Positions 1-64,000 of a stretch of 64,000 bases of DNA are shown piece by piece. Each line of letters opens with the position of its first letter. The first letter of the stretch is position 1. The translations under genes were made by a program, and so were the position numbers. The stretch is from Candidatus Puniceispirillum marinum IMCC1322 (GTDB taxonomy: Bacteria > Pseudomonadota > Alphaproteobacteria > Puniceispirillales > Puniceispirillaceae). The notes beneath the pieces are model-generated. The model did not search any database. It was not told the DNA's origin and saw only the letters and a program-made list of their open reading frames with translations. The stretch lies in NCBI RefSeq assembly GCF_000024465.1, contig NC_014010.1, forward strand, positions 682,001 to 746,000, in the 5' to 3' direction.

Positions 1-105
1 CGTGGACCGCGTGATGATGACCGCCGCGACGATCGCCCTAGAAGTGACGACAAACCCGAAGCATCTGCTGACAGTGCCGTAGTTGCCGAGAAAGAGGAGG
101 CATAA
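1..105 (+). CDS. rpsF: 30S ribosomal protein S6, C-terminal tail (partial)
   Basis: The window opens inside a reading frame whose last 34 codons encode a strongly charged tail rich in Asp and Arg, then Glu and Ala, ending in TAA. The folded S6 domain lies upstream of the window, so the identification rests on position: the frame stops directly before rpsR, and rpsF-rpsR-rplI is the standard bacterial order. Alphaproteobacterial S6 proteins often carry such low-complexity charged extensions (family knowledge). The TAA abuts the rpsR ATG with no spacer, which suggests translational coupling. An AAAGAGGAGG stretch inside the last codons doubles as the Shine-Dalgarno sequence of rpsR. Confidence 0.8.
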   Translation, partial: RGPRDDDRRDDRPRSDDKPEASADSAVVAEKEEA

Positions 106-360
106 ATGACTCAGCTAGAAATCAAACGCGAAGCCCTTCGCAAGCCATTTAATCGCCGCCGCAAGTCTTGTCCATTTTCTGGCGCAAACGCGCCAAAGAT
201 CGACTATAAAGACACCAAGCTTCTGGCACGCTACACGTCAGAGCGCGGTAAAATCATTCCTTCACGTATTTCGGCTGTATCTGCGAAAAAGCAGCGTGAA
301 CTGGCAACCGCAATTAAGCGTTCGCGCTTTTTGGCGCTTATGCCTTACGTCATGTCATAG
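106..360 (+). CDS. rpsR: 30S ribosomal protein S18
   Basis: S18 is a small primary rRNA-binding protein of the 30S platform that pairs with S6. The 84-residue product has the family's usual length and core: a basic N-terminus, the segment around [20 protein letters not shown] (residues ~29-48), [20 protein letters not shown] (residues ~51-70) and a final [10 protein letters not shown]. The ATG follows the upstream TAA directly and has a GAGGAGG Shine-Dalgarno about 5 nt away. rplI follows after 30 nt with its own ribosome-binding site (AGGAGA), so the three ribosomal genes are almost certainly one transcript. Nothing about the protein is unusual. Confidence 0.97.
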
Positions 361-390
361 AAACAGCCATTCGATTTTAGGAGATACGAT

Positions 391-1047
391 ATGCAACTCA
401 TTTTGCTAGAACGCGTGGAAAAACTTGGACAGATGGGTGATCTCGTCACCGTCAAGCCAGGCTATGCACGCAACTTTCTGTTGCCACAGGGCAAAGCGCT
501 ACGTGCCAACAAATCCAACCGCGAACGGTTTGAAACCGAACGCGCCCAGCGTGAAGCTGATAACCTTTCCCGCCGTAGTGAAGCCGAGACCGAAGCTGGT
601 AAAATGGCTGGTCTGGCTGTCAATATGGTACGAGCAGCCTCAGAAATGGGTCAGTTATTTGGTTCGGTGACATCGCGTGATATTGCCGAAGCTGTTAGCG
701 AAGCTGGTTTTACCATTACCCGTTCACAGGTTGTTATGGACAAGTCGATTAAAACCCTTGGCCTGACCGACACGCGCATCCGGCTTCATCCAGAAGTGCA
801 TGTTGACATCATCGTCAATATTGCGCGCTCACTTGAAGAAGCCGAAACCCAGCTGAAAACAGGTGTTGCCGTTACCGGTGGTGTTCAGGATATTGACGAT
901 GAAGACGACAATATCAATGTTGCGGTTGCTGCTGTTGAAGCTGTTGAAGAAGCCGCGTCAGCCGAAGTTGAGACTGCCGAAGTTGAGGCCGAAAGTGCTG
1001 AAGCAGACGCATCTACAGACACAGACGAGTCATCTAAAGACGCTTAA
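391..1047 (+). CDS. rplI: 50S ribosomal protein L9 with long acidic C-terminal extension
   Basis: L9 binds 23S rRNA at the base of the L1 stalk and helps keep the reading frame. The N-terminal rRNA-binding domain is clear (residues 1-~45: LILLERVEKLGQMGDLVTVK followed by PGYARNFLLPQGKA), joined by a long charged helix to a C-terminal domain ending near residue 150. The protein has 218 residues against about 150 in the family. The extra ~60 are almost only Glu, Asp, Ala, Val, Ser and Thr, in AEVE/AEVEA-like units. The same operon's S6 also has a charged tail. The ATG has AGGAGA 6 nt upstream, and a strong intrinsic terminator follows the stop. Confidence 0.96.
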   Translation: MQLILLERVEKLGQMGDLVTVKPGYARNFLLPQGKALRANKSNRERFETERAQREADNLSRRSEAETEAGKMAGLAVNMVRAASEMGQLFGSVTSRDIAEAVSEAGFTITRSQVVMDKSIKTLGLTDTRIRLHPEVHVDIIVNIARSLEEAETQLKTGVAVTGGVQDIDDEDDNINVAVAAVEAVEEAASAEVETAEVEAESAEADASTDTDESSKDA

Positions 1048-1068
1048 AACTACATTTTAATGCACATC

Positions 1069-1097
1069 AAAGCCGGAGCCTGTCTCCGGCTTTTTTC
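1069..1097 (+). terminator. Intrinsic terminator after rplI
   Basis: A perfect 9-bp stem (AAGCCGGAG at 1070-1078, CTCCGGCTT at 1084-1092) closes a 5-nt loop and runs into a T-tract ending at 1096. It starts 22 nt after the rplI stop codon and separates the ribosomal protein operon from dnaB. Confidence 0.92.
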
Positions 1098-1117
1098 TGT
1101 TCTGCCGCGCCCAAAAA

Positions 1118-1159
1118 CTATCCACAGGCTAAGAGATGATTTTAAGGCACTTATCCCCA
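1118..1159 (+). promoter_or_regulatory. Two DnaA-box-like nonamers upstream of dnaB
   Basis: CTATCCACA (1118-1126) and TTATCCCCA (1151-1159) each differ by one base from the TTATNCACA DnaA box. They have the same orientation and lie 57-98 nt upstream of the dnaB start. They could tie dnaB expression to DnaA. Two near-matches can also arise by chance, and a related CTATCCACA occurs inside radA. Confidence 0.3.
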
Positions 1160-1215
1160 TCAAACTTAATCTTAACACCTCCTAATAACCAAAAAATTAG
1201 CCTACTATCTGGTTC

Positions 1216-2715
1216 ATGGCTGAAGAACAAACCAACATAAAACCCTTTCCAACTGGCGTATCTGGCACTGGCCCGACCCGGCAAATGCCACATAATTTGC
1301 CAGCCGAGCAAAATCTGCTTGGCGCGTTGTTGCTTGATAACAGTGTGATGGAGCGCATTGACGACCGTCTGCGCGCCGAACATTTTTACGATCCCCTTCA
1401 TGGGCGTATTTTCCAGACAATCATGCGGATGATCGAACGTGGGCAACTGGCGAATCCGGTAACGCTGAAAAGCTTTTTCACCGGCAGTGATGAATTCCCG
1501 GATTCGGACACCCAGAATTACCTTACAGATCTTGCCGATGGTGTTATCAGCATCAGTCAGGCACCCGATTATGCCCATACCATCCATGAGGCGCATCTGC
1601 GCCGTGAATTGATCCTGATCAGCGATCAGGTCATAACTGATGCAATCCAGCCTGAAGTCGATACCCCGGCATCAACCCAGATTGAAACGGCCGAAGCACA
1701 TTTGTTCCGTCTCGCTGAAAATGATACAGCCAGCACCGGATTACGCGGATTTGATACCATTGTCGCTGCCAGTGTTAATCAGGCAGATCTTGCGCGTAAG
1801 AATGATGGACATCTGTCAGGCTCCAGCACTGGTTTAACCGATCTGAATAATCTCTTGGGTGGTTTACAGCGGTCGGATCTGATCATTCTGGCTGGTCGTC
1901 CCGCAATGGGTAAAACCGCACTGGCAACGAATATCGCCTTTCATGCCGCAACAACGACAAAGACAGGTGAAGTCGCCAGTCCGGTTGCCTTTTTCTCACT
2001 GGAAATGGCCGCTGAACAGCTTGGCACACGTATCTTGAGCGAGCGCGCCAGGGTTGATTCGGAAAGTATCCGGCGCGGCAAACTGGATTCGCAGGAGTTT
2101 GACCAGCTGGTTGCCGCCAGTACCGCCATTTCATCAGCGCCATTCTATATTGATGATACGCCCGCCCTTTCTGTATCCCAGCTTGCCAGCCGTGCCCGTC
2201 GCCTGAAACGCACGTCTGGGCTTGGGGTTATCGTGGTTGACTATCTACAGCTTCTAACTGCCCAGCTTGGCGTTCGATCTGAAAACCGGGTGCAGGAAAT
2301 CTCCAATATCAGCCGTACATTAAAGGCAATAGCCAAAGAGCTTGATGTGCCTGTTCTGGCTTTGTCACAGTTATCACGTGCTGTTGAAATGCGTGAAGAC
2401 AAGCGCCCAAACCTGTCTGACTTGCGCGAGTCTGGATCGATTGAACAGGATGCCGATGTGGTGATGTTTGTCTATCGTGAGGAATATTATCTCAATAAAC
2501 GTGAACCTGAACAGAAAATGGAAGAGTCGGTTGATACCTTTAACATCCGCCATGCTGACTGGTTAAGCAAAATGCAAAGCGCCGAAAACAAGGCCGAAAT
2601 CATTGTTGCCAAGCAAAGACATGGTCCTACAGGTTCGGTGAATGTGCATTTCGAAAAGCGCTTTACCCATTTCACTGATCTGACCGAAAGCACCCATCTG
2701 CCTGAGGGTTTCTAA
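1216..2715 (+). CDS. dnaB: Replicative DNA helicase DnaB
   Basis: DnaB is the hexameric 5'-3' helicase that unwinds DNA ahead of the replisome and binds primase. The 499-residue product has the N-terminal helical domain (residues ~25-130, PHNLPAEQNLLGALLLDN), a linker, and the RecA-like C-terminal domain with Walker A GRPAMGKT (residues ~227-234), SLEM, the Walker B-like VVDYLQLL, SQLSRAVE, and a C-terminal RHGPTGSV loop. Length is normal and there is no intein. The ATG at 1216 has no evident Shine-Dalgarno. A TACTAT hexamer ends 7 nt before it, so a leaderless transcript is possible. alr follows after 2 nt and is probably co-transcribed. Confidence 0.97.
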   Translation: MAEEQTNIKPFPTGVSGTGPTRQMPHNLPAEQNLLGALLLDNSVMERIDDRLRAEHFYDPLHGRIFQTIMRMIERGQLANPVTLKSFFTGSDEFPDSDTQNYLTDLADGVISISQAPDYAHTIHEAHLRRELILISDQVITDAIQPEVDTPASTQIETAEAHLFRLAENDTASTGLRGFDTIVAASVNQADLARKNDGHLSGSSTGLTDLNNLLGGLQRSDLIILAGRPAMGKTALATNIAFHAATTTKTGEVASPVAFFSLEMAAEQLGTRILSERARVDSESIRRGKLDSQEFDQLVAASTAISSAPFYIDDTPALSVSQLASRARRLKRTSGLGVIVVDYLQLLTAQLGVRSENRVQEISNISRTLKAIAKELDVPVLALSQLSRAVEMREDKRPNLSDLRESGSIEQDADVVMFVYREEYYLNKREPEQKMEESVDTFNIRHADWLSKMQSAENKAEIIVAKQRHGPTGSVNVHFEKRFTHFTDLTESTHLPEGF

Positions 2716-2717
2716 AC

Positions 2718-3869
2718 ATGTCCACAGGTGATGAAAATGTGCTGGCGGCTTTTGGCGCGGCTGACAACCGCATTGACATTGATCTTGGCGCTATCGCCCA
2801 TAACTGGCTTTATCTTGACAGTTTATCCCCAAAAAGCACAATAACCGCCGCTATGGTTAAGGCAAATGGCTACGGTCTGGGCGCAAATCACGTTGGTGCA
2901 GCGCTCTATAAGGCTGGATGCCGCCAATTCTTTGTCGCCAATCTTGATGAAGCGGTGTCATTTCGTACCTATCTGGACAATATCAGCATATCCGACGCCC
3001 AGATCATGGTGCTACACGGATGCCACCGCGGTCAAGAACATGACATGCGCGCTTATCGACTGACACCTGTTTTGAATGATCTTGAGCAAGTGAGCCGCTG
3101 GCGCTTATATGCCCAGAATGCCAATGAGACCTATCCAGCTATGCTGCATCTGGATACTGGCATGACACGGCTTGGGTTTGATCCGGATCAGACTGACTGG
3201 CTGATTGAAAATAAACAGGCTTTGAACGGCCTTGAGATCACATATATCATGAGTCACCTGATTTCAGGAGAAATCAGCGACGACCCTGCCAATACTGCCC
3301 AGAAAACACGCTTTGACGAATATCGTAGCTTTTTTGGCGGTATCAAAGCCAGCCTTGCCAATAGTGGTGGCGTATTTCTGGGTAATGAATTTCACTATCA
3401 GATGACCCGACCTGGCATAGCCATTTATGGTGTTCATCCATGCGGTAAAGACCAAGCCATCACTGATTCAAACGGCTTAAAATCATGTATCACCTGGCAT
3501 GGACGCATTATTCAGGTGCGCACCGCCCCCGAAGGCGCAACGGTTGGTTATGGCGGCACGCATCGCCTATCTCGGCCGTCACGTATCGCAACCGTGGGTG
3601 TTGGTTATGCTGACGGCTATCAGCGCAATCTAAGCAACAAAGCTTTTGTAAATATTCTTGGACACCGTGCGCCAGTGATCGGCCGCATATCCATGGATAG
3701 CATCACGATTGATGTTACTGACATCCCACCCAATATCATGCTGAAAGCCGAAACCGCCGCGTTACTGAGCGATTTATACAGCATCGAAGATATGGCAAAT
3801 GATGCCAGCACAATTCCTTATGAAATACTGACAGGCATTAGCCGTCGTGCGATCAGACGCTATATTTAG
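2718..3869 (+). CDS. alr: Alanine racemase
   Basis: PLP-dependent interconversion of L- and D-alanine, supplying D-Ala for peptidoglycan. The PLP-binding lysine is visible in AAMVKANGYGLG (Lys48). The C-terminal half carries the GYADGYQR motif holding the catalytic tyrosine and the GRISMDSITIDVT strand typical of fold-III racemases. At 383 residues it has normal length. The ATG lies 2 nt behind the dnaB stop, with no room for an independent promoter. The dnaB-alr-radA neighbourhood is common in alphaproteobacteria. Confidence 0.95.
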   Translation: MSTGDENVLAAFGAADNRIDIDLGAIAHNWLYLDSLSPKSTITAAMVKANGYGLGANHVGAALYKAGCRQFFVANLDEAVSFRTYLDNISISDAQIMVLHGCHRGQEHDMRAYRLTPVLNDLEQVSRWRLYAQNANETYPAMLHLDTGMTRLGFDPDQTDWLIENKQALNGLEITYIMSHLISGEISDDPANTAQKTRFDEYRSFFGGIKASLANSGGVFLGNEFHYQMTRPGIAIYGVHPCGKDQAITDSNGLKSCITWHGRIIQVRTAPEGATVGYGGTHRLSRPSRIATVGVGYADGYQRNLSNKAFVNILGHRAPVIGRISMDSITIDVTDIPPNIMLKAETAALLSDLYSIEDMANDASTIPYEILTGISRRAIRRYI

Positions 3870-3954
3870 ATTACCTATAGCCAAAAAGTGCAAACATTGT
3901 CATAAATGTAACAGCTAAATATTCGGCGTAACGATCTATCAGGGTGACACATTT

Positions 3955-4731
3955 ATGACTGGCTTTGTGCGAAATATCGGTCGCGCCGTGCTGAATTTTT
4001 TGGCATCTCTTGGTCGCATAACGTTGTTCACCCTAGCTGCCATCCGCTGGACATTTTTTCCACCCTATTATTGGCAGCAATTATGGCGACAAACGCTTGA
4101 TATAGGGTACTATTCTTTACCTGTTGTTGGTTTGACAACGCTGTTTTCAGGCATGGTGCTCGCGCTTCAATCATATACTGGATTTGCACGCTTTTCTGCC
4201 GAAGATACGGTTGCAACTGTCGTGGTTCTATCTGTCACACGTGAGTTGGGCCCGGTCTTGGCTGGATTAATGGTTGCCGGACGGATCGGCGCGTCAATGG
4301 CCGCCGAAATTGGCACCATGCGCGTTACTGATCAGATTGATGCGCTCGACACGCTTTCCACCCGTCCTATGCAATATCTGGTTGCCCCTCGTATTATGGC
4401 AGGAACGTTATGCTTGCCATTTCTGGTTTTGATTGGCGATATTATTGGCGTGTTTGGCGGATATATCGTTGGGGTCTATAGGCTGGGCTTTAACCCATCG
4501 ATTTATCTATCGCGGACATTAGAATATCTGGAAGTTTCCGATATTACCCTTGGGTTGGTCAAAGCCGCCGTTTTCGGTTTTCTGATTGCCCTAATGGGTT
4601 GTTATCATGGCTATCATTCTGGGCGCGGCGCCGAAGGCGTTGGTCGCGCCACGACGAATGCGGTTGTGTCATCGTCAATCCTGATTTTGATCGCCAATTA
4701 TCTTGTTACAGCCCTGTATTTTGGAGTCTAG
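3955..4731 (+). CDS. mlaE: MlaE-family lipid ABC transporter permease
   Basis: Integral inner-membrane permease of the MlaE/YrbE family, which moves phospholipids or other lipids between the inner and outer membranes. The 258 residues form about five or six hydrophobic segments after an amphipathic N-terminal helix. The family signature around AAEIGTMRVTDQIDAL (residues ~115-130) is intact, and LGPVLAGLMVAGRIGASMAA precedes it. An AGGGTGA lies upstream of the ATG. The ATPase gene follows with no gap. No MCE substrate-binding protein (MlaD), MlaC or STAS protein (MlaB) is next to the pair, so its partners must be encoded elsewhere. The substrate is inferred from the family only. Confidence 0.9.
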   Translation: MTGFVRNIGRAVLNFLASLGRITLFTLAAIRWTFFPPYYWQQLWRQTLDIGYYSLPVVGLTTLFSGMVLALQSYTGFARFSAEDTVATVVVLSVTRELGPVLAGLMVAGRIGASMAAEIGTMRVTDQIDALDTLSTRPMQYLVAPRIMAGTLCLPFLVLIGDIIGVFGGYIVGVYRLGFNPSIYLSRTLEYLEVSDITLGLVKAAVFGFLIALMGCYHGYHSGRGAEGVGRATTNAVVSSSILILIANYLVTALYFGV

Positions 4732-5514
4732 ATGATGCCGACACCCAAAATCGAACTTGCAGGCGTTACCAAGTCATTTGACGGTAAACAGATTTTGCGC
4801 GGCATCGATATTTCAGTCGATGCCGAAGAATCGCTTTGTATCATTGGCACCTCGGGCTGTGGCAAATCAGTCTCTCTCAAATGTCTGCTGGGGCTAATTG
4901 TGGCAGATGGTGGGTCGATCAAGATTGATGGTCAGGAAATATTAGGCGCAAATCGTAAAAAGCTCGAAGCCGTAAGGCGGCGCTTTGGCATGACTTTTCA
5001 GTTTGGCGCGTTATTTGATTCCTTGCCGATATGGCAAAACGTAACCTTTCGTCTGGTTCAAAGTCAGAAAATGTCGCGCGATGAGGCTCGGCAAATCGCC
5101 AAACATACCATTACCCAACTTGGCCTTGCCCCTGATGTAATTGATCAATATCCGGCCGAATTATCTGGGGGTATGCAAAAACGCGTGGCGCTAGCTCGCG
5201 CCATTGCCGACAAGCCCGAAATTTTGCTTTTCGACGAACCCACATCCGGGCTTGATCCAATAACAGGCGGTGTGATTGATAGCCTGATTGTTGATGCTGT
5301 CAAACGCCTTGGCGCGACCGCTATTACCATCAGTCATGACATGGCATCTGTACGGCGAATTGCTGACAAGGTTGCGATGATCCATAATGGTGTCATTATC
5401 TGGTGCGGACCAGTGGCCAAAATGGATGATAGCGGCGTTCCCGAAGTGCATCAGTTTGTGCATGGCCTTGCTGAGGGCCCACTGACAAGACCCTCGCAAA
5501 AGGGACATAATTGA
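4732..5514 (+). CDS. mlaF: MlaF-family lipid ABC transporter ATP-binding protein
   Basis: ATPase that powers the preceding MlaE-type permease. The 260-residue protein has Walker A GTSGCGKS (residues ~39-46), a Q-loop (FQFGALFDSLPIWQN), the ABC signature LSGGMQKRVALARA (from ~residue 144), Walker B ILLFDEPTSGLDP (from ~164) and a switch histidine in TISHDM. Phe-Gly-Ala-Leu-Phe-Asp after the Q-loop is typical of MlaF. The gene starts directly behind the permease stop, at ATGATG, so the second ATG at 4735 is equally possible. Its TGA overlaps the radA ATG by one base, so the pair sits within the alr-radA transcript. Confidence 0.93.
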   Translation: MMPTPKIELAGVTKSFDGKQILRGIDISVDAEESLCIIGTSGCGKSVSLKCLLGLIVADGGSIKIDGQEILGANRKKLEAVRRRFGMTFQFGALFDSLPIWQNVTFRLVQSQKMSRDEARQIAKHTITQLGLAPDVIDQYPAELSGGMQKRVALARAIADKPEILLFDEPTSGLDPITGGVIDSLIVDAVKRLGATAITISHDMASVRRIADKVAMIHNGVIIWCGPVAKMDDSGVPEVHQFVHGLAEGPLTRPSQKGHN

Positions 5515-6884
5515 TGGCACGATCATCGGTCAGCTTTGTGTGCCAGCAATGCGGCGCGACATCACCAAAATGGTCAGGCCGTTGCGACGATTGTGGAGCT
5601 TGGAATACGCTTGCCGAAGAACGCAATGAAGCCCCTTCAGGGCCAGGCAAACGTAGTCAGGGTCGTCGCATATCGCTTGAAGCACTGGATCTTCCGCCCG
5701 ACACTAAACCATTACCGCGACATCTATCACATATTTCAGAATTTGATCGTGTATCCGGAGGTGGGCTCGTGCCTGGCTCGGCAACCTTGATTGGCGGTGA
5801 TCCCGGTATTGGCAAATCAACCTTGTTATTGCAACTTGTTTGCAAGCTGGCATCTGGTGGATTGAAAGCAGCCTATATTTCGGGAGAAGAATCAGCCGAT
5901 CAGGTGCGCATGCGCGCACGGCGTCTTGGGCTAAGCGATACCAATGTGCAATTAGCCACCGCCACCAATGCCAGTGATATCGCCGCGTCACTTGGTGGTG
6001 TTGATGGCCCCGATGTTATTGTCATAGACTCGATACAGACTATGTATCTGCCCACATTAGACTCGGCGCCAGGAACGGTCTCGCAGGTACGTGCGACAGC
6101 ACAGGAACTCATTCGGTCTGCAAAACAGCAAGGTGCTGCCTTGTTGATTGTTGGGCATGTGACCAAGGACGGAGCCATCGCTGGCCCCCGTGTGCTTGAA
6201 CATATGGTGGATTCAGTACTGTATTTTGAAGGTGATCGCTCGCATCATTTCCGCATTCTGCGCAGTGTTAAAAACCGGTTTGGTGCTACGGATGAAATTG
6301 GCGTCTTCGAAATGGTTGAAACCGGGCTTGCCGAAGTGCCCAACCCATCCGAACTATTTCTGGCTGACCGCCGTGACGAGGTCACTGGCGCGGTTGTTTT
6401 TGCCGGCATCGAGGGAAGCCGTCCACTTCTGGTTGAAATAGAAGCGCTTGTTGCCCCTTCATCTCTGGCCTCACCCAGACGGAACGTGGTGGGATGGGAC
6501 AGTAGCCGCCTTGCCATGCTAACAGCAGTTCTCGAAGCCCGATGCGGTGTTCCCTTGTCAGGCCGGGATATTTTTCTGAATGTAGCTGGTGGTATGAAAA
6601 TATCCGAAACAGCCGCAGATTTGGCGGTGGCCGCAGCTTTGATCTCGTCAGTAACCGGACGACCTGCGCCTAAACGCACTGTGTTTTTTGGCGAAGTCGC
6701 TTTATCAGCCGAATTACGTCAGGTGGCGCAGGCCGAATCACGGTTGAAAGAAGCGGCAAAGCTGGGTTTTGATAATGCAATCATGCCACGACCGCGTAAA
6801 AAACTATCCACATCGTCAAAAATATCTGTTGCTCAGCCATCTACATTATCTGACCTGATTGACATTATGGGGGGAATGACATGA
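5514..6884 (+). CDS. radA: DNA repair protein RadA
   Basis: RadA (Sms) is a RecA-like helicase-type ATPase that processes recombination intermediates by branch migration. Domains in order: a four-cysteine zinc finger (CQQCG and CDDCG within residues ~9-30), a RecA core with Walker A GGDPGIGKST (residues ~94-103), the RadA-specific KNRFG motif (~residue 253), and a Lon-protease-like C-terminal domain. The ATG at 5514 overlaps the upstream TGA. A TTG three bases earlier is possible but less likely. At 456 residues the length is normal. cvpA follows after 43 nt. Confidence 0.96.
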   Translation: MARSSVSFVCQQCGATSPKWSGRCDDCGAWNTLAEERNEAPSGPGKRSQGRRISLEALDLPPDTKPLPRHLSHISEFDRVSGGGLVPGSATLIGGDPGIGKSTLLLQLVCKLASGGLKAAYISGEESADQVRMRARRLGLSDTNVQLATATNASDIAASLGGVDGPDVIVIDSIQTMYLPTLDSAPGTVSQVRATAQELIRSAKQQGAALLIVGHVTKDGAIAGPRVLEHMVDSVLYFEGDRSHHFRILRSVKNRFGATDEIGVFEMVETGLAEVPNPSELFLADRRDEVTGAVVFAGIEGSRPLLVEIEALVAPSSLASPRRNVVGWDSSRLAMLTAVLEARCGVPLSGRDIFLNVAGGMKISETAADLAVAAALISSVTGRPAPKRTVFFGEVALSAELRQVAQAESRLKEAAKLGFDNAIMPRPRKKLSTSSKISVAQPSTLSDLIDIMGGMT

Positions 6885-6927
6885 TGTTAGTTACATTGTA
6901 TTACCTGCTGCCACTTTGGGCTCAAAA

Positions 6928-7587
6928 ATGATTGATTTTTCCGTCCTTAATTTAGTTGATTATGGCATAGTGATTGTCTTGGTCGTTTCGGCGCTGTTTT
7001 CAACCTTGCGCGGTATGACCCGCGAATTTCTTGGCATCGTTGGCTGGGTTATTTCGGTTTTTGTCGCCAAGCTAAGCGCCCCTGCCCTTGAACCTTTAAT
7101 AGCCGAGATCATCAATATTGAAGGGCTGTCGTCAGCCTTATCATGGGCATTACCATTTGCCATTACCGTCGTCGTATGGTTTGTGATTGCAAGCCTGATG
7201 TCACCAGGTCTGAAACGGGCGGGACTGGGCAGTCTTGATCGATGGCTTGGCGTTATTTTCGGGCTTGTAAGAGGCTATGTCATTGTCCTAATTGCCTATA
7301 TGACAGCAGTCGTCGCTCTTGATGGTGAAAGCAAACTTCCTGATATTGTGACCGAGGCTTATAGCACGCCATTTATGCGCCAAAGCGTCCACAGTCTGTC
7401 AGGCGTGATTCCCGAAGAAATGCGCGACAATCTGCTGGAAAATGTGCCTCTGGACGATGGCACAGGCGATAAAGAGCTTATTGACACTGACGAAGTCCCA
7501 ATTTCTGATGCCCCATTATCTGATATCAGTAAAACGGCAAGTGATAACCTCGATCTATTAGCTGACGAGGCTGAAAAGGTCGAATGA
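6928..7587 (+). CDS. cvpA: CvpA family membrane protein
   Basis: CvpA-family inner-membrane protein, named for colicin V production in E. coli and frequently encoded just before purF, as here. The 219-residue product has the family N-terminus (LNLVDYGIVIVLVVSALFST followed by LRGMTREFLGIVGW), four predicted membrane helices in residues ~10-135, and a hydrophilic acidic tail. I start it at the ATG at 6928 (MIDFSVLNLVDY). An in-frame TTG at 6916 would add four residues. The molecular function of the family is not established, and the link to purine synthesis is by context. Confidence 0.9.
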   Translation: MIDFSVLNLVDYGIVIVLVVSALFSTLRGMTREFLGIVGWVISVFVAKLSAPALEPLIAEIINIEGLSSALSWALPFAITVVVWFVIASLMSPGLKRAGLGSLDRWLGVIFGLVRGYVIVLIAYMTAVVALDGESKLPDIVTEAYSTPFMRQSVHSLSGVIPEEMRDNLLENVPLDDGTGDKELIDTDEVPISDAPLSDISKTASDNLDLLADEAEKVE

Positions 7588-7683
7588 GCATCTTATGCAC
7601 TATATCGGCTTCTTGACGACCAACGGCTTAAAGAGGATAACCTGACACACAATATGATTGCGCGTTATAACAGGGAAAATTGC

Positions 7684-9135
7684 ATGACTGGTGTTTCCAC
7701 AAATCCATTCGATGACGACCATTTTCACGAAGAATGTGCAATCTTTGGCATATATGGTACCCCTGAATCGAGCGTTCATACAGCCCTTGGCCTTCATGCG
7801 CTTCAGCATCGCGGCCAAGAAGCATCGGGCATTGTCAGCTTTGACGGCAAAGATTTTCACGCACATCGCGGTGTCGGCCATGTTGGTGAAAACTTTGATG
7901 CTAATTCAGCACCGATGCAGGCTCTCAAAGGCCATATCGCCATTGGGCATAATCGCTACTCGACAACAGGTCCATCGGAAGTGCGCAATATTCAGCCTTT
8001 CTCATCCGAGCTGGCCTTTGGTGGCTTTGCTTTGGCGCATAATGGAAACTTGACCAATGCGGCACGTTTGCGCGCATCGCTTGTTGAAACAGGTAGCCTG
8101 TTCCAATCATCTACAGATACAGAAATCATCGTTCACCTTGTCGCACGGTCTCATCAGCAGGGTGTTAGCAACCGATTGATTGACGCGCTGAAACAGATCG
8201 AAGGCGCCTATTCACTAGTTTGCATCGCCGATGACATGCTGATTGGCGTTCGTGATCCTCATGGTGTACGTCCACTTGTATTGGGCAAACGTGATGACGC
8301 CTATGTGCTGTCATCTGAAACATGTGGATTAGATATTGTTGGCGCCGAATTTGTTCGTGATCTTTTGCCTGGCGAAATGGTTGTCATCGACAAAACCGGC
8401 ATTACGTCAATCATGCCATTTCAAGAACAGCCATCGCGCTTCTGCATTTTTGAATATATCTATTTTGCCCGCCCCGACAGTATACTTGAAGGACGCGGCG
8501 TTTATCACGCGCGCAAATCTATCGGTGCTGAACTGGCTACTGAGTCGCATGTTGATGCTGATCTGGTTGTTCCCGTGCCAGATTCAGGTTTGCCCGCCGC
8601 AATTGGTTATGCGCAGGCAGCAAACATACCGTTCGAGTTAGGTATCATCCGGAATCATTATATTGGCCGTACCTTTATCCAGCCAACACAGAAAGGGCGC
8701 ACCGACTCGGTCAAGATGAAGCATAATGCGAATTCATCGGCGGTTGCTGGCAAACGTGTAATTCTGGTCGATGACTCTATTGTCCGTGGCACAACGTCGC
8801 GTAAGATTGTTCTGATGATGCGCGCGGCTGGTGCCACCGAAGTGCATATGCGCATAGCCAGCCCGCCAACGATTAACCCTTGTTTTTACGGTGTGGACAC
8901 GCCGGATAAAGATCAACTTATCGCCGCCCAGATGTCTGTTGATGATATAGCCAAGGAAATTGGCGTTGATAGTCTCAGCTTTATCTCGATTGATGGTCTA
9001 TATCGCGCCATGGGAGAAGCACGACGCGACCCCGATTGCCCACAGTTTTGCGACGCCTGTTTCACGGGTGATTACCCAATCAAGCTGGCCACGGGTCTGT
9101 CGGCAAAGCGCGTTTCACATGGTGTGATTAACTAA
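7684..9135 (+). CDS. purF: Amidophosphoribosyltransferase
   Basis: First committed step of de novo purine synthesis: glutamine + PRPP to 5-phosphoribosylamine. The N-terminal nucleophile Cys lies in EECAIFGIYG after a 17-residue propeptide (MTGVSTNPFDDDHFHEE) that is presumably cleaved off. The glutaminase half contains GHNRYSTTG, and the PRPP loop is VILVDDSIVRGTTS. Four cysteines fit the B. subtilis-type [4Fe-4S] ligands (in FCIFEYIYF, NPCFYG and FCDACFTGDYP). Start choice: the ATG at 7684 gives a propeptide of normal length. An upstream in-frame ATG at 7654 would add ten atypical residues. The other purine genes are at 25-30 kb. Confidence 0.96.
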   Translation: MTGVSTNPFDDDHFHEECAIFGIYGTPESSVHTALGLHALQHRGQEASGIVSFDGKDFHAHRGVGHVGENFDANSAPMQALKGHIAIGHNRYSTTGPSEVRNIQPFSSELAFGGFALAHNGNLTNAARLRASLVETGSLFQSSTDTEIIVHLVARSHQQGVSNRLIDALKQIEGAYSLVCIADDMLIGVRDPHGVRPLVLGKRDDAYVLSSETCGLDIVGAEFVRDLLPGEMVVIDKTGITSIMPFQEQPSRFCIFEYIYFARPDSILEGRGVYHARKSIGAELATESHVDADLVVPVPDSGLPAAIGYAQAANIPFELGIIRNHYIGRTFIQPTQKGRTDSVKMKHNANSSAVAGKRVILVDDSIVRGTTSRKIVLMMRAAGATEVHMRIASPPTINPCFYGVDTPDKDQLIAAQMSVDDIAKEIGVDSLSFISIDGLYRAMGEARRDPDCPQFCDACFTGDYPIKLATGLSAKRVSHGVIN

Positions 9136-9187
9136 ATTCGTATTTACCAAAGACGTAATTAACCAAATACAGGAATCATTTCAAACC

Positions 9188-9913
9188 ATGAGCAGTCAAG
9201 ATCTTGATGGCAAGCTGATACTTGTAACAGGTGCAAGCCGGGGCATTGGCCGTGCTGTGGCCATTGCCGCCGCACAAGCTGGTGCCGAGTTGATTATTAC
9301 CGGTCGAACCATGGGCGCGCTGGAAGAAACTGACGATGCGATTAAATCAGCCGGAAGCAAAGCGACAATTGTTGAACTTGATATGGCTGACACCCCTGCC
9401 ATTCCAAGATTGGCCAGTGCCATTCAAGGGCGCTGGGGACATCTTGATGGCCTCGTTGCCAATGCTGGCATGATTGGGCCTTTAACGCCTGTATCGCATC
9501 ATGAAGAAAGCGTTTGGAATAACACCATTATGATAAATCTGACCGCGCAATGGCATCTGATAAAGGCGATGGAGCCTTTGCTTTTGCAAAGTGATGCAGG
9601 CCGTGCGATTCTTGTATCATCGGGGGCGGCAAGTAACCCGCGTGCTTTCTGGGGTGCCTATGCTGCGTCAAAAGCTGGGCTTGAAGCATTGGGCATATGC
9701 TGGGCGGCAGAAACCGAACAAACAAATCTGCGGGTGAACATGATCAATCCCGGCGCAACGGCAACTCTTATGCGCGCTTCGGCATTTCCCGGCGAAGATC
9801 CAAGCACGATTCCGGCACCCGAAGATATAGCCCCTGCTTTCGTCACTTTGCTCAGCCCGGCCTGCACATCGCATGGCAAAGTCGTTGCAGCCCGCGAGAT
9901 GCTTGGCCTTTAA
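9188..9913 (+). CDS. SDR family NAD(P)-dependent oxidoreductase
   Basis: Short-chain dehydrogenase/reductase with a Rossmann fold. Cofactor motif GASRGIGR (residues ~16-23), the NAG motif (VANAGMIGP), the SSGAA strand end and the catalytic YAASK (Tyr ~157, Lys ~161) are all present. At 241 residues it has the usual length. An AGGAA lies 12 nt before the ATG. It follows purF in many alphaproteobacteria, but the substrate cannot be told from sequence. The short C-terminus ends convergently against the restriction-modification gene, 72 nt away, and no terminator is visible between them. Confidence 0.92.
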   Translation: MSSQDLDGKLILVTGASRGIGRAVAIAAAQAGAELIITGRTMGALEETDDAIKSAGSKATIVELDMADTPAIPRLASAIQGRWGHLDGLVANAGMIGPLTPVSHHEESVWNNTIMINLTAQWHLIKAMEPLLLQSDAGRAILVSSGAASNPRAFWGAYAASKAGLEALGICWAAETEQTNLRVNMINPGATATLMRASAFPGEDPSTIPAPEDIAPAFVTLLSPACTSHGKVVAAREMLGL

Positions 9914-9985
9914 AAGGTACGGTATTTCCTTCTTCAAGGTTTCTACTTCCTCGCTCTTTAGTAAATCATATATCAGTGACATTAT

Positions 9986-12358
9986 TTATTGAATTTTTAG
10001 CCCAATCAACTTTGCCTCAAGTGTTGAAAAACTTGGGGAGCTATCCAAAATATGTAGTTTTATTCCGGTTATGTCAATTTTGCCGTTTTTCATCGGCACA
10101 CGTATTCTCACATCTTGAACCATTCTCTTTACACTACATTTACGATAATAGTCATATCGCCATGAACAGTTGTTAATCTCCTCGCAAATGTAAAGTTTTA
10201 GCGCAGGGTCATTAGGTATTTCGTCTAGCAAGTTACAAATCAGCACATCTGAGACAGCGCCAAACTGATAGGGATGATAGAATGCTTTACCACCACTGCC
10301 ATTTGCACTTATTGTAATAAGATCAAATTTAATCTGATCAGTGGGAACATCATACATCCCATGAACACCATTGTTGCTTTCTCTAGTAGTGATGAGGGGA
10401 ACCTTGCCCGCTCCCAATCCCTTCGCTGGTGGACATTGCCCTCTTCGAGGTTGTATCAATTCAGAAATTTGGAATTCCCTGATTTCCTTTGCCGCGATTA
10501 TGAAGGGTGCATTTTTGGCTTCCACGCTTTCGAGCATTTTAAGCACCCCAGCGATACTTTTTTCTGGCGCAATACTTATTTTTTCACTACTTGAGAGATA
10601 AGCTTCAGACGCAAAGTCATATAGCCCGTCAAGTTTGAGCGGCGAAAGAATTTTCTCGCGAGGTTTAGCACCTATTTTTGTGTCTCCTATTTGCATAAAT
10701 TTGCGTAAGTCGTCCGTAATTTCATTCATATTATCTTGTGCTGTTGCCTTTGCGATTAACTTTGATTTTTGTGAAGCGCTTTGACCGTCAAAAAGAATGC
10801 CAAAGTAAACCAAATCATCAATTCTGTGAGGCCTCCATGTTTCTAAAATAATGGCGTATGTGCCCTTGTTCGCGACTGGGTAGAATAGGTCATCTTGCAT
10901 TCTGATGACCGCTTTAACAGTGTGTTGTAATAAGAGGTTCTTTCGCCACTTTTTATGATCGTCGCCCGTGATCGGTCCATTAGGCAGTATGGCAAACAGC
11001 TTTGCACTTGGTGCAGCTTGAAGAATGGCGTGATCAACAAAGTCACACTCAGGCTCAGAAACTGCAAATGGTGGGTTCATAAAAATTCTAGTAAATGGCC
11101 CAGACGCCTTATTAGGTTCGCATTCACTAGCAGATTGTCGTTTAACCGTCTTGCTCAGCATATTAAATTGATTGTCAAAGCAATTACCGTTGTGAATTTT
11201 GCTACTACCATCGCCACGGAAAATCATATTGACTAATGCAATACTAAAGACACGATCCGATTGTTCAATCCCGTAAAGGTTATCATTACGGAAGGCATCG
11301 AACTTTTCCCCATCAGTCTGCTGGCAAGTTTCACGCACCTTATCTAATGCCGCAACCAAAAAACCACCAGTGCCACACGTTGGATCATAAATGACATCAT
11401 GTGCCCCAACACCGACAACCTCTGCTGCAAATTTGGTTATGTGACGAGGAGTGAGGACAATTCCCATTTCACTTGCATCATTAGCATACTTCAAAAAAGT
11501 TTCATAAAATTGACCTAGTGCATCTGCACCACTATTGATCGCCGACCGTACGTTCATCTCTCTAAGATGCTGAACTGTCCTTACAATTGCTCTTCTATAT
11601 TTGAAATGGTTTTCAGCGGTTGCCGGAAGTTTCAGCGTTACTTGGTCAAAAAAAACAAGCTTACCATGAATTTTCAGCAACGCTTCAATTCTAGCGTTAA
11701 TATCATTTACCAAGGTGGCAGGGTCATTATTGAGACTCATGTCGTTGTCTTTGACCAGTGCAAGTAACAGGCCAGCCACAAGGCAAGCTCGCTCGCTCGC
11801 GGTAACAGCGTTGATGTGTAGGTCATGATTGATTTCGTTTGCTTTCACCAGAAATTCATCAAGATTAACTTCATACCCACCAATAGAAGGAGAATTAGAC
11901 TCAATTATTTGGATGCATTGAGATTGTGATATAAAACCAGTAGTGGCATAGTTGTTTATAGTTATATCCTGCCAATTATCACCGTCCCAGAATTTAGTTT
12001 GTACTATGATGGATTCATCTGGTGATCCTGCAACGGCTGACACCAATCTTGCAGGTGAGGTGCCACTCGCCATGTTGATCACTTCACAATACGTTTGCGC
12101 TTCTTTTAGGGCAACTGACAAATCATCCGTCTTACTTTTTGCTTCTATAACCCAATAACAAACCTCAGACCCTGACTCAAAGACGACTATGTTTTCTGGC
12201 TTTTTCAGCCCGAGTCCATCGGCAAGAGTCTTATCATGTTTGAAAAACTCCCCTTGCGTATAAACTGATCCTCCTTTTGATGGATTGCGAATGTCCCAAC
12301 CCAACGTACGCAAATTTTCGGTTATATACTTATATGATCTGAATTCGCTGTCAGTCAT
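9986..12358 (-). CDS. Single-chain restriction-modification protein (Type IIG / Type I-like N6-adenine methylase fusion)
   Basis: A 790-residue fusion. Residues ~1-130 resemble the N-terminal nuclease domain of Type I HsdR, with P54-E55 before WVIEAKSK (E72-x-K74), a candidate PD-(D/E)xK site in which the usual Asp is Glu. Residues ~190-560 form an HsdM-type N6-adenine methyltransferase: helical bundle, SAM motif DPTCGTGG (~323-330) and catalytic NPPF (~427). Residues ~610-790 resemble a target-recognition domain of BcgI/HsdS type (LITTRES, ISANGSGGKAFYH). No helicase domain and no separate hsdR or hsdS are nearby, so one polypeptide could cut, methylate and recognise DNA. The gene is AT-richer than its flanks by eye and sits alone between two housekeeping genes, which suggests acquisition. 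It could also be a methylase whose nuclease is dead. Confidence 0.82.
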   Translation of the reverse strand: MTDSEFRSYKYITENLRTLGWDIRNPSKGGSVYTQGEFFKHDKTLADGLGLKKPENIVVFESGSEVCYWVIEAKSKTDDLSVALKEAQTYCEVINMASGTSPARLVSAVAGSPDESIIVQTKFWDGDNWQDITINNYATTGFISQSQCIQIIESNSPSIGGYEVNLDEFLVKANEINHDLHINAVTASERACLVAGLLLALVKDNDMSLNNDPATLVNDINARIEALLKIHGKLVFFDQVTLKLPATAENHFKYRRAIVRTVQHLREMNVRSAINSGADALGQFYETFLKYANDASEMGIVLTPRHITKFAAEVVGVGAHDVIYDPTCGTGGFLVAALDKVRETCQQTDGEKFDAFRNDNLYGIEQSDRVFSIALVNMIFRGDGSSKIHNGNCFDNQFNMLSKTVKRQSASECEPNKASGPFTRIFMNPPFAVSEPECDFVDHAILQAAPSAKLFAILPNGPITGDDHKKWRKNLLLQHTVKAVIRMQDDLFYPVANKGTYAIILETWRPHRIDDLVYFGILFDGQSASQKSKLIAKATAQDNMNEITDDLRKFMQIGDTKIGAKPREKILSPLKLDGLYDFASEAYLSSSEKISIAPEKSIAGVLKMLESVEAKNAPFIIAAKEIREFQISELIQPRRGQCPPAKGLGAGKVPLITTRESNNGVHGMYDVPTDQIKFDLITISANGSGGKAFYHPYQFGAVSDVLICNLLDEIPNDPALKLYICEEINNCSWRYDYYRKCSVKRMVQDVRIRVPMKNGKIDITGIKLHILDSSPSFSTLEAKLIGLKIQ

Positions 12359-12361
12359 TGT

Positions 12362-12384
12362 GATGCCCTCCCATTTAGGGCATC
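12362..12384 (-). promoter_or_regulatory. Hairpin over the ribosome-binding site of the restriction-modification gene
   Basis: On the minus strand a perfect 8-bp inverted repeat (GATGCCCT / AGGGCATC, 7-nt spacer) ends 3 nt before the ATG. The GGAGG Shine-Dalgarno, 8 nt from the ATG, lies across the loop and the 3' arm. Folded RNA would hide the ribosome-binding site. Read as DNA, the palindrome could also be an operator. Confidence 0.6.
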
Positions 12385-12499
12385 TAGCTTAGTTACAAAA
12401 GGTAAAGAAAAGGTTTACAGACCGGAATTAAACATTACTTAAATCAAACATATTGATCCCTCGACAAAAAACTGACTTAAAAAGATTATCTATAAACGT

Positions 12500-14332
12500 T
12501 CACCGCATCCTGAAGCGGAACGGATCAAGTGCATGACAGATATCACGCGCCAGCGATACTGGCGTGCCGGTAATTTCGGCGGCCAGCATATCCCCAAGCA
12601 AAGGCGCAAAGGTCATGCCGCGCGCACCCAGTGCCCCCAGACAATAGATACGATCCCCAAGATGCCCCATGATCGGGTTACGATCCGGCGTGCTGGCACG
12701 CTGGCTCATGCGGCCTATAAAACCACCCGTAACATCTGGCACCTCAATCAATCCGGCCATACCGTCAGGTAGCAGGTTCATATTATGGGCATGTCCCTGA
12801 TCAGTGACAGTCATGGCGGCAGTGCGGTCAAATGTGGCACCAAGCTCGTGAAACCCATTATATGCAGGCGTCAGATAGCCACCAAAGCTCAGCCCAGATT
12901 GCAATGGCTGCACGGCATTATTCGTAGGAATATGGCTAACTTGTCCCGAAGTCACGTCAAGCGGAATACCGCTTTTATGCAGATGTGACAGAATCTGGCT
13001 GATATTGGCGCCGCCAGCTAGCACGACAGCGCTATATGCTTCGCTCATGTCGCCATTAATGCGGAAGGTCTGCGCATCCAGCTGGGTTATATCCGTAACC
13101 TTGGTTGCCAAAGACAAGGACGCCCCCGCGGCAAGGCGCTCGACATATTTGACCGGATTGATGATGCGACCATAATCATGTACGGCGCCGCCAAGCGGAA
13201 GTGCGATAGCTGACAAAGCAGAGGCTTCATCGGCATCGACAAAACGCATCAGGCTATCTGGCCAGAATTGCCGCCTGAATTTATCCTGTCGCACGGCTTC
13301 GCGGTTTGGCCAATCCAGCGAAATCACATTGTGGGCAACACTGCAATCAAGTGCGTCAGATAATCTGGCCGCAAAGGACAAACACATTGATGATAGCTGA
13401 CTGGCAAGATTATGATCGACAGCCAGCCTTGGGCTTTGCACAGCCATACGGTTGCCGGATGCCCCGCTTGCCAGCTTTGGCGCACTGTCAAAAATAGTCG
13501 CGCTGACACCTCGCCTGTTCAGGCCGGACGCAATTGACGCACCCGCTATACCGCCACCAATAATGGCCACCTGTTTGATACCATCTGCACGAGTGGCCAG
13601 AGGGGCAACAAGCGGCTTTATCCCGGTTAACATATGGCGTTTGCGGCCAAAGCCGGGGCATTTTTCAACGACAAAGCCAGCCCCTTGAAGGGCGTCTCTT
13701 ACGCCGCTGGCCACCGTAAAGCTAGACAATGTTCCGCCTTGGCGCGTTAACCGGCCAACATGACCCAGTATATCTTTGTCCCACATAGCCATATTTTTGG
13801 CGGGACTGAACCCATCAAGAAACCAGGCATCAGCCCGAAAATCCATCTCGGCCAGCATGTCCTCTGCCTGTCCGTAAAGCAGGTGTAGCCGTAGCCGCCC
13901 ATCAAGCAAAGGCACCATATGCGTCCCTGGCCAGCGCGGTGGCATAGCCGCACGTAAAGTTTCAGCATACAAAGCGACCTCGGCAAAGGGCGCATGCGCA
14001 CGTGCAAGGTCATCCAGCCTAAGTGGGCACGCTTCGAGTGAGATATAATCCAGTTGCAGGTTGGGAAACTTATCCATCTCGGCCATCACTGCCAGCAGAT
14101 TCAACCCCGTACCAAATCCCGTTTCGGCAATGGTGAAATGTGACGCATCTTGCAGCCGAAAGGGTAAATCATTTCCACTTAGAAATACGTGGCGGCTTTC
14201 AGCCAAGCCGCCTTCAGCCGAAAAATAGACATCATCATAGTCATCAGCACGCAGAATATCATCGCGCCAGCTCAGCTTCGCTTCAGCCAGTCGATAATCT
14301 GCACCATCATGCATATGTAGGTTTTCTGCCAT
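12500..14332 (-). CDS. mnmC: Bifunctional tRNA wobble-uridine modification enzyme MnmC
   Basis: Completes 5-methylaminomethyl-(2-thio)uridine at position 34 of certain tRNAs. The N-terminal MnmD-like methyltransferase domain (residues ~1-235) has ETGFGTGLNLL as its SAM motif and a WFLDGFSPAKNMAMW segment. The FAD-dependent oxidase domain begins at the dinucleotide motif IIGGGIAGASIA (~residue 254) and runs to the end, including GALGARGMTFAPLLG. At 610 residues it is slightly shorter than E. coli MnmC (about 670) but both domains are complete. The gene diverges from the cfa-like gene across 129 nt. Confidence 0.94.
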   Translation of the reverse strand: MAENLHMHDGADYRLAEAKLSWRDDILRADDYDDVYFSAEGGLAESRHVFLSGNDLPFRLQDASHFTIAETGFGTGLNLLAVMAEMDKFPNLQLDYISLEACPLRLDDLARAHAPFAEVALYAETLRAAMPPRWPGTHMVPLLDGRLRLHLLYGQAEDMLAEMDFRADAWFLDGFSPAKNMAMWDKDILGHVGRLTRQGGTLSSFTVASGVRDALQGAGFVVEKCPGFGRKRHMLTGIKPLVAPLATRADGIKQVAIIGGGIAGASIASGLNRRGVSATIFDSAPKLASGASGNRMAVQSPRLAVDHNLASQLSSMCLSFAARLSDALDCSVAHNVISLDWPNREAVRQDKFRRQFWPDSLMRFVDADEASALSAIALPLGGAVHDYGRIINPVKYVERLAAGASLSLATKVTDITQLDAQTFRINGDMSEAYSAVVLAGGANISQILSHLHKSGIPLDVTSGQVSHIPTNNAVQPLQSGLSFGGYLTPAYNGFHELGATFDRTAAMTVTDQGHAHNMNLLPDGMAGLIEVPDVTGGFIGRMSQRASTPDRNPIMGHLGDRIYCLGALGARGMTFAPLLGDMLAAEITGTPVSLARDICHALDPFRFRMR

Positions 14333-14461
14333 ACTGAACCAGTGCGGTAATTGACGAAAAGTAATGTTTCAAAATCGGCTTAATATTCGTGTTTTGAGTT
14401 AACTATTTATTATACATAATTGGATAAACTAACGGAACGTAACTAAAATGAGGGCTAAAAC

Positions 14462-15724
14462 ATGCTGAATTGGATTGCGTTATCCGTTTTTAAACAATTT
14501 GTGAATGTCGGCAAGATCACAGTTAAGATTGCAGATAAAAAACCTATTACATGCTATGGCAGGCATGATGGCCCCTCTGTCATGGTCACATTGCGCTCTA
14601 ATCGTGTTTTTCGTGAAATCGTTATGCGCCCTGATCTGGCTATTGGCGAGGCTTATATGAATGGTGACCTTATCATCGAAAATGATGATCTGGATTCATT
14701 GATGCTATTCTTGATGTCAAATCATAGACATTGGTTGACGCATTGGGCAGGACGCACAAGCCTTGCCATTAGTAATCGGCTGGCTTTCCTGCGGCACCAT
14801 AATCTAGTGCGTGCCTCAAAACGCAACGTCGCCCATCATTATGATCTGAAAGATACGCTATTTGACAGTTTTCTTGATCCTAGACGGCAATATTCATGCG
14901 CCTATTCTGACGACAGCACGACAACAATCGAGCAAGCGCAAATCAATAAATTGGCACGAATTGCTGCTAAACTAAACATACAGCCCCATGATACTATTCT
15001 GGATATTGGATGCGGTTGGGGTGGATTGGCACATGCGTTGATCGATTGTGTACCTGAAACGCATGTAACAGGCATCACCCTATCCGAACGCCAGCTTGAT
15101 TTTGCCACTCAACAGCGTGATCAGAGTGGCAGACAGCAACAGCTTGACTTTCATTTACGTGACTATCGCCATCAAACGGGCAAATTCGACCGCATTGTAT
15201 CAGTTGGTATGCTTGAGCATGTAGGTCCTGGGAACTATGATACCTATTTCAAGACAATCAAAAAGCTTCTTAAACCCAAAGGTGTCGCCTTGATCCATTC
15301 GATTGGCGTTTATGCGCATCCCCATCCTTGTAACCGCTGGCTAGCAAAATATATTTTTCCTGGTGGTTATCTGCCCTCGCTTGAACAAATGGTGAAAAGC
15401 GTTTCAAAACAAGGTTTGAAGATTATTGATGTCGAAATCATGCGTGACCATTACGCGGAAACGTTGCGCCATTGGCGCCTCCGATTCCGCAATAACATTG
15501 ATACGATCCGCAGCGAATATGATGACCGATTCATTCGCATGTGGGAGTTTTATCTTGTCGGTTGTGAATATTTTTTTCGTGTGCAAGAAGGTATGGTGTT
15601 TCAATTTCAGCTTGCGCACGATCATACAGCCGTACCGCTGGCGCGAAACTACATCACGCATCAACAGAAAATATACCGAGACCTATTGTGCAAGACGCCT
15701 CCTTTTGGAAACAGAAACAGCTAA
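14462..15724 (+). CDS. Cyclopropane-fatty-acyl-phospholipid synthase family methyltransferase
   Basis: SAM-dependent methyltransferase of the CFA synthase (Mycolic_acid cyclopropane synthase) family, which adds a methylene bridge to unsaturated acyl chains of membrane phospholipids. Visible: an N-terminal lipid-binding region, YDLKDTLFDSFLDPRRQYSC (residues ~128-147), the SAM motif LDIGCGWGGLA (~180-190), the SVGMLEHVG motif, and a C-terminal block with MRDHYAETLRHWRLRF. At 420 residues it matches CFA synthases. The assignment is to the family; alphaproteobacteria often have several paralogues with different lipid products. The 3' end overlaps the next gene by 37 nt. Confidence 0.88.
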   Translation: MLNWIALSVFKQFVNVGKITVKIADKKPITCYGRHDGPSVMVTLRSNRVFREIVMRPDLAIGEAYMNGDLIIENDDLDSLMLFLMSNHRHWLTHWAGRTSLAISNRLAFLRHHNLVRASKRNVAHHYDLKDTLFDSFLDPRRQYSCAYSDDSTTTIEQAQINKLARIAAKLNIQPHDTILDIGCGWGGLAHALIDCVPETHVTGITLSERQLDFATQQRDQSGRQQQLDFHLRDYRHQTGKFDRIVSVGMLEHVGPGNYDTYFKTIKKLLKPKGVALIHSIGVYAHPHPCNRWLAKYIFPGGYLPSLEQMVKSVSKQGLKIIDVEIMRDHYAETLRHWRLRFRNNIDTIRSEYDDRFIRMWEFYLVGCEYFFRVQEGMVFQFQLAHDHTAVPLARNYITHQQKIYRDLLCKTPPFGNRNS

Positions 15725-16125
15725 ATGAAATGTCCACCCAAGAGTGGGAATCACTGTGTGATGGATGCGGAAAATGTTGCGTGTTAAAGCTAGAAGATAT
15801 TGATACTGGCGACGTTTATTATACTGATGTGGGTTGCAAATTGTTAAATTGCGAAACCTGTGCATGTAAAGATTATGGCAACCGAAAACAGATTGTTCCT
15901 GATTGTGTTATTTTGACACCGGACAATCTGGCTGATCTGAAATGGATGCCAAAAACATGCGCCTACAGGCTTGTCCATGAACATCAAGATTTGCCTGCGT
16001 GGCATCCTTTGGTAAGTGGTGATAAAAACAGCACTCGCACATCGGGCAATGCGGTTGCCGGACGCATCTTCACCGAAAAGGATGTGCCCGAAAGTGAATT
16101 GCCTAATCATATAACCGAATGGTAG
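15688..16125 (+). CDS. YcgN/YkgJ family cysteine-cluster protein
   Basis: UPF0260 (YcgN) family protein, 145 residues, with an N-terminal CDGCGKCC cluster and later cysteines in CKLLNCETCACKDY, PDCV and KTCAYR, a pattern expected to bind a metal or Fe-S cluster. The family is conserved but its function is not known. The start is the GTG at 15688, inside the cfa-like gene. It is supported by the family's N-terminal pattern, FW-x-K-x-LNEMS-x-x-EWESLCDGCG. An internal ATG at 15724 or 15733 would remove that conserved segment. The overlap implies translational coupling. Confidence 0.9.
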   Translation: MQDASFWKQKQLNEMSTQEWESLCDGCGKCCVLKLEDIDTGDVYYTDVGCKLLNCETCACKDYGNRKQIVPDCVILTPDNLADLKWMPKTCAYRLVHEHQDLPAWHPLVSGDKNSTRTSGNAVAGRIFTEKDVPESELPNHITEW

Positions 16126-16170
16126 TCAGTTGGCCTATGGTCGTTAGCAATATAATGAAAGGAACTGCAA

Positions 16171-16350
16171 ATGAGCCGGAACATGTGGATTTTAGCTGCT
16201 TTGTTAGCCGTACTTTCAATTGCAACAATCTGGCATAGCGAGTCTGGGCAACCTGACCCGAAATGGACATTATGCAAAGAATCACTATTCACCCAGGTTT
16301 TCACTGGCGCCTGTACGTTAAAATTTGACGGAGCGCAGACGCCTTCTTAA
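16171..16350 (+). CDS. Small membrane-anchored protein of unknown function
   Basis: A 59-codon frame with an AAAGGA ribosome-binding site 7 nt upstream of its ATG. The product begins with a short polar end and a single hydrophobic segment (residues ~5-21, MWILAALLAVLSIATIW), followed by a 38-residue exported tail with two cysteines (in TLCKES and TGACTL). It could be a signal anchor or a cleaved signal sequence. It follows the YcgN-like gene by 45 nt in the same direction and ends 9 nt before the convergent GST stop. I do not recognise a family. Confidence 0.6.
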   Translation: MSRNMWILAALLAVLSIATIWHSESGQPDPKWTLCKESLFTQVFTGACTLKFDGAQTPS

Positions 16351-16359
16351 AGCTTTACG

Positions 16360-17043
16360 CTATGCCTGAACACCAAAAGCAGCGCGCCATTCAGGATCAT
16401 CCATTTCCTTGATTTCAGCGCGCCATCCAGCACCCGTCTTCATACCTCGTAAAACAGCGGGGCGTTCAATCATGCGGATGCGCCATGCCGCTACATTGGG
16501 ATAGTTTTCTATCTCAACATTTTGACGCGCATGTGTCCGCGTCCATGGAAAAATGGCGATATCAGCAATCGACAATTCATCACCTGCTACAAAATCTTTA
16601 CCTGCCAGCTGGTTATCTAGCACCCCATAAAGACGGTTCGCCTCGGCGCTATAGCGTTTAATGGCATAAGGCAGCTTTTCCTTGGCATAAAAATTAAAAT
16701 GATGCGCTTGTCCAAGCATGGGGCCAAAGCCGCCCATCTGCCACATAAGCCATTCCATAACCGTTTTCTGGCCATGCGCGTCCTCAGGCATCAAAGCACC
16801 GGTCTTGGCTGCAAGATAATGAAGTATCGCGCCTGACTCAAACAGGCTAACAGGACCATCCGTACCATCATGATCGACAATGGCCGGTATCCGGTTATTG
16901 GGAGCAATCGCCAGAAAATCAGGGGCAAATTGCTCATTTTCGTTGATATTAATCATATGGACATTATACGCCAGCCCAAGTTCTTCAAGGGCTATGGAAA
17001 TTTTCTGCCCATTAGGGGTTGGCCAAAAATATAGATCAATCAT
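16360..17043 (-). CDS. Glutathione S-transferase, YfcG-like
   Basis: Thioredoxin-fold N-terminal domain followed by an all-helical C-terminal domain, 227 residues. The N-terminus MIDLYFWPTPNGQK carries Thr9 and Asn11 in the TPNG motif, as in E. coli YfcG, a GST-like disulfide reductase that uses two glutathiones and has no active-site cysteine. ESGAILHYLA is the usual GST glutathione-contact motif. A YfcG-type disulfide-bond oxidoreductase role is inferred from this motif. AGGA lies 9 nt before the ATG. Confidence 0.88.
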   Translation of the reverse strand: MIDLYFWPTPNGQKISIALEELGLAYNVHMININENEQFAPDFLAIAPNNRIPAIVDHDGTDGPVSLFESGAILHYLAAKTGALMPEDAHGQKTVMEWLMWQMGGFGPMLGQAHHFNFYAKEKLPYAIKRYSAEANRLYGVLDNQLAGKDFVAGDELSIADIAIFPWTRTHARQNVEIENYPNVAAWRIRMIERPAVLRGMKTGAGWRAEIKEMDDPEWRAAFGVQA

Positions 17044-17198
17044 GGGTTTTTCCTATCAGCCGGGAATGGTCTGAAAATCGCAAATATCAACAAAGTGCAA
17101 CTATGGTAAATTATACAGTAAAAATGCTAGCAGATGTAAGGTGTAGCGATATATAAGGTTAAGTTCAATCTTTGCAAAATTGGAATAGCGAAAAAAGC

Positions 17199-17822
17199 AT
17201 GTTTTTTAAGCCCGGAACACATAAAGACGCTGGTCTGCATTATAACCCGTTAAAAGCCATTGTAGCACCTCGACCAATAGGGTGGATTGCCAGTCGCGGT
17301 AACGATAAAAGCCTTAATCTTGCACCCTATAGTTTTTTTAATGCTATCGCCGAATTGCCACCAATGGTGATGTTTTCAGCCGGGTCAAACCCTGATGGAT
17401 CGGATAAGGACTCGTTGCGCAATGTCAAGGAGACGGGCGAGTTCACAGTTAATATCGTGGGGGCGGCACAAGGGGATGCGATGAACATCACCTCAGGAAG
17501 CTATGCCTATGGATCTAATGAGTTTGAACTGGCCAATCTGGGCATGATAGATGGTGAAACCGTCAATGTACCGCGTGTGGCAAATGTTCCGGCTGCGCTC
17601 GAATGCACACATTGGCAAACAATCGTCTTGCCAGCCGATGAAGGCGCGCATCCATGTTCGATGGTTATTGGTCGTGTGACCGGCATTTATATCGATGATG
17701 ACGTCGTTGTTGATGGCAAAATAGACAATACATTGTTTCAGCCACTAGCGCGGCTTGGCTACAAGGATTATGCAAAAGTTACCGAACTATTTGAAATGTC
17801 CCGTCCAACAACAACGGCTTAG
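17199..17822 (+). CDS. Flavin reductase family protein
   Basis: Split-barrel FMN-binding protein of the flavin-reductase-like family (DIM6/NTAB type), 207 residues from the ATG at 17199. The N-terminal HYNPLKAIVAPRPIGWIASR (residues ~14-33) is the characteristic FMN phosphate-contacting segment, followed by NLAPYSFFNAI and DSLRNVKETGEFTVN. Members reduce free flavin or act as small flavoprotein oxidoreductases. The substrate is not predictable. An in-frame TTG at 17172 would add nine residues with no family support. The stop lies one base from the convergent stop of the next gene. Confidence 0.85.
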   Translation: MFFKPGTHKDAGLHYNPLKAIVAPRPIGWIASRGNDKSLNLAPYSFFNAIAELPPMVMFSAGSNPDGSDKDSLRNVKETGEFTVNIVGAAQGDAMNITSGSYAYGSNEFELANLGMIDGETVNVPRVANVPAALECTHWQTIVLPADEGAHPCSMVIGRVTGIYIDDDVVVDGKIDNTLFQPLARLGYKDYAKVTELFEMSRPTTTA

Positions 17823-17823
17823 A

Positions 17824-18522
17824 CTATCGTAGCACGCAACTCGAAACGATAGCCGTAACATAGCCACGCAAATCAGCATTGATATAATTTAGCTTGAGCA
17901 CCCATTCCTCGGCCGGAATTATTGTCTCAAGTGGTAAAACACCTTCGATGATCTTCTGGCCATTCAAAAAGGCATGCCTTATCCGCACAGGTGATGACGG
18001 ATTAAACCATGGTGTTTCACGTTCTGATTTTTTACCTGCTTGCCCTTCAACAAAAAGGTTGAGGCCGCCACTGAATAATTCAAGCTTGGACTCAGGTCCC
18101 GCATAAAGCGGTGTTGCAACCGCAACATCATGGCGCGCGACTTCGCGGCAGTTAATTGGTTCACCAAGACTTTTAAGTGACGACATTATTTGTTCAGGTG
18201 TCACACCACGGGCAATTTGTTTTGTAATGATGGCACGTAATTCGGCCTGATTGCCGCCGATAAGATCAGATGTTTTCTTTTTGGCGTTGTTTTCCGCAAT
18301 AATACGTTCAAGGTCTTGAACCTGCGTTGTTAGGGTATCAATACGCTGGTTGTTTTCATAGATAACCAGATCCGCTTCGGCTTGCAGACTTGTCTGCTCG
18401 GCATGTCCCCACAACCAGCCAATCCAGAGCACGCCGCCGACAATAACAACGCGCACCAGAAACATGATCCAGCCTCGCATTTCCTGGCGACGGTAGCGCT
18501 CTTGTGTTTCGAAAAAATCCAT
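17824..18522 (-). CDS. Membrane-anchored protein with coiled coil, unknown function
   Basis: A 232-residue protein of no family I recognise. It has a charged cytoplasmic end (residues 1-16), one hydrophobic segment (about residues 17-42), a heptad-like stretch (about 45-90, with IDTLTTQVQDLERIIAENN) and a C-terminal globular part (about 125-232) that looks beta-rich and holds two cysteines far apart (CREVARHD and the penultimate CVLR). The layout suggests an inner-membrane-anchored periplasmic protein. The neighbours give no functional hint. Confidence 0.65.
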   Translation of the reverse strand: MDFFETQERYRRQEMRGWIMFLVRVVIVGGVLWIGWLWGHAEQTSLQAEADLVIYENNQRIDTLTTQVQDLERIIAENNAKKKTSDLIGGNQAELRAIITKQIARGVTPEQIMSSLKSLGEPINCREVARHDVAVATPLYAGPESKLELFSGGLNLFVEGQAGKKSERETPWFNPSSPVRIRHAFLNGQKIIEGVLPLETIIPAEEWVLKLNYINADLRGYVTAIVSSCVLR

Positions 18523-18622
18523 AAATGGCCTTTGGCATTAAAATTCACTGCAAATCAATACAACAATACAGCACAAAGGCCAATATAGCGATGAACATGC
18601 GCTTGAAAAATCATCATCCTAT

Positions 18623-19270
18623 ATGCAAGATATGCCAATGCCCAAAATAAAACCAATTATATCCACCACTCTAGAACCTCGTGCATGGCAACGTATGCTA
18701 AGTGGGCGACATCTTGATATTTTGAATCCATCGCCAATGGATATCGAGATCGAAGATATAGCCCATGGATTGGCGCGTGTTAGCCGCTGGAACGGCCAAA
18801 CCAAAGGCACACATCTGTTCTCGGTTGCCCAGCATTCGGTGCTTGTGGAACGCCTGTTACGTCACAACGCGCCAAAACTTGAACAAAAATGGCAACTCGC
18901 CGCCTTGCTACATGATGCACCTGAATATGTGATTGGTGATATGATTACGCCCTTCAAATATGCCTTGGGGGGCATTTACCGCGATATTGAAGATCGTCTT
19001 GAAAAGGCAGTACATATCCGCTTTGGATTACCGCCTGTATTACCCGAATATGTCGAGCGCTCAATCAAACGTGCCGACCGCATGGCGGCATGGCTTGAAG
19101 CTACACAATTAGCAGGTTTTAGCGCGCAGGATGCTGCAAAAATCCTAGTCAAACCCCGTGGTATTATTGATGTGAAACTGCGCGCTCAATCCGCCACCGA
19201 TGCCAGTGCCGCTTTTCTGCATCGCTTTTCGATGCTGGGTGGGCAAACAAAACCAAGACAAGATTCCTGA
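18623..19270 (+). CDS. HD domain phosphohydrolase (YfbR/YfdR-like)
   Basis: HD-superfamily metal-dependent phosphohydrolase, 215 residues. The metal-binding pattern is visible as H in FSVAQHSVLVERLL, the HD pair in AALLHDAPEYVIGD, and a distal D in KRADRMAAWLEATQL. The DAPEYVIGDMITPFK stretch is typical of the YfbR/YfdR nucleotidase-like subgroup, which hydrolyses nucleoside monophosphates. The exact substrate is inference. Start: three Met codons lie within the first six residues (18623, 18632, 18638), none with a good ribosome-binding site. The call uses the first. Confidence 0.82.
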   Translation: MQDMPMPKIKPIISTTLEPRAWQRMLSGRHLDILNPSPMDIEIEDIAHGLARVSRWNGQTKGTHLFSVAQHSVLVERLLRHNAPKLEQKWQLAALLHDAPEYVIGDMITPFKYALGGIYRDIEDRLEKAVHIRFGLPPVLPEYVERSIKRADRMAAWLEATQLAGFSAQDAAKILVKPRGIIDVKLRAQSATDASAAFLHRFSMLGGQTKPRQDS

Positions 19271-19315
19271 ATACTTTAAAATAGCATCTATTGCTTATGC
19301 CCTGACATTCAGGGA

Positions 19316-19549
19316 CTAGCGGCGTGCCACTTTGACTGCCGAATTGTCGCGTTGGCTTTTTCTGGCCTTACGCGCTTTGGTCATATCTTTGGCTTGGCCA
19401 AGCGTCATGCAATCCGGACAGACGCATTTGCCCGCTAGGTCAAAACTCTGCCGCAAATTCGGCAGTTCCATGCACCAGCAATGATCCTTGCCGGGGGGTG
19501 CACCACAATTAAAGCTTGTGCCACATTCGTCACATTTAAGCTTGTCCAT
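19316..19549 (-). CDS. Cysteine-rich CWC family protein
   Basis: Small (77-residue) zinc-ribbon-like protein. The N-terminal half has CDECGTSFNCG and DHCWCMELP, the CWC signature that names the family, followed by CVCPDCMTL. Eight cysteines in this spacing strongly suggest two zinc sites. The rest is a basic tail. I start it at the ATG at 19549 because GGAGGGAG lies immediately upstream on the minus strand; the in-frame ATG codons further up (at 19561 and 19567) would place that element inside the gene. Function unknown. Confidence 0.82.
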   Translation of the reverse strand: MDKLKCDECGTSFNCGAPPGKDHCWCMELPNLRQSFDLAGKCVCPDCMTLGQAKDMTKARKARKSQRDNSAVKVARR

Positions 19550-19734
19550 TTCTCCCTCCATTATCACGCATAATAAAGATCAGACACTACACTCAGAACT
19601 TTAAATCCGATTAAACAATATTGTCCATATGATTTCAGTGATTGGCATTGGCCTCGTCACCTCAGATCAGGAATTTTGCTCAGTTTGGAAGGTTTTCTTT
19701 GCATCATTTAGCAAGTGACGTTATCACATAGCGA

Positions 19735-19759
19735 CTTGCCGCCAGCCACGCGCGGCAAG
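19735..19759 (+). repeat. 8-bp hairpin just upstream of tRNA-Leu
   Basis: CTTGCCGC (19735-19742) and GCGGCAAG (19752-19759) pair perfectly around a 9-nt loop, ending 4 nt before the tRNA 5' end. There is no T-tract, so it is unlikely to be a terminator. It could mark the precursor for 5' processing. Confidence 0.55.
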
Positions 19760-19763
19760 CGTT

Positions 19764-19848
19764 GCGAGCGTGATGGAATGGTAGACATAACGGACTTAAA
19801 ATCCGTGGGCCTTAGGCCGTGGGGGTTCAAGTCCCCCCGCTCGTACCA
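19764..19848 (+). tRNA. tRNA-Leu (anticodon UAA)
   Basis: An 85-nt class II tRNA with an encoded CCA. The acceptor stem pairs GCGAGCG with CGCTCGT, with a terminal G-U. The anticodon arm is ACGGA-CTTAAAA-TCCGT, giving anticodon UAA. A variable arm (GGGCCTTAGGCC region) and a T arm with GTTCAAGTC follow. The discriminator base is A, as expected for leucine. Confidence 0.95.
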
Positions 19849-20131
19849 TTAAACAATAACCTGAATTTAATTGCTTTAGCCGCATCATGGAAGCCAGGCC
19901 AGCGTTTCATATGCGCTTTTCTCACTATTTCATATACCCCATACCGATAAACATGGTCGGACTCACGTTCTACCTGTTTTCAAAGCATCATTAGATTTTA
20001 ATCCATTCGCTAAAATATAGTGAAGCGAAGCGTTATAAGGTGATCCAAGCAATCTTGCCCTTGTCTATATTGTTACCATCGCACTCTTTATGAGGCCACT
20101 AATGCGACTATGAAATCCTGATCCGCCAGAT

Positions 20132-21325
20132 TTAGTTTGGTGTTTTGGTCTTTTGTAACTTTGCTGCGTTAGCACCCTCGGCGTGTGGTGTTTGCAACAG
20201 CTTCAAATTCAGCTTTTTTACAGCGGCATCGGCGGCAAAGATATATTGCGTGATATTTATAAAGGGAAATGGCTTGGCTGGCACAGCACTGAGCCTTATT
20301 TGTCCCCCATCTTTGACAAATGTTTCAAGTGGGGGCATCAAATCATTACTACTCATGGGCAGAAAGCTACCCAAGGTTGCTTTCATGGCCGTAATGGTCT
20401 GGTCGCGTGCCACCATATAATCAACATTCTGTTTGCGCGCCGACATATGAAGCGCGGCATTAACGGCGCCATGATCGTCAAACACAATCGACATATCGTC
20501 AAGCGCAACATCCTCAATCTCATCTGGTTCCAGATCATATGTATCGGACATAAACAGCTTATTATAACTATCCAGTGACATTTCTATGCCAAGCTGGGCA
20601 TCAAGATTACCGATACCATTCATCGCTGTTTTCAAAACTATATCGCTAGATACGACCCCGTTATTGATCGCATTCACCTGTGTTTGCGTCATATTGAGCG
20701 TCAGGTTTGGTTCACCTGTCGCCGCAATGAAATGTGCAAATTCCCCTCTATTTTGCAATGGTGTCAGTATCAGGTTTTCGACCTGCATACCTAATTTAGT
20801 TATAAAGGGGTCACCGTTGGCCAAGGCGCCAAACTTGAACGGCAAGCTGGTAATTCGATCAATCGTCAATGACATGCCATGCGCCGCATAGGCTACGCCG
20901 GTCAAGGAAACATGTGATGAATCGGTGATTGCATTCATATGCGCTGCGTGTTCAGAAATGCTTGAAAAAAATGCCGGTGCCATATCCCGAATATTTAGCG
21001 ACTTGACGCTCAGCGGCAGATCATCAAAGAAAATATTCTTCATGCGCAAGCGTTTAATCATGTGATTGGCAGTTCCCGCCTCACCAGATGTTTCAACTTC
21101 CACCTCATCTGCCGTCAGCACCCGCTGATCATCAATGAAAATCGTAACATCCTGCATCTCGCCATTCAAATTGCGGTTATCGAACGAACCTGACGAAAAG
21201 GTTACCTTGATGTCATCTTCCAGATAAACAGTGACTTGGGCCTGTGCCGTGCTAACCATCAGCCACATGGCGATCCCCCCACAAAGGGCAGATGCTATTT
21301 TTCCTATCTTGGACACTATGCGCAT
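20132..21325 (-). CDS. Secreted/periplasmic protein of unknown family
   Basis: A 397-residue protein with a clear signal peptide: a basic start (MRIVSKIGK), a hydrophobic core (~residues 10-25) and a probable cleavage site after AQA (~residue 30). The mature part looks like a repetitive beta-rich extracytoplasmic protein with many short strands and no cysteines of note. I do not recognise a family; DUF945- or DUF2125-type periplasmic proteins are possible comparisons. The start at 21325 is chosen because GGGAG lies 7-8 nt upstream and the signal peptide starts there; an upstream frame to 21391 adds 22 residues that do not look coding. It diverges from the rhomboid gene. Confidence 0.75.
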   Translation of the reverse strand: MRIVSKIGKIASALCGGIAMWLMVSTAQAQVTVYLEDDIKVTFSSGSFDNRNLNGEMQDVTIFIDDQRVLTADEVEVETSGEAGTANHMIKRLRMKNIFFDDLPLSVKSLNIRDMAPAFFSSISEHAAHMNAITDSSHVSLTGVAYAAHGMSLTIDRITSLPFKFGALANGDPFITKLGMQVENLILTPLQNRGEFAHFIAATGEPNLTLNMTQTQVNAINNGVVSSDIVLKTAMNGIGNLDAQLGIEMSLDSYNKLFMSDTYDLEPDEIEDVALDDMSIVFDDHGAVNAALHMSARKQNVDYMVARDQTITAMKATLGSFLPMSSNDLMPPLETFVKDGGQIRLSAVPAKPFPFINITQYIFAADAAVKKLNLKLLQTPHAEGANAAKLQKTKTPN

Positions 21326-21496
21326 ATCAGTCTCCCATGACGAGCAAGGTATTATTGATGATGTGCCAATAATGGCGGGCAAATATATCAAAAATATGGC
21401 AATTACAAATATTGGCTATTTATTTACAAAATGATTGTTTGCCCCCATATCTATGGCTAGCATATCACCTTCCAAACGCCATTGTAGGCATATTTA

Positions 21497-22378
21497 ATGT
21501 TCTTTTTCCCTTTATTTGACAACAATCCGACTGGCCGTCGTCCGTTTGTGTCGTGGGCGATACTGGCATTATGTATTTTGGGTTTTTTCTGGCAACTCTC
21601 ATTAACAGGGACTGCCGCAAACTACAGCCTTTATCAGTTTGGATTTGTGCCCGCCCTCGTGTTAAGCGATGCGTCACTTCCGGCTGACATGGTACTGGTA
21701 CCCGCATGGATGACCATTTTTACATCGATGTTTCTGCATGGGGGTTGGATGCATATTGGCGGCAATATGCTATATCTCTGGATATTTGGCGATAATGTCG
21801 AAGATGCAATGGGGTCGCTAAAATTCATCCTCTTTTATGCCCTTTGCGGTGTTGCAGCTGCATTTTCTCAAGGATTGATAGCACCTGAATCGACAATTCC
21901 GATGATTGGTGCATCTGGGGGTATAGCTGGCATTCTTGGTGCATATATCATGTTGCATCCAAAGGCTTCGGTGCGAACCTTAATGGTGATATTTGTATTT
22001 TTCCGCTTCATCAATTTGCCAGCCTGGCTGGTTCTTGGCGTTTGGATTGCTGGACAGTTTGTTGCTGTACCGCAAGCTCTGTCAGGTAATGAAGGTGGTG
22101 TAGCCTATATGGCTCACATTGGCGGGTTTCTGGCAGGTATGGCGCTCATTCCCTTTTTCAAGCATCGTGATATCGCCTTGTTTGATCGCGACTTGCCCCC
22201 GCAAAAATGGAGTGGGGAACCCATTTCATTCGCCACAATTAAAAGCGAGGCAAAGCTGCGTTACCGGCGTGACCCCCTTGGATCACGTATTCTTAACCCA
22301 GCATCTTCAGTGCCAAAAAAATCTGGCTCGGTGCCTAGCTTCAAGCGACGCTCTGATAAAAAATCACCGTGGGGTTGA
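21497..22378 (+). CDS. Rhomboid family intramembrane serine protease
   Basis: Polytopic membrane protease that cleaves transmembrane substrates within the bilayer. The 293-residue product has the rhomboid pattern: FTSMFLHGGWMHIGGNMLYL (residues ~75-94, with His86 and Asn90), the catalytic serine in GASGG (Ser140) and the catalytic histidine in YMAHIGGFLAG (His207). About six membrane helices are followed by a basic cytoplasmic tail (~65 residues). Substrates are unknown. The gene ends 7 nt before the convergent CinA-type gene. Confidence 0.92.
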   Translation: MFFFPLFDNNPTGRRPFVSWAILALCILGFFWQLSLTGTAANYSLYQFGFVPALVLSDASLPADMVLVPAWMTIFTSMFLHGGWMHIGGNMLYLWIFGDNVEDAMGSLKFILFYALCGVAAAFSQGLIAPESTIPMIGASGGIAGILGAYIMLHPKASVRTLMVIFVFFRFINLPAWLVLGVWIAGQFVAVPQALSGNEGGVAYMAHIGGFLAGMALIPFFKHRDIALFDRDLPPQKWSGEPISFATIKSEAKLRYRRDPLGSRILNPASSVPKKSGSVPSFKRRSDKKSPWG

Positions 22379-22385
22379 TCCCTGC

Positions 22386-23150
22386 TCAGGCCGTATCACC
22401 AGGCATGACAATATGCGCCGTAACACCTAGGGCTAGAACCGCACCAGCAATATCCTCTGCTGCTTGGCCGGTAATCAGTGCATCAAGCCCGCTAACCACA
22501 ACGGCTGTGCCAAAGTTACCTGGCTTGAACCACGGATAGCTACCAACACTAATGCCATCATATTGGTTTTGTATGCGCTCCATGATGGTCGCTATATTAC
22601 CCTCGCCTGAGCCACATTGCACCGTTATGCGAGTCATCATCACGCCGCCAGGCAACCTTACCCGCAACCCTTCGAACATGGCTTGTAAAATTGAAGGCAC
22701 ACCGGGAAGCACATGAACATTATGCAGAATGAACCCGGGGGCGGCGCTCAAAGGGTTATCGATAAGATCCGCATCCATCGGAATATCAGCCATCTTCTGA
22801 CGCGCCGCGTTAAATTCCAGATCGGTATTGGCATAATGCTTGAGTAACACCGCTTCTGCATCTGGATGCCGAATCACAGGCTTATCAAAGGCTGCCGCAA
22901 TCGCTTCGGTGGTGATATCGTCATGCGTTGGGCCAATTCCGCCACTGGTAAAAACCAGATCATACTCTGAAGACATATGCCGCACCGTATTGATTATTGT
23001 TGCGCGAATATCGGGAATAACACGGGCTTCACATAAATCAATGCCTTGCGAGAACAACTGCTCAGCAAGCCATCCAATATTTTTATCCTTGGTTCGGCCG
23101 GAAAGAATTTCATCACCAATAACAATGATGGCGGCGGTTGGATTTGACAT
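22386..23150 (-). CDS. CinA-type molybdopterin-binding domain protein
   Basis: Stand-alone MoaB/Mog-like (CinA N-terminal) domain protein, 254 residues. Family motifs are AIIVIGDEILSGRTKDKN at the N-terminus and FTSGGIGPTHDDITTEAIA (~residues 65-83). The C-terminal PncC deamidase domain of full-length CinA is absent. CinA-type domains have been linked to NAD-related pyrophosphatase activity and competence, but the activity here is inference. The start at 23150 (MSNPTAAIIVIGDE) is chosen over 23186 because the family begins there. It diverges from map. Confidence 0.85.
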   Translation of the reverse strand: MSNPTAAIIVIGDEILSGRTKDKNIGWLAEQLFSQGIDLCEARVIPDIRATIINTVRHMSSEYDLVFTSGGIGPTHDDITTEAIAAAFDKPVIRHPDAEAVLLKHYANTDLEFNAARQKMADIPMDADLIDNPLSAAPGFILHNVHVLPGVPSILQAMFEGLRVRLPGGVMMTRITVQCGSGEGNIATIMERIQNQYDGISVGSYPWFKPGNFGTAVVVSGLDALITGQAAEDIAGAVLALGVTAHIVMPGDTA

Positions 23151-23360
23151 TTTATTTTCCAGACTAAACACAAAAGCTAACGGCAAAATTATATGCCGCT
23201 TTATACATTTTTTATACCAAAATGCAGACCAAAAATTATGGAAATTTGCTCGCTGTCACTATGCCAGTAAAACTTGTTTCAGGCTTGGCATTGTGACAAA
23301 ACGGGTTTAAGAGCAAAGAACGCCATAAATATGGCTATAGCGGTCAGGAGAGATAGACGA

Positions 23361-24152
23361 ATGCGCACTGAAACGGTTATTCAACATGGCGACGATGGTT
23401 TTGCCAAAATGCGTGACGCTGGCCGTCTGGCCGCAAGTGTGCTTGATATGATTACCCCGCATGTCTCTGCTGGTATCACCACGGGCGAACTCGATAAAAT
23501 CTGCCATGAATTTATTGTGGCGAATAACGCTATTCCCGCGCCACTCAATTATAAGGGCTTCCCAAAAGCCACTTGTATTTCTTTGAACCATGTCGTTTGT
23601 CATGGCATCCCCGGCGACAAGAAATTGATTGAGGGCGATATTCTCAATATTGATATCACTGTTATTCTTGATGGGTGGTATGGCGATACGTCCCGTATGT
23701 TTTATGTTGGCACACCGTCAATCAAAGCCAAGCGGCTGACGGAAGTCACCTATGAATGCCTGATGCGCGGAATTGAAGTGGCGCGGGCAGGTAATACGCT
23801 AGGTGATATTGGTCATGCTATCCAGTCATATGCCGAGGGGTTACGCTTCTCAGTTGTCCGAGATTTCACCGGTCACGGGCTTGGTCAGGTCTTTCACACA
23901 TCACCAACTGTTTTGCATTACGGTGAGCCAAAGACTGGCATGACGCTTATGCCCGGCATGATCTTTACGATCGAGCCAATGATTAATGCTGGCAAGCATG
24001 ACACAAAGATCCTGAATGACGGATGGACGGCTGTGACGCGTGACAAAAGCCTCTCGGCACAATTCGAACATTCGATCGGCATTACCGAAGATGCAGCAGA
24101 AATATTCACACTGTCACCGGCAGGTTTCTCATTGCCACCTTATCACAGCTAG
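23361..24152 (+). CDS. map: Methionine aminopeptidase type I
   Basis: Removes the initiator methionine from nascent proteins, using a two-metal site. The 263-residue protein has the pita-bread fold markers: HVVCHGIPGDKKL, metal-ligand aspartates in NIDITVILDGWYGDTSRMF, His in FTGHGLGQVFHTSP, Glu in FTIEPMI and the final Glu in QFEHSIGIT. The ATG at 23361 has GGAG 11-14 nt upstream and gives a normal N-terminus. An upstream frame from 23274 is not supported. radC follows 28 nt downstream. Confidence 0.95.
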   Translation: MRTETVIQHGDDGFAKMRDAGRLAASVLDMITPHVSAGITTGELDKICHEFIVANNAIPAPLNYKGFPKATCISLNHVVCHGIPGDKKLIEGDILNIDITVILDGWYGDTSRMFYVGTPSIKAKRLTEVTYECLMRGIEVARAGNTLGDIGHAIQSYAEGLRFSVVRDFTGHGLGQVFHTSPTVLHYGEPKTGMTLMPGMIFTIEPMINAGKHDTKILNDGWTAVTRDKSLSAQFEHSIGITEDAAEIFTLSPAGFSLPPYHS

Positions 24153-24180
24153 ATTAACGGTTTTTTAGTTCTTTTGTATT

Positions 24181-24924
24181 ATGCCTATGGTTATGGGCGC
24201 AAAAGACACATACAAAGCAGATACTATAAAAACCCGTCTGCAACATGATAACGATCCTGACAAGGCCGGTCATCGAAAGCGAATGCGCGCGCGCATTCTC
24301 GATAAGGGTGCCGACAGCCTGACTGAACTGGAATTGCTTGAAGTTCTGTTATACGCTGGCAATGCCCGTCGCGACACCAAACCACTGGCCAAACGGCTAA
24401 TGGTTAAATTCAAATCATTATCAGGCGTGTTGCGCGCTGATCAAGCCGATTTACGCGCCGTTGATGAGATGGGGGACGCCTATATCGCGGCCCTAAAGCT
24501 AGTCGAATCAGTCGGCATGCATCTGGCGCATTCGCGTATTAAAGATCAACCTATTTTGACCAACTGGGTGCAGGTACAGGAATATTGCATCAACCGGCTC
24601 GCGCATCAGCCAATTGAACATTTCCTTATTCTGTGCCTTGATAATCAGAATCGGTTAATCGCCGAAGAAACCCTATCCAAAGGCACTGTTGATCAGACCC
24701 CGGTTTATGTACGCGAGGTGGTCAATGCCGCGTTAAAACATCATGCGCAATCATCAATATTGGTGCATAACCATCCAAGCGGCGAAGCCGAACCATCGCG
24801 TGCCGATATCGAAATGACGCTCGCCATTCAGGACGCTCTCAACATTATGTCTATCAATTTACACGATCACCTGATCGTCGCAGGCAAGCAGTGCGTTAGC
24901 CTGAAAACCCTAGGCTATCTGTAA
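24181..24924 (+). CDS. radC: RadC family JAB-domain protein
   Basis: RadC (UPF0758) protein, 247 residues: an N-terminal helix-hairpin-helix-like region (LTELELLEVLLYAG, residues ~39-52) and a C-terminal JAB/MPN metalloprotease-like domain with the zinc motif HNHPSGEAEPSRAD (~residues 198-211). The historical DNA-repair role was questioned and the real function is unclear. The ATG at 24181 follows map by 28 nt. A 9-bp hairpin follows the stop codon. Confidence 0.9.
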   Translation: MPMVMGAKDTYKADTIKTRLQHDNDPDKAGHRKRMRARILDKGADSLTELELLEVLLYAGNARRDTKPLAKRLMVKFKSLSGVLRADQADLRAVDEMGDAYIAALKLVESVGMHLAHSRIKDQPILTNWVQVQEYCINRLAHQPIEHFLILCLDNQNRLIAEETLSKGTVDQTPVYVREVVNAALKHHAQSSILVHNHPSGEAEPSRADIEMTLAIQDALNIMSINLHDHLIVAGKQCVSLKTLGYL

Positions 24925-24932
24925 TTTATAAC

Positions 24933-24955
24933 ATGGTCGCTATCCTAGCGACCAT
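24933..24955. terminator. Perfect hairpin between convergent radC and a small gene
   Basis: ATGGTCGCT (24933-24941) and AGCGACCAT (24947-24955) form a perfect 9-bp stem with a 5-nt loop, between the radC stop and the end of the convergent small gene, whose last codons it includes. Position suggests a bidirectional terminator. There is no U-tract on either side, so termination strength is uncertain. Confidence 0.5.
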
Positions 24956-25139
24956 TGGTAATATCGTCGATTTTCTGTTTTGCCTTCCGCGTCATCACAC
25001 CTGCATTACGGCTAGCCTTTAGCAAGCTAGGTCGCGCGCGATCCAATGCCTTATGTGCCGCCTCACCTGCTTTTTTCTGCACCGCAGGGTTACGCGCAGC
25101 AGTCATCAATGCACCAAAAATCAATCGTCTTATCAGCAT
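24945..25139 (-). CDS. Small basic protein of unknown function
   Basis: A 64-residue, strongly basic product with a short hydrophobic start (MLIRRLIFGALMTAARNP) and a helical, Lys/Arg/Ala-rich remainder. The start at 25139 is set by GAGGA 8 nt upstream on the minus strand. A longer frame from 25232 would run into the purB upstream region and lacks such a site. Small alphaproteobacterial proteins of this kind exist, but I do not recognise a named family. It diverges from purB. Confidence 0.6.
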   Translation of the reverse strand: MLIRRLIFGALMTAARNPAVQKKAGEAAHKALDRARPSLLKASRNAGVMTRKAKQKIDDITNGR

Positions 25140-25246
25140 CTTGTGTTTCCTCACCAATAATAACCACAAATTGTAGTTCTTGGCTGGCTTTTCCAGATAG
25201 CCAATGTTACAACCACAACTCATACAACGCAAAGGATTTTAGACGA

Positions 25247-26539
25247 ATGATTCCGCGGTATTCCCGACCGGAGATGACCTCCATATGGTCAGAGCAGAGC
25301 AAGTTCCAGATTTGGTTTGAAATTGAAGCGCACGCATGTGATGCCCAAGCGCAACTAGGTGTCATACCTGCTTCGGCAGCTGCCGCCGTGTGGGAGCGTG
25401 GTTCGTTTGACATTGACCGCATCAATGAAATTGAACGCGAAACCAAACATGATGTCATCGCGTTTCTAACAAACCTTGCCGAATATGTTGGTGAGGAAGC
25501 TCGTTTCGTGCATCAGGGCATGACCTCATCCGACGTGCTTGATACGACGCTGGCAGTCCAAATGGCGCGGGCTTCCGATTTGATGCTATCTGGCATTGAC
25601 CGCCTGCTAACAGCGCTGGATAAACGTGCCAAGGAACATAAACACACCCCTACGATTGGACGAAGCCACGGTATTCATGCCGAACCAACAACCTTTGGTC
25701 TGAAGCTGGCAACATTTTACGCTGAGTTCAAACGATGCCGTAAACGGTTGCAACAGGCGCGTGAAGAAATTGCGACCTGCGCCATTTCGGGTGCTGTTGG
25801 CACCTTTGCGCATATTGATCCATCGGTTGAACAACATGTTGCTGATAAAATGGGGTTGCAAATTGAACCGGTGTCAACGCAGGTCATTCCCCGCGACCGG
25901 CACGCCATGTTCTTTGCTGTTCTTGGTGTTATTGCCAGCTCTGTCGAGCGCTTGGCGACCGAAATCCGGCACATGCAACGAACCGAAGTACGTGAAGCCG
26001 AGGAGTTTTTCTCGGCTGGCCAGAAGGGGTCATCGGCAATGCCGCACAAACGTAATCCGGTTCTCACAGAAAATCTGACTGGCATTGCCCGCATTGTTCG
26101 GGCGGCGGTAACGCCTGCGCTTGAGAATGTTGCGCTTTGGCATGAGCGCGATATTTCACATTCATCGGTTGAACGCGTGTTTGGCCCCGATGCTACCATA
26201 GCGCTGGATTTTGCCTTGCACCGCCTTTCAGCTGTTATGGAAAACCTTCTGGTCTATCCCGAGAACATGCAGGCCAACCTCGATCAGCTTGGTGGCCTTG
26301 TCCATTCACAACAGGTTCTGCTTGCCCTTACCCAGAAAGGCGCAAGCCGCGAAGATGCCTATAAGATGGTTCAACGCAATGCGATGCAAATCTGGTCTGA
26401 TGGCGGTAGCTATCTGGACAAACTGAAAGCAGATAGCGATGTTGCAACATTCCTATCGTCGGATGAGCTCGAAGTTTTGTTCGATCTTGACCAGCATTTT
26501 CAGCATGTTGACACTATTTTCGAACGTGTGTTTACTTAG
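25247..26539 (+). CDS. purB: Adenylosuccinate lyase
   Basis: Catalyses two purine steps: SAICAR to AICAR plus fumarate, and adenylosuccinate to AMP plus fumarate. A 430-residue fumarase/aspartase-superfamily protein with [14 protein letters not shown] (substrate binding), [14 protein letters not shown] (catalytic His) and the signature [10 protein letters not shown] (residues ~261-270). AAGGA precedes the ATG at 25247. A longer frame from 25046 is unlikely because it would cover the opposite small gene. purC follows after 8 nt. Confidence 0.96.
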
Positions 26540-26547
26540 GAACAACA

Positions 26548-27309
26548 ATGACAGACGCCACATCAAATACACGCACAATGCTTTATGAAGGCAAAGCAAA
26601 GGTAATCTTTGAAGGGCCTGATGACGGCACCTTGATTCAATATTTCAAGGATGATGCCACCGCTTTTAACGCTCAGAAAAAAGACGTTATCAAAGGCAAA
26701 GGTGTGCTGAACAACTATATCAGCGAACATATCATGCAGGCTGTTGGTGCAATGGGTATCCCAACGCATTTTCTGGCGCGCATCAATGATCGGGAACAGC
26801 TTATACGACAGCTGGAAATCGTACCCATCGAAGTGATTGTCCGAAACGTAGCGGCAGGATCAATTTGTAGCCGCCTTGGCTTGGAAGAAGGTGAAGAGCT
26901 GCCTCAAACGCTGATTGAATTCTGTTTAAAGGATGACGCGCTTGGCGATCCGGTTATTGCGCCTGAACATATTTTCACCTTTGGCTGGGCCAGCCCCGAA
27001 GAGCTGGAAACAATCTGTGAAGATACCCTGCGGATTAATGATTTCCTGACCGGTTTGTTTCACGCGATTGGTGTCAGGTTGATCGATTTCAAGCTGGAAT
27101 TTGGCCGTATCGAAATTGACGGTGACATCGAGATCATCCTTGCTGATGAAATCAGCCCCGATAATTGCCGCTTGTGGGATATCCATACAAACGAGAAAAT
27201 GGATAAAGATCGGTTCCGTCGTGATCTTGGCGGCTTAATCGAGGCTTATCAGGAAATAGCCAGCCGTCTTAATATCCGCATTCCCGATATCAGCAAAATT
27301 GAACCGTAA
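26548..27309 (+). CDS. purC: Phosphoribosylaminoimidazole-succinocarboxamide synthase
   Basis: SAICAR synthetase: ATP-dependent ligation of aspartate to CAIR. The 253-residue protein shows the family pattern: [14 protein letters not shown] at the N-terminus, [13 protein letters not shown], the signature VEVIVRN region ([12 protein letters not shown], residues ~93-104), and LVDFKLE-like [10 protein letters not shown] with [14 protein letters not shown]. The start codon lies 8 nt behind the purB stop. The order purB-purC-purS-purQ-purL makes a single purine operon very likely. Confidence 0.96.
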
Positions 27310-27366
27310 CGTTGTTAAAGCATTTTGTTCCGAACCAATCAAACCATCACAATCAAAGGCAGATAG

Positions 27367-27615
27367 ATGCAAGTCGTTGTAAATATATCGCTTAAAGAAG
27401 GGGTTCTTGATCCGCAAGGCCGCGCTATTGAACATTCCCTCCGCGGACTGGGCTTTCAGGAAGTAAGTGAAGTGCGCGTCGGCAAACAGATCACGCTTGA
27501 TATTGACGAAAGTGACCCTGCGCGCCTGCGCCAGCGCGTCGCACGGATGTGTGAGACATTGCTGTCAAATACAGTTATCGAAGACTATGTCATTGATATC
27601 GTGGAACAGGAATAG
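27367..27615 (+). CDS. purS: Phosphoribosylformylglycinamidine synthase subunit PurS
   Basis: Small (82-residue) subunit of the three-part FGAM synthase, which bridges PurQ and PurL and helps transfer ammonia. The N-terminal VVVNISLKEGVLDPQGRAIE and the central LRGLGFQEVSEVRVGKQITL are typical. It lies between purC and purQ, 57 nt after purC and 8 nt before purQ. Its presence agrees with the small form of PurL encoded downstream. Confidence 0.95.
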   Translation: MQVVVNISLKEGVLDPQGRAIEHSLRGLGFQEVSEVRVGKQITLDIDESDPARLRQRVARMCETLLSNTVIEDYVIDIVEQE

Positions 27616-27623
27616 GCGATAGC

Positions 27624-28328
27624 ATGAGCATGTCAGCAATGCGCGTTGTAATCGCCGTTTTTCCTGGATCAAATTGTGACCGCGACATGATGGTCGCCAT
27701 GGAACAATTAACAGGTCGCCGTCCCCAGCTTGTCTGGCACAAGGAAAGCACCCTCGATCCAGTTGATCTGATTATCATTCCAGGCGGATTTTCATTTGGT
27801 GATTATCTGCGCTGTGGTGCTTTGGCAGGACGCTCGCCTGTCATGGATGCGGTGATGGATCATGCCGCCAGAGGCGGGGCTGTGCTTGGTGTGTGCAACG
27901 GATTTCAGGTGTTAACCGAAACCGGCATGTTGCCTGGCGTTCTACTGCGCAATGCTGGCCTGAATTATGTCTGCCGTGACACCCGCATAAAGGTTGCTGA
28001 AACAATCACCTCTCCCTTTACCAGCGGTCTGGCTGCCGGCTCGGAACTGACCATTCCGGTTGCTCATAATGAAGGTAACTATTTTGCCAGCGACGATGAT
28101 CTGGCAAAACTCGAAGATAATGGCCAGATAGCCTTTACCTATATTGAAAGCGATATTCATGGCCCCGCAAATCCTAATGGCGCAGCCCGGGATATTGCAG
28201 GCATCGTATCTGCCAACGGACGTGTAATGGGCATGATGCCGCATCCCGAACGCGCTATGTCTCCGGCATTGGGGGGCAGTGATGGGGCTTTACTCCTATC
28301 AGCATGTCTGGAGGCATTGGCATCATGA
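27624..28328 (+). CDS. purQ: Phosphoribosylformylglycinamidine synthase glutaminase subunit PurQ
   Basis: Class I glutamine amidotransferase that supplies ammonia to PurL. The 234-residue product has [11 protein letters not shown] at the N-terminus, the nucleophile Cys in [11 protein letters not shown], and the His-Glu pair in [18 protein letters not shown]. Start: ATG codons lie at 27624, 27630 and 27639. The last ([16 protein letters not shown]) best resembles the family, but the first gives the closest coupling to purS. The stop TGA overlaps the purL ATG. Confidence 0.96.
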
Positions 28329-30532
28329 CTATGGATAACGACATGATGAATTTCGAACATGCCGCCTCGATGGGTCTATCCGAAGATGAATGGCAACTGA
28401 TCAATAAGCGCCTAGGGCGCGTTCCAAATTTATGTGAACTTGGCATTTTTTCGGCGATGTGGTCTGAACATTGTTCGTATAAATCGTCAAAACGCTGGCT
28501 TAAAACTCTGCCTGTAGATGGCCCGCATGTTATTGAAGGCCCTGGCGAAAATGCCGGTGTCGTTGCCATTGGTGACGGGCTGGCGGCGGTTTTTAAAATT
28601 GAAAGTCATAATCACCCCTCCTTTATCGAGCCCTATCAGGGCGCAGCAACAGGTGTTGGTGGTATTTTACGTGATGTCTTTACCATGGGTGCCCGGCCGG
28701 TTGCATTGTTGAACGCCTTGCGCTTTGGCGCGGCAGATCATGAAAAAACGCGGCATTTGCTTAGCGGTGTGGTTTTGGGCATCGGCGGCTATGGCAATTG
28801 CATAGGTATTCCGACCGTAGGTGGCGAAGTCAATTTTGATCCATCCTATAATGGTAATATTTTGGTCAATGCAATGGCCGTTGGCCTGGCCAATAGCGAC
28901 CGGATTTTCCGATCCGCCGCAACGGGTGCTGGTAATCCGGTTATTTATGTTGGCGCCAAAACAGGGCGTGATGGCATTCATGGTGCGACAATGGCATCAA
29001 CCGAATTTTCCGATGAAACCGAATCCAAGCGACCAACGGTACAGGTGGGTGATCCCTTCACTGGCAAATTACTGATGGAGGCGTGCTTGGAACTGATGGC
29101 ATCGGACTCGGTGCTGTCGATTCAGGATATGGGCGCTGCTGGCCTGACTTCATCTTCGGTTGAAATGGCGTCAAAAGGTGGTCTTGGCATGGAGATTGAT
29201 CTTGATCTGGTGCCCGCACGTGAAGAACAGATGAGCGCCTATGAACTCATGTTATCTGAATCTCAGGAACGTATGCTGATGGTGCTTAAACCTGATGCAA
29301 CAGATGTGGCGCGGGCTATTTTTGACAAATGGGATCTCGATTTTATGCCGATTGGTCAGGTGACCGATACAGGCCGTCTTGTGCTTCTCAAAGATGGCGG
29401 TACTGCCTGTGATATTCCCATTGCACCATTGGTTGATGACGCGCCGGAATATGATCGTCCGCAAGCTGATGTGCCCCCTCGCCCTGTTATCAAATCGGGT
29501 GATATTGTAGAAACCGGACGTATCAGCGATATTCTGCGATTGCTCATGGGCACAAGTGACCTTGCCAGCCGACGCTGGATTTACGAACAGTATGACAGTC
29601 AGGTGATGGCAGATACAATGGCAGGGCCTGGCGGTGACGCAGGGCTTATTCGCGTCCATGGTACAAATCGAGGTCTTGCCATGACCACTGATTGCACACC
29701 ACGCTATGTCGAAGCCGACCCAAAAACGGGCGGCGCACAGGCGGTTGCAGAAGCCTATCGCAATATCACAGCGATTGGTGCAACCCCTCTGGCCATTACC
29801 AATAACCTGAACTTTGGCAATCCTGAAAAGCCTGAAATCATGGCGCAATTAGCGCAGTCGGTTGTCGGTATGGGCGAAGCCGCAAAGCGTCTTGATACGC
29901 CTGTCGTGTCTGGTAATGTGTCACTATATAATGAAACCGACGGCGTTGCCATCCAGCCTTGCCCAGTTATTGGCATGGTTGGCGTGATTGATGATGTCGA
30001 TAGGGCGATTGGAAGCCGTTTTACCACCGCCGGTCAGGATGTTGTTTTGCTGGGTCACAGCAATGATGGTGATGGATGGCTTGGCATGTCACTTTATGCC
30101 CGCCATGTCGCCAATCGCAAAGATGGCGCCCCACCGCCTGTTGATCTTGATGCCGAACGCAGACATGGTGACTTTTTACGCGGTCAGATTTTAGACGGCA
30201 CGGTGAGTGCAGCTCATGACATAAGTGATGGTGGTCTGGCGGTTGCGCTTGTTGAAATGGCCATGCAGTCGTCTATTGGCGTTGACGTGGATATGCCAGA
30301 CACAGCCCATTGCCATGGCTGGGCTTTTGGTGAAGATCAAGCCCGCTATCTTGTCACCCTCACAGATGCCACCAACTTTATCACTGCGGCTAGGGCGGCG
30401 GACGTTCCAGCCCAAAAAATAGGTACAACAAATGCCTCAGGTGAATTGAAATTTGGCACTGACGATGCCATATCTCAGATAGAGCTAGAAAAAATATGTG
30501 AATCGGTCATTCCGGATCTGATGAAAAACTAG
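28325..30532 (+). CDS. purL: Phosphoribosylformylglycinamidine synthase subunit PurL (small type)
   Basis: ATP-dependent conversion of FGAR to FGAM using ammonia from PurQ. The 735-residue protein is the small PurL that needs PurS and PurQ rather than the ~1,300-residue fused form. Motifs: [16 protein letters not shown] near the N-terminus, [20 protein letters not shown] (substrate/ATP site) and two AIRS-like halves, with [12 protein letters not shown] in the second. The ATG overlaps the purQ stop (ATGA), which sets the start. An upstream frame from 28304 is not needed. Confidence 0.97.
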
Positions 30533-30542
30533 TATTAGCTGG

Positions 30543-30558
30543 GGTTTCATATGAAACC
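30543..30558. promoter_or_regulatory. 16-bp perfect palindrome between purL and bolA
   Basis: GGTTTCATATGAAACC reads the same on both strands. It begins 10 nt after the purL stop and ends 26 nt before the bolA ATG, a position suited to an operator for bolA-grxD. There is no loop or T-tract, so it does not look like a terminator. Confidence 0.5.
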
Positions 30559-30584
30559 TTCGGCAAATAGCAAAGGAGCAAGCC

Positions 30585-30824
30585 ATGGCTATGCAAGCAA
30601 GCGAAATAGAAGCCCTTATCAAAGCTGCTTTCCCTGATGCTGTCATTACTATTGAAGATTTACGTGGCGATGGTGATCATTACGCTTGTCAGGTTGTTTC
30701 CAGCGCGTTTGAAGGTAAAAACCGGGTGCAACAGCATCAAATGGTTTATAAAGCCCTAGGCGGCCGAATGGGCGGTGAATTGCATGCCCTTGCTTTACAA
30801 ACCTCGGCACCAACCAGCCAGTAA
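30585..30824 (+). CDS. bolA: BolA family protein
   Basis: BolA-like protein, 79 residues, with the class II KH-like fold markers LRGDGDHYACQVVSSAF and the invariant His region RVQQHQMVYKALGG. BolA proteins form [2Fe-2S]-bridged complexes with monothiol glutaredoxins and take part in iron-sulfur handling. The next gene encodes exactly such a glutaredoxin. AAAGGAG lies 6 nt before the ATG, an unusually strong site. A perfect palindrome lies just upstream. Confidence 0.94.
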   Translation: MAMQASEIEALIKAAFPDAVITIEDLRGDGDHYACQVVSSAFEGKNRVQQHQMVYKALGGRMGGELHALALQTSAPTSQ

Positions 30825-30880
30825 GTTAAGATTTTGCAGAATAAATGGCGAATACCGCCTGTCCAATCAAGGAGTGAAAC

Positions 30881-31219
30881 ATGCTAGACGCAGCAACCAA
30901 AGAACGTATTGACGCCGATATCGCCAGCGAGGACGTGGTGTTGTTCATGAAGGGCACGCCTGTATTTCCACAATGTGGATTTTCTGCTGCTGTCGTTGGT
31001 GTACTAAGTCATCTTGGGGTAAAATTCCGAGGCATCAACGTACTCGAAGATGATGCGATCCGTGAAGGCATTAAAGCCTATTCAGATTGGCCAACAATCC
31101 CCCAGCTATACGTAAAGCGGGAATTTGTGGGTGGCTGCGACATTATCCGGGAAATGTATGAAACAGGCGAACTGACCGAAATGCTTCAGACGCACGGCAT
31201 TGACGCGCATCCCGCCTAA
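30881..31219 (+). CDS. grxD: Monothiol glutaredoxin (Grx4 family)
   Basis: Monothiol CGFS-type glutaredoxin, 112 residues, that binds a [2Fe-2S] cluster with glutathione and partners BolA. The active site is visible in FMKGTPVFPQCGFSAAVV (residues ~23-40), followed by DWPTIPQLYVKREFVGGCDI, which holds the glutathione-contacting TIPQLY and the conserved GGCDI. AGGAG lies about 7 nt before the ATG. It is separated from bolA by 56 nt and both face the same way, so they are likely co-expressed. Confidence 0.95.
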   Translation: MLDAATKERIDADIASEDVVLFMKGTPVFPQCGFSAAVVGVLSHLGVKFRGINVLEDDAIREGIKAYSDWPTIPQLYVKREFVGGCDIIREMYETGELTEMLQTHGIDAHPA

Positions 31220-31238
31220 TCAAAGGCACCGCGCATAA

Positions 31239-31616
31239 TCAAATAGCTGTATCAGCAAAAAATGCATGATCGTCGGCCACTTCGGCGATCCGCACCCTGT
31301 ACCATTGGTAAAACTCCTGCCGCCCCATCTCCTGCGCGATAAGATGTTCACTATTTTCGCGCCAGGCACGTATCGCGTCACGATCACGCCAATATGAGAC
31401 AGTAATACCAAGCCCATCATCACCACGCACTGACTCAACCCCCAGAAATCCTGGTTGTTGTTGCGCGAGATGCATCATTCGATCACTTGTGATCTCATAT
31501 ATGTCATCGCCGCTAAGACTTCGCTGGGCGGTAAAAACCACAGCAAAATATGGCTTTGGCCAGTTTACCTTTTTATTTTCCGTCACATCTTCGCCCATCA
31601 CAACTTCACCTGTCAT
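31239..31616 (-). CDS. Antibiotic biosynthesis monooxygenase (ABM)-like protein
   Basis: A 125-residue ferredoxin-fold protein like the ABM/YgiN family: PYFAVVFTAQRS, then a helix with MMHLAQQQPGFLGVESVRG, GLGITVSYWRDRDAIRAWREN and HLIAQEMGRQEFYQWYRVRIAEV. The family includes monooxygenases and heme-degrading enzymes; no specific activity can be set. Start options are 31598, 31616 and further up. I use 31616 because GGAG lies 8 nt upstream. It follows the rpsD terminator on the same strand and so probably has its own promoter. Confidence 0.72.
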   Translation of the reverse strand: MTGEVVMGEDVTENKKVNWPKPYFAVVFTAQRSLSGDDIYEITSDRMMHLAQQQPGFLGVESVRGDDGLGITVSYWRDRDAIRAWRENSEHLIAQEMGRQEFYQWYRVRIAEVADDHAFFADTAI

Positions 31617-31670
31617 ATATGTTGCTCCAGCCATATATGTGATCATTTATGTCAGGCTACAATTTTACAC

Positions 31671-31701
31671 AAAAAAGGGTAGCCGTAAAATAGCTACCCT
31701 T
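31671..31701 (-). terminator. Intrinsic terminator of rpsD
   Basis: On the minus strand a perfect 9-bp stem (AAGGGTAGC / GCTACCCTT in plus-strand terms, 31675-31683 and 31693-31701) with a 9-nt loop is followed by six T residues (A run at 31671-31676 on the plus strand). It lies about 40 nt downstream of the rpsD stop. Confidence 0.9.
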
Positions 31702-31741
31702 TACATGATCTTGAACCTGACGCCTAAACACGCCAGAGATG

Positions 31742-32368
31742 TTAGCGGGAGTAATACTCGACCACTAGATTTGGTTCCATCTGGACTGGATAAGGCACCT
31801 CATCCAATGTTGGAATACGAATGAACTTCGCTGTGAATTTATCATGATTCACGTCAACATATTCCGGCACATCGCGTTCAACTGATGCAATGGCATCAAG
31901 CACGGCTGGGATTGTTTTCGCTTTTTCTTTCAGCGCAATTTCATCACCTGGCTTCAGCATGACAGACGCGATATTACAACGCTTGCCGTTGAGCATGATA
32001 TGACCATGGTTGATAATCTGACGGGCTGCAAACACTGTTGGCACCATCTTTGAACGATACAGGATCGCATCAAGGCGACATTCCAGAATACCGATAAGAT
32101 TCTGGCCAGTATCACCTTTACCACGGGCAGCTGCCTGATAATATTTCTTGAACTGCTTCTCGCCGATATTGCCGTAATAGCCTTTCAGCTTCTGCTTGGC
32201 CATCAACTGCACACCAAAGTCAGTTGGCTTTTTACGGCGCTGACCATGCTGGCCGGGGCCATATTCACGAGCATTTACTGGAGATTTAGGACGACCCCAG
32301 AGGTTTACACCTAGACGGCGGTCAATTTTATGTTTAGCGGAATGCCGCTTATGATCTGATTTTGCCAT
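31742..32368 (-). CDS. rpsD: 30S ribosomal protein S4
   Basis: S4 is a primary 16S rRNA-binding protein that starts 30S assembly and often represses its own mRNA. The 208-residue protein has the N-terminal [18 protein letters not shown], the central [14 protein letters not shown] region and an S4 RNA-binding domain ([20 protein letters not shown] onward, residues ~100-160). AAAGGAG lies 7 nt upstream of the ATG. The gene has its own sigma70-type promoter behind the trmJ stop, a structured leader and a terminator, so it appears to be an independent unit rather than part of a ribosomal operon. Confidence 0.97.
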
Positions 32369-32451
32369 TTTTGGCTCCTTTGTTGCCCCGGTAGGGTCTT
32401 TCGACCGGCATCACACCCCGCTGGTGTAATCCACGTTCCCGAGAATGGCGC
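32369..32451 (-). other. Structured 5' leader of rpsD
   Basis: Between the promoter and the rpsD start the minus-strand RNA can form two adjacent hairpins: ATTACACC/GGTGTGAT with a 5-nt loop (plus strand 32410-32430, one G-U pair) and GGTC-GAAA-GACC, a GNRA tetraloop (32395-32406). Such a leader suits S4 autoregulation, known for S4 in other bacteria. That role is inference here. Confidence 0.5.
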
Positions 32452-32480
32452 AAACTAGCCATTCACATAGCTTTTGTCAA
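32452..32480 (-). promoter_or_regulatory. Sigma70-type promoter of rpsD
   Basis: On the minus strand TTGACA (plus 32475-32480) is followed by a 17-nt spacer and TAGTTT (plus 32452-32457). It begins 5 nt past the trmJ stop codon and precedes an ~80-nt leader. The -35 box is perfect and the spacing optimal; the -10 is weaker. Confidence 0.75.
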
Positions 32481-32484
32481 CCAT

Positions 32485-33258
32485 CTATCGATCACGCCGC
32501 TTGCTAGTCAAAGCCTGAATAATACCATGTAATGTGCCTATTTCCTGACGGCTTGGCGTGGCGCGATTTATCAATGCACGAATATTGCGTTTTACAGCTG
32601 GTGCCATCTCTGTTGACGAAAAAAAACCACTATCATCTAATGCGTTTTCAAGCCGCTGGAAAAAATAATCGCGTTCTTTTATGGGGGCATCATCATCGTC
32701 AGCAGAATCGTCGCTCGGCTCTGAGCGATCATCATCTCCGATGTCAGATAATGCGGCCACACGCCACTCCCAAGCCAGTAGCAACACCGCCTGGGCCAGA
32801 TTGAGTGATGGGTAAGCCGGATTTAAAGCCGCTGACACCGCCACATCGGCAAGCACAACCTCGTTATTATCAAGTCCCGATGCCTCTGGGCCAAACAGTA
32901 AGGCGACGCGCCCCTTTTTGGCTTTTTGAACCAGCTCACTGCCAATCGCACGAGGCTCACTGGCACGGATAGGCATATCACGTTGGCGCGCTGTTGCCGC
33001 CGCCATAAAGCAAATATCATGCGTAGCGTCGGCTAACGTATCAAAAACCTGTGCCGTCTCAATAATAGATTTGCCACCCGCCGCCATCGGCAAGGCAACC
33101 GGATTAGGCCAGCCATCACGCGGTTTTACAATGCGCAGGTCACGTAAACCACAATTCATCATGGCGCGCGCTGTTGCCCCGATATTTTCAGCCATTTGTG
33201 GACGTGCCAGTATCACCACCGGGCACTCATCCATCGGTATCAGATCATTCATCATCAA
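32485..33258 (-). CDS. trmJ: TrmJ-type tRNA (cytidine/uridine-32-2'-O)-methyltransferase
   Basis: SPOUT-class RNA 2'-O-methyltransferase, 257 residues. The knot motifs are VVILARPQMAENIGATARAM (residues ~14-33), RVALLFGPEASGLDNNEV (~115-132) and LNLAQAVLLLAWEW. E. coli TrmJ modifies position 32 of several tRNAs. The C-terminal ~75 residues include an acidic Asp-rich stretch and a helical tail, as in TrmJ. Met codons at residues 1, 2, 3 and 9 leave the start uncertain. It lies 35 nt after cimA. Confidence 0.9.
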   Translation of the reverse strand: MMMNDLIPMDECPVVILARPQMAENIGATARAMMNCGLRDLRIVKPRDGWPNPVALPMAAGGKSIIETAQVFDTLADATHDICFMAAATARQRDMPIRASEPRAIGSELVQKAKKGRVALLFGPEASGLDNNEVVLADVAVSAALNPAYPSLNLAQAVLLLAWEWRVAALSDIGDDDRSEPSDDSADDDDAPIKERDYFFQRLENALDDSGFFSSTEMAPAVKRNIRALINRATPSRQEIGTLHGIIQALTSKRRDR

Positions 33259-33293
33259 TTCCGCATTAAGCGTTTCTGGGGTTGCATCACAAC

Positions 33294-34898
33294 CTAGGGT
33301 GCTGGCACATTATCATGCACCAGTTTCCAGATCATCCCATCGCCAAGTGCCGCAACCGAGGCATCAATGATATTGGTTGATAGGCCAACCGTGCGCCAAG
33401 TGGTTCCGTCTGGCACACGAAATTCAATCAGCACACGGGTGATCGCACCTGTACCAGCCAGATCATCATTCGCATCAAGAATGCGTACTTTATAGTCAAC
33501 AAGCTCGACATCAGCCAGAGTTGGATAAGCTGATACCAATGCCTTGCGCATTGCCGTATCGACAGCATTGACCGGCCCGTTACCCACTGCGGCTTCATGA
33601 TGTGTATCCGCGCCCACCACGATTGTTGCGGTTGCTTCGGATTCAACGACCAAATCACCTTTGGCGTTAAAGCGCCGTTCATCCATGACCCGAAAACGGC
33701 CAATTGAGAAATAATCACTTGGCTCACCCAGCATCCGCCGGGCTAGCAATTCAAAGCTGGCTTCTGCCGAGTCAAATGCCCAGCCCTCAAATTCCTTTTC
33801 CTTGACCACTGCGATCAGACGGTCAAGACGCGGATCCTTTGGGTCAACCTCAATACCAAATTCGGCAAACCGCGCCAGCATATTTGACCGGCCTGCCTGA
33901 TCCGACACCAGATAATGGCGCTCATTGCCCACTGTTTCTGGCGCTACATGTTCGTAAGTTCTGGGATCCTTTTGCGCGGCTGAGGCATGAAGCCCTCCCT
34001 TATGCGCAAAAGCCGCCGCACCAACATAAGGCGCATGTGCATTCGGCGCACGATTCAATCGCTCATCCAGCATCCGCGACAACGCCATTAGTTTTGGCAA
34101 TTTATCTTTTGGAATGCCTGTTTCAAATTCGGTTTTCAGCACCAGAGATGGTATCAAGGAAATCAGGTCTGCATTGCCGCACCGTTCCCCAAGCCCGTTG
34201 ATTGTGCCTTGCACCTGTCGCGCCCCCGCCCGAATCGCTGCTAGCGAATTTGCAACCGCCACACCAGCATCATTATGACAATGAATACCCAACGCCACGT
34301 CAGGACAAGCCTGTTTAACCGCGCTGACAATCTCAAAAACGTCATCCGGCAACGTACCACCATTAGTGTCACATAATACAACCCAGCTAGCCCCGCCAGC
34401 ATGTGCGGCTTTCACGCAATCAAGCGCAAAAGCCGGATTGGATTTATACCCATCAAAGAAATGCTCACAATCAAACATCGCTTCGCGCCCGCGTGCCTTG
34501 GCGGCGGCAATTGACTGGCTGATCATATCTAGATTTTCTTCAAAGGTAATATTAAGCGCTGTTTTGACGTGAAAATCCCATGTTTTACCAACCAGACAGG
34601 CCGCCGGAACATCAGCGTCAATTACGGCATTCAATCCAGGATCATTGGCGGTGCTTCGGCCACCACGACGGGTCATGCCAAAGGCAACCATCTTGGCGTT
34701 TTTGAGCTTTGGGGGGCTGGCAAAAAAGGCATCATCGGTTGGGTTTGCACCCGGCCAGCCACCTTCGACATAATCGATACCGATATCGTCAAGCGCCGTG
34801 GCAATCGCAATCTTATCCGCATGCGAAAAATCAACGCCGCGGGTCTGGCCACCATCGCGCAATGTTGTATCAAAAAGCCAAATTCTCTCGCCACTCAT
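33294..34898 (-). CDS. cimA: Citramalate synthase
   Basis: Condenses pyruvate and acetyl-CoA to (R)-citramalate, an alternative entry to isoleucine and norvaline-type oxo-acids, bypassing threonine. The 534-residue protein has the HMGL-like TIM barrel with FDTTLRDGGQTRGVDFSHAD (residues ~9-28), ALGIHCHNDAGVAVANSLAA and VQGTINGLGERCGNADL, and a C-terminal LeuA-type allosteric domain. The family's long form matches CimA rather than isopropylmalate or homocitrate synthase; substrate choice among these is inference. It lies 86 nt behind cysS on the same strand. Confidence 0.92.
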   Translation of the reverse strand: MSGERIWLFDTTLRDGGQTRGVDFSHADKIAIATALDDIGIDYVEGGWPGANPTDDAFFASPPKLKNAKMVAFGMTRRGGRSTANDPGLNAVIDADVPAACLVGKTWDFHVKTALNITFEENLDMISQSIAAAKARGREAMFDCEHFFDGYKSNPAFALDCVKAAHAGGASWVVLCDTNGGTLPDDVFEIVSAVKQACPDVALGIHCHNDAGVAVANSLAAIRAGARQVQGTINGLGERCGNADLISLIPSLVLKTEFETGIPKDKLPKLMALSRMLDERLNRAPNAHAPYVGAAAFAHKGGLHASAAQKDPRTYEHVAPETVGNERHYLVSDQAGRSNMLARFAEFGIEVDPKDPRLDRLIAVVKEKEFEGWAFDSAEASFELLARRMLGEPSDYFSIGRFRVMDERRFNAKGDLVVESEATATIVVGADTHHEAAVGNGPVNAVDTAMRKALVSAYPTLADVELVDYKVRILDANDDLAGTGAITRVLIEFRVPDGTTWRTVGLSTNIIDASVAALGDGMIWKLVHDNVPAP

Positions 34899-34984
34899 AT
34901 GGGCATCTCCCTTTGGACACTATAGATGGCACAATGGCACATCACTAACCTTGCTCAGTATCTAGCAAATGACTACCAGAATTG

Positions 34985-36382
34985 CTAGCCACGCCGCCAG
35001 ATTGTCCCCTCAGCCGTATCTTCAAGATGTATGCCATCTGCCGCCAGTTCGTCACGAATTCTGTCTGCTTCGGCAAAATCACGACGGTTTCGGGCGACAT
35101 TGCGCGCGGCTATCTTGGCGTCAATATCACTATTATCCACCTCTAATTGTGCAGATGAAGTGGGTTCACGAGTCATGCTTGATGATAAATCTTTTATCTC
35201 ACCTTTACCCCAGGCATCACCAGTCTGTCCCAGCAAACCCATTACCTCAGCGCTTGATTTCAGGGCAATGGCCGCCGCCGCATCGCCTTTATTGGCCAGC
35301 CGTGCCAGTTCATGCAGACGCGCCATAGCTGCTGGCGTGTTCAAATCATCGCATAGACAATCCAGAAACGCCGCGTCCACTTTCGTTTCATCAGCCGCCA
35401 CATCACCAACGGCACGGTATAGTCGATCAAGGCTATTACGCGCGTCAAACGCCGCATGATCCGAAAAATCAAGTGGCGCACGATAATGCGCTGATAACAG
35501 TATATAGCGCACAACTTCACCACGGTGTTTGGCGACAGCATCAGCGACTGTCACAAAATGGCCAGTTGATTTCGACATGGTTTCGCCTTCGACAGTGACA
35601 AAGCCATTATGAAGCCAATAATTAGCCATTTTATCGGTATTATGCGCACAGCAGGATTGCGCGATTTCATTTTCATGATGTGGAAAAATCAGATCAAGGC
35701 CGCCAGCATGGATATCGAACACCTCGCCAAGATAGAATTTAGACATTGCCGAACATTCAATATGCCACCCGGGACGCCCACGTCCCCACGGGCTATCCCA
35801 ACCGGGTTGGGCTTGTGAGCTAGGCTTCCATAGAATGAAATCAGACGCATCGCGCTTATAAGGTGCGACTTCAACACGGGCACCCGCAATCATATCATCC
35901 ATGCTACGGCGCGACAGGCCACCATAGGTTGGCATTTGTTTCACGTGAAACAAAACATGCCCTTCAGCTTCATAGGCAAACCCATTCGCAATCAGCGTTT
36001 TGATCATCGCCACCATACCATCAATATGTTTGGTCGCGCGCGGTTCAGCATCGGGAGCTTTGGTCAGCAGGCTTTCGGTATCCGCGTGAAAGCTTTTGAT
36101 CGTATCAGCGCATAATGTAGCGATACTCATATTACGTTCATCAGCGCGTGCGATGATCTTATCGTCAACATCGGTGATATTGCGGACATAGGTAACCGTG
36201 CCATATTGGCGGCGTAGCAAACGAACCAGCACGTCAAATACGACGATTGGTCGTGCATTACCCACATGAATACGATCATAAACTGTTGGACCACAGGCAT
36301 ATATGCCTATATGCGCCGGATCAAGCGGTACAAATTCATCTTTTTGCCGGGTCAGCGTATTATAGAGTTTTAAGCCACTCAC
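34985..36382 (-). CDS. cysS: Cysteinyl-tRNA synthetase
   Basis: Class I synthetase charging tRNA-Cys, 465 residues. The HIGH-like motif is GPTVYDRIHVGNARP (residues ~31-45) and the KMSKS-like motif is EGETMSKSTGHF (~265-275). The zinc-binding cysteine is in YACGPTVYD, with ligands in WHIECSAMS and HHENEIAQS. The C-terminal domain has RNVARNRRDFAEADRIRDEL. The ATG overlaps the gltX stop by 4 nt (ATGA), which supports the start. Confidence 0.96.
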   Translation of the reverse strand: MSGLKLYNTLTRQKDEFVPLDPAHIGIYACGPTVYDRIHVGNARPIVVFDVLVRLLRRQYGTVTYVRNITDVDDKIIARADERNMSIATLCADTIKSFHADTESLLTKAPDAEPRATKHIDGMVAMIKTLIANGFAYEAEGHVLFHVKQMPTYGGLSRRSMDDMIAGARVEVAPYKRDASDFILWKPSSQAQPGWDSPWGRGRPGWHIECSAMSKFYLGEVFDIHAGGLDLIFPHHENEIAQSCCAHNTDKMANYWLHNGFVTVEGETMSKSTGHFVTVADAVAKHRGEVVRYILLSAHYRAPLDFSDHAAFDARNSLDRLYRAVGDVAADETKVDAAFLDCLCDDLNTPAAMARLHELARLANKGDAAAAIALKSSAEVMGLLGQTGDAWGKGEIKDLSSSMTREPTSSAQLEVDNSDIDAKIAARNVARNRRDFAEADRIRDELAADGIHLEDTAEGTIWRRG

Positions 36383-37719
36383 GCGCGCTTCCCCTGCAAC
36401 CGTGCAATGACGCGATCACGCCCCATAAAAGCTAGCAAAGGCGCAATTTCAGGCCCTTTGGCCTGGCCAGTCAGTGCCAATCGAAGCGGCATAAATAGAC
36501 CCTTACCCTTGGCACCTGTTTCGGCGGCAATAGCCTTTGTCCAGTCCGACCAAATGCTGGCAGACAGATCACCATCAGGCAACAGATGTGCCGCCGCTGT
36601 TGTGACATCTGGCGCATCCATGACTGGCGTGATCGGCGCTGTACATATCTGCCACCAGTCAGCCGCATCACCTACAATGCGAACATTACCTCTAACCGTT
36701 TCCCAGAAATCGGCACCCCCGCCTACGCCAAGGGAATCGAGCCTGTCCGCAACCCTGTCAAAATCGAGTTCCTGCACAATACGCGCATTCACCGCATCAA
36801 GCTCAGCTGGATCAAATTTGGCTGTCGCCCGTCCAAAACGGCTGATATCAAACCCCTCAATAACAGCGGCCATATCATTTTGCGGCACAACCGAATCAGC
36901 CGTCCCAATACGTGCCAATAGGCTGGCGATCGCCTCAGGTTCTAATCCGTTAGCGCGTAATTCATTAATAGACAGACTTCCCAAACGCTTTGACAAGCCC
37001 TCGCCATCGGCACCAGCAAGCAATGCCACATGACCCATTGTTGGTGCGCTAGCGCCCAACGCCTCAAATAATTGTATTTGGGCAGCCGAATTGGTCACAT
37101 GGTCTTCCCCGCGCAAGATATGTGTTATGCCATGATCAATATCATCAACCACCGATGCCAATGTATAGATCACCCGGCCATCTTCACGCATCAGCACCGG
37201 ATCCGACAGGCTGGACATGTGATAGGCAACATCGCCACGCACTTTGTCATGCCAGCGCACCTCAGTGTCATTCAGCAAAAAGCGCCAATGTGGTTTACGC
37301 CCTTCAGCTTCGAATTTGGCCTTGGCTTCGTCAGTCAGCTTCAAGCCTGCCCGGTCATAGACAGGTGGGCGCCCCGCACCAAGCTGGGCTTTGCGTTTTA
37401 GCGATAATTCTTCGGGGCTTTCATAGCAAGCATAGGCGCGCCCTTTGGCGACCAGATCTGCCAGCGCGTCATCATAGCGCAAAAGCCGGTTAGACTGACG
37501 GTCTTCGGACGCCCATGTCATGCCCATCCATGTAAGGTCAACACGGATTGACTCTTCGAACGCTGCTGTTGATCTTTCATCATCGGTATCATCAATACGC
37601 AACATAAAATGCCCATCAAATTTGCGGGCAAATAGATAATTGACCAAAGCTGTGCGTAAATTCCCAACATGCAAGTTACCTGTCGGGCTTGGCGCAAAAC
37701 GAACCTTTATCGCACTCAT
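36379..37719 (-). CDS. gltX: Glutamyl-tRNA synthetase
   Basis: Class I synthetase, 446 residues, with the HIGH motif in PSPTGNLHVGNLRTALVNY (residues ~10-28) and the KMSKS variant GLSKRLGSLS (~238-247). Length and motifs are those of bacterial GluRS. Many alphaproteobacteria have two GluRS copies, one charging Gln-tRNA with Glu for the amidotransferase route, and which this is cannot be told without comparison. It follows nadE by 53 nt and is translationally coupled to cysS. Confidence 0.95.
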   Translation of the reverse strand: MSAIKVRFAPSPTGNLHVGNLRTALVNYLFARKFDGHFMLRIDDTDDERSTAAFEESIRVDLTWMGMTWASEDRQSNRLLRYDDALADLVAKGRAYACYESPEELSLKRKAQLGAGRPPVYDRAGLKLTDEAKAKFEAEGRKPHWRFLLNDTEVRWHDKVRGDVAYHMSSLSDPVLMREDGRVIYTLASVVDDIDHGITHILRGEDHVTNSAAQIQLFEALGASAPTMGHVALLAGADGEGLSKRLGSLSINELRANGLEPEAIASLLARIGTADSVVPQNDMAAVIEGFDISRFGRATAKFDPAELDAVNARIVQELDFDRVADRLDSLGVGGGADFWETVRGNVRIVGDAADWWQICTAPITPVMDAPDVTTAAAHLLPDGDLSASIWSDWTKAIAAETGAKGKGLFMPLRLALTGQAKGPEIAPLLAFMGRDRVIARLQGKRA

Positions 37720-37772
37720 TTTATCTCCTGGTCACGCTACTGCGTTGTCAATTTGGTTTAGACCCTGCCTGC

Positions 37773-39458
37773 CTACTTCATAGACGTTTTTAGGGGGCTA
37801 AATCCAGACGTTAATGGTAAACGGCGATCACGGCCAAAGGCAATTGATGTCATCTTTGGTCCTGGCGCCGCCTGAAATCGTTTAAATTCGGCACGAAACA
37901 GAAGCTGGCTTGCCTGGGCAACTTCTTTAATGTCATAGCCCTGTGCAACGATAGCATCAATGTCAGCTGCGTCTTCGGTCAGCGCCTGCATAATGGCATC
38001 AAGTCGTTCATAAGGTGGCAATGAGTCGGTATCTTTCTGATCTGGACGCAATTCGGCGGATGGTGGCTTGTCGATAATGCGTTTTGGAATGACTTCACCT
38101 TCAGGCCCTGCCGCGCCACGAGGTAGATTTGCATTACGCCAATGGCATAGGTCAAAGACCTGTACCTTCCAGACATCCTTGATTGGGGCAAAGCCGCCAC
38201 ACATATCGCCATATAGCGTAGAGTAGCCAGCGGCATATTCGGATTTATTGCCGGTTGCCATGACCATCGCACCGTTTTTATTTGAAATTCCCATCAAGAT
38301 TGTACCGCGCAATCGAGACTGAATGTTTTCTTCGGCAATATCCGGATCCTTGCCCGCAAATTGATCAGCCAGCATTTCGTCCATTGCCGCCATCGCTGGC
38401 CCGATTGAAATGGTATCAAGGCGCATACCAAAACGGCTGGCAAGATCAGCAGCATCCTCAAGGCTTTCATCACTGGTATAAGGTGACGGCATCATCACCG
38501 CATGAACAGCATCAGCACCAAGCGCATCGGCGGCAATGGCGGCAACCAACGCCGAGTCAATACCGCCTGACAAGCCAAGCACAACACCGGGAAATCCATT
38601 TTTCTGCACATAATCACGGACACCCAGCATCAAGCCACGATAGATTGCGGCCAGATCTTCGTCGGGCGGGGTAATCTGGCCAGTTAAAGATAGGGCACCA
38701 AAATCAGATTTGACTTGCACCTGAACCACAGCCTGAGAAAAGCTAGGTAAATGGGTAGCAAGATTACCATCTGCATTAAGGGCAAATGACCCACCATCGA
38801 ACACCAGTTCATCCTGACCGCCAATTAGATTAACATATAAAAGCGGCAAAGATGACTCGATTGTCCGGCTGACGGCATGCGCCATTCGCTGATCATTTTT
38901 ACGGCTATCAAAAGGCGACGCATTCAGCGATACGATCATATCGGCACCAGATTCCTGCAGACATTCTACGACATCAGGCGTCCATATATCTTCACAAACA
39001 GGTAAACCAAGTTTTAAGCCACGTACCAGCACGGGCCCAGGCATTGCACCAGCCGTGAAATTTCGTTTATCGTCAAAAACGCCGTAATTCGGTAAATTGA
39101 CCTTGTCACGCCGACCGATAATTTTACCGTCATCAAGAACAAATACCGAATTGTAGATACGGACGACATCGCCATCCTGTTCCCGATAAGGGGCACCAAC
39201 AATGATCGCCGCACCGCCATCAGCGGTTACCTGTGTCAGACGGGCAATCCCTGCGGCAACTTCGTGCATAAAGTCACTGCGCAGGACAAGGTCATCACAC
39301 GGATATCCAGACAAAAACATTTCTGGCGTCACAATGATATCCGCACCGCCAGCATTGGCTTTTTCACGGGCATCAATCAGACATTCTACATTGGCGGCTA
39401 TATTGCCCAGATGAGAATTCAACTGTGCAAGCGCAATCGAGATGGGTTTATCAATCAT
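37773..39458 (-). CDS. nadE: Glutamine-dependent NAD+ synthetase
   Basis: Converts deamido-NAD to NAD+ using glutamine-derived ammonia. Two fused domains are visible: an N-terminal nitrilase-type glutaminase (residues ~1-260; Glu in TPEMFLSGYPCDDL, Lys in RRDKVNLPNYG, Cys in PVCEDIWTP) and a C-terminal ATP-pyrophosphatase NAD synthetase domain with the P-loop GLSGGIDSALVAAI (from ~residue 293) and TGNKSEYAAGY. At 561 residues it is the glutaminase-fused bacterial form. The nicotinate phosphoribosyltransferase gene lies 10 nt upstream, so the two are coupled. Confidence 0.96.
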   Translation of the reverse strand: MIDKPISIALAQLNSHLGNIAANVECLIDAREKANAGGADIIVTPEMFLSGYPCDDLVLRSDFMHEVAAGIARLTQVTADGGAAIIVGAPYREQDGDVVRIYNSVFVLDDGKIIGRRDKVNLPNYGVFDDKRNFTAGAMPGPVLVRGLKLGLPVCEDIWTPDVVECLQESGADMIVSLNASPFDSRKNDQRMAHAVSRTIESSLPLLYVNLIGGQDELVFDGGSFALNADGNLATHLPSFSQAVVQVQVKSDFGALSLTGQITPPDEDLAAIYRGLMLGVRDYVQKNGFPGVVLGLSGGIDSALVAAIAADALGADAVHAVMMPSPYTSDESLEDAADLASRFGMRLDTISIGPAMAAMDEMLADQFAGKDPDIAEENIQSRLRGTILMGISNKNGAMVMATGNKSEYAAGYSTLYGDMCGGFAPIKDVWKVQVFDLCHWRNANLPRGAAGPEGEVIPKRIIDKPPSAELRPDQKDTDSLPPYERLDAIMQALTEDAADIDAIVAQGYDIKEVAQASQLLFRAEFKRFQAAPGPKMTSIAFGRDRRLPLTSGFSPLKTSMK

Positions 39459-39468
39459 AATACTGTTT

Positions 39469-40608
39469 CTATTTACGAATTAAGAATTCCCGACCCACTT
39501 TTACCCGCGCCTGTTTATCATAGGCGATAATATCAGCGGTCGCATAGGTTTCAGACCATATTTGGGGCAGAAACGAGCCTGTACCAATTAAATTAAGGGG
39601 TGCTTTTGCCAATGAAAACACACGACATTTATCAGGGCCAAAGCCGCTTGAAGCAACAATTTTTACATTTTCAAATCCATGTGAATCAAGCGTTTCACGA
39701 AGGTGCCAGACCGATGCTGCACTGACGCCCGTACCCATCAAATTCTTGAGTTCGGCATCACTTCGATATCCGCGGATTGCTTCGGGCACATTCCGCTCAA
39801 GCACGGCATATGAGGTCTGCGTATCCAGCCCTTCGACGTAACGGCCACCATGCGTATCAAGACGGATCGACAAAGCACCTGATTTTGCCATATCCTTGAA
39901 ATGGTTTGCTACCTCAAGCGCATCAGTGATTTCATTGCCAAAGTAATCAACCAGAACTGTTAATGGTGCATCCGGGATTGTTTCATGAAATAATTGTGCC
40001 GCCCGCAAGGTTGATCCGGCATATCCAATCAGAGCATGGGGCATAGTGCCCATACCTTTTTCGGTACCAAAGAAATGCGCTGTGGCATCTGCTGCACACC
40101 CGATAAACCCAACGGCGCCTGTTTTGGCCTTGGCTTTTGTCGAACCAACCGATGCGCCATACGCCATTAATTCAGCCATTTCCGAACCTGCACAATGGCG
40201 TGCATCCATTGCCAAAAACCCGACATACGGCAGTTCAATGCACATATTGTAGGCGTTGTAAGCTGCTACACAGCTTGGCCCCAAACGTTGCAAGAATATT
40301 GTTTCCAGATCGACCAGTGCTGAAAATGGGCCACTGATATAGCAAATTGGCTCACCTGCACCTATCCATGCGCCTTCGGCATATAGTTTTTCGATCTGTA
40401 ACGTGACACCCCGGCTTTCGGCCATCGCTTCAAGCCAGTCAAACGCCAATTTTCCAGCCAGTGTGACAGGTCGGCGCATAAATACAGCATAGGTCACATC
40501 GCAATCGCCATGGGTCTGTACGATATTGCGCGTATGTCTGAAATAGGTATCCGTCAAGCTAGGCTGAGCGCTTGGCGTGGGCCCTGTACTGGCAAATTTT
40601 GACATCAT
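39469..40608 (-). CDS. pncB: Nicotinate phosphoribosyltransferase
   Basis: Salvages nicotinic acid to nicotinate mononucleotide, feeding NadE two steps later. The 379-residue protein belongs to the NAPRTase/quinolinate PRTase superfamily. Motifs: SLTDTYFRHTRNIVQTHGDC (residues ~18-37), the substrate segment FLAMDARHCAGSEMAELMAYG, VDYFGNEITDAL, and the phosphate-binding RLDTHGGRYVEG and IVASSGFGPDKC. It is shorter than E. coli PncB and closer to the archaeal/cyanobacterial type, so the symbol is used by function. It sits 10 nt before nadE. Confidence 0.87.
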   Translation of the reverse strand: MMSKFASTGPTPSAQPSLTDTYFRHTRNIVQTHGDCDVTYAVFMRRPVTLAGKLAFDWLEAMAESRGVTLQIEKLYAEGAWIGAGEPICYISGPFSALVDLETIFLQRLGPSCVAAYNAYNMCIELPYVGFLAMDARHCAGSEMAELMAYGASVGSTKAKAKTGAVGFIGCAADATAHFFGTEKGMGTMPHALIGYAGSTLRAAQLFHETIPDAPLTVLVDYFGNEITDALEVANHFKDMAKSGALSIRLDTHGGRYVEGLDTQTSYAVLERNVPEAIRGYRSDAELKNLMGTGVSAASVWHLRETLDSHGFENVKIVASSGFGPDKCRVFSLAKAPLNLIGTGSFLPQIWSETYATADIIAYDKQARVKVGREFLIRK

Positions 40609-40645
40609 GTCTCCCCGCTATCCGCAACGATGACGCGTGAAACAC

Positions 40646-42025
40646 TTAGACGGCTTGCGACAATTCAGCCTGTCCACCACGGCGACGTTTCATCAAGTCG
40701 GCAATAAGGAACGCAAGCTCCAGCGCCTGTGCACCATTCAAACGTGGATCGCAATGCGTATGATAACGATCCCCCAAACGCGCCTCAGTTACATCGACAA
40801 CACCGCCAACACATTCGGTCACATTCTGTCCTGTCATTTCGAAATGTACGCCACCCGGATAGGTGCCAACTTCGTCATGCGCATCAAAAAATCCACGCAC
40901 TTCAGACATAACATCATCAACCCGTCGGGTCTTATAACCGCTTGATGCCTTGATGGTATTACCGTGCATCGGATCACAGCACCAGACCACATGCGCACCA
41001 TGATTTTGCACGGCTTTGAGCAATGGTGGCAAACCAGCACGCACCTTGTCAGCGCCCATGCGGGCAATCAAAGTTAATCGACCCGGAATATTGTCTGGAT
41101 TCAGCACATCGATCAGACGCAATAATTCATCTGGATCAAGGCTTGGCCCGCATTTCAATCCGATTGGATTCGAAATGCCACGCATATATTCAACATGCGC
41201 GCCGTCAGGCTGGCGAGTACGGTCACCTATCCAGACCATATGCGCCGATGTCGAATACCAACCCTGTTCATCAGTGATCGTATCACGGCGCGTCATTGCC
41301 TCTTCATAGCCCAGCAACAACGCTTCATGACTTGTATAGAGTTCGGTTTCGGCCAACGGCCGCGCGGTCGCAGAGGTGATTCCACAGGCCTTCATGAAAG
41401 CAAGAGATTCTTCAATGCGCTCGGCAAGCGCTTCAAATTTTGCAGTTTCAGGCGCATCACGCAGAAAATCTGTAACCCAGCTATGCACCTTATTCAGATC
41501 AGCAAGACCACCTTGGGCAAAAGCACGAAGAAGATTGAGCGTGGCGGCGGATTGTTCATAAACGCGCAACAGCCGCTTTGGATCGGGCACGCGTTCCTTT
41601 TCGGTAAAGCCCATAGCATTGACCATGTCACCACGGTAGCTTGGCAGTTCGACACCATCAATGATTTCAGTTGGTGCCGATCGCGGCTTGGCAAATTGTC
41701 CTGCCATCCGGCCAATTTTCACAACAGGCATTGAAGCACCGAAAGTCAGAACCACTGCCATCTGCAACAACACTTTAAAGCTGTCACGGATATTATTGGC
41801 TGAAAATTCAGCAAAGCTTTCGGCACAGTCACCACCTTGCAAAAGAAAGGCACGCCCTTCGGCGACATCGCCAAGACGATCACGCAAGCTTTGCGCTTCA
41901 CCAGCAAATACAAGCGGCGGCATAGCCGAAAGTTTTTTCTCGACCATCTGTACCTTATCGGCATCGGGATATTCGGGCACCTGCAAAATAGGGTGCGAGC
42001 GCCAGCTAGTTGGCTGCCATTCCAT
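40646..42025 (-). CDS. aroG: 3-deoxy-7-phosphoheptulonate synthase, class II
   Basis: First step of the shikimate route: PEP + erythrose-4-phosphate to DAHP. The 459-residue protein is of the plant-like class II type (as in Mycobacterium and many alphaproteobacteria). Visible: [16 protein letters not shown] (metal-binding Cys), [16 protein letters not shown]-like [34 protein letters not shown] and [21 protein letters not shown]. The symbol aroG is used loosely; class II enzymes are unrelated in sequence to E. coli AroG. It is followed by the NAD salvage genes on the same strand, 37 nt away. Confidence 0.94.
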
Positions 42026-42196
42026 AATTTCTGATCCTCTTTTGCACTACGAAAGGTCGAAAGTGCATTTTTGATGTTTGAACAAGCCCAATCATGCGTA
42101 TCTGTGCCAAAAATTCAAGCTTTTTCGCCATGTAGCAATGACTATGAGCTGGCCTTGCCACAGATAGGCGATGAAGCATCCAACTCGGAAAACAGG

Positions 42197-43549
42197 CTAA
42201 TCACGCGGTGAACGCATGGTCACAAATTCTTCGGCTGATGTGGGGTGAATACCAATGGTGGCGTCAAAGTCAGCCTTTGTAGCGCCAGCTTTGACGGCAA
42301 TCCCCACACCCTGCATAATTTCCCCGCAATCCGGCCCCATCATATGGGCACCAACAACCTTGTCACTGACATCATCGACAATCAGTTTCATATAGGTTTT
42401 TTCACCGCGTCCCGAAATGGTGTTTTTCATCGCCCTGAACTGACTTTCATAAACTCGGATTTTGGCATATTTTGCCGTGGCTTCGGGTTCGGTTAAACCG
42501 ACAGTGGCTATTGGCGGCTGGCTAAACACAGCCGAGGCAATGTTTTCATGGCTGATGGTGCGTGGTTTGTTACCATATAAGGTATCAGCAAAAGCATGGC
42601 CTTCATTGATGGCAACAGGCGTCAGATTCACCCGATCAGTGACATCACCAACGGCATAGATGCTGGGTATGGATGTACGCGAATAAGCATCCACCAGCAC
42701 TTCACCATTGCGCCCCATATCGACACCAACCTGCTCGAGACCTAGCTGGCTGGTATTGGGCTTGCGTCCAGTCGCGGCCATCACCTGGTCAACATGAATG
42801 GTTGAACCATCACTGAGACTGGCAATTTTTCTGCCATTGTCAGACGCAAGCGCATCAACGGTCGTTCCCGGGTGCAAGATAATACCGCGATCCTGCATCG
42901 CTACAGCAATATGCCGGCGCACATCTTCATCAAAGCCGCGCAAAGGCAAATCACCCCGATAGACAAGATGTGTTTTCGCCCCATAGCCATTGAAAATACC
43001 CGCAAATTCAAGCGCAATATAGCCACCACCATAAATCAAAATTTCAGACGGAAAATCATCTAGATCAAGCGCCTCGTTCGAGGTTATCGCATGCTCATTC
43101 ATGCCAGGCACATCGATTATCTGCGGCAGGCCACCAACAGCCACCAGGATGGTTTTGGCGGTGATATCCTGATCATTCACGGTAACGCTATGCGGGCCAG
43201 TAACCTTGGCAAAGCCACGAAGTAATGTAGCACCAGCATTCTCAAGCAAAGATACATAGATCGACTCAAGCCGGTTTAGTTCGGTATTCTTCGCGGTAAT
43301 CAGATGTGCCCAATCATGTGTTGGCGTCTCAATATGCCAGCCAAAACCGCGTGCATCTTCGACATCGGCAGAAAACATCGATCCATACATAAGTAGCTTT
43401 TTTGGCACACAGCCCCGGATCACACAGGTGCCACCCGGCCGGTCGCCTTCGATCACCGCAACCTTGGCACCATGAGTTGCTGAAATTCTGGCCGCCCGGA
43501 CACCGCCAGAGCCAGCGCCGATAACCACCAAATCATACATATATTCCAT
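42197..43549 (-). CDS. gor: Glutathione-disulfide reductase
   Basis: NADPH-dependent flavoprotein reducing glutathione disulfide. From the ATG at 43549 the protein has 450 residues: FAD-binding GAGSGGVRAA (residues ~11-20), the redox-active disulfide in GGTCVIRGCVPKK (Cys42, Cys47), the second nucleotide motif YGGGYIALEFAGIF, ATGRKPNTSQLG, and the C-terminal active-site HPTSAEEFVTMR supplied to the partner subunit. The RGCVPKK motif and arginine-rich NADP site favour glutathione over trypanothione or mercury reductase. Other in-frame ATGs lie at 43540 and 43564. Confidence 0.93.
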   Translation of the reverse strand: MEYMYDLVVIGAGSGGVRAARISATHGAKVAVIEGDRPGGTCVIRGCVPKKLLMYGSMFSADVEDARGFGWHIETPTHDWAHLITAKNTELNRLESIYVSLLENAGATLLRGFAKVTGPHSVTVNDQDITAKTILVAVGGLPQIIDVPGMNEHAITSNEALDLDDFPSEILIYGGGYIALEFAGIFNGYGAKTHLVYRGDLPLRGFDEDVRRHIAVAMQDRGIILHPGTTVDALASDNGRKIASLSDGSTIHVDQVMAATGRKPNTSQLGLEQVGVDMGRNGEVLVDAYSRTSIPSIYAVGDVTDRVNLTPVAINEGHAFADTLYGNKPRTISHENIASAVFSQPPIATVGLTEPEATAKYAKIRVYESQFRAMKNTISGRGEKTYMKLIVDDVSDKVVGAHMMGPDCGEIMQGVGIAVKAGATKADFDATIGIHPTSAEEFVTMRSPRD

Positions 43550-43662
43550 TTTGTCCCGCTTCATGTCTGTAGAAAAGACAGTACCCGTTTCACAGACAGG
43601 CACCTGACATTAAACACACATATGGGTCAAAGCGCAGAGATGCAATAGGTGATGATGATTGC

Positions 43663-44118
43663 TCAAGCAAAATCAAGTTCGCTAATGACGTCGGTAAATT
43701 CGGTATCATCAACATAATCAAGCAAAATAACCGCCGCCATATTGTGAAAATTATTAATCATAGTTGCCAATGACGCGCTTGTCGCATCGCTGAGATCCAC
43801 AAAGCGGTAAACCGTAATTGAGGCTTCACCCGAACAAATGCCAAATGGTGAACTGCTTGTTGCTATCGTATCCTCAAGTAAAAGCATGGTCAGGAATGAA
43901 GCTTTAAGAGGGCCCGTTCCATCACGCGAGGCACAACAATAAAGTAGCCCTTTATTGCCCGAATGCATTAGCTCAAGCTGTGTTATGAGATTGCTCTTAT
44001 CCGAGGTCATCCAGCGGCTTTTCGCTACTTCAAGAAGGGGCTTGTTCAATGGGGGAAATGCACTTTCAATCAGAGGTGCAACCTGATCTCTTATCAGCTC
44101 TTTGAGATGCTGGTTCAT
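43663..44118 (-). CDS. Protein of unknown function under a CtrA-like site
   Basis: A 151-residue acidic protein with a helical start (MNQHLKELIRDQVAPLIES), a central strand-rich region and a final VILLDYVDDTEFTDVISELD. There is no signal peptide and no membrane segment. The alternation of helix and strands resembles small chaperone-like or YbjN-like folds, but I cannot assign it to any. The start at 44118 uses GGAG 11 nt upstream; the frame could extend to 44142. A striking GTTAAC palindrome with a CtrA-type spacing lies 37-73 nt upstream, so cell-cycle-type control is possible. Confidence 0.6.
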   Translation of the reverse strand: MNQHLKELIRDQVAPLIESAFPPLNKPLLEVAKSRWMTSDKSNLITQLELMHSGNKGLLYCCASRDGTGPLKASFLTMLLLEDTIATSSSPFGICSGEASITVYRFVDLSDATSASLATMINNFHNMAAVILLDYVDDTEFTDVISELDFA

Positions 44119-44154
44119 TATTCTGCTTGCTCCGGTTTGCATAATGGCAATTGG

Positions 44155-44191
44155 TAAACGTTAACATAATTTAACTATTTGTTAACGTTTA
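44155..44191. promoter_or_regulatory. Nested GTTAAC inverted repeat with CtrA-type core
   Basis: TAAACGTTAAC (44155-44165) and GTTAACGTTTA (44181-44191) are perfect 11-bp inverted repeats with a 15-nt spacer. Inside, TTAA-N7-TTAA (44171-44185, followed by C) fits the CtrA response-regulator site of alphaproteobacteria. The element sits between divergent genes: 37 nt upstream of the unknown gene on the minus strand and about 215 nt upstream of acetoacetyl-CoA synthetase. Confidence 0.55.
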
Positions 44192-44406
44192 AACAAAACA
44201 TTTAATATTGGCTACTATCTAGAGGTCTTATTTTTTAGGATCAAATGCACCAGAAACTAGGCAAGGCATTGTTTTTGCATAAAAAAGAAAACAATTTTCC
44301 AATTTTCTTAAAAAGGGATTTTCATGCTGAAGATTGCACCGCATCATTATTATGATAGGGTGACTAGCCCCATAGATGCTAGACATATTTTTACTTGGAT
44401 ATTTAC

Positions 44407-46377
44407 ATGATGCCAACCTTATCCACATCACATGACCAGCTTTTATGGCGTCCTGACCAGGCCTTTTTAGAAGATGCCGAGATCAGCAAATTCATTGCCT
44501 ATCTGACGCAAAACAATGCTTATGACGGTGATCAAGATTTCCAGAAGCTATGGCAATGGTCTATCGATAATAGCGAACAATTCTGGTCGGCATTATGGGA
44601 CTGGCATGGCGTCATTGGTCGTAAAGGTGATCGTGTTCTGATCGATGCCGGCCAGATGCCAGGGGCAAAATTTTTTCCGGATGCCAAAATCAATTTTGCC
44701 GAAAATATGATACGCGACGCGGATGATACCATCGCTATCAGCGCCTATGGTGAGGATGGCCGACACCAGCGCCTCACCCGTCAAGAGCTATATGATAACG
44801 TCATGTCATTGGCTGGATGGTTACAGCAAGCTGGCGTTAAAAAGGGAGACCGCGTCGCCGCCTATGCACCGAACGTTCCTGAAACGATCATCATGATGCT
44901 GGCATCAGCGACGATTGGTGCGGTTTTTTCAAGCTGTTCGCCTGATTTTGGTCTTGATGGCGTGCGTGATCGCTTTGGCCAGATCGAGCCAAAAATCCTA
45001 CTTGCATGTGATGGATATCATTATGCAGGTAAACACATAGACCGTTTACCGATTATTGCGGATCTGGTGGCCACGGTATCGTCAGTCAGCAAAATTTTGA
45101 TCATTCCCTATCTGAACGAAACACCCGATTTATCAGGCCTTGCAAATGCCACGCTATTCGCCGAGGCGCTGGGTACCACGCCAGTCACCGATTTTACACA
45201 AATCGCCTTTAATGATCCGCTATATATTCTGTATTCAAGCGGCACAACTGGCGCGCCAAAATGTATTGTGCACGGCACTGGTGGCACGATGTTACAGCAT
45301 ATCAAGGAACATCGTCTGCACAGCAATGTCAAAGCAGGCGACAATGTTTTCTATTTCACCACTTGTGGCTGGATGATGTGGAACTGGCTTGTTTCAGCCT
45401 TAATGATGAAAGCAACAATTGTACTTTATGAGGGCAATCCATTCTTCCCCGGCCCTGAACGCCTGTGGCAAATTGCCGAGACCGAGAAACTGAGCCTATT
45501 TGGCACATCGGCCAAATATATCGACGCTGTCTCTAATGCCGGATACCATCCCAGGCAATCAGTTGATCTAAGTGCACTTCGCAGCCTTTTATCGACAGGC
45601 TCACCGCTATCTTCTGATGGCTTTGATTTTGTTTACAAATCAATCAAAGATAATGTGCAGCTGTGCTCAATTTCGGGAGGAACGGACATTGTGTCCTGTT
45701 TTGTCCTTGGCGCACCATCTCAACCTGTTTATGCAGGCGAAATTCAGACACGTGGTCTTGGCATGGCTGTTGACGTTCTTGATGATGACGGAATGCCTGT
45801 GCGCGGCAAGCAAGGCGAATTATGCTGTTGCGCCCCCTTCCCATCGATGCCGGTAATGTTCTGGAACGATCCGGATGAAAGCAAATACAAAGCTGCCTAT
45901 TTTGAACATTTTCCGGGACTATGGCGACATGGCGACTGGGCAACATTGAACGAGCGTGGCGGCATTGTCATTCATGGACGATCAGATGCGACGCTTAATC
46001 CGGGTGGTGTTCGTATCGGCACTGCCGAAATTTATCGTCAGGTTGAAGCCTTTCCCGAAGTTATCGAAGCTCTTGTCATCGGCCAGAATTGGGATAATGA
46101 TGTTCGCGTGATCCTGTTTGTTAAGATGGCTGATGGGTGCGCTCTATCAGATAAAATCAAAGCTGATTTAAAGGCAGCTATCCGCAAGGGTGCTACCCCG
46201 CGCCATGTTCCGGCTGTTATCGCGGCTGTGCCAGATATACCGCGCACAAGATCCGGCAAGATAACCGAACTTGCGGTGCGTGACATCATTCATGGGCGTG
46301 ATGTAAAAAACACATCGGCCTTGGCAAATGCCGAAGCGTTGGACTTTTTCAAACATATTGCCGAATTAAAGAGCTAG
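44407..46377 (+). CDS. Acetoacetyl-CoA synthetase
   Basis: Adenylate-forming ligase that activates acetoacetate (or a similar short acid) with ATP and CoA. From the ATG at 44407 it has 656 residues, the length of acetoacetate-CoA ligases. AMP-binding motifs: LYILYSSGTTGAPKCIVHG (from ~residue 274), GWMMWNWLVSALM, HGRSDATLNPGGVRIGTAEIYR and the C-terminal RTRSGKITELAVR with the catalytic Lys. The GTGG after the P-loop and the N-terminal extension favour acetoacetyl-CoA synthetase over acetyl-CoA synthetase. Uses could be ketone-body utilisation or polyhydroxyalkanoate turnover; no neighbour confirms either. Confidence 0.9.
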   Translation: MMPTLSTSHDQLLWRPDQAFLEDAEISKFIAYLTQNNAYDGDQDFQKLWQWSIDNSEQFWSALWDWHGVIGRKGDRVLIDAGQMPGAKFFPDAKINFAENMIRDADDTIAISAYGEDGRHQRLTRQELYDNVMSLAGWLQQAGVKKGDRVAAYAPNVPETIIMMLASATIGAVFSSCSPDFGLDGVRDRFGQIEPKILLACDGYHYAGKHIDRLPIIADLVATVSSVSKILIIPYLNETPDLSGLANATLFAEALGTTPVTDFTQIAFNDPLYILYSSGTTGAPKCIVHGTGGTMLQHIKEHRLHSNVKAGDNVFYFTTCGWMMWNWLVSALMMKATIVLYEGNPFFPGPERLWQIAETEKLSLFGTSAKYIDAVSNAGYHPRQSVDLSALRSLLSTGSPLSSDGFDFVYKSIKDNVQLCSISGGTDIVSCFVLGAPSQPVYAGEIQTRGLGMAVDVLDDDGMPVRGKQGELCCCAPFPSMPVMFWNDPDESKYKAAYFEHFPGLWRHGDWATLNERGGIVIHGRSDATLNPGGVRIGTAEIYRQVEAFPEVIEALVIGQNWDNDVRVILFVKMADGCALSDKIKADLKAAIRKGATPRHVPAVIAAVPDIPRTRSGKITELAVRDIIHGRDVKNTSALANAEALDFFKHIAELKS

Positions 46378-46523
46378 TATTAACCACGCCATCAGCTCAG
46401 CCAATTATATGATTAGCGCATAGCCTAGTGCCATTGGCACGTTCGGCGGTGGAAACCTCAGATACCATAGTGCTTGCACAGGTTGCGGCTTATAAACATA
46501 GGGGCGCTGATTATCGAACGTGT

Positions 46524-47051
46524 TTAGCTAGCGAAACCCTGCTTGATGAGCCCCTGAACAGCGCTGCTATTGGCAAAGCGCCGGCGGTTTTTTTTGAAAA
46601 ATGGCAGGGCAAAGGCAAGCTGGTTGGTCTCTGATTGCTTGAGCAGATCATCATCATCAAGATTTTCAATTTTAGCCGCGCCACATGGATGTATCACATA
46701 GGTATGTTCAGCACTAACCCGGTTGGCGATGGTCTGAAATTTTGCTTTGGAACCAACTGGCCATTTCTCACGCAGGACAGTCACAACAATGAAATTGGCG
46801 CCCACATCAAATTGTTTGGCAATCGCGTGATTTTCGACATGGTCCTTGGCAATTAACGTCATCGCCGCAAGATGCGCTGGATCAGCCGCCAGCTTTTCGC
46901 CACGATCCTGATCCATCCAATGTCCCAGAATATTGACGCGATCTTCAGCAACCAAACCCATCAATAGCGGCAATCCGGCATCCGTGCTGGCATCCATATC
47001 GATATCGACAATATCGGACTCGCCCATAATACGAATAAGACGTGTTGGCAT
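46524..47051 (-). CDS. Hypothetical protein
   Basis: A 175-residue, mostly soluble-looking protein of no family I recognise. It has an acidic N-terminal segment (IVDIDMDASTDAGLPLLMG), a mixed centre, a stretch LREKWPVGSKAKFQTIANR and a basic C-terminal end. The ribosome-binding region GGAGG (minus strand, about 9 nt before the ATG) supports the start. It lies convergent to acetoacetyl-CoA synthetase. A GTGCCA-T-TGGCAC repeat at 46428-46440 lies in the gap but is not in a promoter position. Confidence 0.6.
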   Translation of the reverse strand: MPTRLIRIMGESDIVDIDMDASTDAGLPLLMGLVAEDRVNILGHWMDQDRGEKLAADPAHLAAMTLIAKDHVENHAIAKQFDVGANFIVVTVLREKWPVGSKAKFQTIANRVSAEHTYVIHPCGAAKIENLDDDDLLKQSETNQLAFALPFFKKNRRRFANSSAVQGLIKQGFAS

Positions 47052-47147
47052 CAGAGCCTCCTAAGGGACCTATAAAATAATCAGATGCCCGTTATAGAAT
47101 ATCAGGATGCTTTTGCAACAGGCTTTACACCAGCCCCTTATTTAAGG

Positions 47148-48059
47148 TCATTCCGGCGCAATTGTGGTTTCACGATTACGGACAAATTCGCGCCATGCGA
47201 TCACCAAACAACTTGATATGATGATTATAACACCAATGATCTGCGTCATATTCATGACCTCGGCAAACATCAGATAACCTGCCATTCCCGAAAGCGGAAT
47301 TTGCAAATAACGAATAGATGATACAACCACCGCATCCGAGTATTGATAGGCGCTTGTAAAGCATATTTGTAATGCCGAACCAATGACACCAAGTAAGATC
47401 AAATCATACAATAATTGCCCACCAACCGGATCAAGCAATTCCGGCATCATGAAAACAACAAGCCCCACCACAATTGTGCCTGACCCATTATACCATAGGG
47501 CAACGCTGGCTGGTGCATCGCCACGACCAAGGCGCCGTAAGACAATTGATAACGCCGCCCCCGACATTGCAGCACAAACACCAAATAGCGCATAAAGGGA
47601 AAGCGCACCAGCGAATGGATCAGTTACAATGAAAACACCAGACAGACCAGCAATCACCGCTGACCAACGATATATACCTATTCTCTCGCCAAGCATCAGT
47701 GGCGAAAAAATGGTTACAAAAATCACCGCACTTTGAAATAGCGCTGTTGCCTGGCCAAAAGGCATATTTCGTATCGACAAGAACCAGAAAATTATGCCAG
47801 AGCCGCCAAAAATAATCCGCAAAGCCAAAGTCTTGGTCTGGTTTATCTGAAGGAACTGTCCACCACGCACATATAACGCATAGATACATAACAACGGAAT
47901 TGAGAACAGAAACCGATAGAATAATGTGGTTACAATGCCAACATCTAAGGCGGTTTTCTTAATAAGAATACCCGTTACAAGACCAAGTAATACGGCTATG
48001 AAGCTAAGAAGCAATCCCAAAAATGGGCGCGATACAGATAACGAAATTGATGAAGTCAC
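47148..48059 (-). CDS. EamA-family (DMT superfamily) transporter
   Basis: Ten hydrophobic segments over 303 residues in two EamA-like halves, with the internal duplication of drug/metabolite exporters (FGGSGIIFWFLSIRNMPFGQ and SALQICFTSAYQYSDAVVVS mark the conserved ends). Members export amino acids, nucleosides or metabolites; no substrate can be predicted. The start codon is GTG (VTSSISLSVSRP), with a weak GGGA upstream, and the C-terminal residues are hydrophilic. An AT-rich inverted repeat lies upstream of it at 48134-48158. Confidence 0.88.
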   Translation of the reverse strand: MTSSISLSVSRPFLGLLLSFIAVLLGLVTGILIKKTALDVGIVTTLFYRFLFSIPLLCIYALYVRGGQFLQINQTKTLALRIIFGGSGIIFWFLSIRNMPFGQATALFQSAVIFVTIFSPLMLGERIGIYRWSAVIAGLSGVFIVTDPFAGALSLYALFGVCAAMSGAALSIVLRRLGRGDAPASVALWYNGSGTIVVGLVVFMMPELLDPVGGQLLYDLILLGVIGSALQICFTSAYQYSDAVVVSSIRYLQIPLSGMAGYLMFAEVMNMTQIIGVIIIISSCLVIAWREFVRNRETTIAPE

Positions 48060-48191
48060 AAGGAATCCCAGTTTTACCGACCCCGCATTCGGCTCAGGCG
48101 AGCACAGAAACTAGGCGGCAAAAACAATAGCTAAATAATATAACAGTGATATATTATTCATAGACAACACACCAATAAAATCTACTGGACT

Positions 48192-48860
48192 CTAGAAAAA
48201 TGCAGGACGTAATAGGGTCAACATCTGCGCACCAGCGACCATGATCAGCATCAAAAAAACACCAAAGATTGTGCGGTTACGGGAAATCGATCCATCGGCT
48301 CCTTCTATGGTGTCCGGAAGATCAGTTGCCCGCCCTTTGATCATCGCCATGGTCAAGCCACGTTTTTTGATAAATTTATAAACAAGAATAGCTGCAATAT
48401 GCAGAAACAAAATAAGAAATAATACTTTTTCACCCAAATGATGAATTGAACTGGCTGTCTTGCTATAGGCAGGCAGAAGGTGAGCCAATGGCCCGTCAAA
48501 CAGGATGCCGTCAGTTGAAATGGAGCCGCTGAAAGCCATAAACCATGTAATCATCAAAAGTGCCAAAACAGCATAACCAGCAAGCGGACTATGCCCCGCA
48601 CCACGGACTTTGTGCCGCCCTGCAATTTCTCCACGCAACCATTGTATAACGGTAACAGGTCCACGTAAAAAATTGGCAAAGCGTGCATGATGGCCACCAA
48701 CAAAACCCCATATAATACGCCATCCAACAAGCGCCATGACAGCAAGTCCAAATCGTTCATGCACAACAAGCACCCCAATCTTTGCAGACATGATCGCGCC
48801 AATTACGGATATGGCCAATCCCCAGTGAAACAGTCTTAGCGGTAAATCCCAGATACGCAT
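48192..48860 (-). CDS. Cytochrome b561-like membrane protein
   Basis: A di-heme b-type cytochrome of the bacterial b561/Ni-Fe hydrogenase cytochrome b family, 222 residues, with four membrane helices. Candidate heme-ligand histidines are in LFHWGLAISVIG (helix 1), LVVHERFGLAVMALVG (helix 2), HHLGEKVLFLILFLHIAAIL (helix 3 or 4) and GAGHSPLAGYAV. The N-terminal IWDLPLRLFHWGL is the family signature. It probably moves electrons across the inner membrane, but no partner gene (hydrogenase, ferric reductase, cytochrome c) is next to it. A downstream helix holds no further histidines. Confidence 0.9.
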   Translation of the reverse strand: MRIWDLPLRLFHWGLAISVIGAIMSAKIGVLVVHERFGLAVMALVGWRIIWGFVGGHHARFANFLRGPVTVIQWLRGEIAGRHKVRGAGHSPLAGYAVLALLMITWFMAFSGSISTDGILFDGPLAHLLPAYSKTASSIHHLGEKVLFLILFLHIAAILVYKFIKKRGLTMAMIKGRATDLPDTIEGADGSISRNRTIFGVFLMLIMVAGAQMLTLLRPAFF

Positions 48861-48932
48861 TGATCGTCTCCTCTGTTTTCAGTTAAAATCCTAGCGTTCC
48901 TTATAGTTTAATCAAATTATACCTTACGTGAT

Positions 48933-49592
48933 ATGACAAATGACTTGTTAATTGACATGAAAACCATACTGCTTGCGTCTGGCGGCGCCATTGATCAGCT
49001 GAGCGCGATTGACGCAGATGTTGCTGATGTCATAAAGCAGTATGGACCACCACCTGATAGATCGCTTCCTGCCAATTTCGATACCTTGGCGCGCGCGATC
49101 GTCGGACAACAGATTTCGCGCGCAGCTGCCACATCAATCTGGAATAGAATGGAAGCAAATGGCGTTAGCGAAGTAGATGTCATTGCAACAAAATCACCTG
49201 ATGATCTTGCCGAACTTGGCTTGTCGCGCCGCAAAGCCGAATATATCATCGGTATCGCTGACGAAATCGTATCCAAACGAATTGATCTGCATGAATTGGC
49301 CACTTTGGATGGACAGGCAGTGCAAGACCGGCTTGTGCAAATTCGCGGCATAGGCGCCTGGACAGCAGATAATTTCCGCCTTTTTGCTTTGGGCGATATG
49401 GATGCTTGGCCTGTTAACGATATTGCGCTTCAAGAAGGGATGAAGCGGCTGAAGAAACTGTCACATCGACCAAAGGCACCTGAGATGGAAACCTTGGGCG
49501 AGGCCTGGCGGCCTTATCGCGGGGCTGGTGCGCTTGTGCTTTGGCACCTTTACGGGATAGTGGTACGCAAAGCCACGATCAGCGATATCTAA
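48933..49592 (+). CDS. DNA-3-methyladenine glycosylase (AlkA-like)
   Basis: HhH-GPD superfamily base-excision glycosylase, 219 residues. The helix-hairpin-helix motif is LVQIRGIGAWTADNFRLFAL (residues ~130-149), followed by the catalytic Asp in AWPVNDIALQEG (~155). The N-terminal half shows LARAIVGQQISRAAATSIWNR, the AlkA-like entry helix. It removes alkylated purines from DNA. Start: the ATG at 48933 or the one at 48957; neither has a clear ribosome-binding site. The last bases overlap the convergent SRAP gene by 4 nt. Confidence 0.9.
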   Translation: MTNDLLIDMKTILLASGGAIDQLSAIDADVADVIKQYGPPPDRSLPANFDTLARAIVGQQISRAAATSIWNRMEANGVSEVDVIATKSPDDLAELGLSRRKAEYIIGIADEIVSKRIDLHELATLDGQAVQDRLVQIRGIGAWTADNFRLFALGDMDAWPVNDIALQEGMKRLKKLSHRPKAPEMETLGEAWRPYRGAGALVLWHLYGIVVRKATISDI

Positions 49593-50257
49593 TCAAACAA
49601 ATCTGCCTGATCGGGCTTTGCTGGTAACAACGCGTCAGCCGAAAGCGGCGTCACGAGTTCCGGATTATCATTGCCTACATTGCCAACATCAGCAGCAACC
49701 CGGTACCAGTTAAATAAGTGCGATGGGGCAATCTTGCACTGTCTTGCGGCTAATTCAAGATCACTACCAAGCCATTGATTCCAGGCATCAGCGGCTATGA
49801 CAAGTGGTTGACGGTGATGTATTTCACTTAACTTTTCGTTCGCGGCGCTGGTCATAATCACAAAATGCAGATCACCACCGCGCTGGAAGGTCAAGCCGGC
49901 AAAGCCCATAACATCACCATCACGAAGCTGCACATGCCACGGGGTTTTTGGGGCTGACCACTCAAACCAACCACTTGATGGCACAATACAGCGCGACAGG
50001 CGAAACGCATCGCGAAAGGTTGGTTTTTCAGTAACCGTTTCCATACGTGCATTAATCAAAAAGCTGGCCTTGCTGGTGGCAGGCGGCAACCCCCATTTTG
50101 CGGTCACAGCTTCATTTTGTAAGCCTTCGCGCGTGATGATTGTAACCGACTGGCTGGGTGCCACATTCCATCGCGGGCGCATATTCTTTAGCATCGACAC
50201 GCCAAAAAGCCGCATAAGTTCTTCTGGTGTTGCGGTGCTGGTAAAACGTCCACACAT
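49589..50257 (-). CDS. yedK: SOS response-associated peptidase (SRAP/YedK)
   Basis: SRAP domain protein, 222 residues, which forms covalent adducts with abasic sites in single-stranded DNA. The required elements are visible: catalytic Cys2 in MCGRFTS, Asn in LINARMET (~residue 69), Glu in SSGWFEWSAP (~residue 99) and the His pair in EIHHRQPLVI (~152). It is tail-to-tail with a glycosylase that makes abasic sites, and the two coding regions overlap by 4 nt. No LexA box was noticed upstream. Confidence 0.94.
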   Translation of the reverse strand: MCGRFTSTATPEELMRLFGVSMLKNMRPRWNVAPSQSVTIITREGLQNEAVTAKWGLPPATSKASFLINARMETVTEKPTFRDAFRLSRCIVPSSGWFEWSAPKTPWHVQLRDGDVMGFAGLTFQRGGDLHFVIMTSAANEKLSEIHHRQPLVIAADAWNQWLGSDLELAARQCKIAPSHLFNWYRVAADVGNVGNDNPELVTPLSADALLPAKPDQADLFD

Positions 50258-50406
50258 GCGGGTGCCCTATCGATATTCCAGAGTCTAAAAATCTAATAGA
50301 TGGCATTTCCAGAACAAAGTCCATAATCAAAGAGGCGCTTGCCCCCAAACCAGCTTATCGCAAACCTAAGGCTAGGCGCACAGCATGCAATGATGTATGT
50401 AATGGC

Positions 50407-51384
50407 ATGACCGAATGCCTTTCAATCTCCGAAAATAGTGTGGCGCGCGCTGTTGATTTATTGCGCGCCGGACAGCTTGTGGCGTTTCCGACTGAAACGG
50501 TATATGGGCTGGGCGGCGACGCCTGCAATGACCATGCTGTGGCTGGCATTTTTAAAACCAAGGGGCGGCCATCCTTTAATCCGCTTATCAGCCATGTGGC
50601 AACAATTGACATGGCCTTCACACTTGGCAAAAAAACCGCAATTGCCGAAATTCTGGCTTACAATTTCTGGCCTGGCGCAATGACCATGATCCTTGATCGA
50701 ACCAAAGACTGCAAGGTCAGCATGCTGACAACTGCCGGTTTAGACAAAATTGCAGTCCGGGTCCCATCGCATGAAGCGGCTACCCAGCTTCTAAGCAGCT
50801 TTGGCGGCCCCCTTGCCGCACCAAGTGCCAATCCATCCGGCCGCATTAGCCCCAGCACAGTCAGCCATGTTATCGATGGATTAGGCGGGCAAATTGATTT
50901 GATACTTGATGGCGGAGCATGCGAAAGCGGCCTCGAGTCAACGATCATTGACTGTAGCGCCAACATTCCGGTTATTCTGCGCCCTGGCGGCATCACTCGT
51001 GATGCGGTTAATGATGTATTAAATCAGGCTGGCCACAGGTTATTGGAGCAAACCATAGCAGGTAATGATGACAAAAGACCTGTAAGCCCCGGACAGCTTG
51101 CTAGCCATTATGCGCCACAGCTTGGCGTTCGGATGAATGCAACAAATGCAGAAGATACCGAAATAGCCATCGGTTTCGGTAGCCAGATGCACGAGGCACC
51201 GTTAAACTTAAGCCTATCGGGAAATCTTACCGAAGCTGCCGCCAACCTGTTTGCTTTACTGCATAAAGCCGATAAGCTAGGTGCCAAACAGAATGCCACG
51301 CATATTGCCATAGCCCCTATTCCCGATCATGAACTGGGCGAAGCTATTAATGACCGACTGCGCCGCGCATCTGCGCCCCGTTAA
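50407..51384 (+). CDS. L-threonylcarbamoyladenylate synthase (Sua5/YciO/YrdC)
   Basis: Makes threonylcarbamoyl-AMP for the universal tRNA t6A37 modification. The 325-residue product has the YrdC domain (residues ~1-205; LRAGQLVAFPTETVYGLGGD and FKTKGRPSFNPLISHV are the substrate-site motifs, APSANPSGRISP the C-terminal loop) joined to the extra Sua5 domain, with the linker KRPVSPGQLASHYAPQL. It is the two-domain Sua5 type. The ATG at 50407 has no strong ribosome-binding site. The next gene starts 26 nt after it. Confidence 0.93.
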   Translation: MTECLSISENSVARAVDLLRAGQLVAFPTETVYGLGGDACNDHAVAGIFKTKGRPSFNPLISHVATIDMAFTLGKKTAIAEILAYNFWPGAMTMILDRTKDCKVSMLTTAGLDKIAVRVPSHEAATQLLSSFGGPLAAPSANPSGRISPSTVSHVIDGLGGQIDLILDGGACESGLESTIIDCSANIPVILRPGGITRDAVNDVLNQAGHRLLEQTIAGNDDKRPVSPGQLASHYAPQLGVRMNATNAEDTEIAIGFGSQMHEAPLNLSLSGNLTEAAANLFALLHKADKLGAKQNATHIAIAPIPDHELGEAINDRLRRASAPR

Positions 51385-51409
51385 CTATTCAGATTATGTA
51401 GAGAACTAT

Positions 51410-52843
51410 ATGCCAAATAGTATTATTGACAGTTTAACCAAAATTGTTGGCGCAAAATCCGTATTGAATGCGGCTGCAGAAATGGCACCCTTTTTGTCTG
51501 ATTGGCATGACCGCTATCATGGCAAAGCGCATGCCGTTGTTCTGCCCGCAACCACGGATGAAGTGTCGCAGGTTATGGCCTTTGCCGAATCCGAAAATAT
51601 TGTCGTGGTTCCGCAGGGGGGCAATACGGGCTTTATGGGCGGCGCGACACCAGACGCAACAGGTAATACGATTTTATTATCTTTGCGCCGTATGAACACG
51701 ATACGCGACATTGATGTGCAGAATATGTCAATGACGGTTGAAGCTGGGTGTATTCTGCAAAATCTGCATGACATCACCGAAGAAAAAGGACTCTATTTTC
51801 CCCTAAACCTTGCCGCCAAAGGCAGTTGCACCATAGGGGGCAATCTGGGCACAAATGCAGGCGGCCTAAATGTTGTTCGTTATGGTTCTGCCCGTCAGCT
51901 CACCTTGGGGTTAGAAGTTGTATTAATGGGGGGCAAGGTCATCGATTTGCTAGGTGGTCTGCGCAAAGATAATACCGGATATGACCTGAAAAATCTGTTT
52001 ATTGGATCAGAAGGCACATTGGGTATTATTACTGCCGCCACCTTGCGTCTATTTCCTTTACCGGTGGCGCGAAGCACCGCCTTTGCCGAAGTGCGAGATG
52101 TCGAGGCGGCTGTAACTTTGTTGCATCGTCTGCAAGCGGCATCAGGCGGCACTGTTGAAGCGTTTGAGCTGATTCCGGCTGATATTTTGCATGTTCTATT
52201 CGACAAATTTCCCAATATTCCTCAACCGCTAAAAACACGCGGTGCCATGAATGTGCTTATGGAAATTGCCAGCACCAATCCAGCAAGCGGTAACGTCGAT
52301 GCAACGGGGTCATTACCATTAAATCAAATCATTGAAGATGTGCTGGCCAGCGCCTTTGAAGATGGGCTGGTCATTGACGCAACAATCGCCACCAGTGATG
52401 CGCAACGTCAATCCTTATGGGATGTTCGTGAAAATGCGCCTGAATCCCATAAATTATCAGGTAATGTTGCCCGTTCTGATGTTTCGTTGTCACAATCGGA
52501 TCTAGCGCCTTTTTATGCCGAGATGGTTGCAGGTATCAAAGAGATTGATCCAACAATCTGGATTTGTGGTTACGGACATTTGGGTGATGGCAATTTGCAT
52601 TTTAATCTGGTCGAAGGGCCTAATAGCAATTCAGATTTTAACGAAAAAGTGCCACATCTTTATGAATTGCTCTATCGAAATGTCGCAAAATATAATGGTT
52701 CCATCAGCGCAGAACATGGCATAGGTCAGACCAAGCGTGATCAGCTTGCCTCTGTCAAAAGTCCTGAAATCATGGATACGATGCGCGCGATAAAAACAGC
52801 ATTAGATCCCAAGAATTTAATGAATCCAGGTAAAATATTATGA
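51410..52843 (+). CDS. FAD-binding oxidase, D-2-hydroxyacid/2-hydroxyglutarate dehydrogenase type
   Basis: GlcD/D2HGDH-family flavoprotein with an N-terminal PCMH FAD-binding domain and a C-terminal FAD-oxidase domain, 477 residues from the ATG at 51410. Visible: VVPQGGNTGFMGGATPDATG (FAD binding, residues ~65-84), AAKGSCTIGGNLGTNAGGLN, GSEGTLGIITAATLRLFPLP, and the C-terminal GYGHLGDGNLHFNLVEG with SAEHGIGQTKRDQL. These features favour D-2-hydroxyglutarate or D-lactate type substrates. The exact acid cannot be set. An upstream frame from 51329 overlaps sua5 and is not supported. Confidence 0.88.
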   Translation: MPNSIIDSLTKIVGAKSVLNAAAEMAPFLSDWHDRYHGKAHAVVLPATTDEVSQVMAFAESENIVVVPQGGNTGFMGGATPDATGNTILLSLRRMNTIRDIDVQNMSMTVEAGCILQNLHDITEEKGLYFPLNLAAKGSCTIGGNLGTNAGGLNVVRYGSARQLTLGLEVVLMGGKVIDLLGGLRKDNTGYDLKNLFIGSEGTLGIITAATLRLFPLPVARSTAFAEVRDVEAAVTLLHRLQAASGGTVEAFELIPADILHVLFDKFPNIPQPLKTRGAMNVLMEIASTNPASGNVDATGSLPLNQIIEDVLASAFEDGLVIDATIATSDAQRQSLWDVRENAPESHKLSGNVARSDVSLSQSDLAPFYAEMVAGIKEIDPTIWICGYGHLGDGNLHFNLVEGPNSNSDFNEKVPHLYELLYRNVAKYNGSISAEHGIGQTKRDQLASVKSPEIMDTMRAIKTALDPKNLMNPGKIL

Positions 52844-52879
52844 TGGAAACAGTAATCCTGACATAGGGAGGTTTTAAAC

Positions 52880-53431
52880 ATGCCTAAAATGCCCGAAAAT
52901 GATGAGGTTATAAATTTTTGGTTTCACGAAATCACCCCCGAACACTGGTTTAAAAAAGATGATGATTTTGACGCGCTCATAAAAGCCAAATTTGATAAAA
53001 CAATCGCCCATGCTATGGCTGGTCGTCTTGACAGCTGGGCCGATAGTGATGCGGGATGCCTTGCGCTGATCATTGTTCTGGATCAATTTACCCGTAATGT
53101 TTACCGCGATACACCACGTGCTTTTGCTGGCGACGAGATGGCCCTTGCGCTGAGTTTACGATGCAAAGAACGCGGATACCTGGATCATCCCGATGCGAAT
53201 TGGCGTCATTTCATGCTTATGCCAATGATGCATAGTGAAGATATCCACATTCAGGATGCCTCGCTTCCCTTGTTCAAGGAACTGACTACAGATCGAACCC
53301 ATGAATTTGCCGTGAAGCATCGTGATATCGTTGCCAGGTTTGGCCGTTTTCCGCATCGCAATGCCATCTTGGGGCGGCCATCAACCGAGGAAGAAATTGA
53401 CTTTCTGAAACAGCCAGGCTCGTCTTTTTAG
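52880..53431 (+). CDS. DUF924 family protein
   Basis: DUF924 (YbgA-like helical) protein, 183 residues. The family pattern is present: VINFWFHEITPEHWFKKDDDFD (residues ~10-31), a helical bundle with LDSWADSDAGCLALIIVLDQ, FTRNVYRDTPRAF, and FMLMPMMHSEDIHIQDASL and FGRFPHRNAILGRPSTEEE. The family is helical with a conserved charged pocket, and its biochemical role is not established. An AGGGAGG lies about 8 nt before the ATG. It ends 6 nt before the convergent GT9 gene. Confidence 0.9.
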   Translation: MPKMPENDEVINFWFHEITPEHWFKKDDDFDALIKAKFDKTIAHAMAGRLDSWADSDAGCLALIIVLDQFTRNVYRDTPRAFAGDEMALALSLRCKERGYLDHPDANWRHFMLMPMMHSEDIHIQDASLPLFKELTTDRTHEFAVKHRDIVARFGRFPHRNAILGRPSTEEEIDFLKQPGSSF

Positions 53432-53437
53432 ATTATC

Positions 53438-54361
53438 TTAGAGCGCTTTCATCGAGCTTAGCCGGTCAATCACCATATCTGGCGTAATATTACTGATCGG
53501 TACGTCTTGAATCCATGAACAATGCGCCCCAACAGGGGCAGACATATCTGGATTAGTATCACCACCAAGAAGCATAACTGTAGGTGTGCCTGTTCGGGCA
53601 GCCAGAAAAACAGGCCCCGTATCATTGCCAACCACGAGACTAGATTGGGAACATAAAGCCGCTAACATGGGAATATCGGTTTTTCCTGCTAAATCTATGC
53701 TGTCTGATGCGCTGCCACGCACCGCGTCCACCGCTTCACGATCAGCATTTGTCCCGGCCAAAACAACCGCAAACCCTTGCTTCATAAGGGTGTTAGCCAG
53801 ACTGGCAAAATGATGTGAAGGCCATCGTTTACTTGGCTTGGCTGGTGAACAACCAGCGATTAAAACAGCAAAGCGCTTTGGCAGTCCAAATTGGGCGATA
53901 TCAGCGTTTAACCAGCTCGTATCGGCTTTGATATTGACGCCACCAGCCATTTTGGCAGTAGTCAGCATGCGTTGTTGATTATTGACGCCTGTAAAATCAG
54001 GCATCGGATGTGAACAGCCTGTGGCCGTACCATACCAGTCAGTTGAGGCGGCAACAAACAAACGATGATAATTTGCTGTACGCTTGCTACATTGCATATC
54101 AATGATCGCATGCCATTTTCGCCGTAAATGACGCGCCACAGTAACCGTTGCGACAAGATTGAAAAATGAGGCACGCTGATCAACGATAATTTCATCAAAC
54201 CACGGCATTTTGCCAACTAAAGGCGCAAAGGCTGGTGATGTCAGCAATGCAATATGCGCATCCGGAAAGCCTGCCCTTACACTAGCATAGGCATCAAGAC
54301 CCTGTATCAAATCACCAAGAGCGCCGTGTTTAATCACAAGAACTGACTTTTGCGTCGTCAT
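53438..54361 (-). CDS. Glycosyltransferase family 9 protein (heptosyltransferase-like)
   Basis: GT-B fold glycosyltransferase of family GT9, which adds heptose to LPS core in known members. From the ATG at 54361 it has 307 residues: VLVIKHGALGDLIQGLDAYA (residues ~7-26), LLTSPAFAPL, FAVLIAGCSPAKPSKRWPSH, and the donor-site SLVVGNDTGPVFLAARTGTP. The sugar donor and acceptor cannot be read from sequence. It lies head-to-head with a GT4 glycosyltransferase, and both may act on surface glycans. The in-frame ATG at 54368 and TTG at 54376 are alternatives. Confidence 0.85.
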   Translation of the reverse strand: MTTQKSVLVIKHGALGDLIQGLDAYASVRAGFPDAHIALLTSPAFAPLVGKMPWFDEIIVDQRASFFNLVATVTVARHLRRKWHAIIDMQCSKRTANYHRLFVAASTDWYGTATGCSHPMPDFTGVNNQQRMLTTAKMAGGVNIKADTSWLNADIAQFGLPKRFAVLIAGCSPAKPSKRWPSHHFASLANTLMKQGFAVVLAGTNADREAVDAVRGSASDSIDLAGKTDIPMLAALCSQSSLVVGNDTGPVFLAARTGTPTVMLLGGDTNPDMSAPVGAHCSWIQDVPISNITPDMVIDRLSSMKAL

Positions 54362-54517
54362 CGGTTGCATTCCCAAGCCATATAATCGCCAAAATACATC
54401 TATTTATGTGTCATAGCATATTGTTTAGTTGCTGGTATGTAATAGAATGTTCATATGTAGATTTAATATCTTCATATCCAACTCAGACCTACCTGCAACC
54501 ACCTTTGAGAGACACTA

Positions 54518-55648
54518 TTGTCGTTATCATCGCTATCAAAAAAACCACGCATTGATATGCTGTTACCTTCAAAGGAACGTTTTACACCCGATAATGCAGG
54601 GGCGATTGCCGGTGTTGTTCGTGACCTTGCTATTGCCAGTGCGACGCCAGACATATTCCATATCTATGGTACTGCCGTCGAAAACGCATTTTCCGATGTC
54701 AATTTCACTGGGCTTAAACCAGAACATAGCTTGTTTCGAGGACAAAATATTCGTTTTGCAAATGCCTATTTAAAGCATATCGCCGCTACGACCATGCCAG
54801 ACATTGTTGAAGTCCATAGCCGTTGTCATGTCGCGGGGTATCTTGCACGAAAAAACAAAAACTTGAATATAGTGCTTTATCTGCACAATGATCCTCGCAC
54901 TATGAAAGGGGCAAAAACCATAGCTGAGCGCCGGTTTTTACTTGATCATATGGCGGCAGTGATTTGCATTTCCAATTATATTCGCGATTGTTTTCTTGAT
55001 GGTATAGGCGACAAACATCCAAAAGCGCATATTGTTGGTGTGGCCAGAAATGGCACGAACCGCTGGATACAGAAACAACCAAAAAAAGAACCTTTCATAT
55101 TGCTAGCTGGACGCATGGTTCCGGAAAAAGGCATTCTTGAATGTGCCGAGGCCATTGCACAGGTTCTGCCAAACTTTCCCGAATGGCGGCTAATCATTGC
55201 AGGCGCGCGACGTTTTGAGCAGGCCAAACGCGGTAGTTACGAAGATAAAGTTGCTACCGTGATAGCGCCATTGGGATCCCGCGCTGAAATGCTGGGCTTC
55301 ATTCCCATCAAAGATATGCAAAAGCTACAGGCACGGGCAGCAATTGCAGCCTGCCCATCTTTATGGAACGAACCAATTTCAAAAGTTGTCCTTGAATCAT
55401 TGGCCGCTGGTTGTGCACTTATAACAACGCGGCGTGGCGGGATTCCAGAGGTGGCCGAAGGCCGCGCTTTACTTGTTGATGATCCAAATATCATCACATT
55501 CAGCAACGCTTTTAAAACATTACTGGATGACGATAACATGCGCCAATCCCTACAGCATAAGGCATGGCGTGATTTTCCTTTTACAGCTCAACAAATGGCG
55601 CAAGATGCAGACGCGTTGCGTCTGCTAGCACTTTTACGCGAGAGTTAA
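54518..55648 (+). CDS. Glycosyltransferase family 4 protein
   Basis: GT-B retaining glycosyltransferase, 376 residues. The GT4 donor-site E-x7-E motif is visible as NEPISKVVLESLAAGCALI (~residues 288-306), followed by TTRRGGIPEVAEG, and the mid-domain linker reads ILLAGRMVPEKGILECAEAI. It is probably involved in LPS core or capsule synthesis, given the divergent GT9 and the downstream lptD. The start at 54518 is a TTG codon with GAGAG upstream. The next ATG (54557) has no ribosome-binding site and would lose the N-terminal strand. Confidence 0.85.
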   Translation: MSLSSLSKKPRIDMLLPSKERFTPDNAGAIAGVVRDLAIASATPDIFHIYGTAVENAFSDVNFTGLKPEHSLFRGQNIRFANAYLKHIAATTMPDIVEVHSRCHVAGYLARKNKNLNIVLYLHNDPRTMKGAKTIAERRFLLDHMAAVICISNYIRDCFLDGIGDKHPKAHIVGVARNGTNRWIQKQPKKEPFILLAGRMVPEKGILECAEAIAQVLPNFPEWRLIIAGARRFEQAKRGSYEDKVATVIAPLGSRAEMLGFIPIKDMQKLQARAAIAACPSLWNEPISKVVLESLAAGCALITTRRGGIPEVAEGRALLVDDPNIITFSNAFKTLLDDDNMRQSLQHKAWRDFPFTAQQMAQDADALRLLALLRES

Positions 55649-55659
55649 CCTCTGTTAAC
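55644..55659. promoter_or_regulatory. GTTAAC-N4-GTTAAC repeat upstream of lptD
   Basis: Two GTTAAC palindromes separated by four bases span the GT4 stop codon, 84 nt upstream of the lptD ATG. They use the same core as the nested repeat at 44155-44191, though the TTAA spacing (N6) is one short of the CtrA N7 rule. Confidence 0.3.
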
Positions 55660-55742
55660 ATGGATCAACAGCTACTTTGCATGGACATAGGCAACAAAAC
55701 TCGTTAGCCATAGATCGTTACGTATATATCTAAGGATAAGAA

Positions 55743-57962
55743 ATGCGCGTGTTTTTTAAGTTTTTCAGCTTTGTTTTTGTCGCAACTTCGTTGATGTCAG
55801 CCACGGCTATGGCAGACGATAATCCAATCGCCTTTGAAGCCGATAAGGTGCAAGTTAACCAAGAAGATGGTAGCATGTATGCTACTGGCAATGTTGTATT
55901 AAAGCAGGCTGGCAAGACATTACGTGCCGACGAAGTCACCTATAACAAGCCAAATGATCGCGCCATCGCACGCGGCAATGTGGTCATGACATTGCCGGAC
56001 GGCACACGCCACAAAGCGATTGTTATGGAAGTTGATAATGAATTCACCCATATCGTTGCTGAAACACTCAGCACCAAATTTGCTGACGGTACATCGATGA
56101 AATCAAAAAATGGGGAACAAACTGTCGGCGACAAAGCTGTTTTCCAAAGTGCGCGTTTCACACCATGTAAATGTGATTTTGAAAATGGTGAAACGCCAAT
56201 ATGGGATTTACGAACAACATCTACAATAAGATCCGAAAAAACCAACACAATCAGTCACAATAATGTTCGTATGCATGTGCTGAATATTCCTGTTGGCTAT
56301 TTCCCTTATTTAGCGCATCCAGATTGGACAGTACGGCGGCGGTCAGGCTTTTTAACGCCAAGCTTCGTCATCAGTTCGGATCTGGGATTTACAGCTTCAA
56401 TTCCTTATTATCAGGTCATTGACGACACGCGTGACATAGAATTCACCCCATACAGATTTCAGCATCGTGGCACAGCGGTCAAAACCCGCTATCGCCAGAA
56501 ATGGGATAATTCCGATTTGAACGTAGCTATCTATACCGCCTCAGTTGAAACTTATAAGAAAAACCGTGAAGCTGTCGGTGCTATTGATGGATTATTTACA
56601 TCGACATTAGGTGATGACTGGAAGTTAAGAGCGCGCCTGAATAGAGCTAGCCAAGATACATTTATGCGCCGCTATAATTTTGATGAGTCAACGTCGCTAA
56701 AGTCAGAGATTGTGGCTGAAAGGATTAAATCAGAGCGCTATTATCTGGTCGAGGCCAACGATATTCAGACACTTCAAACAAAAACGGCTCTGGCTAATGA
56801 ACCGTCATTACTTCCCAATATATATTATGAAGAGGTTAAAGCCGGGTTTCGTAGAAATCAGGTTTTGCGCACTGAAATACAGGCCTTCCAGCTGGATAAT
56901 GACCAGGGTTACGATATGTCACGCTGGAGTGGTACGGCACAAATAACCGAAGACTTCCCAATGACTTATGGCATTGCCAGCTATGATGCTAATATAATTG
57001 GTAGCTTTTACAACCTGCATAGCCAACCTACCACCGCGACAACCAAAACTGGCACTGTGACTGCCGTTAACCCTATTATGTCCTTGGGGTATCGCCTGCC
57101 ATTAGCAACATCTATTCTTGACCGTTTGGTTGTTATCGAACCGCAAGCCAAGCTGGTTCACGTGGCGGGCGAAGATAACACAGATAAAATACCAAACAGG
57201 GATGCTGCTGATTACCGAATTGATGAAGCTAATCTGTTTCTGCTTAACCGCTATCAGGGAAAAGACTATATCTTACCAGGTAGCCGAATGGATGTTGGCG
57301 TATCAGCCATCACACAAGATGCCGTACTTGGAGAAATATCAGGCTTTGCCGGTGTAAGCAGGCGCCTGTCTTCTCAGCGGACTACCGGGCTCAGCATCAA
57401 TTCAGATGATATCTATTCCGATTATGTTGCTAGCGCGTCGATCGATCCACCTGGCGCCTATAAAGTCACATGGTCAGGGCGCCTATCTTCACATGATTTT
57501 ACGCTTAATGAGTCTAAAACGACAATCACAGGTAATGTTGGTATCACAAACTGGTCACTTGATCATAACCAACTGAACAAGGCCTATTTTGCAAGTTCCA
57601 GCGATGATCGTGAAGAACTAACAGCGAATGCAATCCGCAGCTTTGATAATGGCTGGAATGTATCCGCAACCCAGATATGGGATTTGTCATACGGCACAAC
57701 CAAACAGGAAAAAACCAGCGCATCGCTTGGCTATGGTGCTGGCACCTTTGCCGTTAGTAAAACCAGAGGCGGCGAGAAAAGTGCCACTCTAATATGGAAT
57801 GGCGGGGTACAGGATTGCATCACCGTAACAGTCAATTACAAGCATGACCCGACCAAGGACAGAGACATCAAAACCGTCGATGAACTCAATTTTACAATCA
57901 GTTTCAAACATCTAGGAGCGCTGTCGCAGTCTGAAATAGCAAACGCCACAAAAAGTGAATGA
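55743..57962 (+). CDS. lptD: LPS-assembly protein LptD
   Basis: Outer-membrane beta-barrel that inserts LPS into the outer leaflet together with LptE. The 739-residue precursor has a signal peptide (residues 1-~24: MRVFFKFFSFVFVATSLMSA then TAMADD), an OstA/LptA-like N-terminal domain (IAFEADKVQVNQEDGSMYAT; YNKPNDRAIARGNVVMTLPD), two cysteines close together (CKCDFENGE), and a long beta-rich barrel part (~200-739). It is shorter than E. coli LptD (784). The usual neighbours lptF/lptG and surA-pdxA-rsmA are not here; instead a GT4 gene precedes it. Confidence 0.93.
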   Translation: MRVFFKFFSFVFVATSLMSATAMADDNPIAFEADKVQVNQEDGSMYATGNVVLKQAGKTLRADEVTYNKPNDRAIARGNVVMTLPDGTRHKAIVMEVDNEFTHIVAETLSTKFADGTSMKSKNGEQTVGDKAVFQSARFTPCKCDFENGETPIWDLRTTSTIRSEKTNTISHNNVRMHVLNIPVGYFPYLAHPDWTVRRRSGFLTPSFVISSDLGFTASIPYYQVIDDTRDIEFTPYRFQHRGTAVKTRYRQKWDNSDLNVAIYTASVETYKKNREAVGAIDGLFTSTLGDDWKLRARLNRASQDTFMRRYNFDESTSLKSEIVAERIKSERYYLVEANDIQTLQTKTALANEPSLLPNIYYEEVKAGFRRNQVLRTEIQAFQLDNDQGYDMSRWSGTAQITEDFPMTYGIASYDANIIGSFYNLHSQPTTATTKTGTVTAVNPIMSLGYRLPLATSILDRLVVIEPQAKLVHVAGEDNTDKIPNRDAADYRIDEANLFLLNRYQGKDYILPGSRMDVGVSAITQDAVLGEISGFAGVSRRLSSQRTTGLSINSDDIYSDYVASASIDPPGAYKVTWSGRLSSHDFTLNESKTTITGNVGITNWSLDHNQLNKAYFASSSDDREELTANAIRSFDNGWNVSATQIWDLSYGTTKQEKTSASLGYGAGTFAVSKTRGGEKSATLIWNGGVQDCITVTVNYKHDPTKDRDIKTVDELNFTISFKHLGALSQSEIANATKSE

Positions 57963-57990
57963 CTATAGAGCTTCAGTGCTAACTTGGTCG

Positions 57991-58410
57991 TTAATCGTCA
58001 GGGATAAGTCGCTTTCCAAAGAAGAAAACATCATCCGGCTTATAGCCAAGCGCATCATAAAACTGCACAACAGGTTCATTATCACGCCGGACGCAAAAGC
58101 TGATTTTGGGACAACCGATCGAAATCAAGAATGTTTCGGCTTGCTGCATTAACTGGCGACCATATCCCTGCCCTTTGAAAGCCGGATCGATAGCCAGATA
58201 ATTGATCGAGCCGCGATGTCCATCATAGCCAATCATGACTGACGCCATAATATCACCACCAACGCGCCCAACCCAGAACGCGCCATTGCGGTCAGTCATT
58301 TTACGATCAATGTCTTTTTGTGGATCATTCCACGCACGGACGAGATCACACACCTGCCATAGCTTGATAACAGCATCTGTATCAGCAACCCCAAATGCAC
58401 TAATGATCAT
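57991..58410 (-). CDS. GNAT family acetyltransferase, YpeA-like
   Basis: A 139-residue GNAT N-acetyltransferase similar to YpeA. The start MIISAFGVADTDAVIKLWQ, the DPQKDIDRKMTDRNGAFWVG block, the acetyl-CoA-binding segment YLAIDPAFKGQGYGRQLMQQ (residues ~71-90; Q/RxxGxG/A-type) and the C-terminal FYDALGYKPDD are typical. The substrate is unknown. Its ATG lies 1 nt behind the stop of the next GNAT gene upstream, so the pair forms an operon. It is convergent with lptD. Confidence 0.88.
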   Translation of the reverse strand: MIISAFGVADTDAVIKLWQVCDLVRAWNDPQKDIDRKMTDRNGAFWVGRVGGDIMASVMIGYDGHRGSINYLAIDPAFKGQGYGRQLMQQAETFLISIGCPKISFCVRRDNEPVVQFYDALGYKPDDVFFFGKRLIPDD

Positions 58411-58411
58411 G

Positions 58412-58864
58412 CTAACGCCCTGTAGTTTCAGCCGTCATCTCATAAACCAGCCAATTACTCCGTGTCGATAATTTATCATATAAAGCACGGGCACGATAGT
58501 TGTCATCACGCGTGATCCACCGCACGACATCCCACCCACGCTGTCCGGCGATGGCGTCAATCGCATGTATCAATGTTTTCGCCGCACCGCTACCGCGCTG
58601 GGCTGGATCCACAAATAAATCATCCAGAAATCCAACATTGGCGGCGCGTAAAGGCGATGGCATGGCTCGAAAATGTGCCAGCCCGATAAGCTGACCTGAT
58701 TTATCGGCAACCAGGCCTTCGCAAACATGATCCACATCGCAAAGCCAAGTAAACAAGGTATCGAGCTTGGCGTCATTGGTCTCAACTTTGTAATAATCAG
58801 CGTAGCCGCGATAGAGATGCTCCCACGCGTTACGGTCAGCTTGGGTTACGGGTCTAACATTCAT
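58412..58864 (-). CDS. GNAT family N-acetyltransferase
   Basis: A 150-residue GNAT enzyme from the ATG at 58864, where AGGAGG lies 6 nt upstream (the longer frame from 58915 is unlikely). The acetyl-CoA motif is LDDLFVDPAQRGSGAAKTLI (residues ~72-91) and the C-terminal part has ITRDDNYRARALYDKLSTRS. The N-terminal VTQADRNAWEHLYRGYADYY resembles the spermidine/diamine acetyltransferase-like subgroup, but the substrate is not predictable. It is the first gene of a two-gene unit with the YpeA-like protein. Confidence 0.86.
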   Translation of the reverse strand: MNVRPVTQADRNAWEHLYRGYADYYKVETNDAKLDTLFTWLCDVDHVCEGLVADKSGQLIGLAHFRAMPSPLRAANVGFLDDLFVDPAQRGSGAAKTLIHAIDAIAGQRGWDVVRWITRDDNYRARALYDKLSTRSNWLVYEMTAETTGR

Positions 58865-59130
58865 AGTTGCCTCCTTTGTTCGTATTGTCTCAATAGCTGT
58901 TCCAGTAACCACCAACTAACAAAAGGGGTCAAGTCGAACGGGCACGCATATGGTAATCAAATTCAAAATTGCGCTGAAAAATAGCAAAACCGCATATCAG
59001 TAAACGTTTTCTTAACTCTATTGCTCTAAAATTTATCTTGAATATGACTATGCCCCCGCACCGAAAGATAGGGGCCAATGTCATTACCGTTAATAGGCTA
59101 CTTTCAGGGATGAACAGACTGGGCAGAAAA

Positions 59131-59619
59131 ATGGTTTTAAAGGAGCAAAACGGGGCTTTGGCATGGCATCTTATAAAAACGCCCTTTTACAAATATGCAA
59201 CATTCACGGGCCGTGCCCGGCGGGCAGAATATTGGCTTTTTGTGCTCAGTATGATCGTGATCGTAACAACGGTTGGCATGTTTGTGGATCTACTATATTA
59301 CGGCGTGGATGACATGCATCGATATCATGTCAAAGGCCATTTTTATGATAATGGTTCAGGCCGGTTTGAAGCGCATTGGGATATTCATCCCGGATGGGGG
59401 TGGGCTGGCTGGATCAAAATGCTCATGACGATAGGTCTGGCGATACCCTTTTTCGCTGTCACCACACGACGACTTCATGACAGCAATAAAACAGGCTGGA
59501 TACAATTACTGTATTTCATCCCCATACTTGGCTGGCTTTTGATGATCCTGTTTCTTGTGACCGAAGGCAATGAAGGTCGCAACCAATATGGCGAAGACCC
59601 ATTGAAAGCTGATGAATAG
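59131..59619 (+). CDS. DUF805 family inner-membrane protein
   Basis: DUF805 (YhaH/YiaV-type) small membrane protein. The family entry motif is FYKYATFTGRARRAEYWLF, followed by a first hydrophobic helix (FVLSMIVIVTTVGMFVDLLY), a hydrophilic loop, and two further segments, with TRRLHDSNKTGWIQLLYFIP between them. Function of the family is unknown. The start is uncertain: ATG 59131 is used; a TTG at 59158 behind AGGAG would give the usual short N-terminus; upstream ATGs at 59044 and 59110 give an unusually long one. Confidence 0.78.
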   Translation: MVLKEQNGALAWHLIKTPFYKYATFTGRARRAEYWLFVLSMIVIVTTVGMFVDLLYYGVDDMHRYHVKGHFYDNGSGRFEAHWDIHPGWGWAGWIKMLMTIGLAIPFFAVTTRRLHDSNKTGWIQLLYFIPILGWLLMILFLVTEGNEGRNQYGEDPLKADE

Positions 59620-59650
59620 GTGAACCTGTCATCATAATAATGGCCAGACA

Positions 59651-59926
59651 TTAGCCACCAAAAAGCGGGGCAATATAATGATAGGCCAGCCAGATCACCA
59701 AGACCAGAACAACAATCAATATCATTATTGTCTGCAGAAAGTCATTCACAAGTGCCAGAAGTAATTGTTTCGTCCGCACCGACCCCAGCGTCAGATAGCA
59801 CAGCAAAAGCGACAATGGAAACGTCAGATAAAAGATCGTTGAAACCACCCAGAATGTTATAAACCCCATATCTCTGAATGGGTTTTTGTCATCCTGTTCG
59901 TCTGGCAAATCCTGTAATGCTGGCAT
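59651..59926 (-). CDS. Small membrane protein of unknown function
   Basis: A 91-residue protein with a short acidic start (MPALQDLPDEQDDKNPFRD), two hydrophobic segments (about residues 21-47 and 64-86, MILIVVLVLVIWLAYHYIAP) and a short C-terminus. It might be a subunit or modulator of a larger membrane complex. It is convergent with the DUF805 gene. I do not recognise a family. Confidence 0.65.
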   Translation of the reverse strand: MPALQDLPDEQDDKNPFRDMGFITFWVVSTIFYLTFPLSLLLCYLTLGSVRTKQLLLALVNDFLQTIMILIVVLVLVIWLAYHYIAPLFGG

Positions 59927-60075
59927 GTATTGTGACCTGACTTTGACTTATTCCACGGTAACGGTTGTATTCAAGTTGCGCTGTTGCTTTTGCATTAGGT
60001 TAAGGCCATTAAAATGGATAAGAGAGTTGACCTTCACCCTCTGTGATTATCGATATAGTCATTAAACGCTGACTA

Positions 60076-60606
60076 TTACCACATATCTGGCTTTGATAGT
60101 GCCGCAACACACTCAAACTTGATTGGCGTATCGGGAATAGCCGTATCCTTAAGTGTCATTCCCAACCATCCAAAGGGATATTCCAGTGGATATGGTGGCA
60201 TAAATGAACGACCAACTTCTTCCTTCAATCCAAACCGTCCATAATATTCGGGATCACCATAAACGACCAGAACACTAACGCCATCTTTGGTGAGCATATC
60301 TATTCCACTGTTGATGAGATTTGAACCCACACCTTGTTTCTGATGTTCTGGAGACACAGCAAGTGGGGCAAGAATATACCCAGAGATAGTAGAGTCAGAT
60401 TTCAAAAATATTGGACTATAGGACACATAACCAATCACCTGATTGTCTTTTTCAGCAATCAATGACTTTATAGATGGAATTGTGGTTTCTTTTGCAAGTT
60501 CAGCGACTAGGTTCATGATGACTTTGTTTTCTTCATCAGAAAATGCAGTTTCAATAACCTTCTGGATTGAGTCTAAATCTGTTTCTTGAGCAAATCTGAT
60601 ATTCAT
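60076..60606 (-). CDS. GNAT family N-acetyltransferase (YhbS-like), possibly acquired
   Basis: A 176-residue GNAT protein in the YhbS style: MNIRFAQETDLDSIQKVIET, IGYVSYSPIF, the acetyl-CoA-binding ILAPLAVSPEHQKQGVGSNL (residues ~77-96) and DPEYYGRFGLKEEV. Function unknown. The gene is visibly AT-richer than its neighbours, with frequent ATA and AAA codons, and stands alone between two unrelated genes. An imperfect inverted repeat lies upstream of it. Both hint at acquisition, without proof. Confidence 0.83.
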   Translation of the reverse strand: MNIRFAQETDLDSIQKVIETAFSDEENKVIMNLVAELAKETTIPSIKSLIAEKDNQVIGYVSYSPIFLKSDSTISGYILAPLAVSPEHQKQGVGSNLINSGIDMLTKDGVSVLVVYGDPEYYGRFGLKEEVGRSFMPPYPLEYPFGWLGMTLKDTAIPDTPIKFECVAALSKPDMW

Positions 60607-60678
60607 TAACTTTGTCCAACCGGATAATTATTCAAGACATACATTCTTAAGTTTTCAATTTTTAATTTATGCTTTTGA

Positions 60679-60741
60679 TTAGATCATGTGGTGACTCTTG
60701 GTAATCAGAATAATGTGAATACCAGAGGTGAGATGATCTAA
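60679..60741. repeat. Imperfect 63-nt inverted repeat between a GNAT gene and glmS
   Basis: TTAGATCAT (60679-60687) and ATGATCTAA (60733-60741) are perfect 9-bp inverted repeats, with inner partial pairing (CTTGGTA / TACCAGA) and a central loop of about 16 nt. It lies 51 nt downstream of the glmS stop and 73 nt upstream of the GNAT start. Possible readings: a small structured RNA end, a weak terminator without T-tract, or a remnant of a short mobile repeat. Confidence 0.45.
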
Positions 60742-60791
60742 AAGTTACAGTGAGACATTAATAACCTTTAACAAAGTGCGTCCGTTCGAAA

Positions 60792-62612
60792 CTACTCCAC
60801 GGTTACCGATTTTGCGAGGTTGCGTGGCTGGTCAACATCGGTGCCTTTATCCAATGCTGTCAGATAGGCCAGAATCTGCACAGGAATGGTCAAAAGAATC
60901 GGCGCAATTATCGGATCAACCGCGGGCACCGTGATGATATCAGCTTCAAAATCAATGTCATTTACAGCACGCTCATCAGCGATCAGAATGATACGGCCAC
61001 CTCTGGCACTTGCTTCCTTGAGGTTGCTGGCAGCTTTTTCCATCAATTCATCCGCCGCGAGCAATGCCACAACCGGTAAATCATCTTCAATCAGCGCAAT
61101 CGGCCCATGCTTCATCTCGCCTGATGCAAAGCCCTCGGCATGGATATAGCTGAGTTCCTTGAGTTTCAACGCGCCTTCCATGGCTATTGGAAATAGATGA
61201 CCCCGCCCCAGATAAATCGTCGAGCGCGCATGTTTCAACTGATGGGCAATGGGACGTAAGTCGTCAAACAGCTTCAAGCTTTTGCCTACCAGACCCGGCA
61301 GTGCCTGTAGCTGATCATGAATAGCATCAGCACGCGCGGCATCGATATGGCCTTTAGCCTCGGCCAGCGCAACCGCAAAACTGATCAGCACAGTGAGCTG
61401 CGCGGTAAAGGCTTTGGTGCTGGCAACGCCGATTTCAGGCCCCGCATGTGTTGGTAATATGGCGTCTGCCTCGCGTGCAATGGTACTGCCATCGACATTA
61501 ACCAGACCAATGGTGGATAGACCACATGTTGCGGCATGGCGCATGGCTTTTAATGTATCAAGACTTTCGCCTGACTGGGAAATGGCAATAGCTGTGGTAA
61601 TGCCCGTGGTTACCGGGTTTCGGTAATGATATTCGGATGCAATTTCACAAGCCACTGGGGTTCTTGCAAGCCCTTCAATCCAGTAGCGCGCAACCTGCGA
61701 CGCATAATGGCTGGTGCCTGCGGCAAGCATGACGATGCCATCAATGGCCTGTAATTCTTCACGCGACATGTTGGCCGAAATGCGGCCATCCTCACCAGTC
61801 ATGCCTGCCAATGAATTCAAAATCGCATCTGGTTGTTCATGGATTTCCTTTTCCATGAAATGACGATAACCACCTTTGTCAATCATACCGAGGCTAGCCG
61901 CTACAATTATAGTTTCACGGTTGGCAGGGGTGCCATCAGAGAGAAATATATCAACGCCATCAGCACGGACAAGCGCATAGTCATGATCTTTAAGATAGAT
62001 CACCTTGCGCGTCAGATGCGCAAGCGCCGTGGCGTCAGAGCCTATATAAGAACCATCTTCACCAAGACCTATGGCCAGTGGTGATGCGTTTCGCGCAACC
62101 ATGATAACATCGGGGAAATCTTCGACAATGGCAGCAAAGGCATAAGCCCCGTCAATTTCTGCCAGAACCTTTTGCATAGCCTGATCTGGATTAAGACCTG
62201 CATCAAAAGCTTCGACAAATAAATGCGCCAGAACCTCACTATCAGTATCACTAGAAAATTTATGACCTTGTTCTATCAGACGGGCGCGGATTGGCCGATA
62301 ATTTTCGATAATGCCATTATGGACAATCGCCACCCGATCAGATGCGACATGCGGATGCGCATTCATCTCGGACACACCGCCATGCGTTGCCCAGCGCGTA
62401 TGGCCAATCCCCACGGTTCCGGCTAATGGGCTTTGCGTCAGCACCGCATCAAGATTAACCAGCTTTCCAACAGCACGACGAAGGTCAAAGCGCGATCCAT
62501 CAAGCGTAACAATGCCCGAACTGTCATAGCCACGATATTCAAGCCTTTTAAGCGCATCAAGCAAAAGAGGACTACATGTTTGCGATCCAATCGCGCCAAC
62601 AATTCCACACAT
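60792..62612 (-). CDS. glmS: Glutamine-fructose-6-phosphate aminotransferase (isomerizing)
   Basis: Makes glucosamine-6-phosphate from fructose-6-phosphate and glutamine, the first step to UDP-GlcNAc for murein and LPS. From the ATG at 62612 the protein has 606 residues: the N-terminal nucleophile Cys right after Met (MCGIVGAIG), GHTRWATHGG and HNGIIENY in the glutaminase half, and two SIS sugar-isomerase domains (AAGTSHYASQVARYW; SQSGESLDTLKAM; GRGHLFPIAMEGALKLKELS). The GTG at 62618 would bury the catalytic Cys. GAGG lies 7 nt upstream of the chosen start. glmU is divergent. Confidence 0.96.
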   Translation of the reverse strand: MCGIVGAIGSQTCSPLLLDALKRLEYRGYDSSGIVTLDGSRFDLRRAVGKLVNLDAVLTQSPLAGTVGIGHTRWATHGGVSEMNAHPHVASDRVAIVHNGIIENYRPIRARLIEQGHKFSSDTDSEVLAHLFVEAFDAGLNPDQAMQKVLAEIDGAYAFAAIVEDFPDVIMVARNASPLAIGLGEDGSYIGSDATALAHLTRKVIYLKDHDYALVRADGVDIFLSDGTPANRETIIVAASLGMIDKGGYRHFMEKEIHEQPDAILNSLAGMTGEDGRISANMSREELQAIDGIVMLAAGTSHYASQVARYWIEGLARTPVACEIASEYHYRNPVTTGITTAIAISQSGESLDTLKAMRHAATCGLSTIGLVNVDGSTIAREADAILPTHAGPEIGVASTKAFTAQLTVLISFAVALAEAKGHIDAARADAIHDQLQALPGLVGKSLKLFDDLRPIAHQLKHARSTIYLGRGHLFPIAMEGALKLKELSYIHAEGFASGEMKHGPIALIEDDLPVVALLAADELMEKAASNLKEASARGGRIILIADERAVNDIDFEADIITVPAVDPIIAPILLTIPVQILAYLTALDKGTDVDQPRNLAKSVTVE

Positions 62613-62630
62613 CGTCACACCTCTTCATAT

Positions 62631-62655
62631 TTATGCCAAGGCATGATTATGCCAA
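62631..62655. promoter_or_regulatory. Direct TTATGCCAA repeats in the glmS leader region
   Basis: TTATGCCAA occurs at 62631-62639 and 62647-62655 (16-nt period), with GGCAT between and GGCATGCC at 62702-62709, all within 100 nt upstream of glmS. This could be an operator array or a leader repeat for control of amino sugar supply. No glmS ribozyme was recognised. Confidence 0.35.
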
Positions 62656-62780
62656 AGTTAATCCCTGCATTGTTGATAAAGACATTTTAAGGCAAATGAA
62701 AGGCATGCCACCCTCGCAACAGCAGTTTTTCGACCTAGGCTGCCCGTTTATTAAAACATGACACAGTTACTGGCATTTGT

Positions 62781-62809
62781 TTGGAATTTAGCGTGTTTCA
62801 TTCTATAAC
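62781..62809 (+). promoter_or_regulatory. Sigma70-type promoter of glmU, possibly leaderless
   Basis: TTGGAA (62781-62786), a 17-nt spacer and TATAAC (62804-62809). The -10 ends 6 nt before the ATG at 62816, so the expected first transcribed base is about the A of the start codon. There is no Shine-Dalgarno before the ATG, which fits a leaderless mRNA. Confidence 0.6.
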
Positions 62810-62815
62810 AGTGTC

Positions 62816-64000
62816 ATGAACGTTGTCGCAATTATTCTGGCTGCCGGCCAAGGCACGCGGATGAAGTCTGCTTTGCCAAAACCACTTCATGAGGTTGGCG
62901 GAATGCCGATGCTTGCCTGGTCACTAAATGCGGCGCAGGCGGTTGGGGCATCGCGTATCGTAACTGTTTTACCACCACATTCCGAAACCACGCAAAGTTG
63001 GCTTGGCGACATAGAATTCGCCATACAGGAAAACGCACGTGGGACTGGCCATGCTGTATTGGCCGCCAAAGACAAATTGGCTGGTTTTTTAGGTGTCGCG
63101 CTGGTCATGTTTGGCGATACGCCATTAATCACAGCCGCCACCTTAAGCCAGCTCACCCAATGTATCAAAGATGGTGCCGACCTAGCCGTGCTTGGCTTTC
63201 ATGCGGCTGACCCGACAGGTTATGGACGATTTATATGCGCCGAAAATGGACAGCTAAACGCCATTATAGAGCATAAAGATGCCAATGATGCCGAACGGCA
63301 GATAGATTTCGTCAATGGGGGCGTTATGGCGGTTGCATGCCCGCTACTATTCGATCTTCTTGACGCGGTGTCAGACGACAATGCCAGTGGTGAAATCTAT
63401 CTGACCGATATTGTTCACATTGCGAATGCGCGCGACCATAAGGTGGTCACCTGCAAAACTGATGAAGCCGAAATCACTGGCGTTAACAACCGCGCTGACC
63501 TTGCCAAGGTTGAAGGCATTATCCAATCACGTCTGCGCAGTGCCGCTTTGGATCAGGGTGTAACCATGCGCGCGCCAGAGACTGTGTTTTTGTCCGCAGA
63601 TGCGATCATCGAACGCGATGTTATTATTGAGCCTCATGTTGTGATCGGCACCGGCACACATATTGGTGAAGGCAGTATAATCAAATCATTTTCCCATCTT
63701 GAAGGGGCTAGCTTGGGACCATGCTGTATCATTGGCCCCTACGCAAGACTGCGTCCGGGAACAATTGCTGGAGATGGCGTTAAAATCGGAAATTTTGTTG
63801 AAACCAAAAACACCAACCTTGCGGCGGGTGCCAAGGCCAACCATTTGACATATCTTGGTGATGCGATGATAGGTGAACAGGCAAATATTGGCGCAGGCAC
63901 AATTACCTGCAATTATGACGGTACCAACAAATTCAAAACTCTCATTGGAGATGGTGCCTTCATAGGCTCAAATTCGGCTCTTGTCGCGCCAGTGCGTATC
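62816..64000 (+). CDS. glmU: GlmU: GlcN-1-P acetyltransferase / GlcNAc-1-P uridylyltransferase (3' end outside window)
   Basis: The last two steps to UDP-GlcNAc. The 395 codons present show the N-terminal nucleotidyltransferase domain (IILAAGQGTRMKSALPKPLH, residues ~6-25; VMFGDTPLI; FVNGGVMAV; GVNNRADLA) and the beginning of the left-handed beta-helix acetyltransferase domain (hexapeptide turns from ~residue 265: RLRPGTIAGDGVKIGNFVE, NHLTYLGDAMIGEQANIGAG, NYDGTNKFKTLIGDGAFIGS). The frame is open to the window edge; about 55 further residues are expected. It is divergent from glmS, so both UDP-GlcNAc genes sit at one locus. Confidence 0.96.
   Translation, partial: MNVVAIILAAGQGTRMKSALPKPLHEVGGMPMLAWSLNAAQAVGASRIVTVLPPHSETTQSWLGDIEFAIQENARGTGHAVLAAKDKLAGFLGVALVMFGDTPLITAATLSQLTQCIKDGADLAVLGFHAADPTGYGRFICAENGQLNAIIEHKDANDAERQIDFVNGGVMAVACPLLFDLLDAVSDDNASGEIYLTDIVHIANARDHKVVTCKTDEAEITGVNNRADLAKVEGIIQSRLRSAALDQGVTMRAPETVFLSADAIIERDVIIEPHVVIGTGTHIGEGSIIKSFSHLEGASLGPCCIIGPYARLRPGTIAGDGVKIGNFVETKNTNLAAGAKANHLTYLGDAMIGEQANIGAGTITCNYDGTNKFKTLIGDGAFIGSNSALVAPVRI

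Follow-up and report, generated by a model that had tools for sequence, protein, structure and literature searches.

A restriction-modification enzyme that carries a nuclease, a methylase and a single target recognition domain (TRD) in one chain is of a kind already known, though little studied, and the layout itself has been published. Its described form is HaeIV of Haemophilus aegyptius, a single-chain Type IIB/IIG enzyme written as 2R~gM~[GAY] in one account (PMC3874165) and presented there and in a second source (PMC4081073) as a homodimer that reads the symmetric site GAY N5 RTC, cuts on both sides and has no separate methylase. Two further systems serve for comparison: BcgI (BcgIA + BcgIB, Type IIB), in which a separate S subunit carries two TRDs, and BsaXI (structures 8W0P, 8W2P and 8W2Q), in which a 916-residue RM chain with a paddle region joins a separate two-TRD S and works as (RM)2S. 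IS1595-family elements that carry passenger genes have likewise been described (PMC3129680, PMC5704250).

The window considered here, by which we mean the whole 64,000-nucleotide stretch of DNA that was analysed, comes from Candidatus Puniceispirillum marinum IMCC1322, which is placed in the SAR116 clade (PMC3368413). It contains a gene whose product, P0001, compares with each of these systems in a different way. Judged by the published description of HaeIV, both proteins have R, gamma-M and one TRD per chain, in the same order. The methylase and recognition domain of P0001 match the PADLOC models for Type IIG enzymes and Type II specificity subunits and in this respect resemble BcgI, but unlike in BcgI the TRD is fused and single, and no separate S gene was found in a genome search with Methylase_S, which is insensitive to divergent TRDs. 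A Type IIB system of the BcgI form was rejected on these grounds and because the neighbouring genes are SDR and mnmC. The BsaXI RM chain is similar in its methylase (E 3e-30), weakly so in its nuclease fold (Z 5.2), and in the spacing of its catalytic residues; its length, paddle region and separate S set it apart. Taken together, we consider it likely that P0001 is a complete one-protein Type IIG/IIB restriction-modification system of HaeIV layout, that it works as a homodimer on a symmetric site in two parts, and that its gene arrived as a single-gene insertion.

Domain organization of P0001

The gene occupies positions 9986-12358 on the minus strand as an intact open reading frame of 790 residues, with an ATG start and no internal stop codons, in the place and orientation that the original prediction had given, and a search of the whole IMCC1322 genome (one contig, 2,753,527 bases) with the protein returned this single match. 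Relatives align over nearly its whole length at 41-51% identity. The chain begins with a predicted nuclease domain (residues 1-140; positions 11939..12358), delimited by an AlphaFold2 model and by conservation of its motif (P54-E55, E72-x-K74 and the upstream acid E37). A mostly helical connector follows (residues 141-277; 11528..11938), drawn at low to medium confidence from the secondary structure of the whole-chain model, and leads into a gamma-class N6-adenine methyltransferase (residues 278-590; 10589..11527) with the motifs DPTCGTGG (325-332) and NPPF (428-431). At the junction between the methylase and the recognition domain, the same model predicts a helix (residues 598-616; 10511..10567), a candidate connector or dimerisation helix that should be read with caution because residues 590-623 have a pLDDT under 50. 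The single TRD lies at about residues 624-762 (10073..10489), all of these features being on the minus strand. The whole-chain model is of poor quality (pLDDT 61.3, pTM 0.37); Type I methylases and BsaXI head its list of Foldseek matches. The motif positions, including E55, E72 and K74, agree with those first proposed, and the order of the domains together with their matches supports the initial view that this is a Type IIG-type enzyme made as a single chain and bearing one recognition domain.

Methylase, target recognition and proposed mode of action

That the central part is a HsdM-type N6-adenine methylase, as originally proposed, is borne out by a Pfam match to N6_Mtase (PF02384) spanning residues 278-550 (E 5.6e-26), with NPPF in the same chain. 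The solved structures that match this part are of HsdM type, to which a profile search adds the BsaXI RM chain, and the PADLOC model REase_MTase_IIG matches at E 9.3e-37, the match being confined to residues 274-503. The tail, in turn, was thought to resemble the recognition subunits of BcgI and HsdS, and this also stands. Specifically, PADLOC Specificity_II covers residues 648-757 (E 3.9e-7), Pfam Methylase_S gives a weak match below its cut-off at residues 625-705 (E 0.027), and residues 626-762 align to either half of a two-TRD, BcgI-B-like S protein found at locus L003: residues 653-762 to the second half (34% identity over 126 columns) and residues 626-742, more weakly, to the first. The two PADLOC models, for Type IIG enzymes and Type II specificity, have lengths of 637 and 341, from which we take them to be BcgI-like. 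One TRD thus stands at the C-terminus of the RM chain, and its 790 residues leave no space for a second. The only other N6_Mtase match in the IMCC1322 genome is a 262-residue open reading frame (28.1 bits, over the cut-off), presumably a TrmN6-like RNA methylase.

Other families of systems built around such a methylase were considered. BREX PglX and MADS2 were rejected, as their weak matches are confined to the methylase or its surroundings and lie far below the cut-offs (MAD2 49.1 bits against a cut-off of 720, PglX about 10 bits against 500-900). A Type I system, with P0001 as the HsdM of an hsdRMS set, was rejected because the chain has its own N-terminal domain and HSDR_N (PF04313) has no match in the whole IMCC1322 genome, a search that was positive in 9 of 14 control genomes. 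Methylase_S (PF01420) likewise has no match across the whole genome. Neither search detects the P0001 gene itself, so that both would miss divergent domains; with that reservation they agree with the initial remark that no HsdR or HsdS gene lies nearby, the flanking genes being SDR and mnmC.

A single recognition domain per chain is compatible with more than one mode of action. In the Eco57I/MmeI layout, which likewise has one recognition domain per chain according to the description in PMC3874165, the enzyme would act on a continuous asymmetric site, methylate one strand and cut on one side, and a weak match of P0001 to the Pfam family MmeI_Mtase (E 0.0011, below the cut-off) could be taken in the same sense. 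Against this, the recognition domain of P0001 resembles half of a BcgI-B/HsdS-type subunit, and in the majority of the related stand-alone S proteins with a match, two such halves are found, which makes an Eco57I/MmeI-like action distinctly unlikely in our view.

We instead favor a HaeIV-like mode of action, in which P0001 would be a homodimer (or larger), because its parts and their order are those of HaeIV and the chain could not accommodate a second recognition domain. The argument for the dimer, for a symmetric bipartite site and for a two-sided cut is one from architecture. Two copies of P0001 would pair with their recognition domains facing each other, in the manner of the paired halves within an HsdS or BcgI-B subunit, and the dimer would read a symmetric site made up of a short half-site, a gap and the inverted half-site. 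One adenine in each half-site, on opposite strands, would be methylated. Half-methylated host DNA would be re-methylated, and fully unmethylated, foreign DNA would be cut at fixed distances on both sides, with nuclease domains pairing between enzyme molecules for cutting. The gene itself was acquired by insertion, as one gene, between SDR and mnmC.

The predicted nuclease domain

The proposal of a HsdR_N-like nuclease module at the N-terminus finds no confirmation in profiles, although the motif and the predicted fold fit it. A search of this region against nuclease families, which the original prediction had put forward as a check, turned up no nuclease family in the Pfam matches of P0001 (E up to 1) or in those of any sequence in the 17-member alignment (E up to 0.1), and the single NCBIfam match to this region, which aligns residues 9-96 with an EcoAI-type R subunit, is weak (E 0.06). 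Hence, as Pfam finds no nuclease family, the assignment rests on motif and predicted fold. The AlphaFold2 model of residues 1-140 (pLDDT 78.5, pTM 0.78) consists of strands 56-62 and 65-74, a helix at 77-98 and strands 103-111 and 116-124; E55 immediately precedes the first of these strands, and E72-x-K74 lies at the end of the second. An acid before one strand and an ExK ending the next is the arrangement expected of PD-(D/E)xK enzymes. The suggested E55/E72/K74 site is therefore placed canonically by structure prediction, but the fold matches are weak and mixed. Foldseek returned no match for the model at E up to 0.001, and in VIA-align, where every Z is under 8, the top match is a non-nuclease, the pheromone precursor 2qx2 (Z 6.8, rmsd 3.9, 122 residues aligned), with many PD-(D/E)xK nucleases ranking below it. 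These lower matches include 3ijm (Z 5.7), bunyavirus cap-snatching endonucleases (Z about 5), the REase domain of BsaXI (8w2p residues 30-183; Z 5.2, rmsd 4.3, 117 aligned) and DrdV (Z 4.8, rmsd 4.0, 98 aligned).

The catalytic residues offer a second line of comparison. In BsaXI, alanine mutants of E73, D90, E105 and K107 in the nuclease domain abolish cleavage, and the paddle residues D816/E823 are required in addition, as described in PMC11997821. The corresponding spacing is 17, 15, 2 in BsaXI and 18, 17, 2 for E37/E55/E72/K74 in P0001, a comparison of spacing and not of aligned positions. For BcgI, our literature search found no publication giving the catalytic residues.

The Glu that stands where an Asp is usual in the nuclease motif had raised the suspicion of a dead nuclease, and P0001 might accordingly be viewed as a solitary methylase with a decayed nuclease domain, a view in keeping with an N-terminus that nuclease profiles do not recognise. 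Across an alignment of 17 sequences (the window protein and 16 relatives), however, Glu is the commoner state at this position (Glu in 13, Asp in 3, another residue in 1), the preceding proline is kept in 16/17, P[E/D] is found in 16/17, and the ExK of E72/K74 is present in all 17; among the seven close members, E37, E55, E72 and K74 are all invariant. Selection could be measured on one pair of relatives, L040 and L041, the sole pair close enough and each about 51% identical to P0001, for which dN/dS is 0.069 overall, 0.052 in the nuclease, 0.036 in the methylase and 0.151 in the recognition part. By this sequence-based measure, the nuclease domain of L040/L041 is under purifying selection (dN/dS about 0.05). 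Because Glu for Asp is the usual state, ExK is invariant and the nuclease is under purifying selection in L040/L041, decay is not indicated; we regard a solitary methylase as very improbable, and the nuclease of P0001 is probably active.

A single-gene insertion between SDR and mnmC

The gene order in the window is purF, SDR, the P0001 gene, mnmC and cfa (names from NCBIfam), with SDR at 9188-9913 on the plus strand and mnmC at 12500-14332 on the minus strand. The segment from the SDR stop codon to the mnmC stop codon (9914..12499) is an insertion: mnmC is present in 56 of the 61 family genomes, and its best 30 loci were compared, one of them being the window's own. In 29/29 of the others, SDR and mnmC converge side by side with a gap of -6 to 75 bp, as compared with a stop-to-stop distance of 2586 bp in the window. 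The segment is absent from every one of these 29 loci, which upholds the idea that the gene interrupts a conserved chromosomal run. The same can be said of its AT-richness, since its GC content of 41.5% (48.3% in the rest of the window) lies below that of every one of the 228 stretches of equal size taken from elsewhere in the window, whose minimum is 43.0%. The P0001 gene is a clean one-gene insertion. Beyond mnmC, the cfa homologue is in several pieces at the relatives' loci L058, L065, L071 and L078, reflecting either broken genes or assembly errors.

Relatives and the forms they take

Within the order, 13 of 136 genomes match P0001, and besides its own genome one matches along the whole length (G129, 47%); within the class, 10 of 385 match (E up to 1e-20), with two others near full length (G319 and G412, about 51%), and a sample of the phylum gives 11 matching genomes of 398. 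A scan of a contig collection found nothing with the single protein as query and seven loci with a four-row alignment as query, two of which are the same contigs as G319 and G129. In all, there are eight distinct near-full-length relatives at 41-51% identity: L087 (the same as L040), L088 (the same as L039), L041, L089, L090, L091, L092 and L093. Record titles, available for seven of the eight, assign them to Rhodospirillaceae, SAR116, Gammaproteobacteria (three), Poribacteria and Acidimicrobiia. The L089 gene is split over two frames (677 and 175 residues), and the listed open reading frame of L091, near a contig end, starts late. Given these relatives, and given that HaeIV is a published example of the layout (PMC3874165), the suspicion that P0001 is an uncommon variant is not supported. 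A phage or plasmid gene was considered and rejected: by tblastn, none of 776 matching plasmid records and none of 71 matching phage records cover 80% or more of P0001, and non-exhaustive pattern scans of IMG/VR with a few short peptides found no relative.

More distant relatives divide the same functions differently, and they form a series from RM with a two-TRD S, through RM with a one-TRD S, to the fused single TRD. An RM chain with a separate S protein, recognised by BLAST match, is found at L003, L048, L050, L051, L052 and L055; at L003, for example, an RM of 624 residues accompanies a separate two-TRD S of 333. Fused single-TRD chains of about 800 residues occur at L042, L043 and perhaps L044. 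For L003, L048 and L049, PADLOC classes the split chains as Type IIG plus Type II specificity subunit. Several of these loci show features of their own. At L049 (2544-4816), an RM of 606 residues has a separate one-TRD S of 153 residues and is the unfused counterpart of the layout in the window. At L051 (2346-4010), a 554-residue S-like protein adjoins a 639-residue RM, and three separate stretches of it match the recognition domain of P0001. L045 (166-5032), L046 (2951-7754) and L047 (2517-7371), from three genomes within the order, each contain tandem open reading frames of about 780-820 residues with an 11-base overlap, and in each pair one matches the methylase part of P0001.

IS1595-family elements that carry relatives

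An IS1595-family transposase (PF12762) adjoins the gene in five of the eight relatives (L040, L041, L089, L090 and L091), the L087/L040 transposase being assigned to the family through a family search and because it is 97% identical to its L041 counterpart. The transposase lies downstream and convergent in L040, L041, L090 and L091; in L089 it lies upstream, its stop overlapping the start of the gene (PF12762 E 1e-39). Inverted repeats bound four of the five transposase-linked relatives, with 8-bp target duplications in two (L040 and L089). The L040 element (1660-5208) has repeats matching at 19/24 positions and the target duplication AAAATAAA; the L041 element (306-3852; 20/24) is without duplication, the L090 element (5923-9368; 19/24) is without an exact one, and the L089 element (4930-8542; 23/24) has the 8-bp duplication TTTAAATA. 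L089 hence shows the transposase, terminal inverted repeats and 8-bp target duplication of an IS1595-family transposon. In L091, the right repeat was found (3475-3500), and a search of the 141 bases that precede the match, up to the contig end, gave no left repeat. The remaining three relatives (L088/L039, L092 and L093) have no adjoining transposase by tblastn with three transposases, and no convincing repeats.

A split BcgI-like system (628-residue RM, 327-residue S) is similarly enclosed at L048 (2815-6867) in an element with an IS1595 transposase (NCBIfam IS1595, E 1.4e-55), all in one direction, the RM start overlapping the end of the transposase reading frame; its repeats differ at one position in 20, and it is flanked left and right by AAAAAAAG, a low-complexity duplication. 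L053, a more distant split system, has an IS1595 transposase nearby and a doubtful repeat pair. Separately, a second copy of the left repeat occurs in L041 at 5429-6532, followed by an RM-gene fragment (residues 3-41) and what is left of an L089-type IS1595 transposase; together these seem to be the relic of another element.

It is worth considering how often such repeats arise by chance. When each locus was shuffled 60 times and repeats with at most the observed number of mismatches in 20 were counted, none of the shuffles was as good for L089 or L048, one was for L041, three for L040, three for L090 and 48 for the window. With shuffled sequence occasionally doing as well for L040, L041 and L090, the case for these three depends on the 12 bases that are identical at the two ends, on the homology of L040 and L041 (92.5% identity over 3.56 kb), which stops at the inverted repeats, and on the L040 target duplication; the repeats of L040 and L041 start with CGCGATTATCCC at both ends. 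The adjacency of the transposases is unlikely to be chance, because their background density is low, with 7, 11, 2 and 1 matches to the family per genome for L040, L041, L048 and L053, respectively.

In light of these elements, the window copy might be an immobilised derivative of an IS1595-type transposon, an origin compatible with the other readings of P0001 and recommended by the five of eight relatives that adjoin IS1595 transposases, four of them between inverted repeats. The window itself points the other way. No transposase of the IS1595 family was matched in the IMCC1322 genome, no inverted repeat round the insertion stands out (the best has 7 mismatches in 20, equalled by 48 of 60 shuffles), the IS1595 core repeat was sought at the window copy and not found, and the sole 8-bp direct repeat at the insertion, AAAAGGTA at 9912 and 12397, is about what chance would give (simple arithmetic puts the expectation at ~0.3 for the pair of stretches that were compared). 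The window copy as a present IS1595-family transposon was rejected, there being neither a transposase gene nor terminal inverted repeats, and an immobilised derivative we think rather unlikely.

The elements around the relatives, and not the window copy, share an IS1595-family transposase, terminal inverted repeats (of 25 bp in the known elements) and target duplication with tISCpe8/MTnSag1, as the latter are described in PMC5704250. They differ in cargo, which in tISCpe8 is lincomycin resistance, going by the cited title, and in the relatives' elements a restriction-modification gene or gene pair. Among the titles listed by a literature search of limited journal coverage, none concerned restriction-modification cargo in IS1595 elements. 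We put at about even the chances of a broader reading, in which IS1595-family transposons repeatedly carry complete Type IIB/IIG systems, both HaeIV-like single-gene and BcgI-like split ones, with no fewer than two transposase subgroups and two gene orders involved, and in which the IMCC1322 gene belongs to this travelling lineage though its own copy no longer shows a transposon.

Implications

The chief points are the clean single-gene insertion and the transposon-borne relatives, the latter concerning other genomes. P0001 offers a compact example of the HaeIV form from a cultured host within SAR116, a group of abundant ocean bacteria. With one nuclease, one methylase and one TRD per chain, it would be a simple homodimer in which to ask how Type IIB enzymes match their catalytic parts to their recognition parts. 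Likewise, the RM chains with a two-TRD S, with a one-TRD S and with a fused TRD provide a natural series in which to consider the interconversion of Type I-like, BcgI-like and HaeIV-like forms.

The relatives span Alpha- and Gammaproteobacteria, Poribacteria and Acidimicrobiia by their record titles, and those that are transposon-borne, if confirmed, would be a concrete vehicle by which whole restriction-modification systems cross phyla. If IS1595-family transposons do repeatedly carry complete systems, such a cargo would give the transposon a self-contained means of host addiction together with defence against phage.
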